Shown piece after piece: positions 1 through 64,000 of a stretch of DNA of 64,000 bases (position 1 is its first letter; each line of letters starts with the position of its first letter). Below the pieces are notes generated by a model. It saw only the letters and a program-made list of their open reading frames with translations, ran no database searches and was not told the DNA's origin. Origin of the DNA: an uncultured Bacteroidales bacterium (GTDB lineage Bacteria > Bacteroidota > Bacteroidia > Bacteroidales > UBA932); contig ONKO01000010.1 of assembly GCA_900318445.1 (NCBI GenBank), positions 62,001 through 126,000 on the forward strand. The letters run 5' to 3'. The position numbers and the translations under genes were made by a program.

Positions 1-972
1 GGCACTCATACCGGGACGGAGGCCTTCCACGCGGCCCTCAGGCCGGGCTCTCACCTCGAAGGTGCGGGTATCGAACTCGCCAATCTCACGGGTGGCCTTC
101 CAAGTTGCGTAGGACTCGCGTGCGGCCAGGTAATAGACCTGCGCCTCCACGGTACTGCCATTCAGGGCCGGTATGCTGAGCCGGATGTGGTCGCCAATCT
201 GCATGCCCTTCAGGCGGTCTTCGCGCACATTAAAGGTGAACCACATATCGTCCAGGTCCTGGATGGTCATGATGGGAGCGCCCTGGCCCACCAGTTCACC
301 CACCTTGGGATAAATATCGGCCACAATGCCGTCGGAGGGAGAAGTGAGGCGAATCTCATCCTTGTAGGCATTCACCAGTTCCACAGCGGCATTGGCGCGT
401 TCCACCAGGGCTACGGCGGCGTCCTTGTCTTCCTGACGGGCGCCGTTCACGGCCATGTCATACTGGCTCTTGGCAGCACGGGTGGTTGCCTGGGCAGCCT
501 GATACTGGGCCGCCACTTCGTCGTATTTCTGGTCGGAGACCACTTTCTCGTCGTGGAGGCGCTGAATGCGTTCGAAGGACTTGCGCATAACCTCTTCGCC
601 CACCATGGCTTTCTGCCACAGCTCGTAGGCACCGGTAATCTGCTCCTGACGGGCACCGTGCATGGCCTTATCCTTCTGGGCCGTTGCGGCAGCCCTGGCG
701 GCGTTGGCTTCCCGGATCTTGGAACGGATTTCCGGAGAGTCGATGATGACGAGGGTGTCGCCTTTGTGAACCGTCTGGCCTTCCTCGGCACGGAATTCTT
801 CGATTCGGCCCGGGACTTTGCCGGATACGCGGTATTCGGTAGCTTCGGCCTCTCCCTGGATCACGACGGGCTGGGGGCGGGATACCAGGTATCCCACAAC
901 GGAAATCACAATGAGGATGATAACCAATGCGGCCACGCCGATGAGAAGGTTATAGTTCTTTTTCTTTTCCAT
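1..972 (-). CDS. HlyD/EmrA-type efflux adaptor (partial)
   Basis: Periplasmic adaptor of a tripartite efflux pump, linking an inner-membrane transporter to the TolC-like channel encoded just upstream. The start ATG is at 972; about 324 codons are visible and the C-terminus runs off the window edge. After a short Lys-rich head there is one membrane anchor (about residues 6-27), a first lipoyl half (about 35-65), a long Ala/Gln/Glu-rich coiled coil (about 70-150), then the second lipoyl half (SPSDGIVADIYP) and a beta-barrel. The gene follows the TolC-like gene by 16 bases on the same strand, so they are probably one operon. The transporter itself is not in view; an EmrB-type exporter would be expected next. 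Family assignment is firm, substrate unknown. Confidence 0.9.
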   Translation of the reverse strand, partial: MEKKKNYNLLIGVAALVIILIVISVVGYLVSRPQPVVIQGEAEATEYRVSGKVPGRIEEFRAEEGQTVHKGDTLVIIDSPEIRSKIREANAARAAATAQKDKAMHGARQEQITGAYELWQKAMVGEEVMRKSFERIQRLHDEKVVSDQKYDEVAAQYQAAQATTRAAKSQYDMAVNGARQEDKDAAVALVERANAAVELVNAYKDEIRLTSPSDGIVADIYPKVGELVGQGAPIMTIQDLDDMWFTFNVREDRLKGMQIGDHIRLSIPALNGSTVEAQVYYLAARESYATWKATREIGEFDTRTFEVRARPEGRVEGLRPGMSA

Positions 973-988
973 AGCTATGTGTATTATT

Positions 989-2494
989 TTATTTCAAGTA
1001 ACTGCCCTCGGCCTTGAGGAGGGTAGATGCCGTCATCTGCAACTCTATGCCGGCGTCAATGCATTCGCTGTGCGCGCTGAGCCATGCGGTGTGGGCCGCC
1101 AGCGCCGTGCTGGTGGGGATGACACCGGCTTCATGGCCGATGGTTGCCATGCGCAGGTTTTCCTCGGCCAGGTCCATGTTGGACAGGGCTTTCTCCACCT
1201 TCTGCCGGGCTTCGTCCATGAGTTTCCGCTGCTGGGTCACCTGCAGGCCGATGAGCGCTTTGGCATCGGCCAGCTGGTCTTCATACAGGCGGGCCTCGGC
1301 CTTGGCCTTCTTATATTTGAAGATGCCTTCGCCGCCATGCACGATGGGGATTTTCACTACCACGCCGGCGCTCAGGTTTCCACCCTGCCAGTTGTTCTGG
1401 AAGCCGTTGTACACGTTGGGATTGGTCATGGTGTAGGCGCCCATGAGGGCGACGGTGGGCAGCATATCGGCCCGCACTACCTTGGCTTTCTTGTCAAAGA
1501 TTTTCTCTGCCAGCTCCAGGCTGCGGGTTTCGGGGCGTGACGCGTAGATGTCTTCCAGGCTCTTCCGGGCAGGAAGCGAAGGTGCGGGGATTGCGTCCAG
1601 GGATTCATCGGCCAGTATGATTTCGGTATCCAGCGGAAGGCCGATGCGCTGGCACAGCAGCATCTTCGCGAGGACCAGGCCGTTGGAGGCCTTGGTAAGC
1701 ATCATGTCGGCCTCGTTGGCCTTTACCTTTACCTGCAGGGCATCGGCCTCCGTGGCGACACCGGCTTCCATGGCGTGGTTCACATCCTCCTCCAGATGAT
1801 GCAGAAGGCCGGCGTAGCTCTCGGCCAGCCTTTTCTTTCCGGCTACGGAGACAATCTGCCAGTAGGCCTGGTCTACGTCCAGGAGGATATCAGATTCTGT
1901 CATTTCATATTTGGACTGGGCCAGTTGCTCGGCCAAACGGGCCATCTGGTTGCTGTAGATGATTTTACCGCCCACGAATACGGGCTGTTCCACCACTACG
2001 GTTCCTGCCCAGATATTGTGAAGGTCGGGGTGCAGGGCTGCGTCTACCTCCTGCCCGATGGCGTTGATGGGCGAAGCAATGTCCAGGCGGTTGGGAGATG
2101 CCTGCATCTGGGCCAGGGCATCCAGGGCCATCTGGCGCAAGGTAGCGTTTTCCACAACGTCTACCCGGCCTTTCAGGGCATCCCAGAAGGCGTTGTCAAG
2201 GGCAGTGCCGGCCGATGTGAGGCGCTGGCTCTGCTCCTCGCTGATGAGGTTCACGTCGCGGTTGTTATAGATATAGGCACCCGTTGCCGTGACTTTGGGG
2301 AAGTAATTGGCCATGGCAATCTTCCGGTCATAGCCGGCCATCTCTTTCTGGATGCGGGCCTGGTCCAGGACGCGGCTCTCTTCCACGGCCATCTGCCGGC
2401 AGTCTTCCAGCGTAAGGGTCCGGGGCTGGGCAGTGGCGAGCGCAGCGGGCAGAATGAGGAGAAGCGCGGCAAAAGTTTTTCTACAGCTTGTCAT
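989..2494 (-). CDS. TolC family outer-membrane efflux protein
   Basis: Outer-membrane channel of the efflux system, 501 aa. An N-terminal signal peptide (hydrophobic run about residues 8-22 ending ATAQ) is followed by LTLEDCRQMAVEES, the typical first helix of the OEP repeat. Two OEP repeats of long amphipathic helices follow; the second begins near the LEDIYASRPETRSLEL stretch. Length fits the family (about 430-500 aa). It is the first gene of the minus-strand pair with the HlyD-type adaptor and is divergent from an AraC-type regulator about 150 bases away, which suggests local control of the pump. I found no clear TAnnTTTG element on the minus strand in that gap. Confidence 0.92.
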   Translation of the reverse strand: MTSCRKTFAALLLILPAALATAQPRTLTLEDCRQMAVEESRVLDQARIQKEMAGYDRKIAMANYFPKVTATGAYIYNNRDVNLISEEQSQRLTSAGTALDNAFWDALKGRVDVVENATLRQMALDALAQMQASPNRLDIASPINAIGQEVDAALHPDLHNIWAGTVVVEQPVFVGGKIIYSNQMARLAEQLAQSKYEMTESDILLDVDQAYWQIVSVAGKKRLAESYAGLLHHLEEDVNHAMEAGVATEADALQVKVKANEADMMLTKASNGLVLAKMLLCQRIGLPLDTEIILADESLDAIPAPSLPARKSLEDIYASRPETRSLELAEKIFDKKAKVVRADMLPTVALMGAYTMTNPNVYNGFQNNWQGGNLSAGVVVKIPIVHGGEGIFKYKKAKAEARLYEDQLADAKALIGLQVTQQRKLMDEARQKVEKALSNMDLAEENLRMATIGHEAGVIPTSTALAAHTAWLSAHSECIDAGIELQMTASTLLKAEGSYLK

Positions 2495-2608
2495 ATTGTC
2501 AGTATCTTTTTGTTTTCTTTTGACAATTGCGACTTTTGTACAAAAACATTGCCCGGCAAATTCCTATTTGGCTTCTTTTAGGGGCACAAATTCTCCTTTT
2601 GGTAGAAT

Positions 2609-2642
2609 TTTGCAATATTATAAACAATTGTTTCTATCTTTG
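2609..2642 (+). promoter_or_regulatory. Bacteroidota-type promoter for araC-like gene
   Basis: TTTG at 2609-2612 and TATCTTTG at 2635-2642 match the -33/-7 consensus (TTTG, TAnnTTTG) with a 22-base spacer. The ATG at 2647 lies about 5 bases after the -7 element, so the transcript may be leaderless. Confidence 0.7.
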
Positions 2643-2646
2643 TCCC

Positions 2647-3564
2647 ATGCAAACCATTGATATCCGGCACATCCTGTCGCTGGAACCTGTCATAGACGAA
2701 TATGCCCTGGGGGCGGATTTTCTCCTGGGCGCCGTAAGCGGAAAACGCGTGGAAAAGAGCGAGGCCATCCTCAAAATGCTCAAGTACCCCGTGCGCTTTG
2801 ACGGTTATATCCTTTTCTTCCTCAGGAAGGGGCACTTCTCACTGGATGTAAACCTCAACACGTATGATATCCATGAGAACTCTCTTCTTATGGTGGTTCC
2901 CGGCAACATTGTCAAACTGTCGGCCTACAAGGAGGATCACATTGGAGATGCGGAGCTGCTCTTCGCCCTGGTTTCCAAGGAGTTCCTGAGCAGCATCCGC
3001 TTCGACTTCAACAATGTGTTCCAGGACACCATCCGCATGTGGAAAAATCCCTGCATTACGCTGCAGGGAGAAGAGCTGGAGCTGGCCGAAGACTATTTTC
3101 GCCTTACCCGGAAGGTACTCTCTTCACGTCAGACCAATAAAAAGGAGATTCTGGGATCCCTCCTTACCTCTTTCACTTATGTGACGCTGGATGTATGGAC
3201 GCGGCAGCTGGCATCGGCCCGCAGTGAGGAGAGCCAGACATCGGCCCGCGTGAACCAGGTGTTCGAGCGGTTCATCGAACTGGTGACCGAGTACCACAAC
3301 CAGGAGCGCGGCATGGCGTTCTATGCCGACAAGCTCTGTCTCACGCCCAAGTACCTTTCCAAGCTGGTAAAGCTCTCCAGCGGCCGCAGCGCCCCGGACT
3401 GGATTGACTCGTTCGTGATCCTGGAAGCAAAGAACCTCCTCAAATACTCCGACAAGCCCATCAAGGAAATTGTGTACCTTCTCAACTTCCCCAACCAGAG
3501 CGTCTTCTACAAATTCTTCAAGGCACATACGGGCTTGACGCCGTCCGAGTACCGGAAAGGGTGA
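2647..3564 (+). CDS. AraC family transcriptional regulator
   Basis: Probable regulator of the divergent efflux operon, 305 aa from the ATG at 2647. An upstream in-frame ATG exists at 2527, but the canonical -7 element at 2635-2642 would lie inside that longer reading, so the shorter start is preferred. The N-terminal ~190 residues form a cupin-like ligand-binding domain. The last ~100 residues form the double helix-turn-helix: FYADKLCLTPKYLSKLVKL is the first recognition unit, and KEIVYLLNFPNQSVFYKFFK with HTGLTPSEYR is the conserved AraC C-terminal signature. Effector unknown. Confidence 0.9.
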   Translation: MQTIDIRHILSLEPVIDEYALGADFLLGAVSGKRVEKSEAILKMLKYPVRFDGYILFFLRKGHFSLDVNLNTYDIHENSLLMVVPGNIVKLSAYKEDHIGDAELLFALVSKEFLSSIRFDFNNVFQDTIRMWKNPCITLQGEELELAEDYFRLTRKVLSSRQTNKKEILGSLLTSFTYVTLDVWTRQLASARSEESQTSARVNQVFERFIELVTEYHNQERGMAFYADKLCLTPKYLSKLVKLSSGRSAPDWIDSFVILEAKNLLKYSDKPIKEIVYLLNFPNQSVFYKFFKAHTGLTPSEYRKG

Positions 3565-3572
3565 CCCCTTTT

Positions 3573-3667
3573 ACGATCTTAAGCGTAATTTGGCCCAAAT
3601 CCTGCTTAAGATCGTCAGCAGTGACGAACAAAAGCATAATTTCCCGGGAAAAGATGCTTAAGATCGT
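3573..3667 (+). repeat. 95-bp CTTAAGATCGT repeat, copy 1
   Basis: Intergenic element with three copies of a 12-base core: inverted at 3573-3584 and direct at 3604-3615 and 3656-3667, so the ends are inverted repeats of each other and the first two cores form a stem-loop. The reverse complement occurs at 7154-7248 with the same length and only three differences that I can see. The two copies bracket the three genes between 3716 and 7094. Confidence 0.9.
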
Positions 3668-3677
3668 CGAGGGACAC

Positions 3678-3707
3678 TTGCATTTCATTCGGGATTTTGT
3701 ATTTTTG
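3678..3707 (+). promoter_or_regulatory. Bacteroidota-type promoter
   Basis: TTG at 3678-3680, a 19-base spacer and TATTTTTG at 3700-3707, ending 8 bases before the ATG at 3716. The leader would be only a few bases long. Confidence 0.65.
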
Positions 3708-3715
3708 TAGCGGAT

Positions 3716-4927
3716 ATGCGTAAGTGGTTTATTATCATAGCGCTTTTTCTGGTATCGCTACCGCTGTATAGCCAGGTGGACAGCCTGCGCATGGGGTATT
3801 CCGTACAGGGTAACGTAGTGGATGCCGCAACCGGCCGCCCCTTGGAATCTGTCCATGTCTCCATCCCTGGCAGAAAACAGGCTACCGTTACCAATTCCGA
3901 CGGTTTCTTCATTCTCAAAAGCAATCAGCCCATCTCCGTGGTGGAGTGCTCCTATCTGGGGTACCGCACTCAGCAGAAAAAAGCCGACGAAACTCTACGC
4001 GTTGCCTTACAGCGTGAGAACCTGCAGCTGCAGGAGGCTACCATCATTTCCGGGGACGCCCGCTCCATTGTGGAAGCGGCTGTAGACTGTATCGGCGAAA
4101 ACTACTGCACGCAGCCGCAGCTGCTGGAAGTCTTCTACCGCGAAACCCTCAAAAAGCGAAACCGCTATACGTATGTAGCCGAGGCTGTGGCCAGGCTGTA
4201 CAAATCGGCCTTCAACGGCTTCATCTACAATGACGCTGCCGCACTGGAAAAGAGTCGCGTGCTGGTGAGCCAGCGCCGCACGGACACGCTCAGCGTGAAG
4301 ACGCAGGGCGGTCCCACTATGGCTATCGGCATGGACCTCGTCAAGAATACGCAGGTCCTTTTCAACAAAGAGGACCTGGCCTTGTATGGATACGAGATGC
4401 TGCAGCCTGCCTATATTGACGGGCGTCTGCAGTTTGTGATTCGCATGTATCCCAACGCGCTGGTGGACTTTGCGCTCTATAACTGCGTGGTTTATATTGA
4501 CCGGGAGCTCCTGAGTTTCACCCGCGTCGAGGCCTCCTTGGACATGAGCGACAAGAATAAAGCTACCCGCATGATGCTGGTTTCCAAACCCTTCACCCTT
4601 CGCTTTGTCCCTCAGGAGTGCTCGGTGGTGCTTAATTATCGGCTGGAAAACGGAAAAACCCGTCTGGAATACTTCCGTTCTACCATGCGTTTTGCCTGTG
4701 ACTGGCGAAAGCGCTTGTTCCGCACGCACTATACGGCCGTGAACGAATTGGTAGTCACCGATGTACGCCCCGAGGCTACACCCATCCGCCGGCAGGAACG
4801 CTTCCGTTCCAACGACTTCCTTCCGGACAAAGCCCTGCAATTCTACGACCCCGATTTTTGGGCCGACTACAACATCATTGAACCCTCAGAGAGTCTGGAA
4901 CATGCCATCCGGCGGCTGCGGAAATAG
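3716..4927 (+). CDS. Carboxypeptidase-like regulatory domain surface protein
   Basis: 403 aa, exported. The signal peptide is about residues 1-20 (hydrophobic run ending PLYSQ). Residues about 30-100 form the transthyretin-like CarboxypepD_reg-like fold common in this phylum: VQGNVVDAATGRPLESVHVS, then the TNSDGFF turn and a final SYLGYRT strand. The remaining 300 residues have no recognised catalytic motif and resemble the long tail of Bacteroidota proteins of this class, which sit in the envelope. It converges on murU with only two bases between the stop codons. No function can be assigned beyond envelope localisation. Confidence 0.8.
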   Translation: MRKWFIIIALFLVSLPLYSQVDSLRMGYSVQGNVVDAATGRPLESVHVSIPGRKQATVTNSDGFFILKSNQPISVVECSYLGYRTQQKKADETLRVALQRENLQLQEATIISGDARSIVEAAVDCIGENYCTQPQLLEVFYRETLKKRNRYTYVAEAVARLYKSAFNGFIYNDAAALEKSRVLVSQRRTDTLSVKTQGGPTMAIGMDLVKNTQVLFNKEDLALYGYEMLQPAYIDGRLQFVIRMYPNALVDFALYNCVVYIDRELLSFTRVEASLDMSDKNKATRMMLVSKPFTLRFVPQECSVVLNYRLENGKTRLEYFRSTMRFACDWRKRLFRTHYTAVNELVVTDVRPEATPIRRQERFRSNDFLPDKALQFYDPDFWADYNIIEPSESLEHAIRRLRK

Positions 4928-4929
4928 GG

Positions 4930-5673
4930 TTACAGCAACCTCTCGCAAATCCGTTCTGCCTCGGGGAGGGTGTCAATCTTACCCACGTCTACCAGCTCCA
5001 GATTGGGAGCGACGACGCCGTAGATGGGATAGCGGGCGCAGGCCGTGAGATAGAAATCCATGATGGGGAAGCGCTCCGGCATGTCCAGGGTCTCGAAGGC
5101 CTGGAAGATGGCGGGAGAGATATTGTGAATGCCGGCGAAGGCAAATCGCAGGCAGGCCGATGCATCCAGGTCCGGGTAAGGCGAACGAACCTCTCCCGTG
5201 GCAATGTTGGTCCAGCCCACGAGGCGCATGTCTTCTGGCCTGAAGAGTAGATACCGCTGTGTCTTGCGTTCGCTCACAAGGAGTGATGCAAGGGCCCCGG
5301 GTTTCATCTGAGACCGGAACCAGGCAATGTCCAGATTGGAAACGATATCCACATTGTGCACCAGGAACGGCTCGTTCAGCGGTTCCAGCAGTTTTCGGGC
5401 GTGCTGGATGCCGCCGCCGGTTTCCAGGAGCTTTTCGGACTCATCGGAAATGCCAATTCGAATTCCAAATTCGTTGGAATCCAGGTACTCCCGGATCATT
5501 TCGGGGAAGTGATGGATGTTCACCACCACATCTGTATAGCCGGCTGCTTTGAGCTTATGAAGCGTATGGTATAGCAGCGGCTCTCCGCAAACAGGGACCA
5601 GCGCCTTGGGAAGAGAGTCAGTAATGGGGCGCAGGCGCGTTCCCAGGCCTGCTGCAAAGACCATGGCTTTCAT
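4930..5673 (-). CDS. murU: MurU-like N-acetylmuramate-1-phosphate uridylyltransferase
   Basis: Sugar-1-phosphate nucleotidyltransferase, 247 aa. The N-terminus carries the nucleotide-binding signature FAAGLGTRLRPITDSLPKAL, followed by conserved VVVNIHH and the metal-binding HNVDIVS. Size and sequence fit the MurU branch, which makes UDP-MurNAc from MurNAc-alpha-1-P in peptidoglycan recycling. The assignment is strengthened by the gene directly upstream, an AmgK-like kinase that would supply the substrate; the start codon shares one base with that gene's stop (TAATG), so the two are translationally coupled. A related hexose-1-phosphate nucleotidyltransferase cannot be excluded from sequence alone. 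Confidence 0.8.
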   Translation of the reverse strand: MKAMVFAAGLGTRLRPITDSLPKALVPVCGEPLLYHTLHKLKAAGYTDVVVNIHHFPEMIREYLDSNEFGIRIGISDESEKLLETGGGIQHARKLLEPLNEPFLVHNVDIVSNLDIAWFRSQMKPGALASLLVSERKTQRYLLFRPEDMRLVGWTNIATGEVRSPYPDLDASACLRFAFAGIHNISPAIFQAFETLDMPERFPIMDFYLTACARYPIYGVVAPNLELVDVGKIDTLPEAERICERLL

Positions 5674-7094
5674 TACAGCATCTTTTCTATGTTGAGTTCA
5701 CGGTGAGTGACCGTGACCTTGATGTCGAACTTGTCCTTTAGGTGACGGGCCATGTGCTCGGCGCAGTACACGCTGCGATGCTGACCACCGGTGCAGCCAA
5801 AACACACCTGCAAGTTGGTGAACTTGCGCTCAATGAAGCGCTTGGCGTGGGCGTCTACCAGTTTATATACGCTGTCCAGGAAAGTGAATACCTCTCCGTC
5901 ATCTTCCAGGAACTTGATAACCTCGGGGTCGGTTCCGTTGAACTGGCGGTAGTACTCGTACTTGCCGGGGTTGTTTACGCTGCGGCAGTCAAAGACATAG
6001 CCGCCGCCGTTGCCGGTCGTATCGGCCGGAATGCCCTTTTTGTAAGCAAAGCTGTAAATGTGCACCGACAGGCGGTGGTCCTGGGGAATCTCGTTGAGCT
6101 CCGGCATGGAAGCCAGCCGGCTCAAGATGGAATTGAGGTAGGGATAGTCTTCGAAGGGCGTCTCCAATAGCTTTCTCAGATTGCTCAGGGCATAGGGTAC
6201 GCTGGCCAGGAAGTGCGGCTTTTTCTCAAAGTAGCCTCGGAAACCGTAGGCGCCCAGTACCTGCAGCGTGCGGAACAGCACAAACAGGCGAAGACGGCTG
6301 CGAAACTTATCTTCATTCACCTGCTTGAACTGCTGCAGGGCACGGAGATAAGTACGGATGAGGTCCTGTTTGAGGTCTTCGGGAAAACGGGAGCGGGCCT
6401 GCCAGATGAAGGAGGCTACATCGTAATAGATGGGACCGCGGCGACCGCCCTGGAAGTCGATGAACCAGGGTTCTCCGTCCTTGATCATGACGTTGCGGGC
6501 CTGGAAATCCCGGTACAGGAACGTGTTGTCGTCTTCCTTCAGAAGGTCTTCCTTCAGTTTCTCGAAGTCTTCCTGCAGCTCAATCTCGTTGAACTCCAGG
6601 CCGGTAGCCTTGAGGAAACAGTATTTGAAGTAGTTGAGGTCAAAGTCTATCATGCGGGCGTCGAAGGCCTCCTGCGGATAGCAGTTTTTCCAGTCCAGAC
6701 CCTGGGCGCCCACAAACTGCAGGCGGGGCAGTTGCTCAATGGTGCGGCGAAGAAGGTCTGTCTCCACGGAACTGTAGAGACCGCTCTCACGGCCCTGGGC
6801 CACCATGCCAAAGAGCACCTGGTCTCCGAGGTCCTCCTGAATATAGGCCTGTCCGTCTTCGCTCACGGCCAGAACGGCCGGGACGCGCAGCCCCTTCTCG
6901 CGAAAGTGCCTGGCCAGATAGATGAAGCTGTGGTTCTCCTGCAGGTTGGTGCCGATGGCGCCGATGAGCGTGATATTCCCGCCCTTAAGACGGAAGTAAC
7001 GGCGGTTGCTGCCCGATGCAGGAAGTTCCGTAATCTCGGTGAGGGCAGTGCCGGTATAGGATTCGAATAGCGGTTTGAGTATAGATTCGGCCAT
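5673..7094 (-). CDS. amgK: AmgK-like sugar kinase fused to RapZ C-terminal domain
   Basis: 473 aa with two parts. Residues 1-330 are an aminoglycoside-phosphotransferase fold with the catalytic loop YRDFQARN (D196, N201) and the metal-binding FIDFQGG (D213), as in the anomeric MurNAc/GlcNAc kinase AmgK. Residues about 340-473 match the C-terminal domain of RapZ/YvcJ, including GCTGGQHRSV (433-442) and the terminal HREL. In E. coli that domain senses glucosamine-6-phosphate and binds small RNA. The P-loop N-terminal half of RapZ is absent. Coupled to murU by a one-base overlap. The fusion suggests amino-sugar sensing tied to cell-wall recycling, which is inference. Confidence 0.85.
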   Translation of the reverse strand: MAESILKPLFESYTGTALTEITELPASGSNRRYFRLKGGNITLIGAIGTNLQENHSFIYLARHFREKGLRVPAVLAVSEDGQAYIQEDLGDQVLFGMVAQGRESGLYSSVETDLLRRTIEQLPRLQFVGAQGLDWKNCYPQEAFDARMIDFDLNYFKYCFLKATGLEFNEIELQEDFEKLKEDLLKEDDNTFLYRDFQARNVMIKDGEPWFIDFQGGRRGPIYYDVASFIWQARSRFPEDLKQDLIRTYLRALQQFKQVNEDKFRSRLRLFVLFRTLQVLGAYGFRGYFEKKPHFLASVPYALSNLRKLLETPFEDYPYLNSILSRLASMPELNEIPQDHRLSVHIYSFAYKKGIPADTTGNGGGYVFDCRSVNNPGKYEYYRQFNGTDPEVIKFLEDDGEVFTFLDSVYKLVDAHAKRFIERKFTNLQVCFGCTGGQHRSVYCAEHMARHLKDKFDIKVTVTHRELNIEKML

Positions 7095-7111
7095 GTTTCA
7101 AAGCATTTAAG

Positions 7112-7119
7112 CAAAGATA
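7112..7119 (-). promoter_or_regulatory. -7 element upstream of amgK-murU
   Basis: Minus-strand TATCTTTG ending 18 bases before the amgK start at 7094. No clear -33 TTTG is visible at the expected spacing. Confidence 0.5.
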
Positions 7120-7153
7120 CGAAATACTTTCGTAATGTCCTTGCCGCCGCCTT

Positions 7154-7248
7154 ACGATCTTAAGCATCTTTTCCCGGGAAATTATGCTTTTGTTCGTCAC
7201 TGCTGACGATCTTAAGCGGGATTTGGGCCTTATTACGCTTAAGATCGT
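7154..7248 (-). repeat. 95-bp CTTAAGATCGT repeat, copy 2 (inverted)
   Basis: Reverse-complement copy of the element at 3573-3667. Cores lie at 7154-7165, 7206-7217 and 7237-7248. Three substitutions separate the copies, all in the loop between the first two cores as read in copy 1. Confidence 0.9.
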
Positions 7249-7268
7249 AAAGGGGGCATGCCGGCAAC

Positions 7269-7296
7269 AAAAAAAGAGACCTTGAAACAAGGTCTC
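7269..7296 (-). terminator. Intrinsic terminator after tRNA-Val
   Basis: On the minus strand a perfect 9-bp stem (GAGACCTTG / CAAGGTCTC, loop TTT) is followed by seven T residues. It sits 8 bases after the tRNA 3' end and would also end read-through from the NRPS operon. Confidence 0.9.
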
Positions 7297-7303
7297 CTGG
7301 GAG

Positions 7304-7378
7304 TAGGGACGATCGGATTCGAACCGATGACCTCTTCAATGTGACTGAAGCGCTCTAAACCAGCTGAGCTACGCCCCT
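7304..7378 (-). tRNA. tRNA-Val (CAC)
   Basis: 75-nt cloverleaf on the minus strand. The acceptor 5' strand AGGGGCG pairs with CGTCCCT; the anticodon stem CTTCA/TGAAG encloses loop GTCACAT, giving anticodon CAC; the T arm is ATCGG-TTCGAAT-CCGAT; discriminator A; no encoded CCA. The G at position 32 of the loop is unusual, so the isotype should be confirmed. It directly follows the NRPS-like gene on the same strand with its own -7 element. Confidence 0.85.
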
Positions 7379-7389
7379 GTTGGGGAATG

Positions 7390-7397
7390 CAAAGGTA
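7390..7397 (-). promoter_or_regulatory. -7 element of tRNA-Val
   Basis: Minus-strand TACCTTTG ending 12 bases upstream of the tRNA 5' end, squeezed between the NRPS stop codon (7409-7411) and the tRNA. Confidence 0.55.
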
Positions 7398-7408
7398 GCA
7401 TATTTGCA

Positions 7409-9862
7409 CTAATTTTCCTCCGGACGGAAATGATGGAGGAAGTAATCGGCAATGAAGTCCTTGCTCTCCCGCGTAATGAGGAACTCATTGTGGTTGGTGG
7501 GAGACTTGATGAGTTCGCAATCCGGATAGCGGCGTTTCCAGCGCGCCTCGTTGGTGAAGAATTCTTCTTTCTCCCGCTGCATCATTTCGGGGGTCTTCTT
7601 GAACGTGCTCACGGCACTCTCGTCGGTGTAGATGTCGGAGATGATGGACGTGACAGGTCCCTTGTAGGCTTCCTCTGGCATGGTGGCCATGAGGTGGATG
7701 TCGAGGTCGGCACGGGCGTTATTGCGAACGTCGTCGTAGAAGGGGAAGAAATAGGCCGGCCGAACCGCCTCTTGCAGGCTGATATCGCGGTCCAGTTCTC
7801 CGTCCAGCACCACGACGCGCGGTTTGTAAGGCTTGTCATTGTACAGCCGGATGGCAAGGGCCAGCGCCTGCTCTCCTCCCGCACAGAAGCCCGTGAGGCA
7901 AACGACATTACGGGTTTCCACCACTTCTTTTACCAGCGGAATGTACAGGTCTACCAGGCCGTCCATATCGACGAGTTTGTCATCCGTAATGGTGTGATAA
8001 GACTCCACGGCGAAAATGGCATACTTCTTCGAGACCTTTTTGGCCCAGTCGTCAAAGATGAAGGTGAAGCTGGTAAAGCCGCCCAGGACAATGATGACCG
8101 GCTTCCCCGGATCTTTCCCGGAATCCTCGTACCAGAAGGCGAAGGGATGCTTCTCGGCCGCCATAATCCGGCGGATGGTCCGGAGCGTATAGAAGTCATT
8201 GACCGTGAGGTTAATGCCCGACATTCCCATCTGGACCGTAAGCTGCATCACATGGAGAGAGGTAATGCCCACATCATTGAAGAGGTCTGCATTGACATTG
8301 ACCCCGGGAAGGCCCAGAAGGCCCGCCACCGCCTCCATGAGCAGTGACTCCTTGGGCGTAAGGGGCGTATCATTGATGGCAATCTCATTGACCGCCTCGT
8401 TCACCAGGGCCGTCTTGTCAATCTTTCCGTTGATATTGAGTTTAAAGTCCCTTACCTTGTTCCAGAAAGTGGGCATCATGTAAGGAGGCAGCTGGCGGGA
8501 CAAAATTTCCTTGATACCGTCCAGGCTTTTCACCTCATCCGAGGTTCTCACATAGGCCACAATATATTTCTCCGCGCCAATCTCTTCCAGGCGCACAAAC
8601 GCCCGCAGCACACCCTCCTGTTTCTCAATCTTGGTGCAGATTTCTCCCAGTTCGATGCGATAACCGTGCAGCTTGATCTGGGAGTCTTTTCGGCCGATGT
8701 AATTGAAACTGCCGTCTTCGTTCAGCGTCACCAGGTCTCCGCTGTGATAGAGCGTGGAAACGTCAATCCCGTCATGCACCTTCTCATACGGGTTCTCGAA
8801 GAACATCGTGGCATTGAGGTCCGGGCGGTTCCAGTAGCCGTTGGTGAGCTGCATGCCGGCAATGAGCAGTTCTCCCTGCTCACCGGGCGCTACCAGCTTG
8901 CCGCTTTCATCGGCCACATAACAGACAACGCCGGGAACCGGCTTGCCAATGTTCTTCCAGTCGTCCGGTCCCTCGATCTCATGCGTTGTGGTAACGATGC
9001 TCTCGGTGGGGCCGTAACCGTTCACAAAGCGATAGGGATATTTCCCGGCAATCTTGCTGGTGAGACTATGCGGGATGGCCTCGCCCCCGGCCGACAGCGT
9101 ATCCATGGCCGGGAAGTCGTAGTCGGGGAAGACCGCCAGAAGGGACGGCGGCATAAACGTGTAGGTAATCCCCTTCTCCTTCATGAGCCGATGCACAAGA
9201 AGCGGATTATGCTTCTCCTCCTCCTGGGCAATCACCAGTGTACCGCCATAGAAGAGCGCAGCAAAAATCTCCAGCACCGACACGTCAAAGTTGATGCTTG
9301 CAAACTGAAGCACCACCGACTTCTCACTGATATTGAAATTGTCCGGAAGGCACACCGTTAGCATATAGCTGTAAAGCGTCCGGTAAGACTGCGAAACGCC
9401 CTTGGGCTGTCCGGTAGTACCCGAAGTGTAAATCATATAGGCCTCGGATACGCCCCTGGAAAGCAGCGGAAGCGTTTCCATGAGGGGGCTTTCCAAGAAC
9501 TCCGGCAGGTTGTCGGCCGTAATGAGAACGGCCAGGCTGGCATCCTGGGAGATGAAATCGATGCGCTCCTGAGGCGTCACAACGTCAATGGGAACGTATG
9601 AGCAGCCCAGCTTGACGGCAGCCAGGATGCAGGGCACAAAATGGTCTCCCCTGCCAAGGGAAATGCCAATGCGCACCGGGACATCGTCCGGGGCCGCACT
9701 GTCCAGCACCCGTCTGGCCACACCTGATGCGATATGACTGGCCATTTCATCCAACTGGGCATAAGTAACCTCCCGGTCTCCCAGGCTATAAGCCACCTTG
9801 TCCCGATGAGACGCAATAATTCCTTCTATCTGTTTTGCGAGCAGCGCGCGATAATTGTCCAT
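7409..9862 (-). CDS. Single-module NRPS-like enzyme (A-T-TE)
   Basis: 817 aa, cytoplasmic. Residues 1-490 form an adenylation domain: YTSGTTGQPKG (145-155), GYGPTE (282-287), YHSGDL (372-377), INGKID (477-482, A10 Lys480). The A4 region NFDVS keeps the Asp (193) that anchors an alpha-amino group, so an amino acid substrate is likely. A carrier domain follows (about 505-570) with the attachment serine in GITSLH (Ser535). Residues about 585-817 are an alpha/beta-hydrolase thioesterase whose nucleophile elbow reads GFCAGG, with Cys660 instead of Ser; His791 in NHNEF is the likely catalytic histidine. There is no condensation domain, so it probably releases or condenses one activated amino acid. 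It is the last gene of the six-gene operon, 9 bases after the TonB receptor gene. Confidence 0.88.
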   Translation of the reverse strand: MDNYRALLAKQIEGIIASHRDKVAYSLGDREVTYAQLDEMASHIASGVARRVLDSAAPDDVPVRIGISLGRGDHFVPCILAAVKLGCSYVPIDVVTPQERIDFISQDASLAVLITADNLPEFLESPLMETLPLLSRGVSEAYMIYTSGTTGQPKGVSQSYRTLYSYMLTVCLPDNFNISEKSVVLQFASINFDVSVLEIFAALFYGGTLVIAQEEEKHNPLLVHRLMKEKGITYTFMPPSLLAVFPDYDFPAMDTLSAGGEAIPHSLTSKIAGKYPYRFVNGYGPTESIVTTTHEIEGPDDWKNIGKPVPGVVCYVADESGKLVAPGEQGELLIAGMQLTNGYWNRPDLNATMFFENPYEKVHDGIDVSTLYHSGDLVTLNEDGSFNYIGRKDSQIKLHGYRIELGEICTKIEKQEGVLRAFVRLEEIGAEKYIVAYVRTSDEVKSLDGIKEILSRQLPPYMMPTFWNKVRDFKLNINGKIDKTALVNEAVNEIAINDTPLTPKESLLMEAVAGLLGLPGVNVNADLFNDVGITSLHVMQLTVQMGMSGINLTVNDFYTLRTIRRIMAAEKHPFAFWYEDSGKDPGKPVIIVLGGFTSFTFIFDDWAKKVSKKYAIFAVESYHTITDDKLVDMDGLVDLYIPLVKEVVETRNVVCLTGFCAGGEQALALAIRLYNDKPYKPRVVVLDGELDRDISLQEAVRPAYFFPFYDDVRNNARADLDIHLMATMPEEAYKGPVTSIISDIYTDESAVSTFKKTPEMMQREKEEFFTNEARWKRRYPDCELIKSPTNHNEFLITRESKDFIADYFLHHFRPEEN

Positions 9863-9871
9863 TTACTTTCT

Positions 9872-12220
9872 TTAGAATTGGTAACTGATATGACCTAAAA
9901 TCCATCTTCCAGCCTGCTGCAGGGGCGCTACAGAGGAGCCGCCCTGCATATAAGAAGTACCCGCGAGGTTATACACATTGAGCCCCACTTCGAACTTCCG
10001 GAACTGATAGCGGATGCCCGCATCAAAAAGGATGCGTGCAGGAATGGAAATGTCAATGGGATCTACGCCAGGCAGGGCATACTGTGACTTCTGGGCCGAT
10101 GTGAAAAGCGCGTGCGCGCTCAGTCTGAGCCCGGAAACAATATCGTAGGATGCCGTGAGATTGGCCTGGAAATCGGGGACGTTGTAGATGCTGCGGTTGA
10201 AAATAGCAAAATTCTCCGAGGCCAGCACGCTCTGCCAGGTAAGGTTTCCATCGATGGAAAAGCGGGAGAACGAATAGGCAGAAGCAAACTCCACACCGGC
10301 ATTGGTAAGATTACCGGCATTGGCGTTTCCCACCTCGCTCTGGATGATGAACTTGTCGGCCTTGTTAATGAAGCCGTTGAGCTCCAGCTTAAGGCGGGGC
10401 ACAATTTTACCGTCGCTATAGAACGCCAGCTGCCAGGAATTCAGGTACTCGGGAGAAAGATTATCGTCTCCGAAGTTGATGTCCAGGGTGTTGTTGCGGT
10501 AGAAATAAGGCGCATCCACAAAGGCCTTGGAATAGCTGAGTTTGGCACTCCACCGGGGCTGGGAAAAGATGAGGGCAATACGGGGAGAAACCACGTGCAG
10601 TTTCTTTCCGGTAGAGCGCAGCTTGAAGTCGTAGCGGACGCCTCCATTGAGTACAAAATTCCGCCAGGTATGCTTGAGCTGGAAGTAAGCATCGGCACTC
10701 AGCTCCTTGCCCACATTCAAGATCTTGGTATCGTTGTAGGTCTTGAGGATAAGGTCATAATTGATTCCCTCCAGATAACTGGCATCGGCCAGGGTAAAGC
10801 GGTTGAGATGGCCGCCCGCCATCACGACGCCGGAATGGCCGCCGCCGAAGGAGTAGTTGTAGCTTCCCTGAGCGGCCACGCCGTAGGTATATTCATTCCA
10901 GTTTACGCTCTGGAACACATCGTCATAGAGTTTGAGGACAACGCCATCTACCCCGTTCGGGTACACGTCGTTGACACCTACTTCGGGAATATCACCGTCA
11001 ATCTGATACCGCTGCTGGTCCTGCGAGTCAAAACTGGCCGTCACCTGCCAGGCAAAACTGCCTTTGCTGTCAGAGTAGCCAATCTCTGCATGCTGGGAAG
11101 TAATGGCATAGCCGGGAGCGTTGCCGTTAAGGAGCCGGTACTGGTTATACTCATACGGAGTAAAGAAGTAGCTGAGCGACACGGGCGCCACCGTCTTGGC
11201 AAAACGGCGGTTATAGAGAAGATGCATCTTTTCCCACTTCAGGGACACGCCCAGATCGTAGGAAGGTTTCCTGTTGTATCCGCCAATGATGAGGTCTCCC
11301 TCTGCGGGCATCACGGAGTACGGCTGTTCCTCCGGCGTGGCTCCCAAATGAACCTTCTGGCCGTCGGAGTGATAGATACTGGCCCATCCCAGCACATCCA
11401 GGGAAAGATAGCGTTTGCCAAAGAGAAGGTCCCCGCGGAGTGTCCCGTAACTGCCGCCGGAGAACTTGGCCATGAGGCCGTCTACATCCGAGCCCTCTTT
11501 GGTAATGACGTTCACCACACCGGTGAGAGCCACGCCGCCATACAGGGACGAGGCCGGGCCTCGCAGCACCTCTATCTGCTTCACCTTTTCCAGGCTGATG
11601 GAAAAGTCGGGGCTGGCCGCATTGGTGGAATAGCTGTTAAGCCGATGGCCGTCCAGCATGATGAGAATCTTCTCCTGACCGGAAGAATAGATACCGCGCA
11701 TGGCCACATTCATTTCCTCATTGGCAGCGACATCCGTCATGCCGGGAACGTATGCGACAAGGGCCTCCTTGAGAGTACGGGCACCCACACGCCGGATCAT
11801 CTCCTCCGTGATGAGCGTAACCGGGACAGGTGCCTCCTCAATGGACTCGGCCTGCCGGGAAGCCGTGGTGATGGTAGCCGACTTACCGGCCTTGATGCGG
11901 TTGACCATCTCGGTAAAGCGCGGGAAGTCGTTGTAAGGTCTGTAGTAAGGGTCCTGGGCCAGCAGCTTGGACACCCACGTCTGCGCCTCCTCCGGCCGGT
12001 CCATATTCAGGTTACATAGCGCAAGAAGCCGGAGCACACCCATCCGGGTTTCTCCGCTGAAACTGTTCTCATGTCCGCTCAGGAGGGAATCGGCCTTTTC
12101 AAACCAGCCGAGCTCATAGGCCTCCTGGGCCTCCTCGAACAGACGGACCTCTTCCTGGGCATACGCAGAAAGCGTGATGACAAGGGCTCCGAGCGCGAGT
12201 ATGTATCTTCTGATACTCAT
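9872..12220 (-). CDS. TonB-dependent receptor with N-terminal helical repeat domain
   Basis: 782 aa outer-membrane receptor. A signal peptide (about 1-21, ending SAYAQ) is followed by about 90 residues of TPR-like helical pairs (FEEAQEAYELGWFEKADSLL and similar), unusual at this place. The plug domain runs about 120-235, with VPVTLITEEMIRRVGARTLK, MRGIYSSGQEKILIMLDGHR and IEVLRGPASSLYGG. A 22-strand barrel fills the rest and ends in the aromatic ILGHISYQF typical of outer-membrane barrels. The start overlaps the preceding kinase gene by 4 bases. Neighbours suggest uptake or sensing linked to the NRPS product or the two kinases; the ligand is not predictable. Confidence 0.92.
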   Translation of the reverse strand: MSIRRYILALGALVITLSAYAQEEVRLFEEAQEAYELGWFEKADSLLSGHENSFSGETRMGVLRLLALCNLNMDRPEEAQTWVSKLLAQDPYYRPYNDFPRFTEMVNRIKAGKSATITTASRQAESIEEAPVPVTLITEEMIRRVGARTLKEALVAYVPGMTDVAANEEMNVAMRGIYSSGQEKILIMLDGHRLNSYSTNAASPDFSISLEKVKQIEVLRGPASSLYGGVALTGVVNVITKEGSDVDGLMAKFSGGSYGTLRGDLLFGKRYLSLDVLGWASIYHSDGQKVHLGATPEEQPYSVMPAEGDLIIGGYNRKPSYDLGVSLKWEKMHLLYNRRFAKTVAPVSLSYFFTPYEYNQYRLLNGNAPGYAITSQHAEIGYSDSKGSFAWQVTASFDSQDQQRYQIDGDIPEVGVNDVYPNGVDGVVLKLYDDVFQSVNWNEYTYGVAAQGSYNYSFGGGHSGVVMAGGHLNRFTLADASYLEGINYDLILKTYNDTKILNVGKELSADAYFQLKHTWRNFVLNGGVRYDFKLRSTGKKLHVVSPRIALIFSQPRWSAKLSYSKAFVDAPYFYRNNTLDINFGDDNLSPEYLNSWQLAFYSDGKIVPRLKLELNGFINKADKFIIQSEVGNANAGNLTNAGVEFASAYSFSRFSIDGNLTWQSVLASENFAIFNRSIYNVPDFQANLTASYDIVSGLRLSAHALFTSAQKSQYALPGVDPIDISIPARILFDAGIRYQFRKFEVGLNVYNLAGTSYMQGGSSVAPLQQAGRWILGHISYQF

Positions 12221-13068
12221 TTTACAGGCTTTACGGGAATGATAAACGTGAAGGTGCTGCCCACATTGGGTTCGGACTCAAAGAGCAGCCGTCCGCCATG
12301 GTTTTTGACAATGATGTCGCGGGTGATGCTCATGCCGAGCCCCGTTCCCTGACCGGCAGGCTTGGTTGTGAAGAACACTTCAAACAAGCGCTCCTTCACC
12401 TCGGGGGACATGCCCATTCCGTTGTCGGAGATATCGATGCGAACCTCTTCCTCTCCCGGAGCATACGACACCTTCACCTCAACCGTCGGATGATAGGCGG
12501 AGCCTTCCACCCCGGCCCTTTCCCGGACCGTGTAGCAGGCGTTGTTCATCACATTGAGGACAGCCCGGCTCAGGTCCTGCGGAATGACCATGAACTTGGG
12601 CAGGTTCTCCTGAATGTCTTCCCGGATGGTAAGATTGAAGGTCTTGTCGTTGGCGCGCATGGCATGATAGCTGAGCCACACATATTCGTGCACCAGCTGG
12701 CCGATGTCGGTAGGCAGCTTCTCCCCCGCCTTGCCGCGGCTAAGGAGAAGGATGCCCCGGATAATGCTGATAGCGCGTTCTCCGTGTTCCTCGATCTTGG
12801 CCAGATTCTCCTTGAGGTCGGCGGAGATGTCTTCGAGGTCGGCGGCATCGTCCTCCCCCAACTGGCCGGAACAACCGTCCAGAACATCCTGAAGGTCTTC
12901 CAGAAGTTTGACCGACATCTTGCTGAAGTTGATGACAAAGTTCAGCGGATTCTGGACTTCATGGGCAATACCGGCGCTGAGAAGGCCCAGGGAGGCCATC
13001 TTCTCCTGCTTATGCAACTGCTGTTGCAGATATTCCACCTGCTGCTTCAGGCTTTCTTCTTCCATCAT
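12217..13068 (-). CDS. Soluble sensor histidine kinase
   Basis: 283 aa with no membrane segment. An N-terminal coiled coil (residues 3-25) leads straight into a HisKA-type dimerisation domain with intact phosphoacceptor His36 in AGIAHEVQNPLNF. The HATPase domain carries the N box (NVMNNACYTV), G1 (DISDNGMGM), F (FEVFFTTKP) and G2 (GTGLGMSI). With no input domain of its own it probably works in a complex. It lies 10 bases after the gene for a membrane sensor whose own phosphoacceptor is missing, so heterodimerisation or cross-phosphorylation is an attractive guess. Its likely phospho-target is Asp58 of the operon's response regulator. Confidence 0.88.
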   Translation of the reverse strand: MMEEESLKQQVEYLQQQLHKQEKMASLGLLSAGIAHEVQNPLNFVINFSKMSVKLLEDLQDVLDGCSGQLGEDDAADLEDISADLKENLAKIEEHGERAISIIRGILLLSRGKAGEKLPTDIGQLVHEYVWLSYHAMRANDKTFNLTIREDIQENLPKFMVIPQDLSRAVLNVMNNACYTVRERAGVEGSAYHPTVEVKVSYAPGEEEVRIDISDNGMGMSPEVKERLFEVFFTTKPAGQGTGLGMSITRDIIVKNHGGRLLFESEPNVGSTFTFIIPVKPVK

Positions 13069-13078
13069 AAGAGTTATC

Positions 13079-15655
13079 TTAAGCCAATTTAATTACAAAT
13101 TCTGTATATTCATCCTTCACGGAAGTAACCGTAATATTACCGCCGCAGTCGTGCATGATCTGCTGGCACAGATAAAGACCCACGCCAGGGGCCTCGGCCG
13201 TAGGTTTGGTCGTGAAGAAAGGATCGAAAATCTTGTTCTGGATGCTCTCTTCAATGCCGATTCCGTTATCATAAATCTTGAGGAGGATGCTGCCGGCTTC
13301 CTGGAGGATGGTGACCTTGACAACCGGATTGTACCCGCCCAGTTTGTCGGCCTTTTTCCTGACGGCATACATGCTGTTGGAAAGCATGTACGATATGGAC
13401 TTGCCCATCAACTCCGGCACTACATTCCACATGACGGGCGTGTCCGGCCTGTCCAGTTCCACCTGGACGCCGAGGCGGGCGATATCGTCCGGGAAGTAAT
13501 TCCTGAACTTATCCAGGCTCTGTTGGCACAACTGGCAGAGATCTGTGGATTCGAACTTCTGGGAACGCTCCTTGAGCATTTCCTCCATGGCCTTGAGGGT
13601 TCGCGTCGTGGAAATTCCGTGCTGCTCAATCTTTTCCAGGTTGGTTTTCATCATGTCCAGCACATCCACGGAATCTTCATACGTATCGGGAGACATGTGA
13701 TCCTTCTCATCCTCAACATTTTCTCTCAGGTCCTTCGAAAGTCCCAGGGACAGATGGGCGAAGTTGTTGATATAGTTCATGGGATTGAGGATGCGGTCAA
13801 TCAGGCCTTTAGTAAGCTTGCCGATGGCAGCTTCGCGTTCCTGGCGGAGGAGCTTGTTCTGGGCCTGCCGCAGTTCCTGCGTACGCTCGTCGACGATGGC
13901 TTCCAGGCGCTGCTGTTCCTGCGCCATGCGGTGCATGCGGTAGCGGAACAGAAGGTAGACAAGGAACACGACAAGAAGGAGGTACGCGAGGACGGAATAC
14001 CAGCGCATGAACACGGGATACGGCCGTTTGAAATCCATCGGCCCGGTTTCACTGACCTGCCCGTAGGCATCCATCGAACGCACGGAAACGCTGTAGGAGC
14101 CGTAGCTGAGATTGGCGAACAGGAATTCCTGCTGCTCGCTCCAGCGGGACCAGGCATTGTCACCGCGCAGACGATAGCTGTACAGGGTATGCCCCATCGG
14201 GTCCGACTTGTCATTGGAGAAACTGAGGGTAAGGTCTCCGTTATCCGTGCTGAAACAGCGGATATAGAGCTGGGGAGCGAAGCGTTCCTCCGTACGGCAA
14301 CGGGCCAGGTTGAAGCGGACCAGTTCATTGTTGTCCCCTATCCAGGCCAGGCCGTCCTTTACGAGCATGGCCTGGACCGTAATGTTTTCGAAGGGTTCCA
14401 CCCACGGCTTGAGGTAGTCGGGCATGTTCTCCGCATAGAGACCCGTGCCGGAGTCATAGCTGCGCCAGAGCGTTCCATCGCCGTCTTCATATTCGAACAG
14501 CTGCGACATATGGCTGTCATCGGCCTTTTCCACCTTTCCTTCCCGTACCTTGACAAGGTAGCTGTCTCCGGAGAGCGTCATGGCCCACACGCTTCCTTCA
14601 GCATCCTTTCGGAAACGGATGATGTTGGGAACAGCGGCCAGCGAAGTGAAGCCTTCCCCGGGACGGAAGCGGCTCAGGCGCTCCACCTCTCCCACCAGGA
14701 AAGAACCGTCGGGGAGTTTTGTGATGGAAAGGGAGAACGGAGTGGACAGATGCGAGACAGCGCCGTCGGCATACCTGTACACGCCATCCGACGTGGCCAC
14801 ATAGAGGGCTCCGTCCCCGCCGCGGGCCATCTGCCAGCAGGCATGGGTTACCTGACTCACCGGGACAAAGCGCCGGCCCTCCAGCCGGAAGAGTCCCTGG
14901 AACGTACCCACCATCAGGGACTTGCCACAGAAAGCCATGCAGGAAATCTGGCCCCGCAGGCCTTCCTTTTCGGTAAAACGCGTATAAATCTCAGAGACCG
15001 AAATGCTGAAAACGCCGTTGTCGGTAGCGCCCCACACCGTTCCTTTTCCATCGTAGGCCAGCTTGGAAACGCTGTTGGAGCAAAGGCCGTTCTCCACATT
15101 CACGCGCCACACTTCCCTGCCTTCCGCGTCCACGGCCACCACACCGTCCGTCGCCGTCGCCAGCAGCGTACGGCTCGGAGAAATCTTCAGGCGCTGATAT
15201 ACTTCTATTTCATTCCACCGGTCCACGGTGGTTTCCCGGATGCGTTCACCTCCCGACACCACGCCCGTCCGGGCGGCATCTCCTTCCGTAAAGGAAACGC
15301 GGACGGAGTCTCCCTCGAAGGAGAGGACGCGGCCCGTCTCAGTAATGCTCTCGAAAACCACGTTTCCTCCCTCATCCAGCGCCAGGCTCACCACACGGGA
15401 GATATCCGGGGTGTGGACAATGCGCCACTTGACCTGGTCGTATACGAGAAGGCCCTCGAAGTTGGCAAAGAACACCCGGCCTTCGCCATCGCAGAGGACA
15501 TCGAAGTTGCGGTTATGGGCATTGTACTGGCCGGCCGAATAGTTCCTGAAGAACGGAATGCCCATGTGGGCGTTTTCTCCGCCCTGGGCGGCAGCCGTCA
15601 CCGCAGCAAGCGCCGCGGCGGCCACAAGGCCGATATGAAGCAGAAACTTTCTCAT
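13079..15655 (-). CDS. Beta-propeller sensor protein with degenerate histidine kinase
   Basis: 858 aa from the start at 15655, which gives a proper signal peptide (MRKFLLHIGLVAAAALAA) and a 4-base overlap with the upstream gene; a longer in-frame start at 15700 is less likely. The periplasmic part has two-component-regulator propeller repeats (LAYDGKGTVWGATDNGVFSI type), then a Y_Y_Y domain (YSYRLRGDNAWSRWS) and one membrane helix (WYSVLAYLLLVVFLVYLLF). The cytoplasmic HisKA-like segment reads LIDRILNPMNYI where active kinases have AHEVQNPLNF: Asp620 replaces the phosphoacceptor His. The HATPase domain looks intact (KIYDNGIGIEE, FDPFFTTKP, GVGLYLCQQI). It may signal by binding or phosphorylating the soluble kinase encoded next. 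Confidence 0.87.
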   Translation of the reverse strand: MRKFLLHIGLVAAAALAAVTAAAQGGENAHMGIPFFRNYSAGQYNAHNRNFDVLCDGEGRVFFANFEGLLVYDQVKWRIVHTPDISRVVSLALDEGGNVVFESITETGRVLSFEGDSVRVSFTEGDAARTGVVSGGERIRETTVDRWNEIEVYQRLKISPSRTLLATATDGVVAVDAEGREVWRVNVENGLCSNSVSKLAYDGKGTVWGATDNGVFSISVSEIYTRFTEKEGLRGQISCMAFCGKSLMVGTFQGLFRLEGRRFVPVSQVTHACWQMARGGDGALYVATSDGVYRYADGAVSHLSTPFSLSITKLPDGSFLVGEVERLSRFRPGEGFTSLAAVPNIIRFRKDAEGSVWAMTLSGDSYLVKVREGKVEKADDSHMSQLFEYEDGDGTLWRSYDSGTGLYAENMPDYLKPWVEPFENITVQAMLVKDGLAWIGDNNELVRFNLARCRTEERFAPQLYIRCFSTDNGDLTLSFSNDKSDPMGHTLYSYRLRGDNAWSRWSEQQEFLFANLSYGSYSVSVRSMDAYGQVSETGPMDFKRPYPVFMRWYSVLAYLLLVVFLVYLLFRYRMHRMAQEQQRLEAIVDERTQELRQAQNKLLRQEREAAIGKLTKGLIDRILNPMNYINNFAHLSLGLSKDLRENVEDEKDHMSPDTYEDSVDVLDMMKTNLEKIEQHGISTTRTLKAMEEMLKERSQKFESTDLCQLCQQSLDKFRNYFPDDIARLGVQVELDRPDTPVMWNVVPELMGKSISYMLSNSMYAVRKKADKLGGYNPVVKVTILQEAGSILLKIYDNGIGIEESIQNKIFDPFFTTKPTAEAPGVGLYLCQQIMHDCGGNITVTSVKDEYTEFVIKLA

Positions 15656-17310
15656 TTGAACGTCAAATAGGGAATGGATACACCTACGTAGCGGGCCCAC
15701 TCCTGCTGCGTGAGATTACGCCCGAGCTTGTCATGCAGCTGCGCCGCCATGTCATCGGCCGACGAATTGAGGAGCATGATGTTTCCCGTGGAGGTACCTA
15801 CCCACACCGACTTGCCGTCCACGTCTCCGCAGACAGAGAGGGTCCAGCCGTCGAAGGAATAGTCTACGGGCACGAGCCACTCGGCAGGAATATCCCCGGG
15901 GTTCAACTTGCGTCTGTCCACGCGGGCCAGCTCCAGCTCTTCGCGGAAAGACAGACCGCTCTCGAACGTAAGGTTGTCCAGATTCCAGATGTAGATGCTC
16001 TTGTCGTAGCTGCCCGTCACCACATTGGGCCCCTGCATGGTAATGTCCACGCACTTGGCCTTGTGGGCGGCGAGCACTTCCAGCACGCGGTTATACTTGT
16101 TGACCGGATACACGGCGCCCTCGGCCGTACCCAGCAGCAGGCACTGGAAAGAGGTGCTGTAATAGGCGTAGGTAACGACAGGCCCGATCAGGGGCTTCTT
16201 TTCCTCTATCTTTCCGGAGGCGTCCATCTCGGCATAGGAGCCGTCCTGATAGAAAAGGCCGATGGTCCCCTCCCGCTCCACAATGGCAGACAGGGCCCGG
16301 GGGAGCTGACGCTGGCCGGTGATCTTTCCATCGGCATACCAGCACAGGCTGTGGCGGCCTGCCAGAAGGATGCGGCCACCTGCGCGGAGAACCTTAAAGT
16401 AGTCGTCCTCCGGGAGGGAGACTACTTCACACTTGCCATTGACATCCAGGATGCAGAGAGGTCCCTTGAGGGAGACTGCGTAGATTTTTCCTTTCAGGTA
16501 CTTGGCGTCCCGGAAATCGTAGTCCGGGTTAAAGAGCAGCTGCTTGGAAACGATTTTCCGGGTGCCGCCTTCGGTGGTGGCGCGCAGCCACTCCACTTCT
16601 CCATAATTGGTAAGGGCGACACATTGTCCGGGGCCGTCCAGGACCTTGGCCATGGCCGTCACGGAGCCGTTTTCCCGCATCTTGTGACGGGGAACGCCGC
16701 TCGTTGCCTGCGTGAGAGACTTGAACGTGTCGGAGAAATACTGGTTGCCACGATTGTTTTTCAGAAAATACCAGCTGGCATAGGCAAGGAGATTGGCCAG
16801 TTCCGCGTCTCCGGCCTCCCGCCGCAGCTGGGAGTTTGCGGCCAGGCTCCGGGCCTGCGTGCGGCGGTTCAGGGTATCGGCCACATTCTTGGCGTGATTG
16901 GCCTCGTCCCGCTGCTCCACGGCAATCTCCTGCTGGCGTTCGGCATTGGCGCGCTCGCGCTCGGCGACCTCGGCGGCCGCATGGGCTTTGAGCTCTGCCT
17001 CCCGCGCAGCACGGCTTTCCTGCTCCGCAATCTCGGCATTGCGCGTTGCGAGGATGGACTGCTGCTCGGCGCGGTCCCGCTGCTGGTCCGAAATGGCCTT
17101 CTGCTGGTAGGCGATGTCTTCCATCTGCTGGCTCACCCGCTTGACGACGGCAGCTTCCTTTCCGGCTTCTTCCAGACGCTCCATTTCCTCATGAAGGGAT
17201 GCAATCTCCGCTCTGGAGCGGTTGTAGCCGATACGGTATGCCACAATGACCAGGCCGGCAGCAACGGCCAGGGCTATGACGGCATACAATATGTCGGTTC
17301 GGATTTTCAC
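15652..17310 (-). CDS. Membrane-anchored coiled-coil/beta-propeller protein
   Basis: 552 aa. One N-terminal membrane helix (about residues 8-27) is followed by about 140 residues of charged coiled coil rich in Glu, Arg, Gln and Ala, then a short helical region (RSLAANSQLRREAGDAELANLLAYASWYF) known from WD40 proteins associated with signalling ATPases. From about residue 210 the chain reads as WD40-like blades; VVTGSYDKSIYIWNLDNL is a clear repeat. No catalytic motif. The start overlaps the phosphatase gene by 4 bases. A scaffold for the operon's signalling proteins is plausible but unproven; the propeller could be cytoplasmic or periplasmic. Confidence 0.75.
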   Translation of the reverse strand: MKIRTDILYAVIALAVAAGLVIVAYRIGYNRSRAEIASLHEEMERLEEAGKEAAVVKRVSQQMEDIAYQQKAISDQQRDRAEQQSILATRNAEIAEQESRAAREAELKAHAAAEVAERERANAERQQEIAVEQRDEANHAKNVADTLNRRTQARSLAANSQLRREAGDAELANLLAYASWYFLKNNRGNQYFSDTFKSLTQATSGVPRHKMRENGSVTAMAKVLDGPGQCVALTNYGEVEWLRATTEGGTRKIVSKQLLFNPDYDFRDAKYLKGKIYAVSLKGPLCILDVNGKCEVVSLPEDDYFKVLRAGGRILLAGRHSLCWYADGKITGQRQLPRALSAIVEREGTIGLFYQDGSYAEMDASGKIEEKKPLIGPVVTYAYYSTSFQCLLLGTAEGAVYPVNKYNRVLEVLAAHKAKCVDITMQGPNVVTGSYDKSIYIWNLDNLTFESGLSFREELELARVDRRKLNPGDIPAEWLVPVDYSFDGWTLSVCGDVDGKSVWVGTSTGNIMLLNSSADDMAAQLHDKLGRNLTQQEWARYVGVSIPYLTFK

Positions 17311-18470
17311 TTTCTGCGAATTACTAACTGGGTAATGTCATCGCTCTGGGGAGCGCCGTCCACAAATTCTTTCACCTTTGCGGAGACAGCCTCGATCATC
17401 TGGCTGCTCTCTGCGCCGCGGACACTTTCCAGGGTATCCTTGAGACGGGATTCCCCGAACAGGCTGTGCTCCATGTTCTCGGCCTCGGTAACACCGTCGG
17501 TGTAGAGATACAGGGCGTCTCCGGGGTTCAGGAGCAGCGAACCGCTCTTGAAGGGCATGCCGGCCACGGCTCCCAGCACCAGGTTACTCTCCGTCTTGAG
17601 TTCCTCTGCCGTACCGTCGGGGTGGAGGACAAAGGGCGGATTGTGACCGCCGTTGGTGTAGTCTATCATGCCGGTCTGGAGGTCGTAGATACCGTAGAAG
17701 ACCGTCACGAACATGGATTCCACGCTTTCGCCGCAGAGGATGTCATTGACGGTGCTCACGCACTCGGCCGATGGAAGGTCCCGAAGACCCGTCGCCTTGA
17801 TGAGCGTACGGCTCACGGCCATGAAGATGGCAGCCGGGACGCCTTTTCCGCTTACGTCGGCAATGGTAAAACCAATGCGGTGGTCGTCAATAGGGAAAAA
17901 GTCGTAGAAGTCTCCGCCTACATCCTTGGCGGCCAGCATGCTGGCGCAGATGTCCACCTTGTCGGCATCGTCCATCTTGAGCCTGAACGTACGCGGCAGG
18001 ATGGCGTGCTGGATTTCGCGGGCCACGGAAAGGTCACTCTGGATATCCAGCAGCTGATTGTGCTCGGCCTGCGCACCCCGGATATACTCGATCTGCTCCA
18101 CAGCCTTGTCAATGGTGAGCTGGAGGTCGTCCAGGTCAATGGGTTTGGTGGCGAAGTCGAAGGCACCGTTGTTCATGGCGTGACGGATGTTCTCCATGTC
18201 TCCGTATGCGCTCACCATAATGCACTTGAGCGAAGGATTGCGCATCTCGTTGATTTTGGTCAGGAGCGTGAGGCCGTCCATCTCTGGCATGTTGATATCC
18301 GACAGGATAATGGCAATGTCCGGATGCTTCAGGAGAACCTGAAGGGCTTCCAGTCCATTGTGCGCGAAGAAGAACTCGTATTCGCCTTTTCTGATTTTTC
18401 TGCGGAAATACTGCGTTAACAGGACTTCGAGATCGGTTTCGTCGTCAACGCTGAGGATTTTTACTGCCAT
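17307..18470 (-). CDS. Response regulator with PP2C/SpoIIE phosphatase output
   Basis: 387 aa. Residues 1-130 are a receiver domain: acidic pocket DDE (9-11), phosphoacceptor Asp58 in ILSDINMPEMDG, and Lys in TKPID. A helical linker (about 130-165) joins it to a PP2C-type SpoIIE/RsbU phosphatase with metal-binding motifs GGDFYDFF, GFTIADVSGKG, YTNGGHNPPF and LYTDGVTEA. Such proteins dephosphorylate STAS-domain anti-anti-sigma factors; no STAS partner is encoded in the window. It is the first gene of the operon, preceded by a good promoter, and the kinase two genes on is a likely phosphodonor. Confidence 0.9.
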   Translation of the reverse strand: MAVKILSVDDETDLEVLLTQYFRRKIRKGEYEFFFAHNGLEALQVLLKHPDIAIILSDINMPEMDGLTLLTKINEMRNPSLKCIMVSAYGDMENIRHAMNNGAFDFATKPIDLDDLQLTIDKAVEQIEYIRGAQAEHNQLLDIQSDLSVAREIQHAILPRTFRLKMDDADKVDICASMLAAKDVGGDFYDFFPIDDHRIGFTIADVSGKGVPAAIFMAVSRTLIKATGLRDLPSAECVSTVNDILCGESVESMFVTVFYGIYDLQTGMIDYTNGGHNPPFVLHPDGTAEELKTESNLVLGAVAGMPFKSGSLLLNPGDALYLYTDGVTEAENMEHSLFGESRLKDTLESVRGAESSQMIEAVSAKVKEFVDGAPQSDDITQLVIRRK

Positions 18471-18505
18471 TGTATCTTTTTAAATAATTATCGAATAATA
18501 ACTTC

Positions 18506-18536
18506 CAAAAATACAAAATTAATCAGTTTTGACAAA
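18506..18536 (-). promoter_or_regulatory. Promoter of the six-gene signalling-NRPS operon
   Basis: On the minus strand TTTG (18533-18536), a 19-base spacer and TATTTTTG (18506-18513) match the Bacteroidota consensus. The first gene starts at 18470. The -33 box touches the A-run of the tRNA-Ser terminator. Confidence 0.65.
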
Positions 18537-18585
18537 AAAAACGAGGAAAGGCATTGCAGTTTTTTGCTGCAATGCCTTTCCTCGT
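18534..18585 (-). terminator. Intrinsic terminator after tRNA-Ser
   Basis: Perfect 19-bp stem (18541-18559 with 18567-18585), a 7-base loop, and a run of seven T on the minus strand (18534-18540). It separates the ileS-lspA-tRNA-Ser run from the signalling operon. Confidence 0.92.
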
Positions 18586-18592
18586 CTTTCTG

Positions 18593-18677
18593 CGGAGGCG
18601 GAGGGATTCGAACCCCCGGTACGTCGCCGTACAACAGTTTTCAAGACTGCCGCCATCGACCACTCGGCCACACCTCC
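18593..18677 (-). tRNA. tRNA-Ser (TGA)
   Basis: 85-nt class II tRNA. Acceptor GGAGGTG pairs with CGCCTCC; anticodon loop CTTGAAA gives TGA; the long variable arm is TGTTGTACGGCGACGTACC-like; T loop TTCGAAT; discriminator G. No encoded CCA. Confidence 0.95.
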
Positions 18678-18687
18678 AAAAGGACTG

Positions 18688-18695
18688 CAAAGATA
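18688..18695 (-). promoter_or_regulatory. -7 element of tRNA-Ser
   Basis: Minus-strand TATCTTTG ending 10 bases upstream of the tRNA 5' end. Confidence 0.6.
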
Positions 18696-18705
18696 ATAAA
18701 AAAAA

Positions 18706-19299
18706 TTATTCCTTCGAGAAGAACTTCCAGTGAAAGAGAATCAGATAGATGGCTCCACAGGTGACGCAGCTGTCGGCAAAGTTGAAAACCGGCTCAAAGA
18801 AGATGTGTCCTCCCAGCCACGGGACCCAGTCGGGCCAGGTCCAGAGCGGGAAATAGAACATGTCCACCACCTTGCCCTGCATGAAGGGAGCGTAGGAGCC
18901 CAGCGAAGCCACCACCGAAGGGGTGGATTCACTGAAAACGAGGCCATAGCACAGGCAGTCCACAATATTGCCAAAGGCACCTGCCGTAATGAGCGTAAGG
19001 CCCACCAGAACACCCGTAGGAACAGTCTCTGGGCGTTTTATCAGTTTGGAAATCCACCAGCACAGCGCCGCAAAGAGCACCAGGCGGAAAGCGGTAAGGA
19101 TGTACTTCCCTACCACGCCGCCGAAGGCCATGCCAAACGCCATGCCCTTGTTTTCCACAAAGAGCAGCTGGAACCAGTTGCCCAGGACGGGGATGCTCTC
19201 CCCCAGTGTCATGTTTGTCTTGACCAGGACTTTGATGACCTGGTCAATGACAACCAAAAGTATTCCTAAAATAAGAAGAAACCGGCCTCGGTTTTTCAT
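18706..19299 (-). CDS. lspA: Lipoprotein signal peptidase
   Basis: Signal peptidase II, an inner-membrane aspartyl protease that removes signal peptides from prolipoproteins, 197 aa. Four membrane helices are visible. The two catalytic aspartates lie in GAFGNIVDCL and FNFADS. Bacteroidota enzymes carry an insert between these motifs, as here (LCYGLVFSESTPSV and following). It sits 6 bases after the TraR/DksA-like gene in the ileS operon, a common arrangement in this phylum. Confidence 0.95.
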   Translation of the reverse strand: MKNRGRFLLILGILLVVIDQVIKVLVKTNMTLGESIPVLGNWFQLLFVENKGMAFGMAFGGVVGKYILTAFRLVLFAALCWWISKLIKRPETVPTGVLVGLTLITAGAFGNIVDCLCYGLVFSESTPSVVASLGSYAPFMQGKVVDMFYFPLWTWPDWVPWLGGHIFFEPVFNFADSCVTCGAIYLILFHWKFFSKE

Positions 19300-19305
19300 G
19301 GGAGA

Positions 19306-19707
19306 CTACTTCTTGCCGGTTTTCTCCAGGATAGCCTTGCCTTCCACGGTAGTGGTTGCATGCGGAACCAGACGGAGACGCTCCTTGGGGATGAGCTTTC
19401 CGGTTACGCGGCAAATACCGTAACTCTTGTTCTCAATACGTACCAGGGCAGCTTCCAGGTTCTGGATAAACTTGAACTGACGCTGAGCCAGGGCTCCGGC
19501 CTCTTCCTTGGAAAGTTGGAATGCGCCGTCGTCCTCCACCGTCTTGAAGGTGGGAGCAGTGTCCAGGATATCGTTTCCTCCGGCATGAGTCATAGCCTCA
19601 CGCAGGGTATTGTACTCGGCACGGGCCTTATCCAACATCTCGTTGATAATGACACGGAACTCTTCCAGTTCCTCGTCAGAATAGCGGGTTTTGTTGTTCT
19701 CTTCCAT
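19306..19707 (-). CDS. TraR/DksA family protein without zinc-finger cysteines
   Basis: 133 aa, with an N-terminal coiled coil (about 8-85) and a C-terminal segment aligned with the DksA zinc finger: YGICRVTGKLIPKERLRLVPHATTTVE. Only one of the four zinc cysteines remains (in GICR), so the fold is probably metal-free, as in some other Bacteroidota homologues. DksA-type proteins bind the RNA polymerase secondary channel and modulate initiation. It lies between ileS (4-base gap) and lspA (6-base gap), where this family is often found in the phylum. Confidence 0.88.
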   Translation of the reverse strand: MEENNKTRYSDEELEEFRVIINEMLDKARAEYNTLREAMTHAGGNDILDTAPTFKTVEDDGAFQLSKEEAGALAQRQFKFIQNLEAALVRIENKSYGICRVTGKLIPKERLRLVPHATTTVEGKAILEKTGKK

Positions 19708-19711
19708 ATCG

Positions 19712-22700
19712 CTATCGTTTTACTGTTATCTTAATGTTTCCCTCTGTCCATTCCACCTCGGCGGCATCGGCGGGCGCTTCACCCGCAGGTTGGAGGCCGA
19801 TGGAAAGGGACAGGGTCTGGGCCTTCACATAATCCCCGAAGGCCGATAGGGCGTCGGCAAGGGCAGCGTCGTCGGAGTAGACCACCGTGTGGATACGGTC
19901 GGTCACTTCGAAGCCGGAACTCTTGCGAAGATTCTGAATACGGTTGACGAGCTCGCGGGCGAGACCTTCGCGGCGAAGCTCGGGAGTAACTTCAATGTCA
20001 AGTGCCACGGTGAGGGAGCCCTCGGAGGCTACCTGCCAGCCGGGAACGTCCTCGGAGGCGATGGAATAATCTCCGGGATTGAGCACTACGTCTCCTCCGG
20101 GCAGGGCCAGCGTATAAGCCTCGCCGGCGGCCTCGGACTTCTGGATGGCGGCAATCACGGGCTGCTCCAGCGCGCCGAATGCGGCTGCGATTTCCTTCAT
20201 GCGGGCGCCATAGGTCTTGCCCAGCACCTTGAAGTTGGGCTTGATCTTGAGGCTCATGATGCCGGTGGTGTCGGCAATAAATTCCATTTCCTTCACGTTG
20301 ACCTCAGCCAGCACAATGGCTTTCACGGCCTCCAGCTGGGCACGCACTTTCTCGGAGATAACCGGGATGATTACCTTCTGAAGCGGCTGACGCACGGGAA
20401 TGTTCACTTTCTTTCTGAGGGCCAGCATCATGGACGTTGCCTGCTGGGCCAGGGCCATGCGCTCCTCGAGGGCGGCGTCGATGACGGTTTCATCGAACTC
20501 CGGCATGAGGGTGAAGTGCACGGATTCCTCTTCCCCGCCAAGGTCCTTGTACAGCTGATCCATGTAGAAGGGTGCGATGGGTGCGGCCAGGATGGACACC
20601 GCCTTAAGAACCTCGTACAGCGTGCCGTAGGCGGCATTCTTGTCTTCGGTCATTTCGCCGGCCCAGTAGCGGGCACGGTTCAGGCGCACGTACCAGTTGG
20701 AAACGTCGTCGCAGACGAAGGATTCCAGGATACGGCCGGCGCTCTTGACGTCGTAGTCCTCATAAGCAGCCTTCACGTCACGGATGACGGTATTGAGACG
20801 GGAGATGATCCAGCGGTCCAGCTCGGTGACGGGCTGCACGGCCACGGGCTCCCAGCCGTCGATGTTGGCGTAACGCGCAAAGAACGCGTAGGTATTGTAC
20901 AGCGTGCCGAAGAACTTGCGGCGAACTTCGTCCACGCCTTTTTCGTCAAATTTGAGGTTATCCCAAGGCTCGGCGTTGGTGAGCATGTACCAGCGAAGAG
21001 CATCTGCGCCATAGGTGTCAAGGGCCCAGAACGGGTCTACGGCGTTTCCGAGGCGCTTGCTCATCTTGTTGCCGTTCTTGTCCAGCACCAGACCGTTGGA
21101 GATTACGCGCTTGAAGGCGGGCGTTCCGGAGATCATGGTGTGGATAGCGTGCAGGGTATAGAACCAGCCGCGGGTCTGGTCCACGCCCTCGGCGATGAAG
21201 TCGGCGGTGGCGCCGAAGCCGGGGGTGTTGAGCCCGCGAAGGCCTTCCTGGGCGTAGGGCATGGCACCGGAGTCGAACCAGACATCGATGAGGTCTGTCT
21301 CGCGGATCATCTTCTTTCCGGAGGCGGACACCAGGAAGATGCTGTCCACGTAGGGCCGGTGAAGGTCTATCTTGTTATAGTTGTCCAGGGACATGTCTTC
21401 GGGGTTGAAGCCCTTGTCCTTGAACGGGTTGGAAGGCATGAAGCCGGCGGCGACCGCCTTCTCGATTTCCTCGTAGAGTTCCTTGACGGAGCCGATGCAG
21501 ATTTCCTCCTTGCCGTCCTCGGTGCGCCAGATGGGCAGCGGAGTGCCCCAGTAGCGGGAACGGGAAAGGTTCCAGTCCTGGATGTTTTCCAGCCACTGGC
21601 CAAAGCGGCCGGTACCGGTGGAGGCAGGCTTCCAGGTGATGGTCTTGTTGAGGGCCACCATCTCATCCTTTACGGCCGATGCCTTGATGAACCAGCTGTC
21701 CAGGGGATAATACAGCACGGGAAGGTCTGTGCGCCAGCTGTGGGGGTAGCTGTGCACGTGCTTCTGCACCTTGAAGGCGCGGCCATCGGCCTTCATCATT
21801 ACGCAGAGGTCAATGTCCAGCGTGCCTTCTTCGTCCTCTTTCTCGAAGTATTTCTTATAACCGGCCTTGACGTATCGGCCGGAATATTCCTTATAGGAAG
21901 GGTCCACGGAGGCGGCATAGGCGGGATCCATGTCCTCGAGGCGCATGAACCGGCCCTGGCGGTCTACCTGGGCCTGCGGGTTGCCGTCCTTGTCGAGGGG
22001 CATGATGGCGCCGATGCCTGCGGCAGCGGCCACACGCTTATCATCGGCACCGAAAGTGGGGGCGATGTGCACGATACCGGTACCGTCGCTGGTGGTGACG
22101 TAGTCTCCGGAGATGACGCGGAAGGCGTCCCCGTCCGGCTTGAACCAGGAAATGAGCTGGTGATAGCGGATGCCCACAAGGTCCTTTCCCTTCCAGCTGC
22201 CTTCCAGCACCGTGAAGGGGATCTTGCTGCCGAACCAGGCGCTTACCAGGTCTTTTGCCAGCACGTAGATGGCATCGGCCCCGGTATAGGGGTTCTGGGA
22301 CTTGACGCGTACGTATTCGATTTCGGGGCCCACGCACAGCGCCGTGTTGGACGGAAGGGTCCAGGGCGTGGTGGTCCAGGCCAGGAAATAGACGGGAAGG
22401 GTTTCCGTGCCGTAGAGGGGCTGGGAAGCGCCGTCCTTGATGACTTCAAACTGGACGGTGGCGGTGGTGTCGCTCACGTCCTTGTAGCAGCCGGGCTGGT
22501 TGAGCTCGTGGGAGCTGAGGCCGGTGCCGTCGGTGGGAGAATAGGGCTGGATGGTGTAGCCCTTATAGAGGAGACCCTTGTCGTAGATTTTCTTGAGGAG
22601 ATACCACAGGGTTTCGATGTAGCGGTTGTCGTAGGTGATGTAGGGGTCGTTCATGTCTACCCAGTAACCTACGCGCTCGGTCATGTTCACCCATTCGGCG

Positions 22701-23083
22701 GTATATTTCATCACCTCCTTCCGGCAGGTGGCATTGTACTCGTCCACGCTCACCTTGGTGCCGATATCGGCCTTGGTGATGCCCAGTTTCTTCTCCACGC
22801 CCAGTTCCACGGGGAGTCCGTGGGTGTCCCAGCCGGCGCGGCGGGCCACCTTGAAGCCGGTCTGCGTCTTGTAGCGGCAGATGGCATCCTTGATGGAACG
22901 GGCCATCACATGGTGGATGCCCGGCATGCCGTTGGCGCTGGGCGGTCCTTCGAAGAAAATGAATGCAGGGGCGCCCTCCCTCAGTTCGAGAGATTTCTCG
23001 AACGCATGGCCACGCTTCCATCTGTCGAGGACCTCGCTGCCCGTCCGGGTAAGGTCCAGCCCCTTGTATTCTTTAAAACTCAT
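19712..23083 (-). CDS. ileS: Isoleucyl-tRNA synthetase
   Basis: Charges tRNA-Ile, 1123 aa. Class I signatures: the HIGH region is FEGPPSANGMPGIHHVMAR near the N-terminus, the KMSKS loop is NGNKMSKRLGN, and the editing (CP1) domain lies between with AWTTTPWTLPSNTAL. The C-terminal anticodon-binding region includes NWYVRLNRARYW. The form resembles the longer type found in eukaryotes and many Bacteroidota. It leads the ileS-traR-lspA operon, with a -7 element 39 bases upstream. Confidence 0.98.
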   Translation of the reverse strand: MSFKEYKGLDLTRTGSEVLDRWKRGHAFEKSLELREGAPAFIFFEGPPSANGMPGIHHVMARSIKDAICRYKTQTGFKVARRAGWDTHGLPVELGVEKKLGITKADIGTKVSVDEYNATCRKEVMKYTAEWVNMTERVGYWVDMNDPYITYDNRYIETLWYLLKKIYDKGLLYKGYTIQPYSPTDGTGLSSHELNQPGCYKDVSDTTATVQFEVIKDGASQPLYGTETLPVYFLAWTTTPWTLPSNTALCVGPEIEYVRVKSQNPYTGADAIYVLAKDLVSAWFGSKIPFTVLEGSWKGKDLVGIRYHQLISWFKPDGDAFRVISGDYVTTSDGTGIVHIAPTFGADDKRVAAAAGIGAIMPLDKDGNPQAQVDRQGRFMRLEDMDPAYAASVDPSYKEYSGRYVKAGYKKYFEKEDEEGTLDIDLCVMMKADGRAFKVQKHVHSYPHSWRTDLPVLYYPLDSWFIKASAVKDEMVALNKTITWKPASTGTGRFGQWLENIQDWNLSRSRYWGTPLPIWRTEDGKEEICIGSVKELYEEIEKAVAAGFMPSNPFKDKGFNPEDMSLDNYNKIDLHRPYVDSIFLVSASGKKMIRETDLIDVWFDSGAMPYAQEGLRGLNTPGFGATADFIAEGVDQTRGWFYTLHAIHTMISGTPAFKRVISNGLVLDKNGNKMSKRLGNAVDPFWALDTYGADALRWYMLTNAEPWDNLKFDEKGVDEVRRKFFGTLYNTYAFFARYANIDGWEPVAVQPVTELDRWIISRLNTVIRDVKAAYEDYDVKSAGRILESFVCDDVSNWYVRLNRARYWAGEMTEDKNAAYGTLYEVLKAVSILAAPIAPFYMDQLYKDLGGEEESVHFTLMPEFDETVIDAALEERMALAQQATSMMLALRKKVNIPVRQPLQKVIIPVISEKVRAQLEAVKAIVLAEVNVKEMEFIADTTGIMSLKIKPNFKVLGKTYGARMKEIAAAFGALEQPVIAAIQKSEAAGEAYTLALPGGDVVLNPGDYSIASEDVPGWQVASEGSLTVALDIEVTPELRREGLARELVNRIQNLRKSSGFEVTDRIHTVVYSDDAALADALSAFGDYVKAQTLSLSIGLQPAGEAPADAAEVEWTEGNIKITVKR

Positions 23084-23121
23084 ATATTTTTCTTAATTTT
23101 GTATCACGATATAAAGGATTG

Positions 23122-23129
23122 CAAAGATA
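23122..23129 (-). promoter_or_regulatory. -7 element of ileS operon
   Basis: Minus-strand TATCTTTG, with a weak -33-like TTG at 23150-23152 (20-base spacer). It lies 39 bases before the ileS start in the divergent gap with cvpA. Confidence 0.55.
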
Positions 23130-23153
23130 CATATTTTAACTGACATTGACAAC

Positions 23154-23651
23154 ATGAACCTCCTGGATATCATCCTCCTCATCCTCCTCATCCCGGGCAC
23201 CATACGCGGCATCACCAAAGGGTTTCTGGAGCAGGCCGTTTCCCTCGTGGGCGTAATCCTGGCCGTGTATCTGGCCTATCACTTCTCGGAGCCCGTCTGC
23301 GTCTGGCTGGACCAGTACATCAATGTATCGGAAACGGTGCTGCATGTCATCGGCTTCGCCGTCATGCTCCTCGGGGTGCTCATGGCCGTGATGATTGTCG
23401 CAAAGCTCTTCACGCGCGTTGCCGACATGGCTTCCCTGGGGTGGTTCAACCGCGTCCTGGGGTTCATTTTCTCCCTGGCCATCTCGGCCGTTGTCATCAG
23501 CGTCCTCATCATCCTGTTCGACACGGTGAACACCAAGTTCGAACTCGTGAAGACGCCCGTACTGAACGATTCTGTTCTGTACGGGCATCTGAAAGATCTG
23601 GGATACTGGATTTTCCCTTATTTGAAGGAGCTGCTTACGCTGGGGCAGTAA
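23154..23651 (+). CDS. CvpA family membrane protein
   Basis: 165 aa with four hydrophobic segments. The opening NLLDIILLILLIPGTIRGITKGFLEQAVSLVGV is the diagnostic CvpA N-terminus. Members are linked to colicin V production and envelope stress in other bacteria; the molecular role is unknown. It is divergent from ileS and converges on tsaB with 4 bases between the stops. Confidence 0.85.
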   Translation: MNLLDIILLILLIPGTIRGITKGFLEQAVSLVGVILAVYLAYHFSEPVCVWLDQYINVSETVLHVIGFAVMLLGVLMAVMIVAKLFTRVADMASLGWFNRVLGFIFSLAISAVVISVLIILFDTVNTKFELVKTPVLNDSVLYGHLKDLGYWIFPYLKELLTLGQ

Positions 23652-23655
23652 ACGG

Positions 23656-24336
23656 CTACCAGAGATTCTTCTTGGAAACCGTGGCCACGAAGTCCTTCAG
23701 GTAAAAGGGCTCAAAGTAGGCTACATCCTCGAATTGCCCCGCGTCGAAGGCGCGCTGGGCCAGGGCGGCCATGTTCCTCACCAGTGGGGCGGCCTCGCGG
23801 AAGTGCGCGTTTTCGTGCCGGATGACAGCCTCGCACTTGAGGGCGCCGTCTCCCACGAAGAGGACGGGTCCCGCGGAGAGTTCATCGGCAAAGGAATTTT
23901 CCTCCACCACCAGCGCCCGGATGGGCGCGATTTTTTCGCAGGCCGATGAGTAGACGGCCGTGTATACTTCCATCCTTCGCGCATCGATCATCGGCACGAT
24001 ATACCGGAAGGACTCTTTGTCCTCCACGCCGGCGGCGAGGATGTCCAGCGTGCCTACGGAAAGGAGCGGAAGGTGCGCGCCGAAGGCCAGGCCCTTGGCG
24101 GTGGAAACGCCTACGCGGAGGCCCGTGTAGGAGCCGGGGCCGGAGCCCACGCAGACGGCGTCGCAGTCTTTTACGCCGATGCCCTGCGCATCCAGAACCT
24201 CCTTCACCAGCGGTGCGGTCCGGGAGGCCTGCTGACGGGCCTCGGTGAGGATGCGTTCTTCAACGACAATCCCGTCCACGGACAAACCCACGGACAGGAC
24301 TGCGGTAGAAGTATCGATCAGAAGGATGCGTGCCAT
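23656..24336 (-). CDS. tsaB: tRNA t6A37 biosynthesis protein TsaB
   Basis: 226 aa ASKHA-fold partner of TsaD in making threonylcarbamoyladenosine at tRNA position 37. Signatures: ILLIDTSTAVLSVGL at the N-terminus and VGSGPGSYTGLRVGVSTAKGL. Its start shares one base with the stop codon of the lipoprotein gene upstream, indicating translational coupling. Confidence 0.95.
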   Translation of the reverse strand: MARILLIDTSTAVLSVGLSVDGIVVEERILTEARQQASRTAPLVKEVLDAQGIGVKDCDAVCVGSGPGSYTGLRVGVSTAKGLAFGAHLPLLSVGTLDILAAGVEDKESFRYIVPMIDARRMEVYTAVYSSACEKIAPIRALVVEENSFADELSAGPVLFVGDGALKCEAVIRHENAHFREAAPLVRNMAALAQRAFDAGQFEDVAYFEPFYLKDFVATVSKKNLW

Positions 24337-25445
24337 TACAGTTTCCTGCGAAGATAGCTGCGGATATCCTGTGCGTTACGCACTTTGGCATCCGTATCCA
24401 CGGCGCCATCCACGATGAACCACACCATGGGAAGGCTGCCGATACCGTAGGAACCCACATACGGAGACAGGGCGCCGCGGGTGTCACAGACATTTACCCA
24501 GGGCAGTTTCTGGTTGCGCACGGCGCTGGCCCAGACGGCTTTGTCGTCGTCCAGGGATACGGCGTAGATTTCGAAGCCCTTGCCGTGGAAATCCTCGTAG
24601 AGGGGCTTGAGAGCATCCAGGTTGAACATTTTCTGCTCGGCGGTGGAGGCCCAGAAGTAGACCATGGTCACTTTGCCCAGGGACTCGCTCAGTTTTACGG
24701 CTTTACCGTCCATGGAAGGCAGGCTGATGTCGATATAGCCCACTTCCTGGGCGCTGTCAACCCGGTTCTGGAGCTCGATGAGGGAGATTCTGCGGGCAGC
24801 TTCCCGCTCCAGGGCCTTCACGTAACGGGACTCGGGATAGTCCATCCTGAGGGAATCGGCCACATTGCGCATGATGAGGCCGTCGGTGTTCTGGCCGAAG
24901 ACGGGCAGCGACGGATTCACCTGCTGGAACAGGACGGGCACTACCGTGAGGGAGTGGGCGTTGTTCACCACGTATTTGAGCCGGTTGCGATAGTAGTCGA
25001 TGTAGCAGCGGGAAAGGGCCTGGTCGGGATTGTACTCACGGTCCAGGATGCCCTGCATCTGGCGGATGAAGGCGTTATAGTCCTTCTCTACCTGCTGGAG
25101 TTTGAGGGATTCCTCGGAGCCTTCCACGGTGTAGACGCCCAGAGTATCGGTCTCCACTTTCACATTGTCTCCCTTTTTCAGGAGCAGGGAGGCTATCTGG
25201 CGGTCCTTGTAGAAGAGGTAGATGAATTCCGGCTTGCCCTGGGCAATATCCAGGCTGTACTGGAAGGAGCCTTTGGCGTCGGTCTTCACCGAGTCCAGCA
25301 CCTGGAAGCGGTTTACGTCCAGAAGCTTGACGACCACCTGCCTGTCTGCGCCCTCGTGAAGGGTTCCGCTGATGCGGGTGTTCTTGCCGCAAGCGGCGGC
25401 CAGCAGCACCAGAGCGGCTGCGGCAATGAGTTTAGAGCTTTTCAT
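24336..25445 (-). CDS. Thioredoxin-fold lipoprotein lacking CxxC
   Basis: 369 aa from the ATG at 25445, which places a lipoprotein signal (ALVLLAAACGK, Cys19) at the N-terminus. An N-terminal DUF4369-like domain (about 25-110: ISGTLHEGADRQVVVKLLD) and a helical middle lead to a TlpA-like thioredoxin fold (about 235-369). At the active-site position it reads MVYFWASTAEQKMF, so both redox cysteines are absent; the cis-Pro loop is SLPMVW. A redox role is therefore unlikely for this domain. The first codons overlap the HIT gene by 14 bases. Confidence 0.82.
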   Translation of the reverse strand: MKSSKLIAAAALVLLAAACGKNTRISGTLHEGADRQVVVKLLDVNRFQVLDSVKTDAKGSFQYSLDIAQGKPEFIYLFYKDRQIASLLLKKGDNVKVETDTLGVYTVEGSEESLKLQQVEKDYNAFIRQMQGILDREYNPDQALSRCYIDYYRNRLKYVVNNAHSLTVVPVLFQQVNPSLPVFGQNTDGLIMRNVADSLRMDYPESRYVKALEREAARRISLIELQNRVDSAQEVGYIDISLPSMDGKAVKLSESLGKVTMVYFWASTAEQKMFNLDALKPLYEDFHGKGFEIYAVSLDDDKAVWASAVRNQKLPWVNVCDTRGALSPYVGSYGIGSLPMVWFIVDGAVDTDAKVRNAQDIRSYLRRKL

Positions 25446-25836
25446 ACTCTGCAAAAATATTGGCTGCAATTGTTTTCATCTCATCGGCCTCCAGCTGGAG
25501 CTTGGCCTTGCGGAAGTCCAGGTCTCCCTCGGTCTGGAGGGGAACCAGGTGAATGTGCGTGTGGGGTACTTCCATGCCCAGGACGGCCACGCCCACCCGC
25601 TGGCAGGGCACGGCAGCCTTGAGGGCTACGGCCACCTTGCGGGCAAAAGCCCACAGGCCTTCGTAGGTTTTCTCATCCAGGTGGAAGATGTAGTCGTCCT
25701 CCACGTGCTTAGGGATGACGAGGGTGTGGCCCTTCGCAAGCGGAGAGATATCCAGGAAGGCGTAGTAGTCTTCGCTTTCCGCGCACTTGTAGGAAGGGAT
25801 TTCGCCGGCGGCGATCTTGGTGAAAATGGTAGCCAT
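25432..25836 (-). CDS. HIT family hydrolase
   Basis: 134 aa histidine-triad nucleotide-binding protein. IFTKIAAGEIPSYKCAE is the typical N-terminus and HTHIHLVPL the catalytic HxHxH triad. Members hydrolyse nucleoside phosphoramidates or dinucleotides. It lies 2 bases after greA, a frequent pairing in this phylum. Confidence 0.95.
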   Translation of the reverse strand: MATIFTKIAAGEIPSYKCAESEDYYAFLDISPLAKGHTLVIPKHVEDDYIFHLDEKTYEGLWAFARKVAVALKAAVPCQRVGVAVLGMEVPHTHIHLVPLQTEGDLDFRKAKLQLEADEMKTIAANIFAEYEKL

Positions 25837-25838
25837 CT

Positions 25839-26306
25839 TTACAGGGAAATTTCTACGATTTCAAACTTCATGACACCGCTGGGGACCTTGGCTTCCACGG
25901 TTTCTCCCTTGCTGTGGCCGATGAGGGCCTTGGCAATGGGGGTGGTGGCAGCCAGGAGGCCCTTGGAGAAGTCGGCCTCGGTTTCGGGTACAATCTGGAA
26001 GTTCATCACCATCTTGTTGGTGAGGTTTTTCACTTTCACTTTGGAAAGGAGCTGGACGGTGTCGGTGGAGAGCTTGCTCTCGTCAATGACACGGGCGTTG
26101 GCCACTTTCTCCTTGAGACGGGCTATCTTCACCTCCAAAAGGCCCTGTGCGTCACGGGCTGCATCATACTCTGCGTTCTCGGAGAGGTCTCCCTTTTCGC
26201 GGGCCTCTGCGATGGCGGCAGAAATCACCGGCCGCTGGGCCAGTGCATCGGCGAGTTCCTGCTTCAGTTTATCCAGGCCCGCCTGGGTCATCATTTCGAT
26301 TGCCAT
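25839..26306 (-). CDS. greA: Transcription elongation factor GreA
   Basis: 155 aa. The N-terminal coiled coil carries the tip acidic residues in EKGDLSENAEYDAARD, which enter the RNA polymerase secondary channel and stimulate cleavage of backtracked RNA; the C-terminal FKBP-like domain includes LLAATTPIAKALIGHSKGE. First gene of the greA-HIT-lipoprotein-tsaB run. A terminator-like hairpin lies between its -7 element and the start codon, described separately. Confidence 0.96.
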   Translation of the reverse strand: MAIEMMTQAGLDKLKQELADALAQRPVISAAIAEAREKGDLSENAEYDAARDAQGLLEVKIARLKEKVANARVIDESKLSTDTVQLLSKVKVKNLTNKMVMNFQIVPETEADFSKGLLAATTPIAKALIGHSKGETVEAKVPSGVMKFEIVEISL

Positions 26307-26332
26307 ACTATAAGTTTAGTTTTTCGTTTGTC

Positions 26333-26370
26333 AAAAAAACAGCCGACGACCGCTTCCGGCCGTCGTGCTT
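26333..26370 (-). terminator. Terminator-like hairpin in greA leader
   Basis: On the minus strand a GC-rich stem (26344-26351 with 26358-26365, one G-U pair, extended past a bulge by 26341-26343/26367-26369) is followed at once by T7 (26333-26339). It lies between the -7 element at 26381-26388 and the greA ATG at 26306, so it can act as an attenuator; it could also end transcripts from the transposase operon. Confidence 0.75.
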
Positions 26371-26380
26371 TATGTCTTCG

Positions 26381-26388
26381 CAAAGATA
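26381..26388 (-). promoter_or_regulatory. -7 element of greA operon
   Basis: Minus-strand TATCTTTG. Transcription would start near 26375, only a few bases before the terminator-like hairpin. Confidence 0.6.
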
Positions 26389-26452
26389 GGAAATTAATTT
26401 GAAAAAAACTATTTCCGGTTGTCAATGACTAAAATGTCGGGGAATAAGTTCC

Positions 26453-26613
26453 GTCGCAGGTCGGTGGCTGCTTCGTCGCAGGTCCGCGTTTTCTTCACGA
26501 ACTGCGACGCAAATCGGCCATCGGCTCGTCATGGCGTCGCAGGTCGGCCGATTTTTGCACACCTGCGACGTTTTGCTTGCTCACCTGCGACGGTGCAGCC
26601 CCGCACCTGCGAC
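26453..26613. repeat. GTCGCAGG repeat array A
   Basis: GTCGCAGG starts at 26453, 26475 and 26536; the inverse form CCTGCGAC starts at 26562, 26584 and 26606 (CTGCGAC also at 26502). Outer units are exactly 22 bp apart. It begins 17 bases beyond the transposase stop codon. With the greA promoter and hairpin this accounts for the 324-base gap between greA and the transposase gene. Confidence 0.92.
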
Positions 26614-26630
26614 AGTGCGCCCCCGCACAC

Positions 26631-27584
26631 CTACTGCCCACAGTCACCCGAATGCTGCACGGGGCGTCGCCGGGGAAGCAGACTGGCCACCGTATCCCTG
26701 GGCAGTTGGAGGCAGCGGGAGAGTTGCGGAATGGTCGTCCGGTAGGATCTGTACAGGTAAGGCAGCAGGTAGGACTTCTGTTCCGGGGACAGTTCTATCA
26801 CCGTTTTGCCGTACCATTTGTCGGCGAGACGGGTGATGACGGCAAGCATTTCGGCATCGGCGTGCTTCTCACGGCCACTGAGTACCAGCATCTGTTGCAT
26901 CTCGGAGGGATTGACCGAGCCAATGGTCTTCAGAAAGAAAGCCTGATCATTGTCAAAGGCGCTTTCCAGGTACTGCCAGTCGCAGGCGCTGGCGGGTTCA
27001 ATGCCGTAATCTGCATTGAGCACCCAGGGAACGGAAGAAAGGTCTTCGTGTGTATGGAAGATGGCCTCACGGTCGCGGCGGGGTAAATCGGCCACTCGAT
27101 AGACGCCGCCTTGGCATCGGCCTCCGGAGAACATGCCGCGGTAGGACGACCAGCGATAATCCTCTACCCGCATGCCGGTATCCGCTGTATTGCGGGGGAT
27201 GTAGGCCAGGGCGTTCCGGACATACCAGTTGTTATCCAGGTATTTGACACAGATATCGGATCGGCTCAGGATTCCCCTCTCGTTGTATTTCCAGCTCAGG
27301 TACTGAGAGTGGTGCTTCTTGATGAACTCCCCTACTTTTTGGGCCGATGGCATCCCGGGAGCCAGCACCGCGATATGCCCGTGATTGGACATGGCAATCT
27401 CGGAAATCACCCGGCAGTCATTCTTCCAGGCGCCAAGGTAAAATGACTTCTGAAGATGGTCATAGTCTTCGTCATCCCGGCACAGCATCACCTTTTCCAT
27501 ACCCTCCAGACTGATATGAAACGGATGCATCTGGACAATGGTGCCATTTTTCAAGGGACGGCTGACAATTCTCTGAAAGGCCAT
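26631..27584 (-). CDS. REP-associated tyrosine transposase (RAYT-like)
   Basis: 317 aa HUH single-strand nuclease of the IS200/RAYT superfamily (Y1_Tnp). The metal-binding motif is AMSNHGHIAVL (His68, His70). A catalytic tyrosine candidate lies in NWYVRNALAYIPRN (Y121 or Y128), followed by DYRWSSYRGMF, a hallmark of RAYTs. Residues about 230-310 add a helical C-terminal domain with HTH character (TTIPQLSRCLQLPRDTVASLL) that could bind the flanking repeats. RAYTs usually occur as single copies next to REP sequences rather than as typical insertion sequences, as seen here. It follows the unknown gene by 2 bases and was probably transcribed with it. Confidence 0.88.
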   Translation of the reverse strand: MAFQRIVSRPLKNGTIVQMHPFHISLEGMEKVMLCRDDEDYDHLQKSFYLGAWKNDCRVISEIAMSNHGHIAVLAPGMPSAQKVGEFIKKHHSQYLSWKYNERGILSRSDICVKYLDNNWYVRNALAYIPRNTADTGMRVEDYRWSSYRGMFSGGRCQGGVYRVADLPRRDREAIFHTHEDLSSVPWVLNADYGIEPASACDWQYLESAFDNDQAFFLKTIGSVNPSEMQQMLVLSGREKHADAEMLAVITRLADKWYGKTVIELSPEQKSYLLPYLYRSYRTTIPQLSRCLQLPRDTVASLLPRRRPVQHSGDCGQ

Positions 27585-27586
27585 AA

Positions 27587-28018
27587 TTAACTCTTTTGGG
27601 GAGAAATGGGGAACATGGCGGTCATCAAAGCTTCCGGACCGCCCATCTTGATAGGTCGAATCATCTTGGAAGGATCGAACCCGTATGGACGTTTCAGCTT
27701 GGATGAAAACTTTTCGTAGTGAGGAATATAATCGAACATCAGGGAGTACCAGAGCTGCTCGGCGTGATCGTACGGCTGAGCACAGGAAATGATTTCACCC
27801 ATGGAAAGGATGCGAATCGCCTTGCTGGGATTCTGGTTTTTGTTGTTCCACACTTCAGTAATCATGGAGCGGATGGTACGCCGATGCAAATCATCCATCT
27901 CGAAAGCATAGCGGGAAAAATCCGCTGGCGGATTATCTACATTGTCTGCAAAACAAAAATCGGTGCTGAAATGCAGCAGGCCATCGTCGTCCATCAGGAC
28001 TTCAAGGAATTTTTTCAT
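27587..28018 (-). CDS. Unknown protein co-transcribed with the RAYT transposase
   Basis: 143 aa that I do not recognise. It is acidic at the N-terminus (VLMDDDGLLHFSTDFCF), has a mixed middle with DDLHRRTIRSMITEVW and ILSMGEIISCAQPYDHAEQLWYSL, and a basic, Pro/Met-rich C-terminus (KLKRPYGFDPSKMIRPIKMGG). No signal peptide, membrane helix or metal motif. It is the first gene of a two-gene unit: its stop is 2 bases before the transposase start, with a good promoter about 80 bases upstream. It might be an accessory factor of the transposase; this is inference from position only. Confidence 0.75.
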   Translation of the reverse strand: MKKFLEVLMDDDGLLHFSTDFCFADNVDNPPADFSRYAFEMDDLHRRTIRSMITEVWNNKNQNPSKAIRILSMGEIISCAQPYDHAEQLWYSLMFDYIPHYEKFSSKLKRPYGFDPSKMIRPIKMGGPEALMTAMFPISPQKS

Positions 28019-28096
28019 AACGGGCTTGATTAAAGGTTAAACGTTGGCCGATTGAAGTACTCGGCATAACGAGCACAGGAGGCCTTGCGCTCGTTA

Positions 28097-28131
28097 CAAA
28101 CATAGAAAAGAAGTTTTCCCATTCCAACAAA
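28097..28131 (-). promoter_or_regulatory. Promoter of the RAYT operon
   Basis: Minus-strand TTTG (28128-28131), a 23-base spacer and TATGTTTG (28097-28104). The leader before the start at 28018 is about 75 bases. Confidence 0.55.
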
Positions 28132-28252
28132 CGGCTAAAACATAGTGCGGTTTCAGGTGAATGTTTTTCTGTTTTGACCACATTTCAAAGAAATCGACCA
28201 CTTTTATGGTCGATTTGCAAATGTTTTTTATGCTTCGAAAGGGATTGGGGAT
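28132..28252. other. Intergenic segment with short stem-loop
   Basis: AT-richer than its surroundings. One perfect 10-bp stem-loop pairs 28191-28200 with 28207-28216. I see no gene. With the RAYT operon promoter and array B it makes up the 570-base gap between 28018 and ribF. Confidence 0.6.
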
Positions 28253-28569
28253 GTCGCAGGCCGGGGCCAAGGGTGTCGCAGGTCGGGGATTGGGGGTGTC
28301 GCAGGCCGGGGATTGGGGGTGTCGCAGGCCGGGGCCCAGGGGGTCGCAGGTCTACTAACAAAACGTCGCAGGTCCGCAAAAAACGGCTAACCCGCGACGC
28401 AATGGTGTACTGATGGCCGATTTGCGTCGCAGTTCAGAAGAAAAACGCAGACCTGCGACGTTCTGGGGCGTGACCTGCGACGTTCTGGGGCATGACCTGC
28501 GACGTTCCAGGGCATGACCTGCGACGTTCCGGGGCGTGACCAGCAACGTTCCGGGGCGTGACCAGCAAC
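28253..28569. repeat. GTCGCAGG repeat array B
   Basis: GTCGCAGG starts at 28253, 28275, 28298, 28321, 28343 and 28365 (22-23 bp spacing); after a palindromic centre the inverse CCTGCGAC starts at 28452, 28474, 28496 and 28518, with degenerate CCAGCAAC at 28540 and 28562, all exactly 22 bp apart. Spacers on the left are rich in GGGGATTGGGGG-like sequence, those on the right in GTTCTGGGGCGTGA-like sequence. It ends about 20 bases from the ribF stop codon. Confidence 0.93.
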
Positions 28570-28588
28570 GTTCTGGGCTGTAAGCAGA

Positions 28589-29713
28589 TTAGCGGGAGCA
28601 GGCGTCGCGGTCCAGGAGGAGCTGCGTGCGGAGGGCGTCCAGGGAGGGGAAACGGCGCTCGTCACGGATGCGGCGGAGGAAACGGAGGGTCAGGGGCAGG
28701 CCGTAGATGTCCTGGTCGAAGTCCAGGATGTGGGTCTCGATGGTGCGGGCCTTGCCGTCTACGGTAGGGCGCACGCCAATGTTGCACATGCCACGGTAAT
28801 GCTGGCCAAGGACCTCTACCTCAACGGCATAAACACCGTTCATGGGGACTAGCTTCAGGGGTTCGTACAGCTGCATGTTGGCCGTAGGGAAGCCGATGGT
28901 GCGGCCCATCTGGTTTCCGGAGACCACAACGCCGTGGAGCGGATAGGCGTAGCCCAGCATGGCATTCGCATCCTCCACTCTCCCCTCTCCCAGTGCCTTC
29001 CGGATCTGAGTGGAAGAAATAACCGGAGATTCTTCGCTTCGCTCAGAATGACAGCAAGAATGCGCGGCACTATCGCGCGTGGGGTTTGCGATGGCCGAAG
29101 GAATTTGGTTTTTCGCAAAGCCTTGCGAAAAATAAATTCCTTCGGCCGTGGGCCCGGAAGATTCTGACACCGAAACAGGGGTTTTGGTGTCAGAACCGCC
29201 CAAAACGTCGGGGGCTGTCGGGAGAGGGGTATTCCTCTCAAACCTGTGCCACCCTCGGCAACATAAGAGGGAGGGGCCCACGAAGTGGGAGGGGTCGGCG
29301 CAGCCGACGGTTTGAGAGGAATACCCCTCTTCCGACAGCTGTGCGCAGGTTTTCATATCAGAGCCGATACGGTTGTCATAGCCCATGACGACGAGCGTGG
29401 CGCCGTAGCGGTCCCGCAGCAGGGCCAGATAGTCGGAGGCCGTCATGGATGCGAACGCACGGGTGAAAGGCAGCACCTCAACGCGGTCTATCCCGCAGGA
29501 GAGGAGCAGCGCCTTCTTCTCCTCCATCGAGGAGAGGAGCCGGAAATCCCTTGCGTCCTGCTGCAGGACGGTACGCGGGTGCGGCCAGAATGTAACGACA
29601 ACGGCCTCCTCGCCCCTTTCCCGGGCCGAGGAGACCACTGTCTCAAGGACATGACGGTGCCCCAGATGGACACCGTCGAAAAAACCGGTTGTAATTACAG
29701 CCACTTCACGCAC
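28589..29713 (-). CDS. ribF: Bifunctional riboflavin kinase/FMN adenylyltransferase with in-frame insertion
   Basis: Makes FMN and FAD from riboflavin; 374 aa against about 310 usual. Residues 1-118 are the adenylyltransferase domain (TTGFFDGVHLGHRHVL, TFWPHPRTVL, VVMGYDNRIGSD). The KISSxxIR-like signature VISSTQIRKAL appears only at 231-241, after about 107 residues (124-230) of low-quality sequence containing ERNTPLP and CHSERSEESP, encoded by a palindromic repeat. About 30 native residues expected here seem to be missing. The riboflavin kinase domain follows intact (GRTIGFPTANMQL, GVYAVEVEV, HILDFDQDIYG). The frame is open, but adenylyltransferase activity may be affected. The start overlaps the glycogen operon's last gene by 19 bases. 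Confidence 0.88.
   Translation of the reverse strand: MREVAVITTGFFDGVHLGHRHVLETVVSSARERGEEAVVVTFWPHPRTVLQQDARDFRLLSSMEEKKALLLSCGIDRVEVLPFTRAFASMTASDYLALLRDRYGATLVVMGYDNRIGSDMKTCAQLSEEGYSSQTVGCADPSHFVGPSLLCCRGWHRFERNTPLPTAPDVLGGSDTKTPVSVSESSGPTAEGIYFSQGFAKNQIPSAIANPTRDSAAHSCCHSERSEESPVISSTQIRKALGEGRVEDANAMLGYAYPLHGVVVSGNQMGRTIGFPTANMQLYEPLKLVPMNGVYAVEVEVLGQHYRGMCNIGVRPTVDGKARTIETHILDFDQDIYGLPLTLRFLRRIRDERRFPSLDALRTQLLLDRDACSR
29024..29344. repeat. Palindromic element inserted in ribF
   Basis: Composite repeat inside the ribF frame. From left: a 26-base segment (28-53 of 29000) whose minus-strand frame encodes HSERSEES; hairpin 1 (29093-29147, 24 paired bases with a small internal loop); hairpin 2 (29162-29195, 15 pairs); hairpin 3 with 31-base arms (29214-29244 and 29309-29339) and one mismatch, enclosing G-rich sequence. 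Translation through the element stays open in the ribF frame. Confidence 0.85.
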
Positions 29714-32700
29714 TCAAAGCTCTGGCGGTGTGCCAGCAGCGGGTGCTTGGCGAAGGCACGGGCGCCCACCATGTAGGCACCGGTCTTCTCCGGCAGCACA
29801 TCTACCGAATACTTGGCCACACCATCCTGGAAGGATTCCACCTTGAAATCCTGCACCTCGACGATATGCAGTTTCCCGTGGGCATCCTGCTGCGAGAATA
29901 CAACCTCCAGACCCACCTCGTCCGGCGTGAGCGAACCCAGCGAGAGTTCCATCTCGGCATGGTACGGCGTATCCAGGCTGAGGTCGTAGTTGGTCACGGG
30001 CTCCGTGCGGGAAAGCTGGCGCACATTCTCCCACTCGCGGCGCACGCGGTTCTTCCAGGCAGCCAGTTCGCGGGCCTGAGCGAAGTCATCGGCCTTCACG
30101 GCATCGGCCCCCTTGGCCTGCGGTTCGTAATACTGATTGATGTAGTCTGTGAGCATGCGGTTGGTGGTGAAGTCACAGGCCACCTTGGCAATGGTATTCT
30201 TGATGTATCCCACCCACTCGCGGCTTCGGCCGGTGGTGCGGTCTACGTTGTAATAGGCAGGAGCAATGTCGTTCTCCAGAATCTGGTAGATGGTAGCGGC
30301 ATCCAGCTCGTTCTGGAAATTGTTGTCCTCATAGGCCTGCTCGATGGGCAGGGCCCAGCCGGCACCTTCCTTATAGCCTTCCACCCACCATCCGTCCAGC
30401 ACGGAGAAGTGCATGGTACCGTTCATCGCAGCCTTCTCTCCGGAAGTACCCGAAGCCTCCAGCGGACGCGTGGGGTTGTTCATCCACACATCCACGCCCT
30501 GGACCATGCGCTTGGCCAGCGTGATGTCGTATCCGGGCACGAACACGATCTTTCCGATGAAACGGGGATCCTTGGAAATATCCACAATCTGCTTGATGAG
30601 GTCCTGACCGGCCTTGTCGGCAGGGTGAGCCTTACCGGCAAAGAGGAACTGCACGGGCTGGGTGGGATTGTTCACAATCTTGTCCAGGTGGTCCAGGTCA
30701 CGGAACAGCAGCGTAGCACGCTTGTAGGTTGCAAAACGACGGGCAAAGCCAATGGTGAGGACGTCGTCCCGGAGATTTTCCAGGATGGTGACAATCTCCG
30801 TGGGGCTGTAGTGGTTACTGATTGCCTTGTCCTGCAGGCGCTCGCGCACAAAGTACATGAGCTTGGCCTTGAGGCCTTTCTTGATATACCAGACTTCTTC
30901 ATCGGAGACATTGTAAATACCCTCGAAGCAGGACTTATCATAGTGGTGCGTGGCGAACTCGGGGCCGAACACCCTCTCATGCACAGGCTTCCACTCCTTG
31001 GCGCACCACGTGGGATAGTGTACGCCGTTGGTCACATAGCTCACGAACAGTTCTTCGGGCAGATAGCCGGGATACATATGGGCGAAGATATCCTGCGACA
31101 CCTTCCCGTGCAGCATGGACACGCCGTTCACGTTCTGCGAGATATTGGCGGCGAGGTTACTCATGGAGAACTTCTCGTGCTCGTCCAGCGGGTTGTCCTT
31201 TCCGAGGGACATGAGGGTTTCCCAGTCCACCTTGAGACGGCCCGGATAGTGGCCGATATACTGACGCAGCATGCCCTCGTCAAAGGCGTCATGCCCGGCA
31301 GGAACCGGCGTATGGGTGGTGAACAGGGAGCTGGCGCGAACCACTTCCAGGGCCTCAGTGAAGTCCAGATTGTCATGTTCAATGTACTCGCGAAGGCGCT
31401 CCAGACCGGTAAAGGCAGCGTGGCCTTCGTTGCAGTGATAGACCTGCGGATCCAGGCCCAGCTTACGGAGCAGACGGATACCGCCCACACCCAGCAGGAG
31501 TTCCTGCTTGAGACGGTTCTCCCAGCTGCCGCCATACAGATGGTAAGTCACTTCGCGGTCCTCGGGCAGGTTGGCCTCATAGTCCGTATCCATCAGATAG
31601 AGGTCTGTACGGCCCACTTCCACCTTCCACACACGGGCGGTAAGGTTACGGCCGGGGAAAGCCACCGAGACGGTGAGCCAGCTTCCGTCCTCACCGAGGA
31701 CAGGAACGGCCGGGATCTTGGTGAAATCCTGGGCGTCATATCCGGCCACCTGATATCCCTGGGCCGAGAGCACCTGGTTGAAGTAGCCGTAGCGGTACAG
31801 CAGACCCACAGCCACCAGGTTGGTATTCATGTCAGAAGTTTCCTTGAGGTAGTCGCCGGCCAGGATACCCAGACCGCCGGAGTAAATCTTGAGGGAAGTA
31901 TCCAGGCCGTATTCCATACAGAAATAGGCCACCGAAGGATCCTTTCGCTCGTTTTTCGCTGCCATATATGCGTCGAACTCGTCCAGGACAGCCTTCATGC
32001 GGGCAAGGAAATCCTCATCCTTGGAAAGCTGCTGGAAGCGCTTGATGCTCACGGTATCCAGCACCACCAGCGGATTGTGGCCGCTCGTGTGCCAGATTTC
32101 GGGGTCGATGGACTTGAAGAGGCTCTTGGCACTCTGGTTCCAGCACCACCAGAGGTTCTTGGACAGTTTCTCCAGGCGGGACAGTTTCTCCGGCAGGTGA
32201 CGGGTCACGAGGATGCTTCGCCAGCTGGGGGTGTTCACGTCGGCTTTAAAGTATTGCATAGTTTTCTTTTGAGTTTTGTAAGAGTCGTGCCGGTCCTTGA
32301 TCTTGGCCAGGGCCAGGGAATACGCCTCCTGATAATACTGAATCTGATTTTCCCACAGGGCTATCTGAGCCACTTCGCGGGCGTTCTCCCGATACTCGTT
32401 CCGCTTGTCCAGTTCCAGGGAAGCCACTTCGCGGATACGTGCCGCCGTGCCGTCGACGACCTCGGAGTAGTTGGTGTCGTCTCTTTTAAGCACGGTAATG
32501 CCGGGATGCTTTTTCTTGTAATGCGATTCCACCCACATGCCAAAACCGGCCAGGGTGGTGGTGAGAGTGGGCACGCGGAATGCCAGCGCCTCCAGCGGCG
32601 TATAGCCCCACGGCTCATAGTAGGACGGGAACAGGGCCAGGTCCAGGCCACAGAGGAGATCATAGTAGCGCATGTTGAACACGCCGTCGTCCCCGTTCAG

Positions 32701-33933
32701 GTACGAAGGGATGAAATACACCTTCACCTTGTCGCCGATGGAATTGACAAGGCCCACTTCCCGCAGCCTTCCCGTGATGGTGTCGTACTCGGCATTCATC
32801 AGGACATGGGAAGTCTGGGTCTGGTAACTGGCACTGCCCTCTCCGGAAAGCTTGGCAACCAGTTCGCGGTCGGGGCCGTGATGGCCCGACGGGATCATGA
32901 TGAACGCCTGGATGCTGCGTCCCTCGTAGTCCGACCGGTTGATCTTGTTCAGGGCGTCGATAAACACATCGATACCCTTGTTGCGGTACTCGTAACGCCC
33001 GCCGATGCCGATGAACACGGCATTGGAAGGCACTTCCTCGGCACTCATGGCCGATGCCACCGCGATGAGGCGCTCACGGGCCGCGTCATGCAGCCGCATG
33101 TAGTCCTCGTCGGAGGCCGGAGTGAAACTGTTCTCGAAACCGTTGGGCGTAACGACATCCACGGGGCGCTCCAGGAACTGGGCGCACTCCCGGGCCGTAA
33201 TCTCGCTCACGGTCGTGAACACATCGGCATTCTGGGCCGATTTTTTCTCCAGCGAATAGATGGCCGTCACATTGTAGCGGCGGGCCATTTCGTCGCCGTT
33301 ATACTTGGCGATATCGTTATAGAGGGGCAGGTTGTTGCCCGCCAGGCATCGGCCCAACATGGTAGCGTGGGTGGTAAAGGCCGTCGCCACCGGGATGGCC
33401 GATTTCTTCAGATGCAGGATACCGGCACCCGTCTGCCACTCGTGGAACTGGGCCACCACCTTCTCGTCTCCCTTGAGGTTGTATTGATAGAAGCTCTCAA
33501 TCACGCGTCCGGCAAGGACGCCGAACACAGCCGATTCCTTGTAGTCCCAGTTTCCCGTGAGCGAGTCCACTCCGAAATCCCGCCACAGCGCGGCCAGGAA
33601 TTCATCGGCCTGGGGCAGGAACTGCTTGTAGTCTACCAGAATGGCCACGGGCTTGCCCGGAATGTTCCATCTGCCGATACGGAGACGGAGACCCTCCGCA
33701 AGCGCCTGCGCCTTCCACGAGCGGTACAGCATAGGGTCTTCCAGGAAATCGGGGTTGCCGACGCGGTGCATCCATACATCAGGGCCGATGAAAATGTGTC
33801 TCCGGCCCAGCTGGGACTGCTGATAGAGAGCCTTCGTAGCAATGACGGTATAGATACCGCCCACCTTGTTACATACCTCCCAACTAACTTCGAACAAATA
33901 GTCCGGTTGTAGATTCTTCTCTTTCTTAACCAT
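29695..33933 (-). CDS. GT3 glycogen synthase fused to alpha-glucan phosphorylase
   Basis: 1412 aa. Residues 1-558 resemble the eukaryote-type glycogen synthase family GT3 (FEVSWEVCNKVGGIYTVI at the N-terminus; SYYEPWGYTPLEALAFRVPTLTTTLAGFG as the C-terminal donor site). Residues 559-1412, starting at an internal Met (MQYFKADVNTPSW), match a complete alpha-glucan phosphorylase with a DUF3417 head (LSKNLWWCWN) and the pyridoxal-phosphate lysine region EASGTSGEKAAMNG. One chain thus carries a glucan-building and a glucan-degrading domain. Last glycogen gene before ribF; 4 bases follow the GH57 gene. Confidence 0.9.
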   Translation of the reverse strand: MVKKEKNLQPDYLFEVSWEVCNKVGGIYTVIATKALYQQSQLGRRHIFIGPDVWMHRVGNPDFLEDPMLYRSWKAQALAEGLRLRIGRWNIPGKPVAILVDYKQFLPQADEFLAALWRDFGVDSLTGNWDYKESAVFGVLAGRVIESFYQYNLKGDEKVVAQFHEWQTGAGILHLKKSAIPVATAFTTHATMLGRCLAGNNLPLYNDIAKYNGDEMARRYNVTAIYSLEKKSAQNADVFTTVSEITARECAQFLERPVDVVTPNGFENSFTPASDEDYMRLHDAARERLIAVASAMSAEEVPSNAVFIGIGGRYEYRNKGIDVFIDALNKINRSDYEGRSIQAFIMIPSGHHGPDRELVAKLSGEGSASYQTQTSHVLMNAEYDTITGRLREVGLVNSIGDKVKVYFIPSYLNGDDGVFNMRYYDLLCGLDLALFPSYYEPWGYTPLEALAFRVPTLTTTLAGFGMWVESHYKKKHPGITVLKRDDTNYSEVVDGTAARIREVASLELDKRNEYRENAREVAQIALWENQIQYYQEAYSLALAKIKDRHDSYKTQKKTMQYFKADVNTPSWRSILVTRHLPEKLSRLEKLSKNLWWCWNQSAKSLFKSIDPEIWHTSGHNPLVVLDTVSIKRFQQLSKDEDFLARMKAVLDEFDAYMAAKNERKDPSVAYFCMEYGLDTSLKIYSGGLGILAGDYLKETSDMNTNLVAVGLLYRYGYFNQVLSAQGYQVAGYDAQDFTKIPAVPVLGEDGSWLTVSVAFPGRNLTARVWKVEVGRTDLYLMDTDYEANLPEDREVTYHLYGGSWENRLKQELLLGVGGIRLLRKLGLDPQVYHCNEGHAAFTGLERLREYIEHDNLDFTEALEVVRASSLFTTHTPVPAGHDAFDEGMLRQYIGHYPGRLKVDWETLMSLGKDNPLDEHEKFSMSNLAANISQNVNGVSMLHGKVSQDIFAHMYPGYLPEELFVSYVTNGVHYPTWCAKEWKPVHERVFGPEFATHHYDKSCFEGIYNVSDEEVWYIKKGLKAKLMYFVRERLQDKAISNHYSPTEIVTILENLRDDVLTIGFARRFATYKRATLLFRDLDHLDKIVNNPTQPVQFLFAGKAHPADKAGQDLIKQIVDISKDPRFIGKIVFVPGYDITLAKRMVQGVDVWMNNPTRPLEASGTSGEKAAMNGTMHFSVLDGWWVEGYKEGAGWALPIEQAYEDNNFQNELDAATIYQILENDIAPAYYNVDRTTGRSREWVGYIKNTIAKVACDFTTNRMLTDYINQYYEPQAKGADAVKADDFAQARELAAWKNRVRREWENVRQLSRTEPVTNYDLSLDTPYHAEMELSLGSLTPDEVGLEVVFSQQDAHGKLHIVEVQDFKVESFQDGVAKYSVDVLPEKTGAYMVGARAFAKHPLLAHRQSFECVKWL

Positions 33934-33937
33934 TTAA

Positions 33938-35215
33938 TTACTTCTTCTTCGCCACTTTCCTTCTCACAGTCTTCGCAGGAGCTGCCAGCTCCTGGACAGC
34001 AGTCTCTTTCACATCCAGCGCCGCACGTTTCTCGTCCAGGCGCGTCTGGAAGTCGGAAATAACGTTCATATAATTGATAAAAGCCTCGTACGGGGTATCG
34101 TACGGGTTGAAATATTTGTGTACTTCTCCGTCGGAGAAGAACTTGGTGCACATATAGTAGAAATGATCACTCTCCTGCAAGTGACCAAAGTCGCTGTACA
34201 GCTCGGGGTCGTTGACGATGGCCAGCTTCTCGGTCATGGCATAGACCTTCTTGAAGGCCTCGCTCTGCAGTTCATTGCCCAGCCAGGCGGTGAGATCACG
34301 TTCCTCATCGGCCCAGGAAATGGGATCTTCCACGTCGATCCCGGCCACGGGCTTGTACTTGCGGGTGGCCTCGGAGGGCGTCACAAAGCCAAAGGTACCG
34401 TCCTTGACGACGGCCTCGGGGAGGGCGCGCATGAAATCGAAGATACCGCTCTCGGCGCTCTGGTGCTCGCCGAAGGTCTCGTAATCCATGAACAGGTTCA
34501 CGACATCTCCCTCTTTGGCGCTCTCCTTCATCCAGTTCACATACTTCTCTGCCGTAAGGGGCCACATGTCCCAACTGCGGTTGGAGAAACGGAAGGCGAT
34601 ATCGTCGGAGAGGTTGTAATTCCGGAGCAGCAGCTTCAGATGCGGCTGGGTTTCTCCGGAGTAGACGAAGTTGGGGCTCTGCCAGCCCATGATGTGGCGG
34701 GCGCCCTCGGTGAGCATGGTCTTGTAACCCATGTCGTACACCATTTCGCCGATACCGTTGGAATAAATGAGCTCCGTATTGCGGAAAGCAGTGGGCTTGA
34801 CGCCAAACAGTTCCTCGATGCGGGCGGCGTGTTTTTCCACCTGGTGACGGAACTCGGACTCGCTGGCAAGGGAGGCCAGGGAGTGATAGTAGGTCTCGGC
34901 CAGGAACTCTACGCGTCCCGTGGCGGCCAGGGCCTTGAAACTGTCAATGACCTCCGGGCAGAAACGCTGGAACTGCTCCAGGGCGCTGCCGGAGATGGAA
35001 TAGGCAATCTTGAACTTGCCCTTGTGCTTGTTAATGAGTTCCAGCATGAGCTGGTTCATGGGCAGGTAGCACTTCTGGGCCACCCGACGCAGGATGGTGC
35101 GGTTGGCAAAGTCATCATAGTAGTGGGAATCTTTGCCGATATCGAAAAATCTGTACAGGCGAAGCCGGGTAGGCTGATGAACCTGGAAATACAGGCAGAT
35201 GCTCTTGGATGCCAT
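33938..35215 (-). CDS. Glycoside hydrolase family 57 protein
   Basis: 425 aa, probably cytoplasmic (no signal peptide). ICLYFQVHQPTRLRLYRFF is the family GH57 N-terminal motif (HQP); FLAETYYHSLASL and FMDYETFGEHQ carry the likely catalytic region. GH57 members include alpha-amylases, 4-alpha-glucanotransferases and branching enzymes; in a glycogen operon an alpha-glucan trimming or transfer role is likely. A Lys/Arg-rich tail (KTVRRKVAKKK) ends the protein. It lies 6 bases from the GT4 gene. Confidence 0.88.
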   Translation of the reverse strand: MASKSICLYFQVHQPTRLRLYRFFDIGKDSHYYDDFANRTILRRVAQKCYLPMNQLMLELINKHKGKFKIAYSISGSALEQFQRFCPEVIDSFKALAATGRVEFLAETYYHSLASLASESEFRHQVEKHAARIEELFGVKPTAFRNTELIYSNGIGEMVYDMGYKTMLTEGARHIMGWQSPNFVYSGETQPHLKLLLRNYNLSDDIAFRFSNRSWDMWPLTAEKYVNWMKESAKEGDVVNLFMDYETFGEHQSAESGIFDFMRALPEAVVKDGTFGFVTPSEATRKYKPVAGIDVEDPISWADEERDLTAWLGNELQSEAFKKVYAMTEKLAIVNDPELYSDFGHLQESDHFYYMCTKFFSDGEVHKYFNPYDTPYEAFINYMNVISDFQTRLDEKRAALDVKETAVQELAAPAKTVRRKVAKKK

Positions 35216-35221
35216 AATCGA

Positions 35222-36511
35222 TTATTTTACTACTGATTCATACACTTGTTTAAGTTTGGCAGTGGCGCCGTTCCATTTGAGGGCGTTCACTTCGTCGTAA
35301 CCCATGCGGGCGCTGAAATCCGCCAGGGCAGGATAGCTCAGGAGCGCATAGATGTCGTCCGCCATGGCATCCACATCCCAGAAGTCTACCTTGAAGGCAT
35401 ACTTCAGCACTTCGGCAGCGCCGGACTGCTTGGAGATGATGGAAGGCACGCCGGTGCGCATGGCCTCCAGCGGGGAGATGCCGAAAGGCTCTGAGATGGA
35501 AGGCATCACGTACACGTCCGAGAGGGCGAACATCTTCTGGACATCGGTCCCCCTGAGGAAACCGGTGAAATGGAAGCGGTCGCTGATGCCCAGACGGGCA
35601 GCGTGACGGATGGCACGGTTCATCATGTCTCCGCTGCCGGCCATCACGAAGCGTACCTTGCGGGTGCGCTTGAGAACCTTGGCCGCAGCCTCGATGAAGT
35701 ATTCGGGGCCTTTCTGGTAGGTGATGCGGCCGAGGAAGGTAACCACAGGTTCCTTCACGCCGCGCTCCACGTGCAGGTTCTCCCGGCCGCTGAAGTCTAC
35801 GGCATTATGCACGGTGACCACTTTGGCGGGGTCTATCCCGTACCGGGAAATGACGATGTTGCGGGTGAGGTCGCTCACGGTAACCACGCGGTCGGCGATT
35901 TCCATGCCCCGTTTCTCGATGGCAAAGACGCGGGTGTCGATGTTGTCCACGCTGCCACGGTCGAAGGAAGTGGCGTGCACGTGGATGACAAGCGGCTTGC
36001 CGGTGAGTTCCTTGGCGGCAATGCCGGCGTAGTAGGTGAGCCAGTCATGGGCATGGATGACGTCGAATTCGTCCTTCCGCTGCAAGGCGATGGTTCCGCC
36101 CACCATGGCATAGCGGGCCACCTCTTCCATGAGGTTGGCGCCGTACTTGCCGGAGAACTTGTACTTCTGGCCGTAGCTGATGGAGAAATCCTTCACCTGA
36201 CGGCGCTTTTCTTCCTCGATGAGCCTGCCAAACTCCTCCGGATTGGCGTAGGGAATCATGTTGGAGCCAATGTGGATGAACTTTACCTTGTCCAGGAACT
36301 CATCCACCGTCTCCGTCACGGTGTCTACGGGCACATCCGAAGCGTTGATGATGGTAGTGGCGCTCTGGTCTTCATCACCGGAGGCCGACGGCATCACGAA
36401 CAGGGTCTCCACGCCGTTGTAGGCGAGACCCTTCACGATGCCTTCGCAGGCCGTACCCAGACCGCCTGCAATATGGGGAGGGAACTCCCAGCCGAACATT
36501 AATACTCGCAT
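35222..36511 (-). CDS. Glycosyltransferase family 4, glycogen-synthase-like
   Basis: 429 aa GT-B fold transferase. N-terminal MFGWEFPPHIAGGLGTACEG is the glycine-rich acceptor site seen in starch/glycogen synthase-like GT4 enzymes; the C-terminal donor site is SEPFGISPLEAMRTGVPSIISKQSGAAEVL. LGRITYQKGPEYFIEAA begins the C-terminal domain. Its operon place suggests alpha-glucan synthesis; it could provide the elongation activity or act on another glucan. It lies 3 bases after the debranching enzyme gene. Confidence 0.88.
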   Translation of the reverse strand: MRVLMFGWEFPPHIAGGLGTACEGIVKGLAYNGVETLFVMPSASGDEDQSATTIINASDVPVDTVTETVDEFLDKVKFIHIGSNMIPYANPEEFGRLIEEEKRRQVKDFSISYGQKYKFSGKYGANLMEEVARYAMVGGTIALQRKDEFDVIHAHDWLTYYAGIAAKELTGKPLVIHVHATSFDRGSVDNIDTRVFAIEKRGMEIADRVVTVSDLTRNIVISRYGIDPAKVVTVHNAVDFSGRENLHVERGVKEPVVTFLGRITYQKGPEYFIEAAAKVLKRTRKVRFVMAGSGDMMNRAIRHAARLGISDRFHFTGFLRGTDVQKMFALSDVYVMPSISEPFGISPLEAMRTGVPSIISKQSGAAEVLKYAFKVDFWDVDAMADDIYALLSYPALADFSARMGYDEVNALKWNGATAKLKQVYESVVK

Positions 36512-36514
36512 AGA

Positions 36515-38443
36515 CTAGTCCTCCCTGAATTTTTCGATAAGCCAGTTAATATTGAGAAGGGCGGCGGTGGTCATGGCCGATGACACGGCTCCATGCGGCT
36601 CGTGGGGCGGGTCTCCGTCGTAGAGTTCGGAGAAGGCGCCGACGCCGTGCTTGGAGAGGTCTTCATAGAAGCCCTCGGTGAGCCACTCAGCCCGGCGCAC
36701 GAAGGCGCTGCCCATCATATTGAAGCTGACGTAGCAGAACTGGGCCAGGAGGAAAGGCCAGGCGCAGCCGTTCATGTAAGCCTCGTCACGCTCCAGCTGA
36801 TTTCCCTCATACACGCCCTTGTAGCGGACGTCACGGGGGCTCAGGGTGCGGATGCCGCGGCGGGTGACCAGTTCTGCGTTCACGATGCGCATGACTTCGC
36901 TCACCACTTCGTCGTCCACGCAGCGGTAGTCGGTGGAAACGGCCCAGAGCTGGTTGGGACGAAGCTCCATATGCTGGCCGCCGTTATCCACGTAGTCTGC
37001 GAGGAAGCCCAGTTCTGCATTCCAGAACATGGGCTGGAAATTCTTCTCGATGAGTTCCTTGATGGGGGTCCACTTCTTCGAGAAAGCGCTCCCCTTCTTC
37101 TCGTGGGCCAGGGTAAAGCAGATGGCGTTGTACCACATGGCGTTGGTCTCTACCTGATAGCCGGCCCGCTCGGTGACCGCGCGCCCGCCTATGTAGGCGT
37201 TCATCCAAGTAAGGGCCACGCCGTCCATCTGGGCCCACAGAAGGCCGTTCGGCTGCATGGAAACCTCCTGGCGGATACCGGGCAGATAGCTTTCCAGAAT
37301 TGTCTTGAGGACGGGACCGTATTTGTCCCACACATACTTGTCTTTGGCTCCCCAGGCAATGTACTGCTGCAGGGTAATGGCGAGGTAAAGCGGGCTCTCC
37401 ACCTGCGTGGTGCGGCGGGTGAGGCGCTCCTTGTTGTCTTCGATGAGGTTGTCCAGAATCTCTTCAAACTCCTTAGCGTCGTTTCTGGCATAGAGCGTGA
37501 GGCCTGCCACGGAGCCCAGCGTCTCCCTCAGGAGACCCGTATAGAGCCAGCAGTAACCCGCCACGATACGCTTGCGGCCGCCGTCTTCCCGGATGAGGGA
37601 ATTTGCCTGGCGCACCAGTTGGTCGTGGAAGGAAGTGATGGGACCGATTTTTTTCACCGTGGAGGTGAAACGGCGCTTGAGCGTAGATGCATTGACAGGA
37701 TCTCCGGCGGCAGCAGAGAATACCAGTGTATCTCCACTTTGCATTTCCACCTCGAAGGTGCCGGGCACCCAGAGGTCTTCGCGGCAGTCAAAGCCGCGCC
37801 GCATTTCGTCGGAATAGGTTACGCCCTTGTACCAGACCGGATTGTGCCGGTAACTGCCGGCCGATGCGCTCAGCTGCAGGTTCAGGCTGGGAAAACCCTC
37901 GTACATGCAGAAGGCGGCACCGTTCTGGACGGGGATAAAGTCCGTACGGGCGGCACTGTTCTCACTGGTAAGGGCATGGAAGTTACGGAAGGCCAGGAAG
38001 GGCTTGAGTTCCAGCTTCACCCTGGCGGGAGCCTTCACCAGCTCGTACTGGATGAGCACCTGATTCTCGTCCGGGCTCAGGGCGATGCTCTTGCGGAAGA
38101 CAATCTCTCCAATCTTGTAGGTAATGCAGGGAACGGGGTCTGCATCAAAGTCCACGATGTACTTGTGCCCACGGGGCTCATAGATGTCTCCGTAACAGTG
38201 GATGCCTAGATTGAAACGCTTGCCGCGAAGGGTGAGGCTCTCGTCCAGCGAACTCAGAAGCACGTGCCTGTATCCTTCAAAAGCCGCTACCGGAACAGCC
38301 AGGAGGGCATGGTAGCGCCGCGTATTGCACGTTGCGATAGTTGTGTCGCAATACGCTCCCGTCTTGTTGGCCAGCACAATCTCCCGGCTCAGACTGTACG
38401 AGAGATTGACCAGCTCAGACTTGTTGAATTTCAAAAAAGCCAT
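36515..38443 (-). CDS. Glycogen debranching enzyme (amylo-alpha-1,6-glucosidase type)
   Basis: 642 aa. The N-terminal domain (about 1-270: TCNTRRYHALLAVPVA, a conserved sugar-contacting strand) is the GDE_N fold. The C-terminal (alpha/alpha)6 barrel has RIVAGYCWLY, QMDGVALTWMNAYIGG and ELRPNQLWAVS, typical of GH133 debranching enzymes. It releases glucose from alpha-1,6 branch stubs in the cytoplasm. It follows glgB by 10 bases. Confidence 0.92.
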   Translation of the reverse strand: MAFLKFNKSELVNLSYSLSREIVLANKTGAYCDTTIATCNTRRYHALLAVPVAAFEGYRHVLLSSLDESLTLRGKRFNLGIHCYGDIYEPRGHKYIVDFDADPVPCITYKIGEIVFRKSIALSPDENQVLIQYELVKAPARVKLELKPFLAFRNFHALTSENSAARTDFIPVQNGAAFCMYEGFPSLNLQLSASAGSYRHNPVWYKGVTYSDEMRRGFDCREDLWVPGTFEVEMQSGDTLVFSAAAGDPVNASTLKRRFTSTVKKIGPITSFHDQLVRQANSLIREDGGRKRIVAGYCWLYTGLLRETLGSVAGLTLYARNDAKEFEEILDNLIEDNKERLTRRTTQVESPLYLAITLQQYIAWGAKDKYVWDKYGPVLKTILESYLPGIRQEVSMQPNGLLWAQMDGVALTWMNAYIGGRAVTERAGYQVETNAMWYNAICFTLAHEKKGSAFSKKWTPIKELIEKNFQPMFWNAELGFLADYVDNGGQHMELRPNQLWAVSTDYRCVDDEVVSEVMRIVNAELVTRRGIRTLSPRDVRYKGVYEGNQLERDEAYMNGCAWPFLLAQFCYVSFNMMGSAFVRRAEWLTEGFYEDLSKHGVGAFSELYDGDPPHEPHGAVSSAMTTAALLNINWLIEKFRED

Positions 38444-38453
38444 AGCTATTATT

Positions 38454-40451
38454 TTATACTTGCTTCAAAACCAATGCGGTCCGGGCCGGAAGATACAGCT
38501 TGAGCGTATGGTCGTAGGCCTGGTTTCCGTTAGGGCATCTCTCTGGGAGCGCCACATGATGCTCTACAGAACTAAGGCGGCCAAAACCGTCAAATTCCGG
38601 CTGGTCGCTGTCAAGAACATGCACATAGTCTCCCGCCGGGGCCGAAAATCCGTAGTCGGTAAACGAGCCCGAGGGTGAGAAATTCAGCGCAAAGATACAG
38701 TTTTTCCGCATGAAAACCAATATTTTCTTCTCCTCGTCGGCCACCAGGATCTCCGGGCGCGCCGCCATGAGATTTTCTCTCCGGATCAGGTGCACCATGG
38801 CCTCGTCGAAGTTACGGAGGTCTCCGTAGCGGAGCTCCGGATTGTCTTCCAGCGACCACTGGCGGCGGGCATACTTGAACGACCAGCCGTTCCCTTCACG
38901 GGGGAAGTCTATCCACTCCGGATGGCCGAATTCGTTGCCCATGAAGGTGAGGTATCCGTCTCCGGCCGTGGCGGCCGTCACCAGGCGGATCATCTTGTGG
39001 AGGGCGATGCCGCGGTCCACGATGCCGCTTTGCGAACCCTTGTTCATGGAAAAGTACATTTCCTTGTCCATGAGGCGGAAGATGATGGTCTTGTCTCCCA
39101 CGAGGGCCTGGTCGTGGCACTCGGCATAGGAGATGGTCTTCTCATCGGCCCGCTTGTTGGTAAGCTCCCACCAGATTTCTCCCATGGACCACTGCTCGTC
39201 GGAGCGTTCCTTGATCCACTTGATCCAGTGGTCTGCCACACCCATGGACATGCGGAAGTCGAATCCCACACCAAAGGCCTCGAAGGGGGCGGCCAGGCCG
39301 GCCATGCCCGAAACGTCCTCGGCGATGGTGAACCCGGCGGGATTCATTTCCTTCACAAGACGCGTGGCCAGGGACAGGTAGATGACGGCGTCCTCGTCCA
39401 CGCCGCTGTCAAAGTAAAGGTCATAATTGCCGAAATCCTTGCCCAAGCCGTGGTCCCAGTACAGCATGGAAGTAACCCCGTCAAAGCGGAAGCCGTCTAT
39501 GTGGTACTCCTCCATCCAGTATTTCACGTTGGACAGGAGAAAGTAGCGGGTTTCGTCCTTGCCGTAATCGAAGCAGCGGGAGCCCCAGGCGGGATGGCGT
39601 CCCTGCGGGCCGCTGTAGAAGTACAGGTTGTCGCGGCCGTCGAACTCGGAGAGGCCCTCGGACACGTTGTCAACGCTGTGACTGTGCACGATATCCATGA
39701 TGACGGCGATTCCCTTTCCGTGGGCGTCGTCCACCAGGGCCTTGAACTCCTCGGGCGTACCGAAGCGGGAACTGAGTGCGAAGAAATTGCTCACCTGATA
39801 GCCGAACGAGCCGTAATAGGGGTGCTCCTGCAGGGCCATGATCTGGATGGTGTCGTAGCCCAGTTTCTTGATGCGGGGCAGGATATTCTTACGGAACTCT
39901 TCGAACGAGCCCACCTTCTCCTCTTCTGTCGCCATGCCGATATGGCATTCGTAAATCATGGGATGGGGCCGTTTTCCGGCGTGACCGTGCTTCCAGACAT
40001 ATTTTTTCGAGGGGTCCCAAACCTGGGCGCTGAACACCTTGGTAACTGGGTCCTGCACAACGCGGGTAGCGTAGGAAGGGATTCTCTCTCCCCCGCCGCC
40101 GGGCCACTCGATGAAGAGCTTGTAGAGTTGGCCGTGACGGAGGAACATCTCCGGAACGCAGAGTTCCCAGTTTCCGCCGCCGAGGGGCTTTAGGGCATAG
40201 CCCTCGGTCCGCTTCCAGTTGTTGAAATCTCCGATGAGGTATATCTTGTTGGCGTTAGGCGCGAACTCGCGGAACACCCAGCTGCCGTCCTCACAGCGGT
40301 GCAGGCCGTAGTACAGATGGTTGTTAACGGCATCTTTGAGCAGTCCGTCCCCGGCGATGTGCCTGAGGGTCTGCCAGATACGCTCATGTCGGGCGTCGAT
40401 GGCTCCCTTATGGGGCATTAGCCAGGGGTCGGTTTCGTAGATTCTTTTCAT
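38454..40451 (-). CDS. glgB: 1,4-alpha-glucan branching enzyme
   Basis: 665 aa, GH13. An N-terminal CBM48 domain (VFREFAPNANKIYLIGDFNNW) precedes the catalytic barrel. The four conserved regions are visible: DIVHSH, GFRFDGVTSM (nucleophile Asp), TIAEDVSG (acid/base Glu) and YAECHDQALVGD. The form is close to eukaryotic branching enzymes (YYGSFGYQVSNFFALSSRFGTPEE), as is usual in Bacteroidota. First gene of the glycogen operon, with a -7 element 53 bases upstream. Confidence 0.95.
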   Translation of the reverse strand: MKRIYETDPWLMPHKGAIDARHERIWQTLRHIAGDGLLKDAVNNHLYYGLHRCEDGSWVFREFAPNANKIYLIGDFNNWKRTEGYALKPLGGGNWELCVPEMFLRHGQLYKLFIEWPGGGGERIPSYATRVVQDPVTKVFSAQVWDPSKKYVWKHGHAGKRPHPMIYECHIGMATEEEKVGSFEEFRKNILPRIKKLGYDTIQIMALQEHPYYGSFGYQVSNFFALSSRFGTPEEFKALVDDAHGKGIAVIMDIVHSHSVDNVSEGLSEFDGRDNLYFYSGPQGRHPAWGSRCFDYGKDETRYFLLSNVKYWMEEYHIDGFRFDGVTSMLYWDHGLGKDFGNYDLYFDSGVDEDAVIYLSLATRLVKEMNPAGFTIAEDVSGMAGLAAPFEAFGVGFDFRMSMGVADHWIKWIKERSDEQWSMGEIWWELTNKRADEKTISYAECHDQALVGDKTIIFRLMDKEMYFSMNKGSQSGIVDRGIALHKMIRLVTAATAGDGYLTFMGNEFGHPEWIDFPREGNGWSFKYARRQWSLEDNPELRYGDLRNFDEAMVHLIRRENLMAARPEILVADEEKKILVFMRKNCIFALNFSPSGSFTDYGFSAPAGDYVHVLDSDQPEFDGFGRLSSVEHHVALPERCPNGNQAYDHTLKLYLPARTALVLKQV

Positions 40452-40503
40452 ATGCGGTTGCTTATAGTTTTCTGTTCAAGCTTTCCTGTCAATCCATAAT
40501 CCG

Positions 40504-40511
40504 ACAAATAT
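40504..40511 (-). promoter_or_regulatory. -7 element of glycogen operon
   Basis: Minus-strand TATATTTG, 53 bases before the glgB start. No good -33 box; the hairpin at 40530-40571 occupies that place. Confidence 0.45.
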
Positions 40512-40529
40512 AGTAAAATTCCGATACAC

Positions 40530-40571
40530 TTTGCGCCCGACAGTCCATTTTCCTGGACTATCGGGCGCAAA
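40530..40571 (-). terminator. Hairpin between nadE and glgB
   Basis: 18-base arms (40530-40547 and 40554-40571) with one position that is a G-U pair on the minus strand. It lies 22 bases after the nadE stop. No T-run follows on the minus strand, so termination is uncertain. Confidence 0.5.
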
Positions 40572-40593
40572 AAAGGGTCTAGACACCGGAAAG

Positions 40594-41331
40594 TCAGATT
40601 TCCGGCTCGAAGTGCGGAATGGGCTTAAGCTTGAACAGGTTCAGCACATGCTTGCGGTCGATGAGCGCCTTGGTGGCAGGGTCTTCGCACACGCCCGTTC
40701 GGATGTACTCATCCAGCACGGCGTAGGTAAAGCCCAGGTTGTCTTCGTCGGTTTTACCGCAAAGGCCGTCGGAGGGCGCCTTATCCACCAGCTCAACGGG
40801 CAGTCCCAGCACCTTGCCGATGGCTTTTACCTCCGCGACCGTGAGCCCGCCCAGCGGCGAGAAGTCTCCGGCGGCATCTCCGTACCGGGTGCTGTAGCCC
40901 ACCCAGTCCTCGGAAAGGTTGCAGGTGTTCACCACGCGGCCGTTATTGCTCTGCGACACGGCATAGAGGGCCGTCATGCGCAGGCGCGGGGCCATATTGA
41001 CACGGGTCTGGGCCGATGCTTCGTGTCCCAGTTTATCCTCAACCTCCGCCATCAGGGCATTGAAGGAGGAGCCGATATTGATATTGTACCGCTTGATACC
41101 CAGGTGGTTAATAAGTTTGACAGAGTCGTCGATATCCGGCTGCACGCCGTTGGGCATGGTAACGCCAATCACACGGTCTTTTCCCAGGGCCTCCACGCAC
41201 AGGGCAGCGCACACGCTGCTGTCCTTGCCGCCGGAGATGCCCAGAACCGCATTGCAGCCCTTCCCGTTTTCTTCGAACCAGTCCCGGATCCACCGGACGC
41301 AGGCGTCCTTCACTTTCACTGCATCAAACAT
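40594..41331 (-). CDS. nadE: NAD synthetase (ammonia-dependent)
   Basis: 245 aa from the ATG at 41331, two bases after xseB; a longer frame starting at 41391 overlaps xseB and adds non-conserved residues. Converts nicotinate adenine dinucleotide to NAD. The P-loop is LGISGGKDSSV, followed by GVTMPNGVQPD and NTCNLSEDWVGYSTRYGD. No glutaminase domain, so ammonia is the nitrogen donor or comes from a partner. Last gene of the minus-strand run beginning at engB. Confidence 0.93.
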   Translation of the reverse strand: MFDAVKVKDACVRWIRDWFEENGKGCNAVLGISGGKDSSVCAALCVEALGKDRVIGVTMPNGVQPDIDDSVKLINHLGIKRYNINIGSSFNALMAEVEDKLGHEASAQTRVNMAPRLRMTALYAVSQSNNGRVVNTCNLSEDWVGYSTRYGDAAGDFSPLGGLTVAEVKAIGKVLGLPVELVDKAPSDGLCGKTDEDNLGFTYAVLDEYIRTGVCEDPATKALIDRKHVLNLFKLKPIPHFEPEI

Positions 41332-41333
41332 AA

Positions 41334-41522
41334 TTACTCCTTGTCTAAAGAATCTATTTTCTCTTTTACTGTCCTGAGGTAATCCCTGCACTGCTTCAGG
41401 AGCTCTTTGGAGCGTCCCACAAGGACATCGATATCATCCAGCTTGGTTTCCGGATTCTCTACCTTCGCGGCAATTTCATCCAGTTCGGATATTGCCTTCG
41501 CATAATCGAATTTGTCACTCAT
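41334..41522 (-). CDS. xseB: Exodeoxyribonuclease VII small subunit
   Basis: 62 aa. FDYAKAISELDEIAAKVENPETKLDDIDVLVGRSKELLKQC is the complete helical hairpin of XseB. It overlaps xseA by 4 bases, matching the usual subunit coupling. Confidence 0.93.
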   Translation of the reverse strand: MSDKFDYAKAISELDEIAAKVENPETKLDDIDVLVGRSKELLKQCRDYLRTVKEKIDSLDKE

Positions 41523-42859
41523 GCTATATTTGCTTTGTTATTATCCAGGTGATCACTGTACACCTCGTCCACCTTGGCCGTGAGGGAGCCGTCCTGGAAC
41601 CGCACGCCGATACGGTCCCCTATTCCCACTTTATCCACGGTCTTGAGGACTTTGTTGTCTTTGCCTGTAACCAGCACATATCCCAGGGACAGGATTTTGC
41701 GGGGATCGCTGGCTCCGATGAGGGCCTCCTTCAGGGCCACACGGGAAAACTCCGCACTCACCCGGGCCTGTGCGGCAAACTGGACACGGTGGGCCGCACT
41801 GTCGGAGAGCCGGGCGGTATCGGCATATTTCCCCAGAAGCCCCTTTGCAATGCGGCCGATGCACCTTTGTAGGGCTTGCTCCAGTGCGCCGATGCGGCCG
41901 GCGACCGCGCGTTTCACCCTGGCATCGGCCGATACCATCCTCACTTCCTCCCGGGCCACAAGGCGGCTGCAGGCATGGATGATGCGCGCTACCGTTTCCA
42001 GCGCCCTTTTCTCCTGAGCGCTGACGGCGTCCAGGAAAAGGTCTGCCATGGCCGTGGGCGTCTTGACGGACGCGTGCGCCACCATATCGGCGATATGAAC
42101 ATCCTTGTCATGGCCGATGGCGGTGACAACCGGAACGGGGCAGGTAGCAATGGCCACTGCCAGGGAAAAGTCGTCGAAGCAGGCCAGGTCCAGCTCACTG
42201 CCGCCGCCGCGGAGGATGAGAGCGGCATCATAGTTCCCCTCTGCTGCCGCTGCCAGCGCTTCCCTGATGGACAAAGGAGCCTGTTCTCCCTGCATGAGGG
42301 CTTCGTAAAGGTCCAGCGAGAAGGCATAGCCTTCGGGATTATTAAGGAGGTGATTCCGGAAGTCCTGGTAGCCCGCCGCAGTTTTGGAAGTAATCACGGC
42401 CAGGCGGGTGGGAAGCTCCGGCAGGGCCAGTTCCTTCTGCATGTCCATGTAGCCGTCCTTTTCAAGGCGCTCGATATTGCGCTTGCGCTCCAGAGCCGCC
42501 TGGCCCAGCGTGAAGGCCGTATCAATGTCTTCTATGTACAGGGACATGCCGTAAAGCTCACTGAAAGCAACCTGCACCCGGACCAGGACCGTGATGCCGG
42601 CCTGCAGCCGCTGTCCGGTCATATCCTCGAAGGTGGCCACGATTCTCTGGTAGTTCCACTTCCAGATCATGGCACGGGATTCGGCCACCGACTTGCCGCC
42701 GCTGGTCTGCACCAGGGACAGGTAGCAGTGACCGTTGGCCCTGGGGCTCCAGGAAGCAATCTCTGCCTTTACCCAATAGCGGCCGGGGAAGGCATCCTGC
42801 ACGCTTCCCTTAATTCGCTGCTGTAACTCAAGCAGGTCAATATAGTCCCTTTCTTCCAT
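41519..42859 (-). CDS. xseA: Exodeoxyribonuclease VII large subunit
   Basis: 446 aa from the ATG at 42859, 8 bases after der; a start at 42901 would overlap der. The N-terminal OB fold (YWVKAEIASWSPRANGHCYLSLV) is followed by the nuclease core with VITSKTAAGYQDF, LILRGGGSELDLACFDD and VVTAIGHDKDVHIADMVAHASVKTPTAMADL. With XseB it degrades single-stranded DNA from both ends. Confidence 0.95.
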   Translation of the reverse strand: MEERDYIDLLELQQRIKGSVQDAFPGRYWVKAEIASWSPRANGHCYLSLVQTSGGKSVAESRAMIWKWNYQRIVATFEDMTGQRLQAGITVLVRVQVAFSELYGMSLYIEDIDTAFTLGQAALERKRNIERLEKDGYMDMQKELALPELPTRLAVITSKTAAGYQDFRNHLLNNPEGYAFSLDLYEALMQGEQAPLSIREALAAAAEGNYDAALILRGGGSELDLACFDDFSLAVAIATCPVPVVTAIGHDKDVHIADMVAHASVKTPTAMADLFLDAVSAQEKRALETVARIIHACSRLVAREEVRMVSADARVKRAVAGRIGALEQALQRCIGRIAKGLLGKYADTARLSDSAAHRVQFAAQARVSAEFSRVALKEALIGASDPRKILSLGYVLVTGKDNKVLKTVDKVGIGDRIGVRFQDGSLTAKVDEVYSDHLDNNKANIA

Positions 42860-42867
42860 GATAAGGA

Positions 42868-44175
42868 CTACTTGGCCCGGGTATACACCTGAATGGGGCA
42901 CCCCTCAAAGTCAAAGTGCTCGCGGAGTTTGTTCTCCAGGAAGCGCTTGTAGGGATCTTTCACCCACTGGGGCAGGTTGCAGAAGAAGGCGAACTGCGGC
43001 GTGCGGGTGGGAAGCTGCGTCACATACTTGATCTTGATGTACTTGCCCTTCCATGCCGGCGGCGGGTAGTTCTCGATTTCCGGCAGCATGGCGTCGTTGA
43101 GCTGCGAGGTGGAAATCTTGCGGGACATGTTGGCGGCCACGCGGGCGGCGGCGTCCAGCACGTCCAGGATGCGCTGCTTGTTCAGGACGGAAGTAAAGAT
43201 GACAGGAATGTCGTTGAAAGGAGCCAGACGGGCCTTGAGAGCTTCCGTGTACTCTTTCATGGTATTGACATCCTTTTCGAAGAGGTCCCATTTGTTCACC
43301 ACAATCACGCAGCCCTTGCGGTTCTTCTGAATCACATTGAAGATGTTCATATCCTGCGCTTCCATGCCCAGAGTGGCATCGATCATGAGGATGCACACGT
43401 CGGAGTGCTCGATGGTTCGCATGGCCCGGAGCACCGAATAGAACTCCAGGTCTTCGGTGACCTTGCCCCTCTTTCGCATGCCGGCCGTGTCCACAATCAT
43501 GAACTCGTGGCCAAACTTGTTATAGTAGGTGGAGATGGAGTCGCGGGTGGTGCCGGCAACCGGCGTCACAATATTGCGTTCCTCCCCGAGAAGGGCGTTG
43601 GTGAGGGACGACTTACCCACGTTGGGACGGCCCACGATGGCGATGTGAGGGATGTCCGAGTGATCATCGGCCTGCTCATCGTCCTCCGGAAGCACCCGCA
43701 GGATCTCGTCCAGCAGGTCTCCGGTGCCGCTTCCGTTGGCGGCCGATATGCTCCATACTTCCCCGAGCCCGAGGCCATAGAAGTCAAAGGCGTCATACAT
43801 CTTTTCCCCGCTGTCCACCTTGTTCACGCAGAGGACGACGGGCTTTTTGGAACGGCGGAGCAGGTCTGCTATCTCGGAGTCATAGTCCGTGATGCCGGTA
43901 GCGGCCTCGCACATGAAAAGGACTACGTCGGCCTCCTCGATGGCGATGCCCACCTGGCGGCGGATGGCGTCCTCGAAGACGTCATCGGAATTGGAGGTGT
44001 AGCCGCCCGTATCCACCACGGAGAATTCCCGGCCGCACCATTCGCATTTGCCGTAATGCCGGTCACGCGTTACTCCGGCGGTTTCGTCCACAATGGCCTG
44101 GCGCATTCCCACCAGGCGGTTGAACAGCGTTGATTTTCCTACGTTCGGTCTCCCGACTATCGCAACTAAAGCCAT
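42868..44175 (-). CDS. der: Ribosome biogenesis GTPase Der
   Basis: 435 aa with two tandem GTPase domains: [20 protein letters not shown] and NKVD in the first; [25 protein letters not shown] and NKWD in the second. The KH-like C-terminus ends with [23 protein letters not shown]. Needed for 50S assembly. Confidence 0.97.
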
Positions 44176-44186
44176 AATAATTCAAA

Positions 44187-45707
44187 TTAATTCGCAAAGA
44201 TACACATTTCTTCGTTAAAGGCGGGACTATCCACCCCGAAGAAACGCAGAATGCTGTGAAAAACATAGTGTTGCCCGATCTCCGGAATGTCCTTATACTG
44301 CAGGGATTTATCCGAAGTCCATACCACCATGGGAATGTCCAGCTGCTCCTTCGGGGCCATGGAATAGGGCACGCCGTGCATGTACAGGTTGTTTTCTCCG
44401 AGGGACTCGCCGTGGTCGGAGACAAAGAGCATCATGGTGCGGCGGTCCGGGAAAGAGCGCAGTATCTCAATGACCTCATGCATGAGATAATCCGTGTAAA
44501 CGACACTGTTGTCGTAGGCGTTATTGAGTTCCTCGGGGCTGGTCTTGGACATTTCCACCGTACTGCAAACGGGCGTAAAGACTGTGAATTCCTCGGGATA
44601 ATTGGTGTTGTACGACGGTCCGTGGTTGGTGTAGGCGTGGATGACCACGAACACCTTGGTACTGTCGCTGGAAGCGATGTCTTCCCGGAGGCCTTCCAGG
44701 AGAAGGCCGTCGTAGCGGGCATCGGCCTCGGGGTATCTCTCCCTGAGCTGGGCGAAGGTATAGTATTTCTCCGTGTGCACGGGCGGCTCTCCCCAGTTGT
44801 TGGTGCGCCACCACACGTCCACGCCGGCTCTCTGGAGGTAATTGGGCAGAATCTCGTGCAGCTCAGGTACGTCCATCGGCTCCAGGATGGCCTTGACGCC
44901 GGCCATGGTGTAGGTTGCCGATGACACTCCGCGGTACGCTTTTACGCTGTCTTTCGACGTATAGGGGTTGGTCTCCCGGTCGTAGCCCAGCAGGGAGAAA
45001 CGGTCTCCGCGCACCGACTCGCCGATGAAAAGGACGCAGAGATCGCGGGATTCGCTCACGGACACGGGGTCCGGCAGCGGAATCTCTTTCTGGTTTTTCT
45101 GGCGCTGGGCGGCTTCATAACGGAAAGTGTTCACCACGTAGGACCAGGGCATGATGAGACTGCCCAGTTCCGTGGAGTTCTTGTCTATCCAGGGCCAGTT
45201 CTTCATGTTCCCGAAAACGGCGGCTAGCAGTACGCCCAGGGTGATGCCCAGATTGGCCAAGAGACGCTTCCAGGAGCCGTATTCCAGCTTGCGCATGAAC
45301 ACATAAACGGAAGGGGCGATGCCCAGTATGAGATACAGGATGAAGGCAAAGGAGAAAAAGCCCGACGCTTCCGAGTACTGCGTGTTCAGGACATTCCCCA
45401 TCATTTCGTCGGTCACGAGGACGTCGTAATTGTTCACGAAGTACAGCATGACGGCGTCCCCCACGAGCGTGAAGGAGATGATGCACTTCCCCACAATACG
45501 TCCCAGCCACGCGAGAAGGTAGTACAGGAGGTAATCGAGGCATGCGAGGAGGACGGCGGCCGTCGCAAGGATGACGGCTCCGTTGAATCCCCCCTCCGTA
45601 AGCTTTACGGCATGGGAGAAAAAGGGGGCATGGAAGGCCACCAGCGTATAAAGCGTCAGCGCCAGGCTGTAGGCCTCCAGGCTGGCTTTTTCCTTGAAGA
45701 TTTTCAT
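44187..45707 (-). CDS. Phosphoethanolamine transferase-like sulfatase-fold protein
   Basis: 506 aa. About five N-terminal membrane helices (1-170) are followed by a periplasmic alkaline-phosphatase-fold domain with FIGESVRGDRFSLLGYDRETNP (metal site), a Thr-rich SSATYTMAG region at the nucleophile position, HAYTNHGPSYN and FVSDHGESLGENNLYMHG. This is the EptA/CptA architecture, which transfers phosphoethanolamine to lipid A or other envelope glycans. It shares 4 bases with the PHP-like gene and may act with it. Family firm, acceptor unknown. Confidence 0.88.
   Translation of the reverse strand: MKIFKEKASLEAYSLALTLYTLVAFHAPFFSHAVKLTEGGFNGAVILATAAVLLACLDYLLYYLLAWLGRIVGKCIISFTLVGDAVMLYFVNNYDVLVTDEMMGNVLNTQYSEASGFFSFAFILYLILGIAPSVYVFMRKLEYGSWKRLLANLGITLGVLLAAVFGNMKNWPWIDKNSTELGSLIMPWSYVVNTFRYEAAQRQKNQKEIPLPDPVSVSESRDLCVLFIGESVRGDRFSLLGYDRETNPYTSKDSVKAYRGVSSATYTMAGVKAILEPMDVPELHEILPNYLQRAGVDVWWRTNNWGEPPVHTEKYYTFAQLRERYPEADARYDGLLLEGLREDIASSDSTKVFVVIHAYTNHGPSYNTNYPEEFTVFTPVCSTVEMSKTSPEELNNAYDNSVVYTDYLMHEVIEILRSFPDRRTMMLFVSDHGESLGENNLYMHGVPYSMAPKEQLDIPMVVWTSDKSLQYKDIPEIGQHYVFHSILRFFGVDSPAFNEEMCIFAN
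44195..44202 (-). promoter_or_regulatory. -7 element of der
   Basis: Minus-strand TATCTTTG inside the last codons of the upstream transferase gene, 19 bases before the der start. Confidence 0.5.
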
Positions 45708-46906
45708 CGTTTGAACAGTTTCACCACCCCCGCCACCAGGGCGGCAGCCAGGGCCAGAAGAAGCAGATTATACAAAAGAGTGAGCACCCAGTTTACCGGC
45801 TGCGGCTCTTCCTTCGGAGGAAATGCGCCGGCCGATGCATCGTACCGGGCAAAGGGGTTGGAGTAAATCACCGCCCCGTCCGGGAAGAAAGCCGTGAAAC
45901 GCGCAAAGGGATCATCGGCCCGCAGGGTATATGAGAGGGAATCGGCCTGGAGCGCCAGGGCCAGCGTGGCGTGGTCCTGTCCGTTCACGCGGATACTGTC
46001 GGCCGGCTGCGAAAGCTTGATAAAGAGGGTGCTGTCCTTCAGGCCGATGTTCTCCACCTTCGGGAGCTGGTGGTTCCGGGCAATCTTCTCTTCCCAGTCT
46101 CCGTTTCCGTAGTCCGGAACCCGCATGGAGTAATAGCAGCCGCCAAGGAGGGCCTTCTTCAGGTCTTCATAGGAGCCCGAGGGCGTCTGGATGAAGTTGC
46201 AGCGGATGGCGATTTTCTCATGGCGGTCCGGGAAATGAAGGTCGTCGTTGGCAAGGCCGAAACTGTAGTGGCCGGCGCTGAGCGCCCAGTCCCAGTACTC
46301 GTTCTCGGTGCTGATGTGGGTGTCCAGCTCCATGATTTCGTAGCCGGAGAGTTTCTCCAGGTGACTCTTCCTTGAAAAACGCACGCGGTAGGGGTGGTTC
46401 ATCTGGATAAAGTCACTGGTTTTCCCAAGGTAGTCCAAGGCAAACTGCTTCCGGGATGCCGTAAGGGGCAAGAGCGGGTCCCAGTGGTTAACTTTCTCGC
46501 TGCCGAATACCAGGAGGTGATACTGCGGAATACTGTATCCGTGTTCATACACGTTCACCTGCAGGGCGGTGTCATAGGGATGCCGGGTAATCTCGTTGTG
46601 ATTGGAGAAAGTGACAATGTCATATCCCAGTATCCGATACACGGAATCCACGTACGCGGGCCACTGGGGGCACTCGTTCACGGGCCAGGGGCCCCTCACC
46701 CGCGTGTGCGTGTGGAAATTGGCCCGTTTCCAGCCTTCGACGGTGTCCAGGGAGGCATAGGGATTAAAGATATCCGCCCCCGAGAAAGGTCTGGGAGCCC
46801 TGAACCTATAAACGGGGCCGACGCTGGAAATCACCAGCGTCAGCACGAAAAGGGATATGAGGGTGGCCGCGAGCTTTGCAACAGCCCGCAGAATACGTTT
46901 TATCAT
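45704..46906 (-). CDS. Membrane-anchored PHP-like phosphoesterase
   Basis: 400 aa with an N-terminal membrane helix (about 10-30) and a C-terminal one (about 372-395). Between them lies a periplasmic PHP-type metal domain: NFHTHTR, SNHNEI, MNHPYRV, LDTHIS and GLANDDLH supply the histidines and aspartates of the family in order. The middle 280-370 looks like a beta domain. Start overlaps no upstream gene; one base separates it from the small Cys-rich gene, and its stop overlaps the transferase start. Both products probably process phosphorylated envelope components. Confidence 0.78.
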   Translation of the reverse strand: MIKRILRAVAKLAATLISLFVLTLVISSVGPVYRFRAPRPFSGADIFNPYASLDTVEGWKRANFHTHTRVRGPWPVNECPQWPAYVDSVYRILGYDIVTFSNHNEITRHPYDTALQVNVYEHGYSIPQYHLLVFGSEKVNHWDPLLPLTASRKQFALDYLGKTSDFIQMNHPYRVRFSRKSHLEKLSGYEIMELDTHISTENEYWDWALSAGHYSFGLANDDLHFPDRHEKIAIRCNFIQTPSGSYEDLKKALLGGCYYSMRVPDYGNGDWEEKIARNHQLPKVENIGLKDSTLFIKLSQPADSIRVNGQDHATLALALQADSLSYTLRADDPFARFTAFFPDGAVIYSNPFARYDASAGAFPPKEEPQPVNWVLTLLYNLLLLALAAALVAGVVKLFKR

Positions 46907-46907
46907 G

Positions 46908-47156
46908 CTATTTACAATTTATGGCGCAAGAAGAGCAGGCATCCGACACATTGCCGTCGCATACCGGTTTCTTACCTTTCGCGGCCGCCAGCATTTCCAT
47001 TTCCTCCTGTTTGGCACATTTGATACCCCGCTTGCGCATTTCCGGATTGGTAGATATCTCTCCGTCGGGGAAGGGCCGATGGAAAAAGAAGATATTGACG
47101 CCGAGAAGGATCACGGCGAGACCGACGAATACGATAGCTGCAAGCAGGGTTTTCAT
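46908..47156 (-). CDS. Small membrane-anchored Cys-rich protein
   Basis: 82 aa, not recognised. The N-terminal helix (about 3-25) is a membrane anchor. The tail has six cysteines, four of them clustered at the end (VCDGNVSDACSSCAINC), plus GIKCAKQEEME. The pattern suggests a metal or iron-sulfur site, or disulfides outside the membrane. It lies 6 bases from prs and one base from the PHP-like gene. Confidence 0.75.
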   Translation of the reverse strand: MKTLLAAIVFVGLAVILLGVNIFFFHRPFPDGEISTNPEMRKRGIKCAKQEEMEMLAAAKGKKPVCDGNVSDACSSCAINCK

Positions 47157-47162
47157 GGGCTG

Positions 47163-48158
47163 TTAGAGGGGGAATTCGGATGAAATGGGCTCGTAGTTGT
47201 ACACGCGAAGGATCATCCGGGCAAAGGTATCGGCCAGGGAGACCACGCGGAACTTGCTCTGGAAAGCTTTCTTGGAAGGATCCAGCGGAATGGTGTCGGT
47301 CACATAAACCTCGGTGAGGGCGCTCTTGTCGATGCGCTCGTAGGCGGGGCCGGAGAGCACGGGGTGCGTTGCGAAGGCACGCACGCTGCGGGCGCCGCGG
47401 CGGAGAAGCTCGTTGGCAGCCTCGGTGAGGGTACCGGCGGTATCGATGATATCGTCGATGATCACGATGTCACGGCCCTCGACCTCGCCGATGGGAACGA
47501 TCTTCTCGATCACATTGGCCTTGGCGCGGGTCTTGTGGCAGATGACAACGGGCGTATGCAGGTTCTTGGCATAGGCGTGGACGCGCTTGGCGCCGCCCAT
47601 GTCGGGAGCAGCCAGCGTGAGGGTGTCCTTGAACTCCTTCTGGAGCTTTTTGAGGATGCCCAGGAAGTCGTAGCTGGCATAGAGGTGGTTCACGGGGAAA
47701 TCAAAGAAGCCCTGGATCTGGTCGGCATGGAGGTCGCAGGTCATGACGGCATCGGCCCCTGCCACCTTGAGCATGTTGGCCACCAGCTTGGCACCGATGG
47801 AGGTGCGGGGCTTGTCCTTGCGGTCCTGACGGGCCCAGCCATAGTAAGGGATGACGGCAATGACACGGTCGGCCGATGCCCTCTTGGCAGCGTCTACGGA
47901 CAGGAGAAGCTCCATCAGGTTGTCGGAGGTGGGGAAAGTGGACTGGATGATAAAACAGGTGGCGCCACGCACGCTCTCCTGGAAATAGGGTTGGAATTCA
48001 CCGTCACTGAAGCGGGCAACCTCGAGGGGGCCCAGAACAATCTCGGGATCGTTCTCCTGCCTCATACGGTTCATAGCGGCAACTACCTTCTCCGCGAAGT
48101 AGCGGGAAGCATCACAAGTAAACAGCGCCAAACGGTGCTCATGGACTGCATTGATCAT
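47163..48158 (-). CDS. prs: Ribose-phosphate pyrophosphokinase
   Basis: 331 aa. Makes PRPP from ribose-5-phosphate and ATP. Signatures: FSDGEFQPYFQESVRG, PYYGWARQDRKDKPRTSI, VMTCDLHADQIQGFFD, PDMGGAKRVHAYA, and the PRPP loop DIVIIDDIIDTAGTLTEAA. Its start overlaps the engB stop by 4 bases. Confidence 0.96.
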   Translation of the reverse strand: MINAVHEHRLALFTCDASRYFAEKVVAAMNRMRQENDPEIVLGPLEVARFSDGEFQPYFQESVRGATCFIIQSTFPTSDNLMELLLSVDAAKRASADRVIAVIPYYGWARQDRKDKPRTSIGAKLVANMLKVAGADAVMTCDLHADQIQGFFDFPVNHLYASYDFLGILKKLQKEFKDTLTLAAPDMGGAKRVHAYAKNLHTPVVICHKTRAKANVIEKIVPIGEVEGRDIVIIDDIIDTAGTLTEAANELLRRGARSVRAFATHPVLSGPAYERIDKSALTEVYVTDTIPLDPSKKAFQSKFRVVSLADTFARMILRVYNYEPISSEFPL

Positions 48159-48751
48159 ATTGAATTAAGAATAGTTCCGATATAGTTAAGTATTTCTTCC
48201 TTTCCTTCTCCGCTCACCGAGGACGACACAAAGCACGGCGGCAGCTCTTCCCAGTCTTCGAGCAGACGGCCCTTGTTCTCCAGGACCTGGCGCTGCAGGG
48301 CTTCGGGGCCCTGTTTGTCGGCCTTGGTGAAGATGATGCCGAAGGGGATGCCCTTTTCTCCGAGTTCCGAGATGAAGCGAAGGTCTACCTCCTGCATGGG
48401 ATGGCGGCTGTCGATGAGCACCATGAGCATCACCATTTCCTCCGAGTGGTTGATGTAGTCCCAGATGATGTGGCGCAGCCGGGCGCGGTCTTTGTCCGGC
48501 AGGCGGGCATAGCCGTAACCGGGAAGGTCTACAAGGTACCAGTTGTCGTTGATGAGGAAATGGTTCACCAGCTGGGTCTTTCCGGGTGTCTGGGAGGTTT
48601 TTGCCAGCTTGGAATTGCCGGTGAGCGTGTTGATGAGGGAGCTCTTTCCCACGTTGGAGCGGCCGATGAACGCAAACTCGGGCAGGCGCCGCTGGGGTTT
48701 CTGCCCCACCCGCGTGCTGCTTCCGGAAAACTCCGCGCTTGTGATTCTCAT
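48155..48751 (-). CDS. engB: Ribosome biogenesis GTP-binding protein EngB/YsxC
   Basis: 198 aa from the ATG at 48751 (MRITSAEFSGSS); the frame is open further upstream to 48829, but that crosses the promoter. GTPase motifs: FIGRSNVGKSSLIN, TPGKTQLVNHF, DLPGYGYAR, FTKADKQ. First gene of the long engB-to-nadE run. Confidence 0.95.
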   Translation of the reverse strand: MRITSAEFSGSSTRVGQKPQRRLPEFAFIGRSNVGKSSLINTLTGNSKLAKTSQTPGKTQLVNHFLINDNWYLVDLPGYGYARLPDKDRARLRHIIWDYINHSEEMVMLMVLIDSRHPMQEVDLRFISELGEKGIPFGIIFTKADKQGPEALQRQVLENKGRLLEDWEELPPCFVSSSVSGEGKEEILNYIGTILNSI

Positions 48752-48774
48752 GGACCGCCTCCTAAATAACCGTG

Positions 48775-48782
48775 CAAAGATA
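48775..48782 (-). promoter_or_regulatory. -7 element of engB
   Basis: Minus-strand TATCTTTG, 24 bases before the engB start and 12 bases from the divergent tadA -7 element. Confidence 0.6.
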
Positions 48783-48794
48783 AGAATAATTGAG

Positions 48795-48802
48795 TACCTT
48801 TG
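48795..48802 (+). promoter_or_regulatory. -7 element of tadA
   Basis: TACCTTTG ending 5 bases before the tadA ATG at 48807, so the message is probably leaderless. No clear -33 box. Confidence 0.6.
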
Positions 48803-48806
48803 CAAC

Positions 48807-49241
48807 ATGGAAATGGATGAAAAGTTCATGCGCGAAGCCCTTCGCGAAGCGGAGGCTGCCCGGGCTCAGGGAGAGATTCCCATCGGCGCGGTCGTGGTCT
48901 GGAAAGGGCGCATCATCGGCCGTGGCCACAACGAGACCGAGCGCCTCCGTGACACCACCGCCCACGCCGAGATGATCGCCATCACCGCCGCTTCCGAGGC
49001 CATGGGCGGGAAATATCTCACCGACTGCACCCTGTACGTAACGGTGGAGCCCTGCCCCATGTGCGCCGGTGCCCTGGCCTGGTCCCAGATCAGCCGCATT
49101 GTCTACGGCGCACCGGATGTCCGCCGCGGCTACTCCCTCTTCACGCCTTCCCTGCTGCACCCGCGTACACAGACCAGCGGCGGCGTGCTCCAGGAGGAAT
49201 GTGCCGCACTCATGCTGGATTTTTTTAAAAGTAAAAGATGA
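48807..49241 (+). CDS. tadA: tRNA-specific adenosine deaminase
   Basis: 144 aa from the ATG at 48807 (MEMDEKFMREAL); longer in-frame starts lie inside engB. Deaminates A34 of tRNA-Arg to inosine. Zinc/catalytic motifs: TAHAEMIAI and EPCPMCAGAL. The last 4 bases overlap the DJ-1 gene. Confidence 0.95.
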   Translation: MEMDEKFMREALREAEAARAQGEIPIGAVVVWKGRIIGRGHNETERLRDTTAHAEMIAITAASEAMGGKYLTDCTLYVTVEPCPMCAGALAWSQISRIVYGAPDVRRGYSLFTPSLLHPRTQTSGGVLQEECAALMLDFFKSKR

Positions 49242-49807
49242 AAGGAATACACATTTTTCTTGCAGACGGCTTCGAGGATATGGAAGCCCTTGCAACGCGT
49301 GACGTGCTGCTTCGCGGCGGCGTACCGGCTGTCACCGTATCCATTACGGACGACTATCTCGTGGAGAGTTCCCACGGACTGCAGGTAACGGCCGACACCT
49401 CCTGGAACGACCTCGAGGTCATGGAACCGGGCACTGACGCCTCCGATATCATGATTTTCCCCGGCGGCATGCCCGGCAGCAAGAACCTGGCAGCACATGC
49501 AGAGCTCATGGAAATCCTTCAGGACCACTGGGCCCGCGGCGGTGCCGTAGCAGCCATCTGCGCAGCACCCGGGCTCGTCGTATCGCAGCTGCCCGGCCTC
49601 AGCGGGCGTCGTTTCACCTGCTTTGACGGGTTCGAGGACGCGCTCATCGGCCAGGGAGCCCTCTACACGCCCGAAGGAGCCGTCACCGACGGCAACCTCA
49701 TCACCGGACGCGGTGCCGGATGGGCTGTGGAGTTCGGCCTAGCCATTCTCACCTACCTCAAAGGCCCCGAAGCAGCCGCCAAGGTTCGCCAGGGCCTCAT
49801 GCTCTAG
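49238..49807 (+). CDS. DJ-1/PfpI family protein
   Basis: 189 aa. FLADGFEDMEAL carries the acidic residue and AAICAAPGLVV the conserved nucleophile cysteine of DJ-1/YajL proteins. These act in protein or nucleotide deglycation or oxidative stress; the exact activity is disputed. It is followed by a repeat hairpin that may end the transcript. Confidence 0.93.
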   Translation: MKGIHIFLADGFEDMEALATRDVLLRGGVPAVTVSITDDYLVESSHGLQVTADTSWNDLEVMEPGTDASDIMIFPGGMPGSKNLAAHAELMEILQDHWARGGAVAAICAAPGLVVSQLPGLSGRRFTCFDGFEDALIGQGALYTPEGAVTDGNLITGRGAGWAVEFGLAILTYLKGPEAAAKVRQGLML

Positions 49808-49815
49808 CACTGCGC

Positions 49816-49903
49816 CATCGGCCTAATCGCCTAATTATCAGCGTCTTAGGTTTTTCTCTTTAGGCTGATCGGCCTAAAGAGAATTTTTTATAGTGCTGAT
49901 AAT
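49816..49903 (+). repeat. GGCCTAA hairpin repeat, copy 1
   Basis: Inner stem TTCTCTTTAGGC (49854-49865) with its complement (49872-49883), loop TGATCG, then six T; outer arms ATTATCAGC (49834-49842) and its complement (49895-49903). It works as a terminator for the tadA/DJ-1 pair. Related copies follow aspA and the YwqG-like gene. Confidence 0.85.
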
Positions 49904-49932
49904 GAACCACTTGCAGAGATTCGCAGAAAACA

Positions 49933-50619
49933 CTATCGGCGACGGCCCTGCGCGATGGAGATGTAGTAGAGGAGGGTGGCCAGCGAGCCGATGGCGGCGA
50001 TGACGTAGGTGTAGGCGGCCCAGCGAAGGGCATCCACGGCCATGGGCTTGGTCTCGTAGCTCACGATGCCGTCCCGCTCCAGCCACTTGACGGCACGGGC
50101 GCTGGCGTTGATCTCCACAGGGAGGGTCACGAAGCTGAACAGGGTGGTAAGGGCGAACAGGCCGATGCCGATCCAGATAAGGGACGGAAAGATGTTGATA
50201 AGGAGCACTCCCGCCAGCAGCACCCAGGACACGATGTTGTTTGAGAAGGACACCACGGGAACCAGGGCCGAGCGCATGGTGAGCCAGGCATAGCCGGTGG
50301 CGTGCTGAACCACATGGCCGCACTCGTGGGCGGCAACGGCGGCAGCGGCAACGGAACGCCCGTAGTAGACGTTTTCACTCAGGTTCACCGTCTTGGTGGT
50401 GGGGTCATAGTGGTCTGTGAGCTTACCGGGAATGGAGACGATTTTCACGTCCCGGATACCGTGCGCCTGCAACATGCGGGAGGCAACTTCTGCTCCCGTA
50501 AGGCTGGTGGGAACTTCTGAATATTTTTCAAAGCGGCGCTGTAACATACCCTGGATGAGCATACTGCCCACCATCACCGCAATCATGATCATCCAAATAA
50601 GAGAAGAGGACATAGTCAT
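49933..50619 (-). CDS. Membrane zinc metallopeptidase (YugP family)
   Basis: 228 aa. An N-terminal membrane helix, then AVAAHECGHVVQHATGYA, the HExxH-type zinc motif (HECGH), then two or more further helices (LVPVVSFSNNIVSWVLLAGVLLI). The ASARAVKWLERDGI stretch is a family signature. Substrate unknown. Monocistronic, with a -7 element 43 bases upstream. Confidence 0.9.
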   Translation of the reverse strand: MTMSSSLIWMIMIAVMVGSMLIQGMLQRRFEKYSEVPTSLTGAEVASRMLQAHGIRDVKIVSIPGKLTDHYDPTTKTVNLSENVYYGRSVAAAAVAAHECGHVVQHATGYAWLTMRSALVPVVSFSNNIVSWVLLAGVLLINIFPSLIWIGIGLFALTTLFSFVTLPVEINASARAVKWLERDGIVSYETKPMAVDALRWAAYTYVIAAIGSLATLLYYISIAQGRRR

Positions 50620-50661
50620 TTAATGTTTTTTCGACAGTCCATCAAATAGTGGACCGCCGCA

Positions 50662-50669
50662 CAAAAATA
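50662..50669 (-). promoter_or_regulatory. -7 element of zinc peptidase gene
   Basis: Minus-strand TATTTTTG, 43 bases before the start at 50619. Confidence 0.5.
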
Positions 50670-50702
50670 CATTTTTTATGCCGAAATGTCAGCAGGAAGT
50701 GT

Positions 50703-50710
50703 TAATTTTG
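50703..50710 (+). promoter_or_regulatory. -7 element of alr
   Basis: TAATTTTG ending 11 bases before the alr ATG at 50722. Confidence 0.6.
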
Positions 50711-50721
50711 TAGTCTGAAAA

Positions 50722-51837
50722 ATGGATTACGTGCGTAAAATAGAGGATGATTTTTCCCGTCTGGAGCTAAATCTGGGGGCAACGGTAGAGAACTACCGGT
50801 ATTTCCGTACCCTCCTGGATCCCAAAACCAAACTGCTGGTGCTGGTCAAGGCAAACGCCTATGGCCACGGTGCCGTGGAATTTGCGTCCATGATGCAGCG
50901 GGCCGGGGCCGATTACCTGGCCGTCGCCTACCCTGTGGAGGGCCTGGAGCTGCGCCGTAACGGCATTTCGCTCCCCATCCTCGTCCTCACCGCCGGAACC
51001 GACTTCTTTCCGGAAATTATTCAGACGCGCATGGAACCCAGCATTCCCAACCTGTACTCGCTCAAAAAGCTGGTGGAAGTATTGCGGGAAAAAGGACTCA
51101 AAGACTATCCTGTCCACATCAAGCTGGACACCGGCATGCACCGGCTGGGCTTCATGACCGAGGAACTGCCGGAGCTGGTGGAATACCTCAAGGTTACCCC
51201 GGAGGTGAAGGTCAAGGCGTGTTTTTCCCACCTGTGCGTGGCCGAAGACCCCTCGGAAGACGAATTCACCCTGGGCCAGATCCACATGTTCCGCGACAAC
51301 GCCGCCTATATCGCCGACGGCATTGGCTACATGCCCATGCGCCACATCCTCAACAGCGCCGGAATTGAGCGGTTCCCCCAGTACCAGTTTGACATGGTAC
51401 GCCTGGGAATTGGCATCTACGGCATCAGCGCCCTGCCGGGAAAGCGCCTGGCGCCCGTCGCTTCGCTCAAGTGCAAGATTCTGCAGATTAAGAAACTGGG
51501 CCCGGGAGAGACGGTCGGTTATGGCCGATGGGGCCATGCGAAGGAAGGCACCGTCATCGCCACCATCCCGGTGGGTTATGCCGATGGCATCGACCGCCAC
51601 CTCGGACGCGGTGCAGCCTCCTTCAGCGTGAACGGACACCGCGCTCCCACCATCGGCAATATCTGCATGGACATGTGCATGATTGACGTCACCGGCATCC
51701 CGGCCGAGCCCGGAGACACCGTCACCATCTTCGGCGAAGACCCCACCGTGAGCGAGCTTGCCGGCATCCTCGGCACCATCCCCTACGAGATTCTGGTCTC
51801 CGTGCCGCGCCGCATCCATCGGCTCGTCATCCGATAA
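50722..51837 (+). CDS. alr: Alanine racemase
   Basis: 371 aa PLP enzyme making D-Ala for peptidoglycan. The PLP lysine lies in VLVKANAYGHGAV; the catalytic Tyr is in TVGYGRWGHAKEGTVIATIPVGYADG; NICMDMCMIDVT is the C-terminal signature. Unlike many Bacteroidota it is not fused to a MurF domain here. Converges on the RNase G gene with a shared terminator. Confidence 0.96.
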   Translation: MDYVRKIEDDFSRLELNLGATVENYRYFRTLLDPKTKLLVLVKANAYGHGAVEFASMMQRAGADYLAVAYPVEGLELRRNGISLPILVLTAGTDFFPEIIQTRMEPSIPNLYSLKKLVEVLREKGLKDYPVHIKLDTGMHRLGFMTEELPELVEYLKVTPEVKVKACFSHLCVAEDPSEDEFTLGQIHMFRDNAAYIADGIGYMPMRHILNSAGIERFPQYQFDMVRLGIGIYGISALPGKRLAPVASLKCKILQIKKLGPGETVGYGRWGHAKEGTVIATIPVGYADGIDRHLGRGAASFSVNGHRAPTIGNICMDMCMIDVTGIPAEPGDTVTIFGEDPTVSELAGILGTIPYEILVSVPRRIHRLVIR

Positions 51838-51872
51838 AAAAAGGGCAAGCTACTCGAGCTTGTCCCCTTTTT
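51836..51872. terminator. Bidirectional terminator between alr and rng
   Basis: CAAGCT (51846-51851) pairs with AGCTTG (51857-51862), extended by GGG/CCC and an A7/T5 tract. It overlaps the alr stop and the last codons of the RNase G gene and has T-runs in both directions. Confidence 0.75.
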
Positions 51873-53415
51873 CATTGAACATTTCATTCTGGAGAACGGT
51901 AAAGTCCGTATCTTCAACCAGTTCTAACTTGATCTTGTAGCGTTTCCGCCACTTGGCCACGTAGGAGTTGAACAGACCTCGCTTGAGGTAGGCTCCCAGG
52001 ATGGGACTGGTTTTGAGCGTCAGGCTGCGGACACCTTTTTCGATGGAATAAAAAGCGATCTTGCGCTCGATTTCCTCGTCGATGACAGCGCTGGAATGGA
52101 TTTTTCCGGTGCCATGGCACACGGGGCATTGTTCCGACGTGTTGATCTCTGTTACGGGCCGTATGCGCTGACGGGTAATCTGCATGAGCCCGAACTTGGT
52201 TAGCGGCAGCACATTGTGCTTGGCCCTGTCGGCCTCCATGAGCTCCTGCATGTACTTGTGGAGGGCATTCTTGTGCTCGTTGGATTCCATGTCGATGAAG
52301 TCCACGATCACGATGCCGCCCATATCGCGGAGCCGCAGCTGCCGTGCAATCTCTTCTGCGGCAATCTTGTTCACCTCGAAGGAGTTCTCCTCCTGATCGG
52401 CGGTTTTGGTACGGATGCCGCTGTTGACGTCTATCACATTCAGCGCTTCGGTGGTTTCGATTACCAGATAGGCGCCCTGCCGCATGGGAACCACCTTTCC
52501 AAAGGAGCCCTTGATCTGACGAGTAACCTCGAAGTGATCGTAGATGGGCTGTTTTCCCTCGTAGAGATGGACAATCTTTTCCTGTTCCGGAGCTATCAGG
52601 GAAACGTACTTCCGGGCTTCTTCGGCCACCCGTTCGTCATTGATCCAGATGTTGGAGAACGAGTCGTTGAGGAGGTCCCTCAACACGGTAGTCGTTTTGC
52701 TGTATTCCGTAAAGAGCAGCTGGACATTCTTGTTAGAGGCAATCTTTTTCCAGGAGCTTTCCCATTTCTCAATCAGGGATTCCGTCTCGGCTACCAGCGT
52801 GGCGGCATTCTTGCCTTCCGCCGCAGTGCGTATGATGGCTCCGTAATTCTTGGGAAGAATGCTCCTCACCAGTGTCTCGAGTCTACGTTTCTCTTCCTTC
52901 GAGCCAATCTTCTGGGAGATGGACACTTTCTCTGCGAAGGGGAGAAGTACGATATTACGTCCTGCCAGTGAAATTTCCGCAGTCAGTCGCGATCCCTTGG
53001 TGGAGATGGGCTCTTTGACAATCTGAGCCACGATCATCTGTCCGGGACGGAGGAACTCTTCAATCCGGCCTTCCTTGGGGAGGGCGGTGCCAATCTTGAT
53101 CCTGGAGTACAGGTCCTTGAGATTGGTGTTGGAGTTGGATTCCCGCACGAACTGGTCGAAAGCGGGAAAATAGAGTCCCAGGTCCAGGTAATGGATGAAG
53201 GCTTCCTTCTTGTCGCCGATGTCCACAAAGGCAGCATTGAGGTTCGGGAGAATCTTTTTCACCTTACCCAGGTGAACGTCTCCCACGGTGAACTTGTTCC
53301 CAGTGCTGGACTCCGTGTTGTACTCTATCAGCCGATGATTTTCCATCAGGGCGATATGTACTTCCGTTGACGTAACGTCAACAATCAGATCCTTGTCCGG
53401 TTTCTCAGACTCCAT
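51850..53415 (-). CDS. rng: Ribonuclease E/G family protein
   Basis: 521 aa from the ATG at 53415 (MESEKPDKDLIVDVT); an in-frame ATG at 53481 is an alternative. Single-strand RNA endonuclease. An S1 domain at the N-terminus (NKFTVGDVHLGKVKKILPNLNAAFVDIG) is followed by the DNase I-like core with the metal aspartates in NVIDVNSGIRT and GGIVIVDFIDM, and the zinc link EQCPVCHGTG. The size indicates RNase G type without the RNase E degradosome tail. Confidence 0.94.
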   Translation of the reverse strand: MESEKPDKDLIVDVTSTEVHIALMENHRLIEYNTESSTGNKFTVGDVHLGKVKKILPNLNAAFVDIGDKKEAFIHYLDLGLYFPAFDQFVRESNSNTNLKDLYSRIKIGTALPKEGRIEEFLRPGQMIVAQIVKEPISTKGSRLTAEISLAGRNIVLLPFAEKVSISQKIGSKEEKRRLETLVRSILPKNYGAIIRTAAEGKNAATLVAETESLIEKWESSWKKIASNKNVQLLFTEYSKTTTVLRDLLNDSFSNIWINDERVAEEARKYVSLIAPEQEKIVHLYEGKQPIYDHFEVTRQIKGSFGKVVPMRQGAYLVIETTEALNVIDVNSGIRTKTADQEENSFEVNKIAAEEIARQLRLRDMGGIVIVDFIDMESNEHKNALHKYMQELMEADRAKHNVLPLTKFGLMQITRQRIRPVTEINTSEQCPVCHGTGKIHSSAVIDEEIERKIAFYSIEKGVRSLTLKTSPILGAYLKRGLFNSYVAKWRKRYKIKLELVEDTDFTVLQNEMFNEKGDKLE

Positions 53416-53491
53416 GTGGAAATTATGGTAGTAATAATAAAAGGAAGGGCTCGCGAATCGCTCCGTGAGGCCCTTTTTCACTTAAGAAGAC

Positions 53492-53584
53492 TTACTTCTT
53501 CTTGTGGCGGTTCTTGCGCAAACGCTTCTTACGCTTGTGCGTCGCCATCTTATGTCTCTTTCTTTTTTTACCGCTAGGGCACAT
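53492..53584 (-). CDS. AURKAIP1/COX24 (mS38-like) small ribosomal protein
   Basis: 30 codons, extremely basic: after MCPSGKKRKRHKM comes ATHKRKKRLRKNRHKKK, the signature of the AURKAIP1/COX24 family conserved across Bacteroidota and related to mitochondrial ribosomal protein mS38. Too short for ordinary gene callers. It sits between hupB-like HU (23 bases) and rng, as usual in the phylum. The start could be the ATG at 53584 or the internal one. Confidence 0.88.
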   Translation of the reverse strand: MCPSGKKRKRHKMATHKRKKRLRKNRHKKK

Positions 53585-53607
53585 AGCTAAAATGGTTTAT
53601 AGATTAA

Positions 53608-53886
53608 TTATTTTTCCTTTACGGCGTTCACGAAGCTCTTGGCGGGCTTGAAAGCGGGGATGTTGTGAGCCGGAATCACCATGGTGGTCTTGCGGGTGAT
53701 GTTGCGGGCAGCCTTCTGAGCGCGGTGCTTGATGATAAAGCTACCAAAACCACGCATGTAAACAGGCTCACCAGCGATAATGGAACCCTTAACAACGTTA
53801 GTGAATTCTTCAATTACGGACAGCACCTGGGTCTTTTCAATGCCAGTTGTCTTAGCTACTTCGTTTACGATTTCTGCCTTAGTCAT
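53608..53886 (-). CDS. HU family DNA-binding protein
   Basis: 92 aa histone-like protein. MTKAEIVNEVAKTTGIEKTQ opens the helical dimerisation part; GFGSFIIKHRAQKAARNI leads into the beta arms and IPAFKPAKSFVNAVK ends the fold. Binds and bends DNA as a dimer. Preceded by a good promoter. Confidence 0.96.
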   Translation of the reverse strand: MTKAEIVNEVAKTTGIEKTQVLSVIEEFTNVVKGSIIAGEPVYMRGFGSFIIKHRAQKAARNITRKTTMVIPAHNIPAFKPAKSFVNAVKEK

Positions 53887-53929
53887 GTTTTTATAGTTTT
53901 TATGTTTAGTTTTTATCAGAAAAACTGCG

Positions 53930-53960
53930 CAAAATTAGACTTAATTTTTCAGAATTCAAA
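53930..53960 (-). promoter_or_regulatory. Promoter of HU gene
   Basis: Minus-strand TTTG (53957-53960), 19-base spacer and TAATTTTG (53930-53937), about 44 bases before the HU start. Confidence 0.7.
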
Positions 53961-54051
53961 ATGTTAGGGTGAAATTTTGTCAATTCTGAAACGTGGCACA
54001 AAGATTGACGATATAGCCCACCGGTGCATTGTGTACCATTAATATGACAAA

Positions 54052-56466
54052 ATGTCAGTAATTATGAAGCAAAATCCCGAATTTTCCGCCCCTGCGGGCG
54101 TAGAAGTAAATATAATGCCGGTTATCGGTGAAGCCGCCGCCATGAAAGTGGACACCTCGCAGCTTCCCCCGGTGCTGCCGGTACTCACCCTCCGCAACGC
54201 TGTCATGTTCCCCGGAACCGTCTTCCCCATCACGGTGGGCCGCGAGAAATCCATCAAACTGGTATCGGATGTAGAGGACGGCGACAGCTGGCTGGTAGCC
54301 ATTCCCCAGATGGACATTTCCGTGGAAGATCCCGTGGAGGAAGACCTCTGCCGATACGGCACCGTATGTAAGCTCATCAAGACGCTGGAGATGCCCGACG
54401 GCACCGTCACGGCCATCCTGCAGGGATCGGCCCTGGCCCAGCTGGACACGGTGGTGAGCTACGACCCTTATATCACCGCCCGCGTCAATTTCCTGGAGGA
54501 GATTGTTCCGGCCGATGCCGACGAGCGCGAGCTGCGCGTCCTCGGAGACTCCCTCAAGGAGAAGGCCGCCCTCATCGTGAAGTCTTCGTCGTTTGCCCCG
54601 AAGGAAGCCGTCGGCGCCCTCAACAGCATTGACAACTTCCATTTCCTGGTCAACTTCATTGCAACCACCATCGAGGTGGAGAACTTCCAGGAAAGGGCCA
54701 ACCTCTTGGGCGTCACCGACATCCGTGAGCGTGGCATGGCCCTTCTCAAGGTGCTGGACACCCAGACCCAGCTGCTCCGGATCAAGCAGGAGATTAACCA
54801 GAAGGTCAAGACCGACATCGACCAGCAGCAGAGGGAGTACTACCTGAACAACCAACTGCGCACCATCCAGGAGGAACTGGGCATGGATGAAGGCGAGGAG
54901 TTCGAGAAGATGCGCCGCCGGGCCGATGAAAAGAAGTGGTCCAAGGAAGTGCGCGCCATCTTTGACAAGGAGATGGCCAAACTGGAGAAATACAATCCCA
55001 CCTCCCCCGACTACAGCATCCAGCTCACGTACCTTCAGTTCATGCTGGATTTGCCCTGGGGAGAAATGTCCGACGACAACCTGGACCTTGCCCATGCACA
55101 GGAAGTGCTGGACGAAGACCACTTTGGCCTGGACACCGTCAAGGACCGTATCATCGAGTACCTGGCCGTCCTCAAGCTCAAGGGCAACATGCGCTCCCCC
55201 ATCCTGTGCCTGTGGGGCCCTCCCGGAGTGGGCAAGACGTCCCTCGGCAAGTCCATCGCACGCGCCCTCGGCCGAAAATACATCCGTATCTCCCTGGGCG
55301 GCATGCATGACGAAGCCGAGATTCGCGGTCACCGTAAAACCTACGTGGGCGCCCTCCCGGGCCGCATCCTGAGCGGTATCCAGCGTGCAGGCACCTCCAA
55401 CCCCGTCATTGTGCTGGACGAGATTGACAAACTGGCCTCCGACTTCAAGGGAGACCCTTCCAGCGCGCTTCTCGAAGCCCTGGATCCGGAGCAGAACAGT
55501 ACCTTCCACGACAACTACCTGGACGTGGACTACGACCTCTCGAACGTTCTGTTCATCACCACCGCCAACGGGATTGGCAGCATCCAGCCGGCCCTGAAGG
55601 ACCGTATGGAAATGATCAACGTAAGCGGATACCTGGCCGAGGAAAAACTCCAGATCGCCCATAAGTACCTGGTTCCCAAGCAGCTCACCGAGCACGGGCT
55701 CAAGGCCGATGAACTTTCGTTCACCGACGAAGCCCTGCAGCATATCGTGGATGAGTACACCCACGAGAGCGGGGTGCGTACGCTGGAAAAGCAAATTGCC
55801 AAGGTGGCCCGCGTCACCGCCAAGAAGATGGCGCTGGGGCAGGAGTTTCCCCGCGTCATCGGCCCCGAACACCTGAAGGAATACCTGGGCCTTCCCACGG
55901 CCTTCCACGACAATGTCAAGGGCAACGAGGGCGTAGGCGTCGTCACCGGCCTGGCCTGGACCGAGATGGGCGGCGAAGTCCTCTTCGTGGAAAGCCAGGT
56001 GAGCGACGGAAAGGGGAACCTCTCCATGACGGGCAACCTGGGAGACGTGATGAAGGAAAGCGCCCAGATTGCCTGGCAATACATCAAGGCCCATCCGGAG
56101 CTGGCTTCCATGGACTCCGAGGCCTTCATGAAGAAAGACATCCACATCCACGTGCCCGAGGGCGCCGTGCCCAAGGACGGTCCGTCGGCCGGCATCACCA
56201 TGGTCACCGCCATGGTAAGCGCCCTGCGCGGACAGGCCCCCAAGAGCAGCGTGGCCATGACCGGAGAAATGACCCTGCGCGGCCGCGTACTGCCCGTGGG
56301 CGGCATCAAGGAGAAGATTCTGGCGGCCAAACGCGCCGGCGTCAACACCATCGTCATTTCCGAGGAAAACCGAAAAGATGTGGAGGATATCAAGGATATT
56401 TACATAAAAGGTCTTATCTTTGTCTATGTGAAAACGATCGCAGACGTGATCGACTTCGTCTTTTAG
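54052..56466 (+). CDS. lon: ATP-dependent protease Lon
   Basis: 804 aa. The N-terminal substrate domain (VLPVLTLRNAVMFPGTVFPI) is followed by the AAA+ module with Walker A GPPGVGKTSLG and Walker B VIVLDEIDKL, and the Ser-Lys protease domain with KDGPSAGITM (Ser712) and the catalytic lysine in GGIKEKILAAKRAG. Start at 54052; a second ATG four codons later is possible. I see no heat-shock-type promoter with confidence in the 165-base gap to HU. Confidence 0.97.
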   Translation: MSVIMKQNPEFSAPAGVEVNIMPVIGEAAAMKVDTSQLPPVLPVLTLRNAVMFPGTVFPITVGREKSIKLVSDVEDGDSWLVAIPQMDISVEDPVEEDLCRYGTVCKLIKTLEMPDGTVTAILQGSALAQLDTVVSYDPYITARVNFLEEIVPADADERELRVLGDSLKEKAALIVKSSSFAPKEAVGALNSIDNFHFLVNFIATTIEVENFQERANLLGVTDIRERGMALLKVLDTQTQLLRIKQEINQKVKTDIDQQQREYYLNNQLRTIQEELGMDEGEEFEKMRRRADEKKWSKEVRAIFDKEMAKLEKYNPTSPDYSIQLTYLQFMLDLPWGEMSDDNLDLAHAQEVLDEDHFGLDTVKDRIIEYLAVLKLKGNMRSPILCLWGPPGVGKTSLGKSIARALGRKYIRISLGGMHDEAEIRGHRKTYVGALPGRILSGIQRAGTSNPVIVLDEIDKLASDFKGDPSSALLEALDPEQNSTFHDNYLDVDYDLSNVLFITTANGIGSIQPALKDRMEMINVSGYLAEEKLQIAHKYLVPKQLTEHGLKADELSFTDEALQHIVDEYTHESGVRTLEKQIAKVARVTAKKMALGQEFPRVIGPEHLKEYLGLPTAFHDNVKGNEGVGVVTGLAWTEMGGEVLFVESQVSDGKGNLSMTGNLGDVMKESAQIAWQYIKAHPELASMDSEAFMKKDIHIHVPEGAVPKDGPSAGITMVTAMVSALRGQAPKSSVAMTGEMTLRGRVLPVGGIKEKILAAKRAGVNTIVISEENRKDVEDIKDIYIKGLIFVYVKTIADVIDFVF

Positions 56467-56469
56467 GCA

Positions 56470-57138
56470 ATGGACGTCAAGATTGAACCATCCTGGAAAG
56501 ACGCACTGGCACCGGAGTTCGAAAAACCGTACTTTGAAGGGCTGGTGCGCTTTCTGCATCAGGAAAAGGCAGCCGGAAAGGTCATATACCCTCCCGGCAG
56601 CCTTATTTTCCGTGCGTTCGAGCTCACGCCCGTGGACCAGGTGAAAGTGGTCATCCTGGGGCAGGACCCCTACCACAATCCCGGAGAAGCCATGGGCCTG
56701 TCCTTTTCGGTCCCCGACGGCGTAAAAATGCCGCCCTCGCTCCGCAATATATATAAGGAGATTGAGACGGATCTCGGCATCCGCATGAGCGGCCGTCCCA
56801 ACCTGGAAGGCTGGGCCCGCCAGGGCGTCCTCCTCCTCAACAGCTTCCTGACGGTGGAGGCCGGGATAGCCGCCTCGCACCGTAACATCGGCTGGCAGGA
56901 ATTCACCGACGCAGTCATCCGTTACCTGTCGGAGAACAAAAACGGCATCGTGTTCCTCCTGTGGGGCAACTTTGCCAAGGCAAAAGCCTCGCTCATTGAT
57001 CCGTCGCGGCACCATGTGCTCATGGCCGCCCACCCCTCCCCCCTCGCGGGCGGGGCCTTCTTCGGCTGCCGTCATTTTTCGAAGACCAACCAGCTCCTCG
57101 CCGCCGAGGGCAAAACTCCCATCAACTGGCAACTATGA
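56470..57138 (+). CDS. ung: Uracil-DNA glycosylase
   Basis: 222 aa family 1 UDG that removes uracil from DNA. Water-activating loop VILGQDPYHNPGEAMGLSFSV and the Leu-intercalation loop AAHPSPLA are intact. It follows lon by 3 bases and overlaps coaD by 4. Confidence 0.97.
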   Translation: MDVKIEPSWKDALAPEFEKPYFEGLVRFLHQEKAAGKVIYPPGSLIFRAFELTPVDQVKVVILGQDPYHNPGEAMGLSFSVPDGVKMPPSLRNIYKEIETDLGIRMSGRPNLEGWARQGVLLLNSFLTVEAGIAASHRNIGWQEFTDAVIRYLSENKNGIVFLLWGNFAKAKASLIDPSRHHVLMAAHPSPLAGGAFFGCRHFSKTNQLLAAEGKTPINWQL

Positions 57139-57593
57139 AACGTATTGCGCTCTTTCCCGGGTCCTTCGACCCTTTCACGGCCGGGCATCTGAATATCCTC
57201 AGACGCGCCCTCACCATGTTCGATGAAGTGGTGGTCGCGGTGGGCATCAACCAGGACAAACGCGGTTTCTTTGACATGGAAAAGCGCGTGGACATCATCC
57301 GGCAGGCCACAAACGGCATGGACGGCGTGCGCATTATCCAGTACGACAACCTCACCATCGACACATGCCGGCAGCTGGGCATCCGCCATATCGTGCGCGG
57401 CGTACGCAACATGATTGACTTCGAGACCGAGCGTTCCATCTCTGACGCCAACCGCAGGCTGGCCCCCGAAATCGAAACCATCATCATCCCTACCGCACAG
57501 GAATTCGCGCACATTTCGTCATCGGCCGTACGCGATATCCTCAAGCACGGAGGAGACTACTCGGCGTTTATTCCTGAAGGCGTAGAATTATGA
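57135..57593 (+). CDS. coaD: Phosphopantetheine adenylyltransferase
   Basis: 152 aa. Penultimate step of coenzyme A synthesis. LFPGSFDPFTAGHLNIL holds the T/HxGH nucleotidyltransferase motif and ISSSAVRDI-like HISSSAVRDILKHGG the C-terminal signature. Overlaps ung and the next gene by 4 bases each. Confidence 0.97.
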   Translation: MKRIALFPGSFDPFTAGHLNILRRALTMFDEVVVAVGINQDKRGFFDMEKRVDIIRQATNGMDGVRIIQYDNLTIDTCRQLGIRHIVRGVRNMIDFETERSISDANRRLAPEIETIIIPTAQEFAHISSSAVRDILKHGGDYSAFIPEGVEL

Positions 57594-59044
57594 GAAAATG
57601 GATTACAGCCGCACTTCTGTGCGCCGTTTCCTGGAGCCTGCATGCCCAGGAGCCCTATCCCGAACTGGGGGCCAAGCTGGAAGAATACTTCACGGCCCTG
57701 GCCGGAGAAACCGCCGCGGTCCAGAGCGCAGAGTGCGACTATCTCATTGACTCGTGCCAGGATTCCCTTGTTCGCCAGTACGTAGCCATCAAAATCTACG
57801 ACCACTATCTCCGCTCCCAGATCATGGGAGACGACGCCGTGGCCGTGCACATCGCAGACAAATGGTTCCTCTCCGGCGCCGTCGCCATGAAGACGGAGGA
57901 AGACCTGATGAACGCGCGCATCTTCGCGGAATTCAACCGTTCTTCGCTCATCGGGGCCGATGCTCCTTCGCTCACCCTGTTTGCTCCGGACGGAAGCACC
58001 GTGGATGTCCCGGCATCCGGCGGGTACAGCGTGCTGTATTTCTACGATACCGGCTGCTCGACCTGCAAGCTGGAAACCGCCCGCCTGAAAAGGCTGGTGG
58101 AAGAGGCCGAATATCCGCTGGATATCTATGCCATTTATACGGGGCAGGATGCCGATGCCTGGAAAACCTGGCGTGAAGGCTTTGAAGGCGTGACCCACCT
58201 GTGGGACCCTTCGCTCAGCTCCGACTGGCAGCGAAAATACGGCATTCTCAAAACCCCGGGGCTGTTCCTTGTATCCCCCGCTGGCAAAATCCTGGGCCGC
58301 GGGCTGGACACCCCTGCCCTTCGGATTCTCCTGAACCAGCAGTACTCCAAGGGAAAGTACCTCTACGGAGAAACGCTCCAGATGGAGCGCTACCGCCAAC
58401 TTTTCAGCGCCTACGGAGATACCCTGAAGGTTTCCCACATCCTGGACGTAGCCGATTACCTGGCGGCCCGCACCTTCGGAGAGGGAGACCAGGATTCCTT
58501 CAAACAGATTGCCGGAGACTTCCTTTACTATCTTTCCTCCCGAAAGGAGGAGGTCTACAAGGACGCCTGCAAACCTTTCATTGACAGATACATCAAGGCG
58601 CTTCCGGAGGTATGGAACACCGACGAAGACAAGGCACAGGTAGTTTCACTGGGAGAAATGCTCGAAGACCTCACCACCCGCACACCGGCCGGTTCGGTAG
58701 TTCCTGACCTTGCCGTACACGGCACGCTGCGCCGCAAACCCTGCCTTTTCCGGAAAGGCAGCAAGGAAGGCGTGTTCCCGCTTCGGCGGCTCAAGGGCAA
58801 TCCCGCCTACATTCTCTTCTATACCGGGGACTGTCCTTACTGCCGCGAGACCCTGGAGGCCGTGGATGCCCTGGTAAAAAAGGACCGCCGCGTGAAAGTC
58901 CTGGTGGTGGACATGGATGCCCTGTTTACCGATTATCCTGAGGAAGCCCGCCTCATGCTGGACACCTTCGACCTTTCCGGAATGCCGTTTGTACTGCAGC
59001 TGGACCGGGGGGGCGTGGTCCGGCACCGGTACGTAAAATTATAA
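57590..59044 (+). CDS. Exported protein with two thioredoxin-like domains
   Basis: 484 aa with a signal peptide (about 1-20, ending LHAQ). A helical DUF5106-like region (20-120) precedes a TlpA-like thioredoxin domain with active site CSTC (Cys156, Cys159) and cis-Pro loop TPGLF. A helical linker (about 250-380) leads to a second thioredoxin domain with CPYC (Cys415, Cys418). Probably a periplasmic thiol-disulfide oxidoreductase. Overlaps coaD by 4 bases. In contrast to the thioredoxin-fold lipoprotein at 24.3-25.4 kb, both redox motifs are kept. Confidence 0.85.
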   Translation: MRKWITAALLCAVSWSLHAQEPYPELGAKLEEYFTALAGETAAVQSAECDYLIDSCQDSLVRQYVAIKIYDHYLRSQIMGDDAVAVHIADKWFLSGAVAMKTEEDLMNARIFAEFNRSSLIGADAPSLTLFAPDGSTVDVPASGGYSVLYFYDTGCSTCKLETARLKRLVEEAEYPLDIYAIYTGQDADAWKTWREGFEGVTHLWDPSLSSDWQRKYGILKTPGLFLVSPAGKILGRGLDTPALRILLNQQYSKGKYLYGETLQMERYRQLFSAYGDTLKVSHILDVADYLAARTFGEGDQDSFKQIAGDFLYYLSSRKEEVYKDACKPFIDRYIKALPEVWNTDEDKAQVVSLGEMLEDLTTRTPAGSVVPDLAVHGTLRRKPCLFRKGSKEGVFPLRRLKGNPAYILFYTGDCPYCRETLEAVDALVKKDRRVKVLVVDMDALFTDYPEEARLMLDTFDLSGMPFVLQLDRGGVVRHRYVKL

Positions 59045-59047
59045 GCC

Positions 59048-59281
59048 ATGGCCCGTAAGAAAAAGACCATTCCCGGGGTAGACCCTGCCTACCTGGAAAA
59101 GCAGAAAGCGCTCCTTCTAAGAAAGAACCGCCATGTGCTGTATTTCAACGACAGCGAGCTTGCGGCCATCAACGAGTACTGCACCCGCTTCAAGGTACAC
59201 GCCAAAAGCGCCCTGTTCCGCGAAGCCATCATGTCCAAGATTCTCTCAGAACTGGAAGAAAATCATCCTACCTTGTTCTGA
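59048..59281 (+). CDS. Small conserved-looking protein, possible ribbon-helix-helix
   Basis: 77 aa, basic at the N-terminus (MARKKKTIPGVDP). The VLYFNDSELAAINEYCTRFKVHAKSALFREAIMSKIL segment has the strand-helix-helix look of a ribbon-helix-helix fold, which would suggest DNA binding. I do not recognise a named family. It follows the thioredoxin gene by 3 bases and ends just before the tRNA-Gln promoter. Confidence 0.7.
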   Translation: MARKKKTIPGVDPAYLEKQKALLLRKNRHVLYFNDSELAAINEYCTRFKVHAKSALFREAIMSKILSELEENHPTLF

Positions 59282-59303
59282 TTAAAAAATAATCGTATCT
59301 TTG
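59272..59303 (+). promoter_or_regulatory. Promoter of tRNA-Gln
   Basis: CTTG at 59272-59275, a 20-base spacer and TATCTTTG at 59296-59303, 11 bases before the tRNA. Confidence 0.65.
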
Positions 59304-59314
59304 CAGCCCGGTAT

Positions 59315-59385
59315 TGAACTGTGGTGTAATGGTAGCACTAGGGATTTTGGTTCCCTCAGTCAGCGTTCGAATCGCTGCAGTTCAA
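59315..59385 (+). tRNA. tRNA-Gln (TTG)
   Basis: 71-nt tRNA. Acceptor TGAACTG pairs with CAGTTCA; anticodon stem AGGGA/TCCCT with loop TTTTGGT gives TTG; T loop TTCGAAT; discriminator A; no encoded CCA. Its 3' part is the left arm of a long inverted repeat with the terminator. Confidence 0.95.
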
Positions 59386-59428
59386 CAAAAAGGCCCCTTT
59401 TTGAAGGGGCTTTTTTGTTGAACTGCAG
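59375..59428 (+). terminator. tRNA-Gln terminator extended into a 25-bp inverted repeat
   Basis: The terminator core GCCCCTT (59393-59399) / AAGGGGC (59404-59410) with T6 is extended outward so that 59375-59399 pairs with 59404-59428 apart from one base. The left arm covers the 3' end of the tRNA acceptor and T stem. Confidence 0.88.
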
Positions 59429-59525
59429 GGCAGCGGAGCTGCCCGCTTCCTTACGTTACCCCCACCCCAAACCCCTCCCCTCGGGGGAGGGGCTGGAAAA
59501 AGCCCTGCGGGCTTTTTGGGGAGGC
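59428..59525. repeat. Three-hairpin G/C-rich intergenic element
   Basis: Hairpins at 59428-59444 (GGGCAGC stem), 59472-59492 (CCCCTCCCC/GGGGAGGGG, loop TCG) and 59497-59517 (AAAAAGCCC/GGGCTTTTT, loop TGC), with CCCCAAA (59465-59471) able to pair with TTTGGGG (59515-59521). No coding potential is evident. Confidence 0.75.
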
Positions 59526-59578
59526 GACAGTGAATATCTGCCGTAAAATAGGGGTTAGGAAATGCAATTTATAATTGG

Positions 59579-59586
59579 TAACTTTG
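59579..59586 (+). promoter_or_regulatory. -7 element of aspA
   Basis: TAACTTTG, about 29 bases before the aspA ATG at 59616. No clear -33 box. Confidence 0.5.
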
Positions 59587-59615
59587 TAGATACACAATTC
59601 CATTAACCTGTAACT

Positions 59616-61028
59616 ATGTCAGAACAAAAATTCAGGGTCGAGAGCGACCTTATTGGAGAACTTCAGGTTCCTGCCGATGCCTACTATGGTGTACAGACCC
59701 AGCGCGCCATCAACAATTACAAGATTTCCACCACACATATGTACGACTATCCGGAGTACATCATTGCCATGGCCTATGTGAAGATGGCCGCAGCGGCTGC
59801 CAACACCGAGCTGGGCGTGCTCCCGAAGGAAATCGGCGAGGCTATCATTGCGGCCTGCAAGGAAATTGTGGGCGGCAAGCTGTGGGACCAGTTCCCCGTG
59901 GATATGATGCAGGGCGGCGCCGGCACCTCCGTGAACATGAACGCCAACGAGGTTATCGCCAACCGCGCCCTGGAACTGATGGGTCACAAGAAGGGCGAGT
60001 ACCAGTACTGCTCCCCCAACGACCACGTCAACTGTGCTCAAAGCACCAACGACGCTTACCCGACGGCCTTCCGCTACACGTTCTTCCGCATGAACCGTCA
60101 CCTGGAAACGGCCCTGAACGAGCTCATCGCAGCCTTCCGCGCCAAAGGTGAGGAATTCAAGGACATCATCAAGATGGGACGCACCCAGCTGCAGGATGCC
60201 GTTCCCATGACTTCCGGCCAGGAGTTCAACGCCTTTGCCAACAACTTGGAAGAAGAAATCGCCAACCTCAACCGCAACGCCGTTCTCCTGAAGGAGATCA
60301 ACATGGGAGGTACCGCCATCGGCACAGGCCTCAACGCCGTTCCCGGTTTTGCCGAGCTTTGCACCCGCCGCATGAGCGAGTTCTCCGGAGACACCTTCGA
60401 GAAGGCCCCCGACCTGGTGGAGGCAACGCCCGATACCGGCGCCTACGTAAGCTACTCGGCCGCCCTCAAGCGTCTGGCCGTGAAGCTTTCCAAGATTTGC
60501 AACGACCTTCGACTGATGGCTTCCGGTCCCCGCTGCGGCCTGCACGAGATCAACCTCCCCGCCATGGCACCCGGTTCCTCCATCATGCCCGGCAAGGTGA
60601 ACCCGGTCATTCCCGAAGTGACCAACCAGGTGTGCTTCAAGGTCATCGGCAACGATACCGCCGTGTGCTTCGCCGCCGAGGCCGGCCAGCTGCAGCTCAA
60701 CGTGATGGAACCCGTGATTGCCCAGTGCATCCTGGAAAGCCAGACCTGGCTCATCAATGCCATGAACACCCTTCGCACCAAGTGCATCGAGGGCATCACC
60801 GTCAATGCGGACCACTGTTACGAGATGGTGAAGCACTCTATTGGCATTGTCACGGCCCTGAACCCGTACATCGGCTATAAGAATTCCACCAAGGTGGCCA
60901 AGGAAGCCCTGGAAACCGGCCGCAGCGTCTACGACCTGGTGCTGGAGCACGGCCTCATGACCCAGGAAAAGCTGGACGAAGCCCTGGATCCCAAGGCCAT
61001 GACCGCCAGCCACGCCCTCCTGAAGTAA
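59616..61028 (+). CDS. aspA: Aspartate ammonia-lyase
   Basis: 470 aa. Converts aspartate to fumarate and ammonia. The fumarase/aspartase superfamily signature [15 protein letters not shown] is present, as are [17 protein letters not shown] and the N-terminal [18 protein letters not shown]. It feeds fumarate metabolism; a probable fumarase gene lies 3 kb on. Followed by a terminator-like repeat. Confidence 0.96.
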
Positions 61029-61038
61029 TCGCGCACCC

Positions 61039-61120
61039 CGCCTAATCGGCTCAGCGCCAATGTTTTAAGTTTTTCTCTTTCGGCTGATCGGCCTAAAGAG
61101 AAAAACTTAAAACGTTAATA
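61039..61120 (+). repeat. GGCCTAA hairpin repeat, copy 2
   Basis: Left arm about 61043-61084, right arm 61091-61112; TTTTAAGTTTTTCTCTTT pairs with its complement, with one mismatch next to GGC; loop TGATCG as in copy 1. Lies just after aspA. Confidence 0.85.
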
Positions 61121-61163
61121 GACAGCAATTTAACAAGATATCGCAAAATTTTACTACCTTGTA

Positions 61164-61195
61164 TTGCAAAGTACCAAATAAAATTTATATCTTTG
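61164..61195 (+). promoter_or_regulatory. Promoter of pspC-padR-pspC operon
   Basis: TTG at 61164-61166, a 21-base spacer and TATCTTTG at 61188-61195; ATG at 61217. Confidence 0.65.
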
Positions 61196-61216
61196 CATTG
61201 AAAAATACTTTGCAAG

Positions 61217-61777
61217 ATGAAGAAAGTTATCAATGTTTCGCTGGCAGGGCGCAGCTTCACGCTGGAGGAAGACGCTTACAACCGTCTCACAAGCTACCTG
61301 GAGCACTATAAGGCCCGTCTTACCGTCACGGAGAGCCAGAAGGAGGAAGTGATGGAGGAGATGGAGGGCCGCATCGCCGAGCTCTTCTATGAAGAGACGG
61401 GTGCGGCGGGAAGGGTTGTCACGCTGTCCAACGTGGAGCGCGTGGCCGCTACGCTCGGAATGCCCGACGGGGCCGATGAAAATGCCTCGGGCTGGACCGG
61501 TCCCACCCCTGCCGCAGAGAAAACGCTGTACCGGGATCCCGACGACAAGAAGATCGCCGGCATCTGCTCCGGTCTGGCCCTGCACCTGGATGTGGATGTA
61601 ACGCTGGTGCGTATCGTATTCCTCCTGGCCCTTATCTTTGGCAGTGCCGGTTTCTGGGTGTACATCATCCTCTGGATTGCCATTCCCCTGGCCGATACGC
61701 CCGCCAAGAAGTGCGCCATGCGCGGAATCCCTCCCACACCGGCCAACATGTCCCGTTTTACCACCTATACCCGATAG
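61217..61777 (+). CDS. PspC domain protein (short)
   Basis: 186 aa. The N-terminal ~80 residues (VSLAGRSFTLEEDAYNRLTSYLEHYKARL and EEMEGRIAELFYEE) form a helical domain shared with the other PspC protein of this cluster. A PspC domain follows (about 113-165: LYRDPDDKKIAGICSGLALHLDVDVTLVRIVFL) with one or two membrane helices. PspC proteins respond to envelope stress. It precedes padR by 3 bases. Confidence 0.9.
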   Translation: MKKVINVSLAGRSFTLEEDAYNRLTSYLEHYKARLTVTESQKEEVMEEMEGRIAELFYEETGAAGRVVTLSNVERVAATLGMPDGADENASGWTGPTPAAEKTLYRDPDDKKIAGICSGLALHLDVDVTLVRIVFLLALIFGSAGFWVYIILWIAIPLADTPAKKCAMRGIPPTPANMSRFTTYTR

Positions 61778-61780
61778 CCT

Positions 61781-62110
61781 ATGGAAAGTAACAGCGAAAA
61801 CGTCCGCTCCCAAATGCGGAAAGGCGTGCTGGAATACTGCATCCTGCTCATTCTCAGCCGCAAGGAAGCCTATGCTTCCAGCATCCTGGAAGAGCTCAAA
61901 GCCGCCAATATGCTGGTGGTGGAAGGTACCCTGTATCCCCTGCTCATCCGGCAGAAGAACCAGGGGCTCCTGAGCTACCGCTGGGAAGAGTCTACCCAGG
62001 GGCCGCCCCGTAAATATTACGTCATCACCGCCAAGGGCCGGGAGCAGCTCGCCGAGATGGATGCTGCCTGGCAGGAACTGGTAAACAGCATTGAAACCTT
62101 AAAGAAGTAA
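61781..62110 (+). CDS. PadR family transcriptional regulator
   Basis: 109 aa winged-helix repressor: MRKGVLEYCILLILSRKEAYASSILEEL (helix-turn-helix), LVVEGTLYPLLIRQKNQGLLSYRWEES (recognition helix and wing) and the C-terminal YYVITAKGREQLAEM. It sits between two PspC genes with 3-base gaps and probably regulates this operon. Confidence 0.93.
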   Translation: MESNSENVRSQMRKGVLEYCILLILSRKEAYASSILEELKAANMLVVEGTLYPLLIRQKNQGLLSYRWEESTQGPPRKYYVITAKGREQLAEMDAAWQELVNSIETLKK

Positions 62111-62113
62111 CCT

Positions 62114-63157
62114 ATGAAACAAACCGAACAGTTCAGTGTGGGCGGCTACGCCTTCACGCTGGAAAAAGACGCTTCTGCCGCACTTGAGGAGTATATCAAC
62201 GCCCTTGAGAAGCACTACCTGCCGCAGGAAGGGGGAAAGGAAATCATGGAAGGAATCGAGGAACGGGCCGCCGAACTCCTCCTGGACCAGTGCGGCCGCA
62301 ACGGCGTAGTCACGCTCTCCCACGTGCAGCACGTCATCCACGTCATCGGCCGGCCGGAAAGGATAGAGGCCGATGACCCCGGCTCCCAGGAAGCGCAGCC
62401 CGGAGAGAACCCCCGGCACCTTTACCGGGACCTGGAGAACAAGCGCCTCGGAGGCGTGTGCGCAGGCCTTGCCGCCTACCTTCAGGTCGATGTCGTCATC
62501 TTCCGCCTCGCCTTTGTGGTACTCAGCGTCCTGGGCCTTACGATTCCATCGGCCGGCGGTGCCTTTTTCATCACCTTCCCCTTCATCTACTGCATCCTGT
62601 GGGTCTGCATGCCCGCCGCCCGCACGGCACAGGAACGCTGGTCCATGCGCGGAACAAGCGTCACAGCCGACGAAATCAGCCGCAATATCCAGGCCGGGAT
62701 CGAGGAGATTGGCCAGACGGCCCGCGAAGTGGGCAACTCCGACTTCTTCCGTAAGTTTGGACGGCTCATTATGCTGGCCGTCGGAATCATCCTTCTCATG
62801 GTGGGAACCTCGGGGCTGGCCTCCGTCTCCATCATCAGCCTCAACGGGCTCAGCAACATCGGCCTCACCTGGCAGATGATGGCCGATGAAATTGTGGAGG
62901 AACTTCCCATGCTGGCCGACTACCTGTCCCAGCCCTGGGTGATTGCCCTCACCGGCGCTGCCGTCCTGCTCCCCTTCGTGGGCATCCTGTATGGCGGCAT
63001 CCAGATGATTTTCAACTTCAAATCGCCCTCCTGGAAGCCCGGCCTGGTTATCTTTGTGCTCTGGCTCATGGTAGTGGTTGCGCTGGGCGTCACGCTCACT
63101 GCCGGCATTATCACCTCCGGGTACTTCCACTTCGACGCAGACCTCATGGACTTCTAA
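62114..63157 (+). CDS. PspC domain protein (long)
   Basis: 347 aa. The N-terminal domain (FSVGGYAFTLEKDASAALEEYINALEKHY) is homologous to that of the 186-aa protein. The PspC core is LYRDLENKRLGGVCAGLAAYLQVDVVIFRLAF with YCILWVCMPAA. Two further pairs of membrane helices (about 215-350) follow. Envelope-stress membrane protein by family; target unknown. Confidence 0.9.
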   Translation: MKQTEQFSVGGYAFTLEKDASAALEEYINALEKHYLPQEGGKEIMEGIEERAAELLLDQCGRNGVVTLSHVQHVIHVIGRPERIEADDPGSQEAQPGENPRHLYRDLENKRLGGVCAGLAAYLQVDVVIFRLAFVVLSVLGLTIPSAGGAFFITFPFIYCILWVCMPAARTAQERWSMRGTSVTADEISRNIQAGIEEIGQTAREVGNSDFFRKFGRLIMLAVGIILLMVGTSGLASVSIISLNGLSNIGLTWQMMADEIVEELPMLADYLSQPWVIALTGAAVLLPFVGILYGGIQMIFNFKSPSWKPGLVIFVLWLMVVVALGVTLTAGIITSGYFHFDADLMDF

Positions 63158-63169
63158 ACTATATATGCT

Positions 63170-63802
63170 ATGGCTATCAAGATTAATCTGGAAGCAACTG
63201 AAAACGAGCTTTTCTGCTCCTCCAAATGGTGGGGAGACCCCGACATGCCCGCCGACATGGAATACCCTACGGCCGTGGCCGAGGAAGACGGCGAAACCTT
63301 CGACTATCCCCTCACATTCGTGTGCCAGATAGACTGCGAAGACATCGCCCCCTTTGACCCGGAAGGAAAACTGCCGCACCACGGCATGTTCTACATCTTC
63401 GCAGGCCTGGACGAATACCTGGGCTACGACAGTCCCTGGCACAACGGCATCGGCCTGTGGGACCGCAAGCAGGTGGTGGTGAAGTACACCAAGACCATCA
63501 ACTTCGAGACCTTCCGCGCCGCACAGCTGGTAGACGATAACGACGAGCCGCTCACGCAGCCTGCCCTCCGGATGACCTTCGAGGCGTGCCCGGACAACGC
63601 CGACTGCACCAAACTCCTGGGCATCCCGTTCTTCGAGGAAGTGGCGCGCGAAATGGAAGGCTGCGTGAACTTCCTGCAAATTGACTCCGACACCGCCGGC
63701 CTCCGTTTCTACGACGAGGGCATGCTCAACCTCCTGTACAAGGCCTCCGACTTCGAAGCCGGCAAATGGAAGCTGGTGAAAGGATACATGACTTCGTGCT
63801 AG
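63170..63802 (+). CDS. YwqG-like (DUF1963-type) protein
   Basis: 210 aa soluble protein. SSKWWGDPDMPADMEYP and PLTFVCQIDCEDIAPFDPEGKLPHHGMFYIFAG follow the pattern of DUF1963/YwqG proteins (substrate-poor, cytosolic, role unknown), and the C-terminal FLQIDSDTAGLRFYDEGMLNLL fits as well. It follows the long PspC gene by 12 bases. Assignment is by sequence pattern only. Confidence 0.65.
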   Translation: MAIKINLEATENELFCSSKWWGDPDMPADMEYPTAVAEEDGETFDYPLTFVCQIDCEDIAPFDPEGKLPHHGMFYIFAGLDEYLGYDSPWHNGIGLWDRKQVVVKYTKTINFETFRAAQLVDDNDEPLTQPALRMTFEACPDNADCTKLLGIPFFEEVAREMEGCVNFLQIDSDTAGLRFYDEGMLNLLYKASDFEAGKWKLVKGYMTSC

Positions 63803-63813
63803 TTTTTCGCCCT

Positions 63814-63898
63814 CGGCCTAAATAATTAGTTATTAATGCTTTAGGTTTTTCTCTTTAGGCGGTTCGGCCTAAAGAGAAAAACCTAAAAAGTTAATAGC
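63814..63898 (+). repeat. GGCCTAA hairpin repeat, copy 3
   Basis: Perfect 20-bp arms: 63841-63860 and 63867-63886, loop GGTTCG. Outer ATTAATGC/GTTAATAG sequences also pair in part. Lies between the convergent YwqG-like and fumarase genes, so it can serve both. Confidence 0.88.
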
Positions 63899-63922
63899 CA
63901 GCGAGTTGGCTGGCTAGCGAGA

Positions 63923-64000
63923 TTACAGGCCGATGGACTTGAAGAAGTCGTTGCCCTTGTCGTCCACGAGGATGAAGGCCGGGAAGTCCTCGACGGTGAT
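63923..64000 (-). CDS. Probable class I fumarate hydratase (3' end only)
   Basis: Only 25 codons plus the stop are visible. They read VEDFPAFILVDDKGNDFFKSIGL, matching the C-terminus of class I (iron-sulfur) fumarases as I recall them in Bacteroidota. This fits with aspA nearby. The assignment rests on a short segment. Confidence 0.6.
   Translation of the reverse strand: MTVEDFPAFILVDDKGNDFFKSIGL

Follow-up and report, generated by a model that had tools for sequence, protein, structure and literature searches.

What kind of element is formed by a transposase gene enclosed between arrays of short repeats, and how does such an enzyme recognize the repeats that belong to it? Both questions are raised by a locus in the window (the whole stretch of 64,000 nucleotides that was analyzed), in which a repeat array, a RAYT gene, a gene for a 143-aa protein, and a second repeat array follow one another. 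To our knowledge, no account has been given of the way in which one RAYT distinguishes its own REPs from the REPs of sister RAYTs that share its genome, and RAYTs have so far been studied alone, without partners. The host of the locus is a gut bacterium (uncultured Bacteroidales, UBA932).

Organization of the Locus and Its Repeats

The RAYT gene (26631..27584, minus strand) encodes P0001, a TnpA_REP-like Y1 HuH transposase of 317 aa. The preliminary description had recognized a Y1/RAYT-like gene with a tightly coupled partner; the NHGH and YIPRNT...DYRWSS motifs are both present in this frame, which starts 2 bp after the end of the frame for the 143-aa type A accessory protein P0002 (27587..28018, minus strand), and the two genes are presumably co-transcribed. 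The array beyond the 3' end of the RAYT gene (26452..26614) consists of seven ACCTGCGACG units with at most one mismatch, and that before the 5' end of the operon (28252..28570) of 14 units with at most two mismatches. The outer flanks are host genes, which we take to be greA (25839..26306, minus strand; 76 of 81 genomes contain a match with E <= 1e-60) and, next to the 5'-side array, a ribF-like gene (28589..29713, minus strand).

The window contains 19 copies of GTCGCAGG, compared with an expectation of 2.79, and none of 100 shuffles reached as many. Sixteen of these occurrences lie inside the two arrays (26453-26613 and 28253-28525) with a 22-bp period, and degenerate units extend the latter array to about 28570. 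Instead of forming one-way tandem arrays, the units on each side share the orientation order '< ... < 26 > 35 < 26 > ... >', the ACCTGCGACG units of the 3'-side array being arranged as < 22 < 26 > 35 < 26 > 22 > 22 >. The inverted relation of the arrays was confirmed, with a different size: the two flanks of the gene pair are mutual inverted repeats of 141 nt with 77% identity (95 bp at about 80% in the preliminary description).

Each array contains a 98-nt REPIN-like core, made up of four units whose geometry is fixed and located at 26474..26571 on the 3' side and, in the opposite orientation, at 28364..28461 on the 5' side. The former is predicted to fold into a nested double-stem hairpin with the outer stem CGTCGCAGGT/ACCTGCGACG, with z-scores of -4.6 (plus strand) and -4.2 (minus strand), and none of 200 shuffles was equally stable; the z-scores of the latter were -3.8 and -5.6. 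Elsewhere in the genome, 13 further stretches carry repeat arrays, all without the gene pair, as expected for non-autonomous REPs. The core recurs at separate loci, and at one intergenic place the element is present in this genome and absent in the three relatives aligned. The RAYT gene thus lies between REPs of which dispersed copies exist elsewhere, and the genome has three REP families of the ACCT clade described below. Several arrays are located at the ends of contigs, which makes tandem growth likely.

The RAYT Protein

The AF2 model of P0001 (pLDDT 91.1) had its best PDB fold match in 4er8_A (E 4e-4, probability 1.00, TM-target 0.62, TM-query 0.34), a REP-associated tyrosine transposase in complex with a REP hairpin, and P0001 thus shares the TnpA_REP fold. 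The next PDB matches were the IS608/ISDra2 TnpA proteins. The Pfam Y1_Tnp score was 12.9 bits, under the family cut-off of 23. In 71 aligned RAYTs, N67, H68, H70, and Y128 are invariant, which corresponds to a HuH motif (NHGH, residues 67-70, 27375..27386, minus strand) and a single proposed catalytic tyrosine (Y128 within YIPRN, 27201..27203, minus strand). The RAYT and 143-aa gene pair is present in a single copy, the nearest other RAYT of the genome being 50% identical, and there is one RAYT copy per repeat family. The window transposase is a RAYT of the domesticated type. Since fold, motifs, and repeats agree, the locus was assigned to the RAYTs despite the missing GTAG tag, and not to the canonical GTAG REPtrons; the common tag at the foot of its REPs is ACCT and not GT[AG]G.

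A rather unlikely alternative is that the arrays are iteron-like regulatory or nucleoid-binding sites spread by slippage and recombination, with the RAYT as a regulator domesticated by the host, which would bind the arrays without moving them. The unit spacing of 21-23 bp in nine motif families, which suggests helical phasing on double-stranded DNA, would suit such a role, as would the likely tandem growth of arrays at contig ends and the single RAYT copy per family, kept between greA and ribF in this genome, L081, and L091. However, a mere binder would not need H68, H70, and Y128, which are invariant in 71/71 sequences, and the recurrence of the four-unit core geometry at separate loci, together with the intergenic site filled here and empty in three relatives, also speaks against it.

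Repeat Families in Related Genomes

The relatives examined were part of the 133 found, 53 of which were left out. Among the 256 possible tags, ACCT ranked first: it was found in 44 of 84 loci, the median for a tag being 2, and was followed by the overlapping GACC (37 of 84). The common repeat plan is an ACCT tag with four variable bases, which read ACCT-GCGA in the window repeat. The motif was present on both gene sides in 48/84 loci (p <= 0.01), and no ACCT+4 motif (count >= 3, p <= 0.02) was detected in 14/84.

The preliminary description would have been contradicted by arrays occurring widely without a link to the transposase. This is the case inside the genome, in the 13 stretches mentioned above, but not between genomes: ACCTGCGAC pairs were found in 4/4 genomes with a GCGA/GCGG-type RAYT versus 5/97 other genomes. 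In G272 (80% complete), 21 ACCTGCGCC pairs were found and no GCGA/GCGG-type RAYT was detected.

Residue-to-Base Correspondence

The training set comprised 70 loci with the ACCT+4 motif. In these loci, each residue at position 179 pairs with one base 1 and each residue at position 173 with one base 2, with Arg/His-G, Glu-C, and Asn-A pairings; most of the pairings fit known amino-acid/base chemistry. Residues 169 and 172 match bases 3-4 less strictly. In the window RAYT, R169, R172, E173, and H179 correspond to the repeat ACCT-GCGA. Normalized MI was 0.76 for position 179 with base 1 (next column, 0.33) and 0.77 for position 173 with base 2 (next column, 0.26). These residues lie in a proposed recognition helix and the following turn (residues 169-179, 27048..27080, minus strand), of which residues 169-176 form a helix in the AF2 model.

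In 18 evaluable loci held out from training, base 1 was predicted correctly in 16/16 cases and base 2 in 15/15 (31/31 in total), a locus being taken as evaluable from a top count of 4, a threshold chosen after the held-out counts were known; permutations gave a mean of 13.5 of 31 and a maximum of 24 (20,000 permutations). Eleven held-out loci had weaker repeats (top count 3): six agreed, four missed (L223, L153, L159, and L240 (base 2)), and one was without a prediction. Base 3 was weaker in the held-out loci (8/11), and the repeats of L108 read GCAC, although its residues are those of GCGC relatives. Serine at position 179, absent from training, pairs with G in L236 and with A in L242; therefore, not every residue of distant RAYTs has a single base in the table.

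The match of residues with bases could also reflect only the shared ancestry of clades, without physical contact. The repeat labels do follow the tree (36 changes versus 62.2 after shuffling, all unlabelled rows being given a common label), and the strictly independent supported tree pairs number 2, 4, and 2, all concordant and too few for significance. Nevertheless, columns 179 and 173 stand far above all others, and after removal of training rows more than 50% identical, the rule was right in 58/58 (base 1) and 61/61 (base 2) cases, whereas the nearest training row below 50% identity predicted only 42/70 and 49/70. New combinations were also predicted, namely GGCC in L095, though its nearest training row L091 has GCGA, and TCGC in L232 (3 copies only), a combination absent from training. 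Together with the chemistry of the pairings, these results make an explanation by ancestry highly improbable. Single residues in a short helix predict single repeat bases, and the sequence covariation suggests that they contact them directly.

Proposed Helper Genes

The extra protein suggested in the preliminary description proved to be conserved: P0002 has matches in 6 of 199 genomes; these six belong to three genera, and in 6/6 the match lies beside a RAYT. P0002 comprises an N-terminal beta hairpin followed by helices and gave no Pfam, NCBIfam, or PHROGs family at E <= 1, PF00570 (HRDC) of Pfam included; among PDB folds, nothing matched at E <= 0.001. The N-terminal 25 residues of P0002 resemble those of HRDC helpers. 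A helper gene is located beside 60 of 88 non-redundant Bacteroidales RAYTs; it encodes a protein of the new helical type or an HRDC protein, and some loci have the two together. No helper match was found for the other 28/88 (L138 among them, with only 228 bp upstream), so a helper is not obligatory. The HRDC-type helpers are encoded in the RAYT operon as stand-alone proteins (about 114-153 aa), and 3/3 tested matched PF00570 (E 2e-19 to 1e-15), the domain of RecQ and RNase D; the window P0002 differs from them in lacking this match. We propose that P0002 acts as a helper of the RAYT.

In the titles and abstract openings searched (subscription journals lay outside the search), we found neither RAYT helpers nor a residue-base code of this kind, nor a description of a three-part system with a RAYT and a new-fold and/or HRDC helper. 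The words 'accessory', 'partner', and 'helicase' do not occur in the accessible part of PMC8266576, and 'partner' occurs once in PMC6006769.

Mobility of the Locus

A composite single-strand transposon, moving as a whole array-RAYT-helper-array block, would agree with the same repeats on both sides in opposite orientation, with the greA-ribF gap of only 78-158 bp in 14/30 relatives' loci examined, and with L082, where the cassette is inverted between the same two host genes. The single copy of the gene pair and the dispersed arrays, occurring alone in 13 other stretches, ruled it out as the main reading. In addition, tblastn of P0001 against plasmid and phage collections gave no match, and neither a target duplication nor exact insertion ends were definable at greA-ribF in comparison with relatives because the flanks are too diverged. 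We consider such a transposon very unlikely, and the earlier suggestion of a complete mobile unit ending in arrays was not supported. Of the non-canonical Bacteroidota REP-type unit, the RAYT, the non-canonical repeats, the conserved extra protein, and the gene-repeat link stood, and completeness as a mobile unit did not.

Comparison with Known Systems

The E. coli RAYTs belong to group 2, and those of Stenotrophomonas and Marinomonas to group 3. TnpA_REP/RAYT systems with REPs/REPINs share with the window locus the Y1 HuH fold (4er8 being the best match), a gene flanked by its own repeats with dispersed inverted-pair elements, and several RAYTs per genome, each with its own repeats. The window clade differs from them by the ACCT tag instead of GTAG, variable bases matched by the helix after the tyrosine, tandem 21-22-bp units, and helper genes, and the window RAYT by its length of 317 aa with a long C-terminal part. 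The Y1 fold and hairpins are shared with IS200/IS605 (IS608, ISDra2), from which the locus differs by the long protein and a helper not recognized as TnpB; an insertion sequence of this kind was ruled out, given one copy of the pair and no near-identical multi-copy unit.

As far as the accessible part of the source goes, TnpA_Y1 subclass 2.6 comprises Bacteroidetes proteins with atypical flanking structures without GTAG, the signature NH[LIV]H / YIH[QN]NP, and a median HuH-Y distance of 82 (PMC6006769). The host phylum and the flanks without GTAG are alike; membership was ruled out, as 30 RAYTs have NH[GCASF]H, and Y[IV]xRN occurs in 29/30 (mostly YIPRN; the exception, L058, reads YVPKN), with 57 residues between the motifs (the paper's measure may differ). 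CGTC REPs, reported in Bacteroidetes and said, in the part of the source available, to lack a transposase, have a fixed unpaired CGTC, an 8-9-bp stem, and a 4-5-nt loop (PMC3733652). The window repeat, read as CGTCGCAGGT, likewise begins with CGTC; however, CGTC is here only the variable part of this family, and the corresponding readings in sister families, which have RAYTs, include GGCGCAGGT and GGGCAAGGT. Since CGTC is not kept between families and RAYTs are linked to the repeats, membership in this group was also ruled out.

Proposed Mechanism and Significance

The locus is probably a REPtron belonging to a new clade of RAYTs that have helpers and a residue-to-base code. The RAYT would recognize short units composed of the ACCT tag and four bases that differ between RAYTs, with residue 179 reading base 1, residue 173 reading base 2, and residues 169 and 172 jointly reading bases 3 and 4 from the short helix and the turn after it. 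Its substrates may be the REPIN-like elements, in which the 98-nt core, folded as a nested hairpin on single-stranded DNA, is widened by tandem units every 21-22 bp. E. coli TnpA_REP cleaves single strands in vitro, and by analogy the RAYT may move or copy the dispersed elements via single-strand cleavage. The 143-aa operon partner would act as a helper, possibly docking by its N-terminal hairpin; in other clade members, an HRDC protein replaces or joins it. With somewhat less confidence, we lean towards a broader joint reading: a modular, readable code (one base each for 179 and 173, a residue pair for the next two) that makes repeats predictable from the protein sequence alone, at least 16 repeat specificities in the clade, dedicated helpers, and a REP superfamily of ACCT-tagged elements, the third after those with GTAG and CGTC.

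If this is true, there is a recognition code inside a transposase family, partners can be named for RAYTs (HRDC and the new fold), and the coexistence of several REP families, three of the clade in this genome, is explained. How a RAYT discriminates its own REPs from those of its sisters may be readable from four residues, and the code would give a simple way to read how such enzymes choose DNA.

Repeat Arrays and Gene Content of the Locus

The RAYT gene (P0001; 26631-27584, minus strand) is a 317-aa frame with NHGH at residues 67-70 and a YIPRN motif containing Y128. Upstream of it, at a distance of 2 bp, is the 143-aa frame P0002. The host genes bordering the locus were taken to be greA (25839-26306) and ribF (28589-29713). 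The repeat GTCGCAGG has 19 copies in the window versus 2.79 expected, 16 of which are inside the two arrays. The opposite orientation of these arrays, noted in the preliminary description, was confirmed by inverted repeats of 141 nt (77%). With ACCTGCGACG units allowing up to two mismatches, the array at 26452 has the order < 22 < 26 > 35 < 26 > 22 > 22 > (arrowheads, unit orientation; numbers, spacing), and the array at 28252 has a centre identical in order and more units. As single-stranded DNA, the 98-nt core was predicted to fold into a nested hairpin (z from -3.8 to -5.6); in both copies and on both strands, none of 200 shuffles reached this stability. Inside the ribF-like frame, the stretch 29030-29340 (about query 127-230) was often without a match in the ribF of relatives; it contains an inverted repeat around GAGGAATACCCCTC and the word CTCAGAATGACAG, which also recurs in an array of genome G129.

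RAYT Fold, Relatives, and the ACCT Tag

The structure of P0001 was predicted with a pLDDT of 91.1. Its best PDB fold match was 4er8_A (E 4e-4), the E. coli enzyme, whose title names a REP-associated tyrosine transposase in complex with a REP hairpin; IS608 TnpA and ISDra2 TnpA came next. The Pfam Y1_Tnp score was 12.9 bits, under the cut-off of 23, and a sequence search of PDB returned a single match at E 0.84 only. The RAYT relation is seen in the predicted fold, not from sequence alone, and P0001 is a RAYT by fold, motifs, and repeats. Membership in the GTAG REPtrons or subclass 2.6 was rejected; the tag here is ACCT.

P0001 was matched in 84 of the 101 genomes of the genus. A contig scan yielded 133 relatives in 149 stretches, titled as Bacteroidales/Bacteroidia MAGs, many named for ruminant samples, except for two Prevotellaceae and one Fibrobacter bin. 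The 80 retained and 31 from genome searches made up 111 loci; the RAYT frame was intact in 105, and 88 were left after removal of pairs at 95% identity. One RAYT (L079, genome G269) has a C-terminal PGPGPTT-like tail, seemingly encoded by its own repeats.

Over-represented 8-mers were found in 71 of the 84 loci with enough flank and included ACCT in 54. ACCT with a repeated 4-mer was present on both sides in 44/84 loci, the top of 256 tetranucleotide tags (median 2), followed by the overlapping GACC (37/84). The repeat rule (at least three copies, both sides, p <= 0.01) was passed by 48/84 loci with 16 different 4-mers. Same-strand neighbouring units were most often 22 (60 cases) or 21 (22 cases) apart, then 61-63, 42-44, or 75, and opposite units (<>) were 25 apart in 100 cases. 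With unlabelled rows treated as one label, the repeat labels tracked the RAYT tree (36 changes versus 62.2 shuffled, 0/200 as low). Two RAYTs of the clade (L076 and L138) have repeats with ACCG (GACCGTCAC, CCTGACCGTG) in place of ACCT, perhaps a changed tag.

Since RAYT types were known for fetched matches only, the genomes counted as others in the following comparisons may include such RAYTs. Pairs of ACCTGCGAC were found in 9 of the 101 genomes of the genus: 4/4 with a known GCGA/GCGG-type RAYT and 5/97 others (Fisher 3e-5). Pairs of ACCTGCGCC also occurred in nine genomes, 4/5 with a known GCGC-type RAYT and 5/96 others (1.5e-4); G272, one of these five others, has 21 pairs.

Correspondence Between RAYT Residues and Variable Bases

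Normalised mutual information was calculated between every RAYT column and each of the four bases after the tag, using 70 training loci (at least three copies, p <= 0.02), in some of which the motif was one-sided. Base 1 corresponded to residue 179 (0.76; next column 0.33), base 2 to residue 173 (0.77; next column 0.26), and bases 3 and 4 to residue 169 (0.47 and 0.36). Base 1 was G with H or R179 (32/32), T with G or A179 (33/33), A with N179 (3/3), and C with C179 (2/2). Base 2 was C with E173 (35/35), G with R173 (26/26), D173 (three loci), or G173 (two loci), T with I173 (two loci) or A173 (a single case), and A with S173 (a single case). Bases 3-4 were CC with K169 (30/30), GA with R169 and R172 (9/9), and GC with R169 and K172 (13/14). 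The predicted model shows a helix at residues 169-176. In protein-DNA chemistry, Arg and His favour G, Asn favours A, and Glu/Asp favour C; the pairing of D173 with G departs from this textbook preference.

The residue-base table was fixed before it was applied to 44 held-out loci: 20 newly fetched (the remaining P0001 matches in the genus, down to E 1.7e-38) and 24 earlier loci without a label, whose counts were known before and unused. The judging cut-off (a top count of 4 or more, each self-complementary site being counted once) was chosen after the counts were known; removal of three near-copies of training rows and 23 loci with lower counts left 18, some of them mutually close (L096-L098). 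The predictions were correct in 16/16 (base 1), 15/15 (base 2), 8/11 (base 3), and 10/11 (base 4) cases; permuted predictions for bases 1-2 gave a mean of 13.5/31 and a maximum of 24 in 20,000. For newly fetched loci alone (nine evaluable), bases 1-2 were correct in 13/13. Eleven held-out loci had a top count of 3. Of these, L232, L234, L119, L123, L136, and L156 agreed as far as predicted, L232 in all four bases (TCGC, absent from training); L223, L153, and L159 disagreed, L240 was correct at base 1 and wrong at base 2, and L227 had no prediction. Twelve loci with top counts of 1-2 were left out of scoring.

Four held-out loci (L235, L236, L237, and L242) suggest extra entries: residue L173 (TTGA), S179 with H173 (GTGA), K173 (AGGT), and S179 with R173 (AGGT). 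S179, absent from training, would represent two bases, being paired with G in L236 and with A in L242; the L242 RAYT and its closest training row are only 33% alike.

Using only training rows below 50% identity, the rule was correct in 58/58 (base 1) and 61/61 (base 2) covered cases, and the nearest such row in only 42/70 and 49/70. The tree requires at least four changes for base 1 and at least six for base 2; strictly separate supported pairs numbered only two and four, respectively, all concordant.

Putative Helper Genes

An upstream helper match was found for 60 of the 88 RAYTs: 24 of type A (the kind in the window), 27 of the related type B (about 117 aa), 6 HRDC, and 3 both. No match was found upstream of the other 28, among them L138 with only 228 bp upstream. 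In 57/60, the end of the helper frame is close to the start of the RAYT, at a distance of -1, 1, or 2 in 37 of these 57. HRDC helpers were present in 15 of the 111 loci (13 distinct), and four loci (L089, L090, L091, and L097) have the order HRDC, A, RAYT. PF00570 was matched by all three HRDC helpers tested (E 2.4e-19, 1.4e-15, and 2.3e-18); three A/B helpers searched alongside matched no family above a cut-off. P0002 was searched for in 199 genomes from the family and matched in six, including its own, and the match adjoins a RAYT in all six; the four that belong to another genus have it downstream of a RAYT that is more distant.

The first 25 residues of the A and HRDC helpers are alike (hhalign E 5e-5, probability 68%). 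In an N-terminal profile test of 12 distinct HRDC helpers (L121 left out), 11 exceeded the 99th percentile of 326 control starts and only three the control maximum; L089 was below the 99th percentile. The predicted structure of P0002 comprises a beta hairpin and helices (pLDDT 89.9) and had no PDB fold match at E <= 0.001.

Dispersed Repeats and Putative Insertion Sites

The window's own genome comprises 2.31 Mb in 32 contigs (88% complete). The centre < 26 > 35 < 26 > was found again in stretches L164, L165, L168 (several times), and L173 and partially in L161, L167, and L170; the dispersed copies are extended outwards by tandem units, and units were clustered in 13/13 stretches taken. Pairs of GTCGCAGG with a gap of 10-20 numbered 47, several near contig ends, versus 0 for the reversed pattern. 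Seven RAYT-like matches were detected: the window's, one at 50% (contig C28), one at 43% (C21), and four at 20-27%. The C28 copy is flanked by GGCGCAGGT units with a period of 21 and the C21 copy by GGACCTGGTCC/GGACGAGGTCC repeats. Of the four distant genes, three (L004 on C16, L006 on C21, and the partially matched L007 on C14) each have other repeats on both sides; no helper was found beside these three with profiles of A and HRDC helpers. The genome contains several RAYTs, each having its own repeats. A GGACCTGGTCC-family copy (L003:3024-3190, C21) apparently lies within a tatD-like reading frame adjoining the C21 RAYT.

A RAYT cassette is located between greA and ribF in the window's own genome, L081, and L091 and, inverted, in L082, which has an extra, presumably symporter-like gene beside greA. 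The L081 RAYT is near-identical to that of L052 (G226), and L120 has a helper-less RAYT near greA, with ribF outside the locus. A greA match was present in 76 genomes, and 30 of these loci were retrieved; among the 30, the gap to ribF was 78-158 bp in 14 and 308 and 767 bp in two; in 14, including its own genome and G226, ribF was not within 1.5 kb. The dispersed element before the parA-like gene in L164 was absent from all three relatives aligned, and the inserted stretch also carries another repeat family. At L164:1240-1480, a GCGCGAAGCAGTGGTGCTCCTGCTTAGAGCC-like second family adjoins this element.

Proposed Mode of Action

According to PMC8266576, TnpA_REP recognises single-stranded DNA and cleaves at CT, the tag helping to choose the cleavage site; by this analogy, the window RAYT would be expected to work on the core in single-stranded form. 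The helix may read either double- or single-stranded DNA: phasing at 21-22 bp favours double strands at the arrays, and the hairpin favours a single strand at the core. New features here are ACCT as the tag, a helix following the tyrosine whose residues match the variable bases, repeat extensions of 21-22 bp, and the helper genes.
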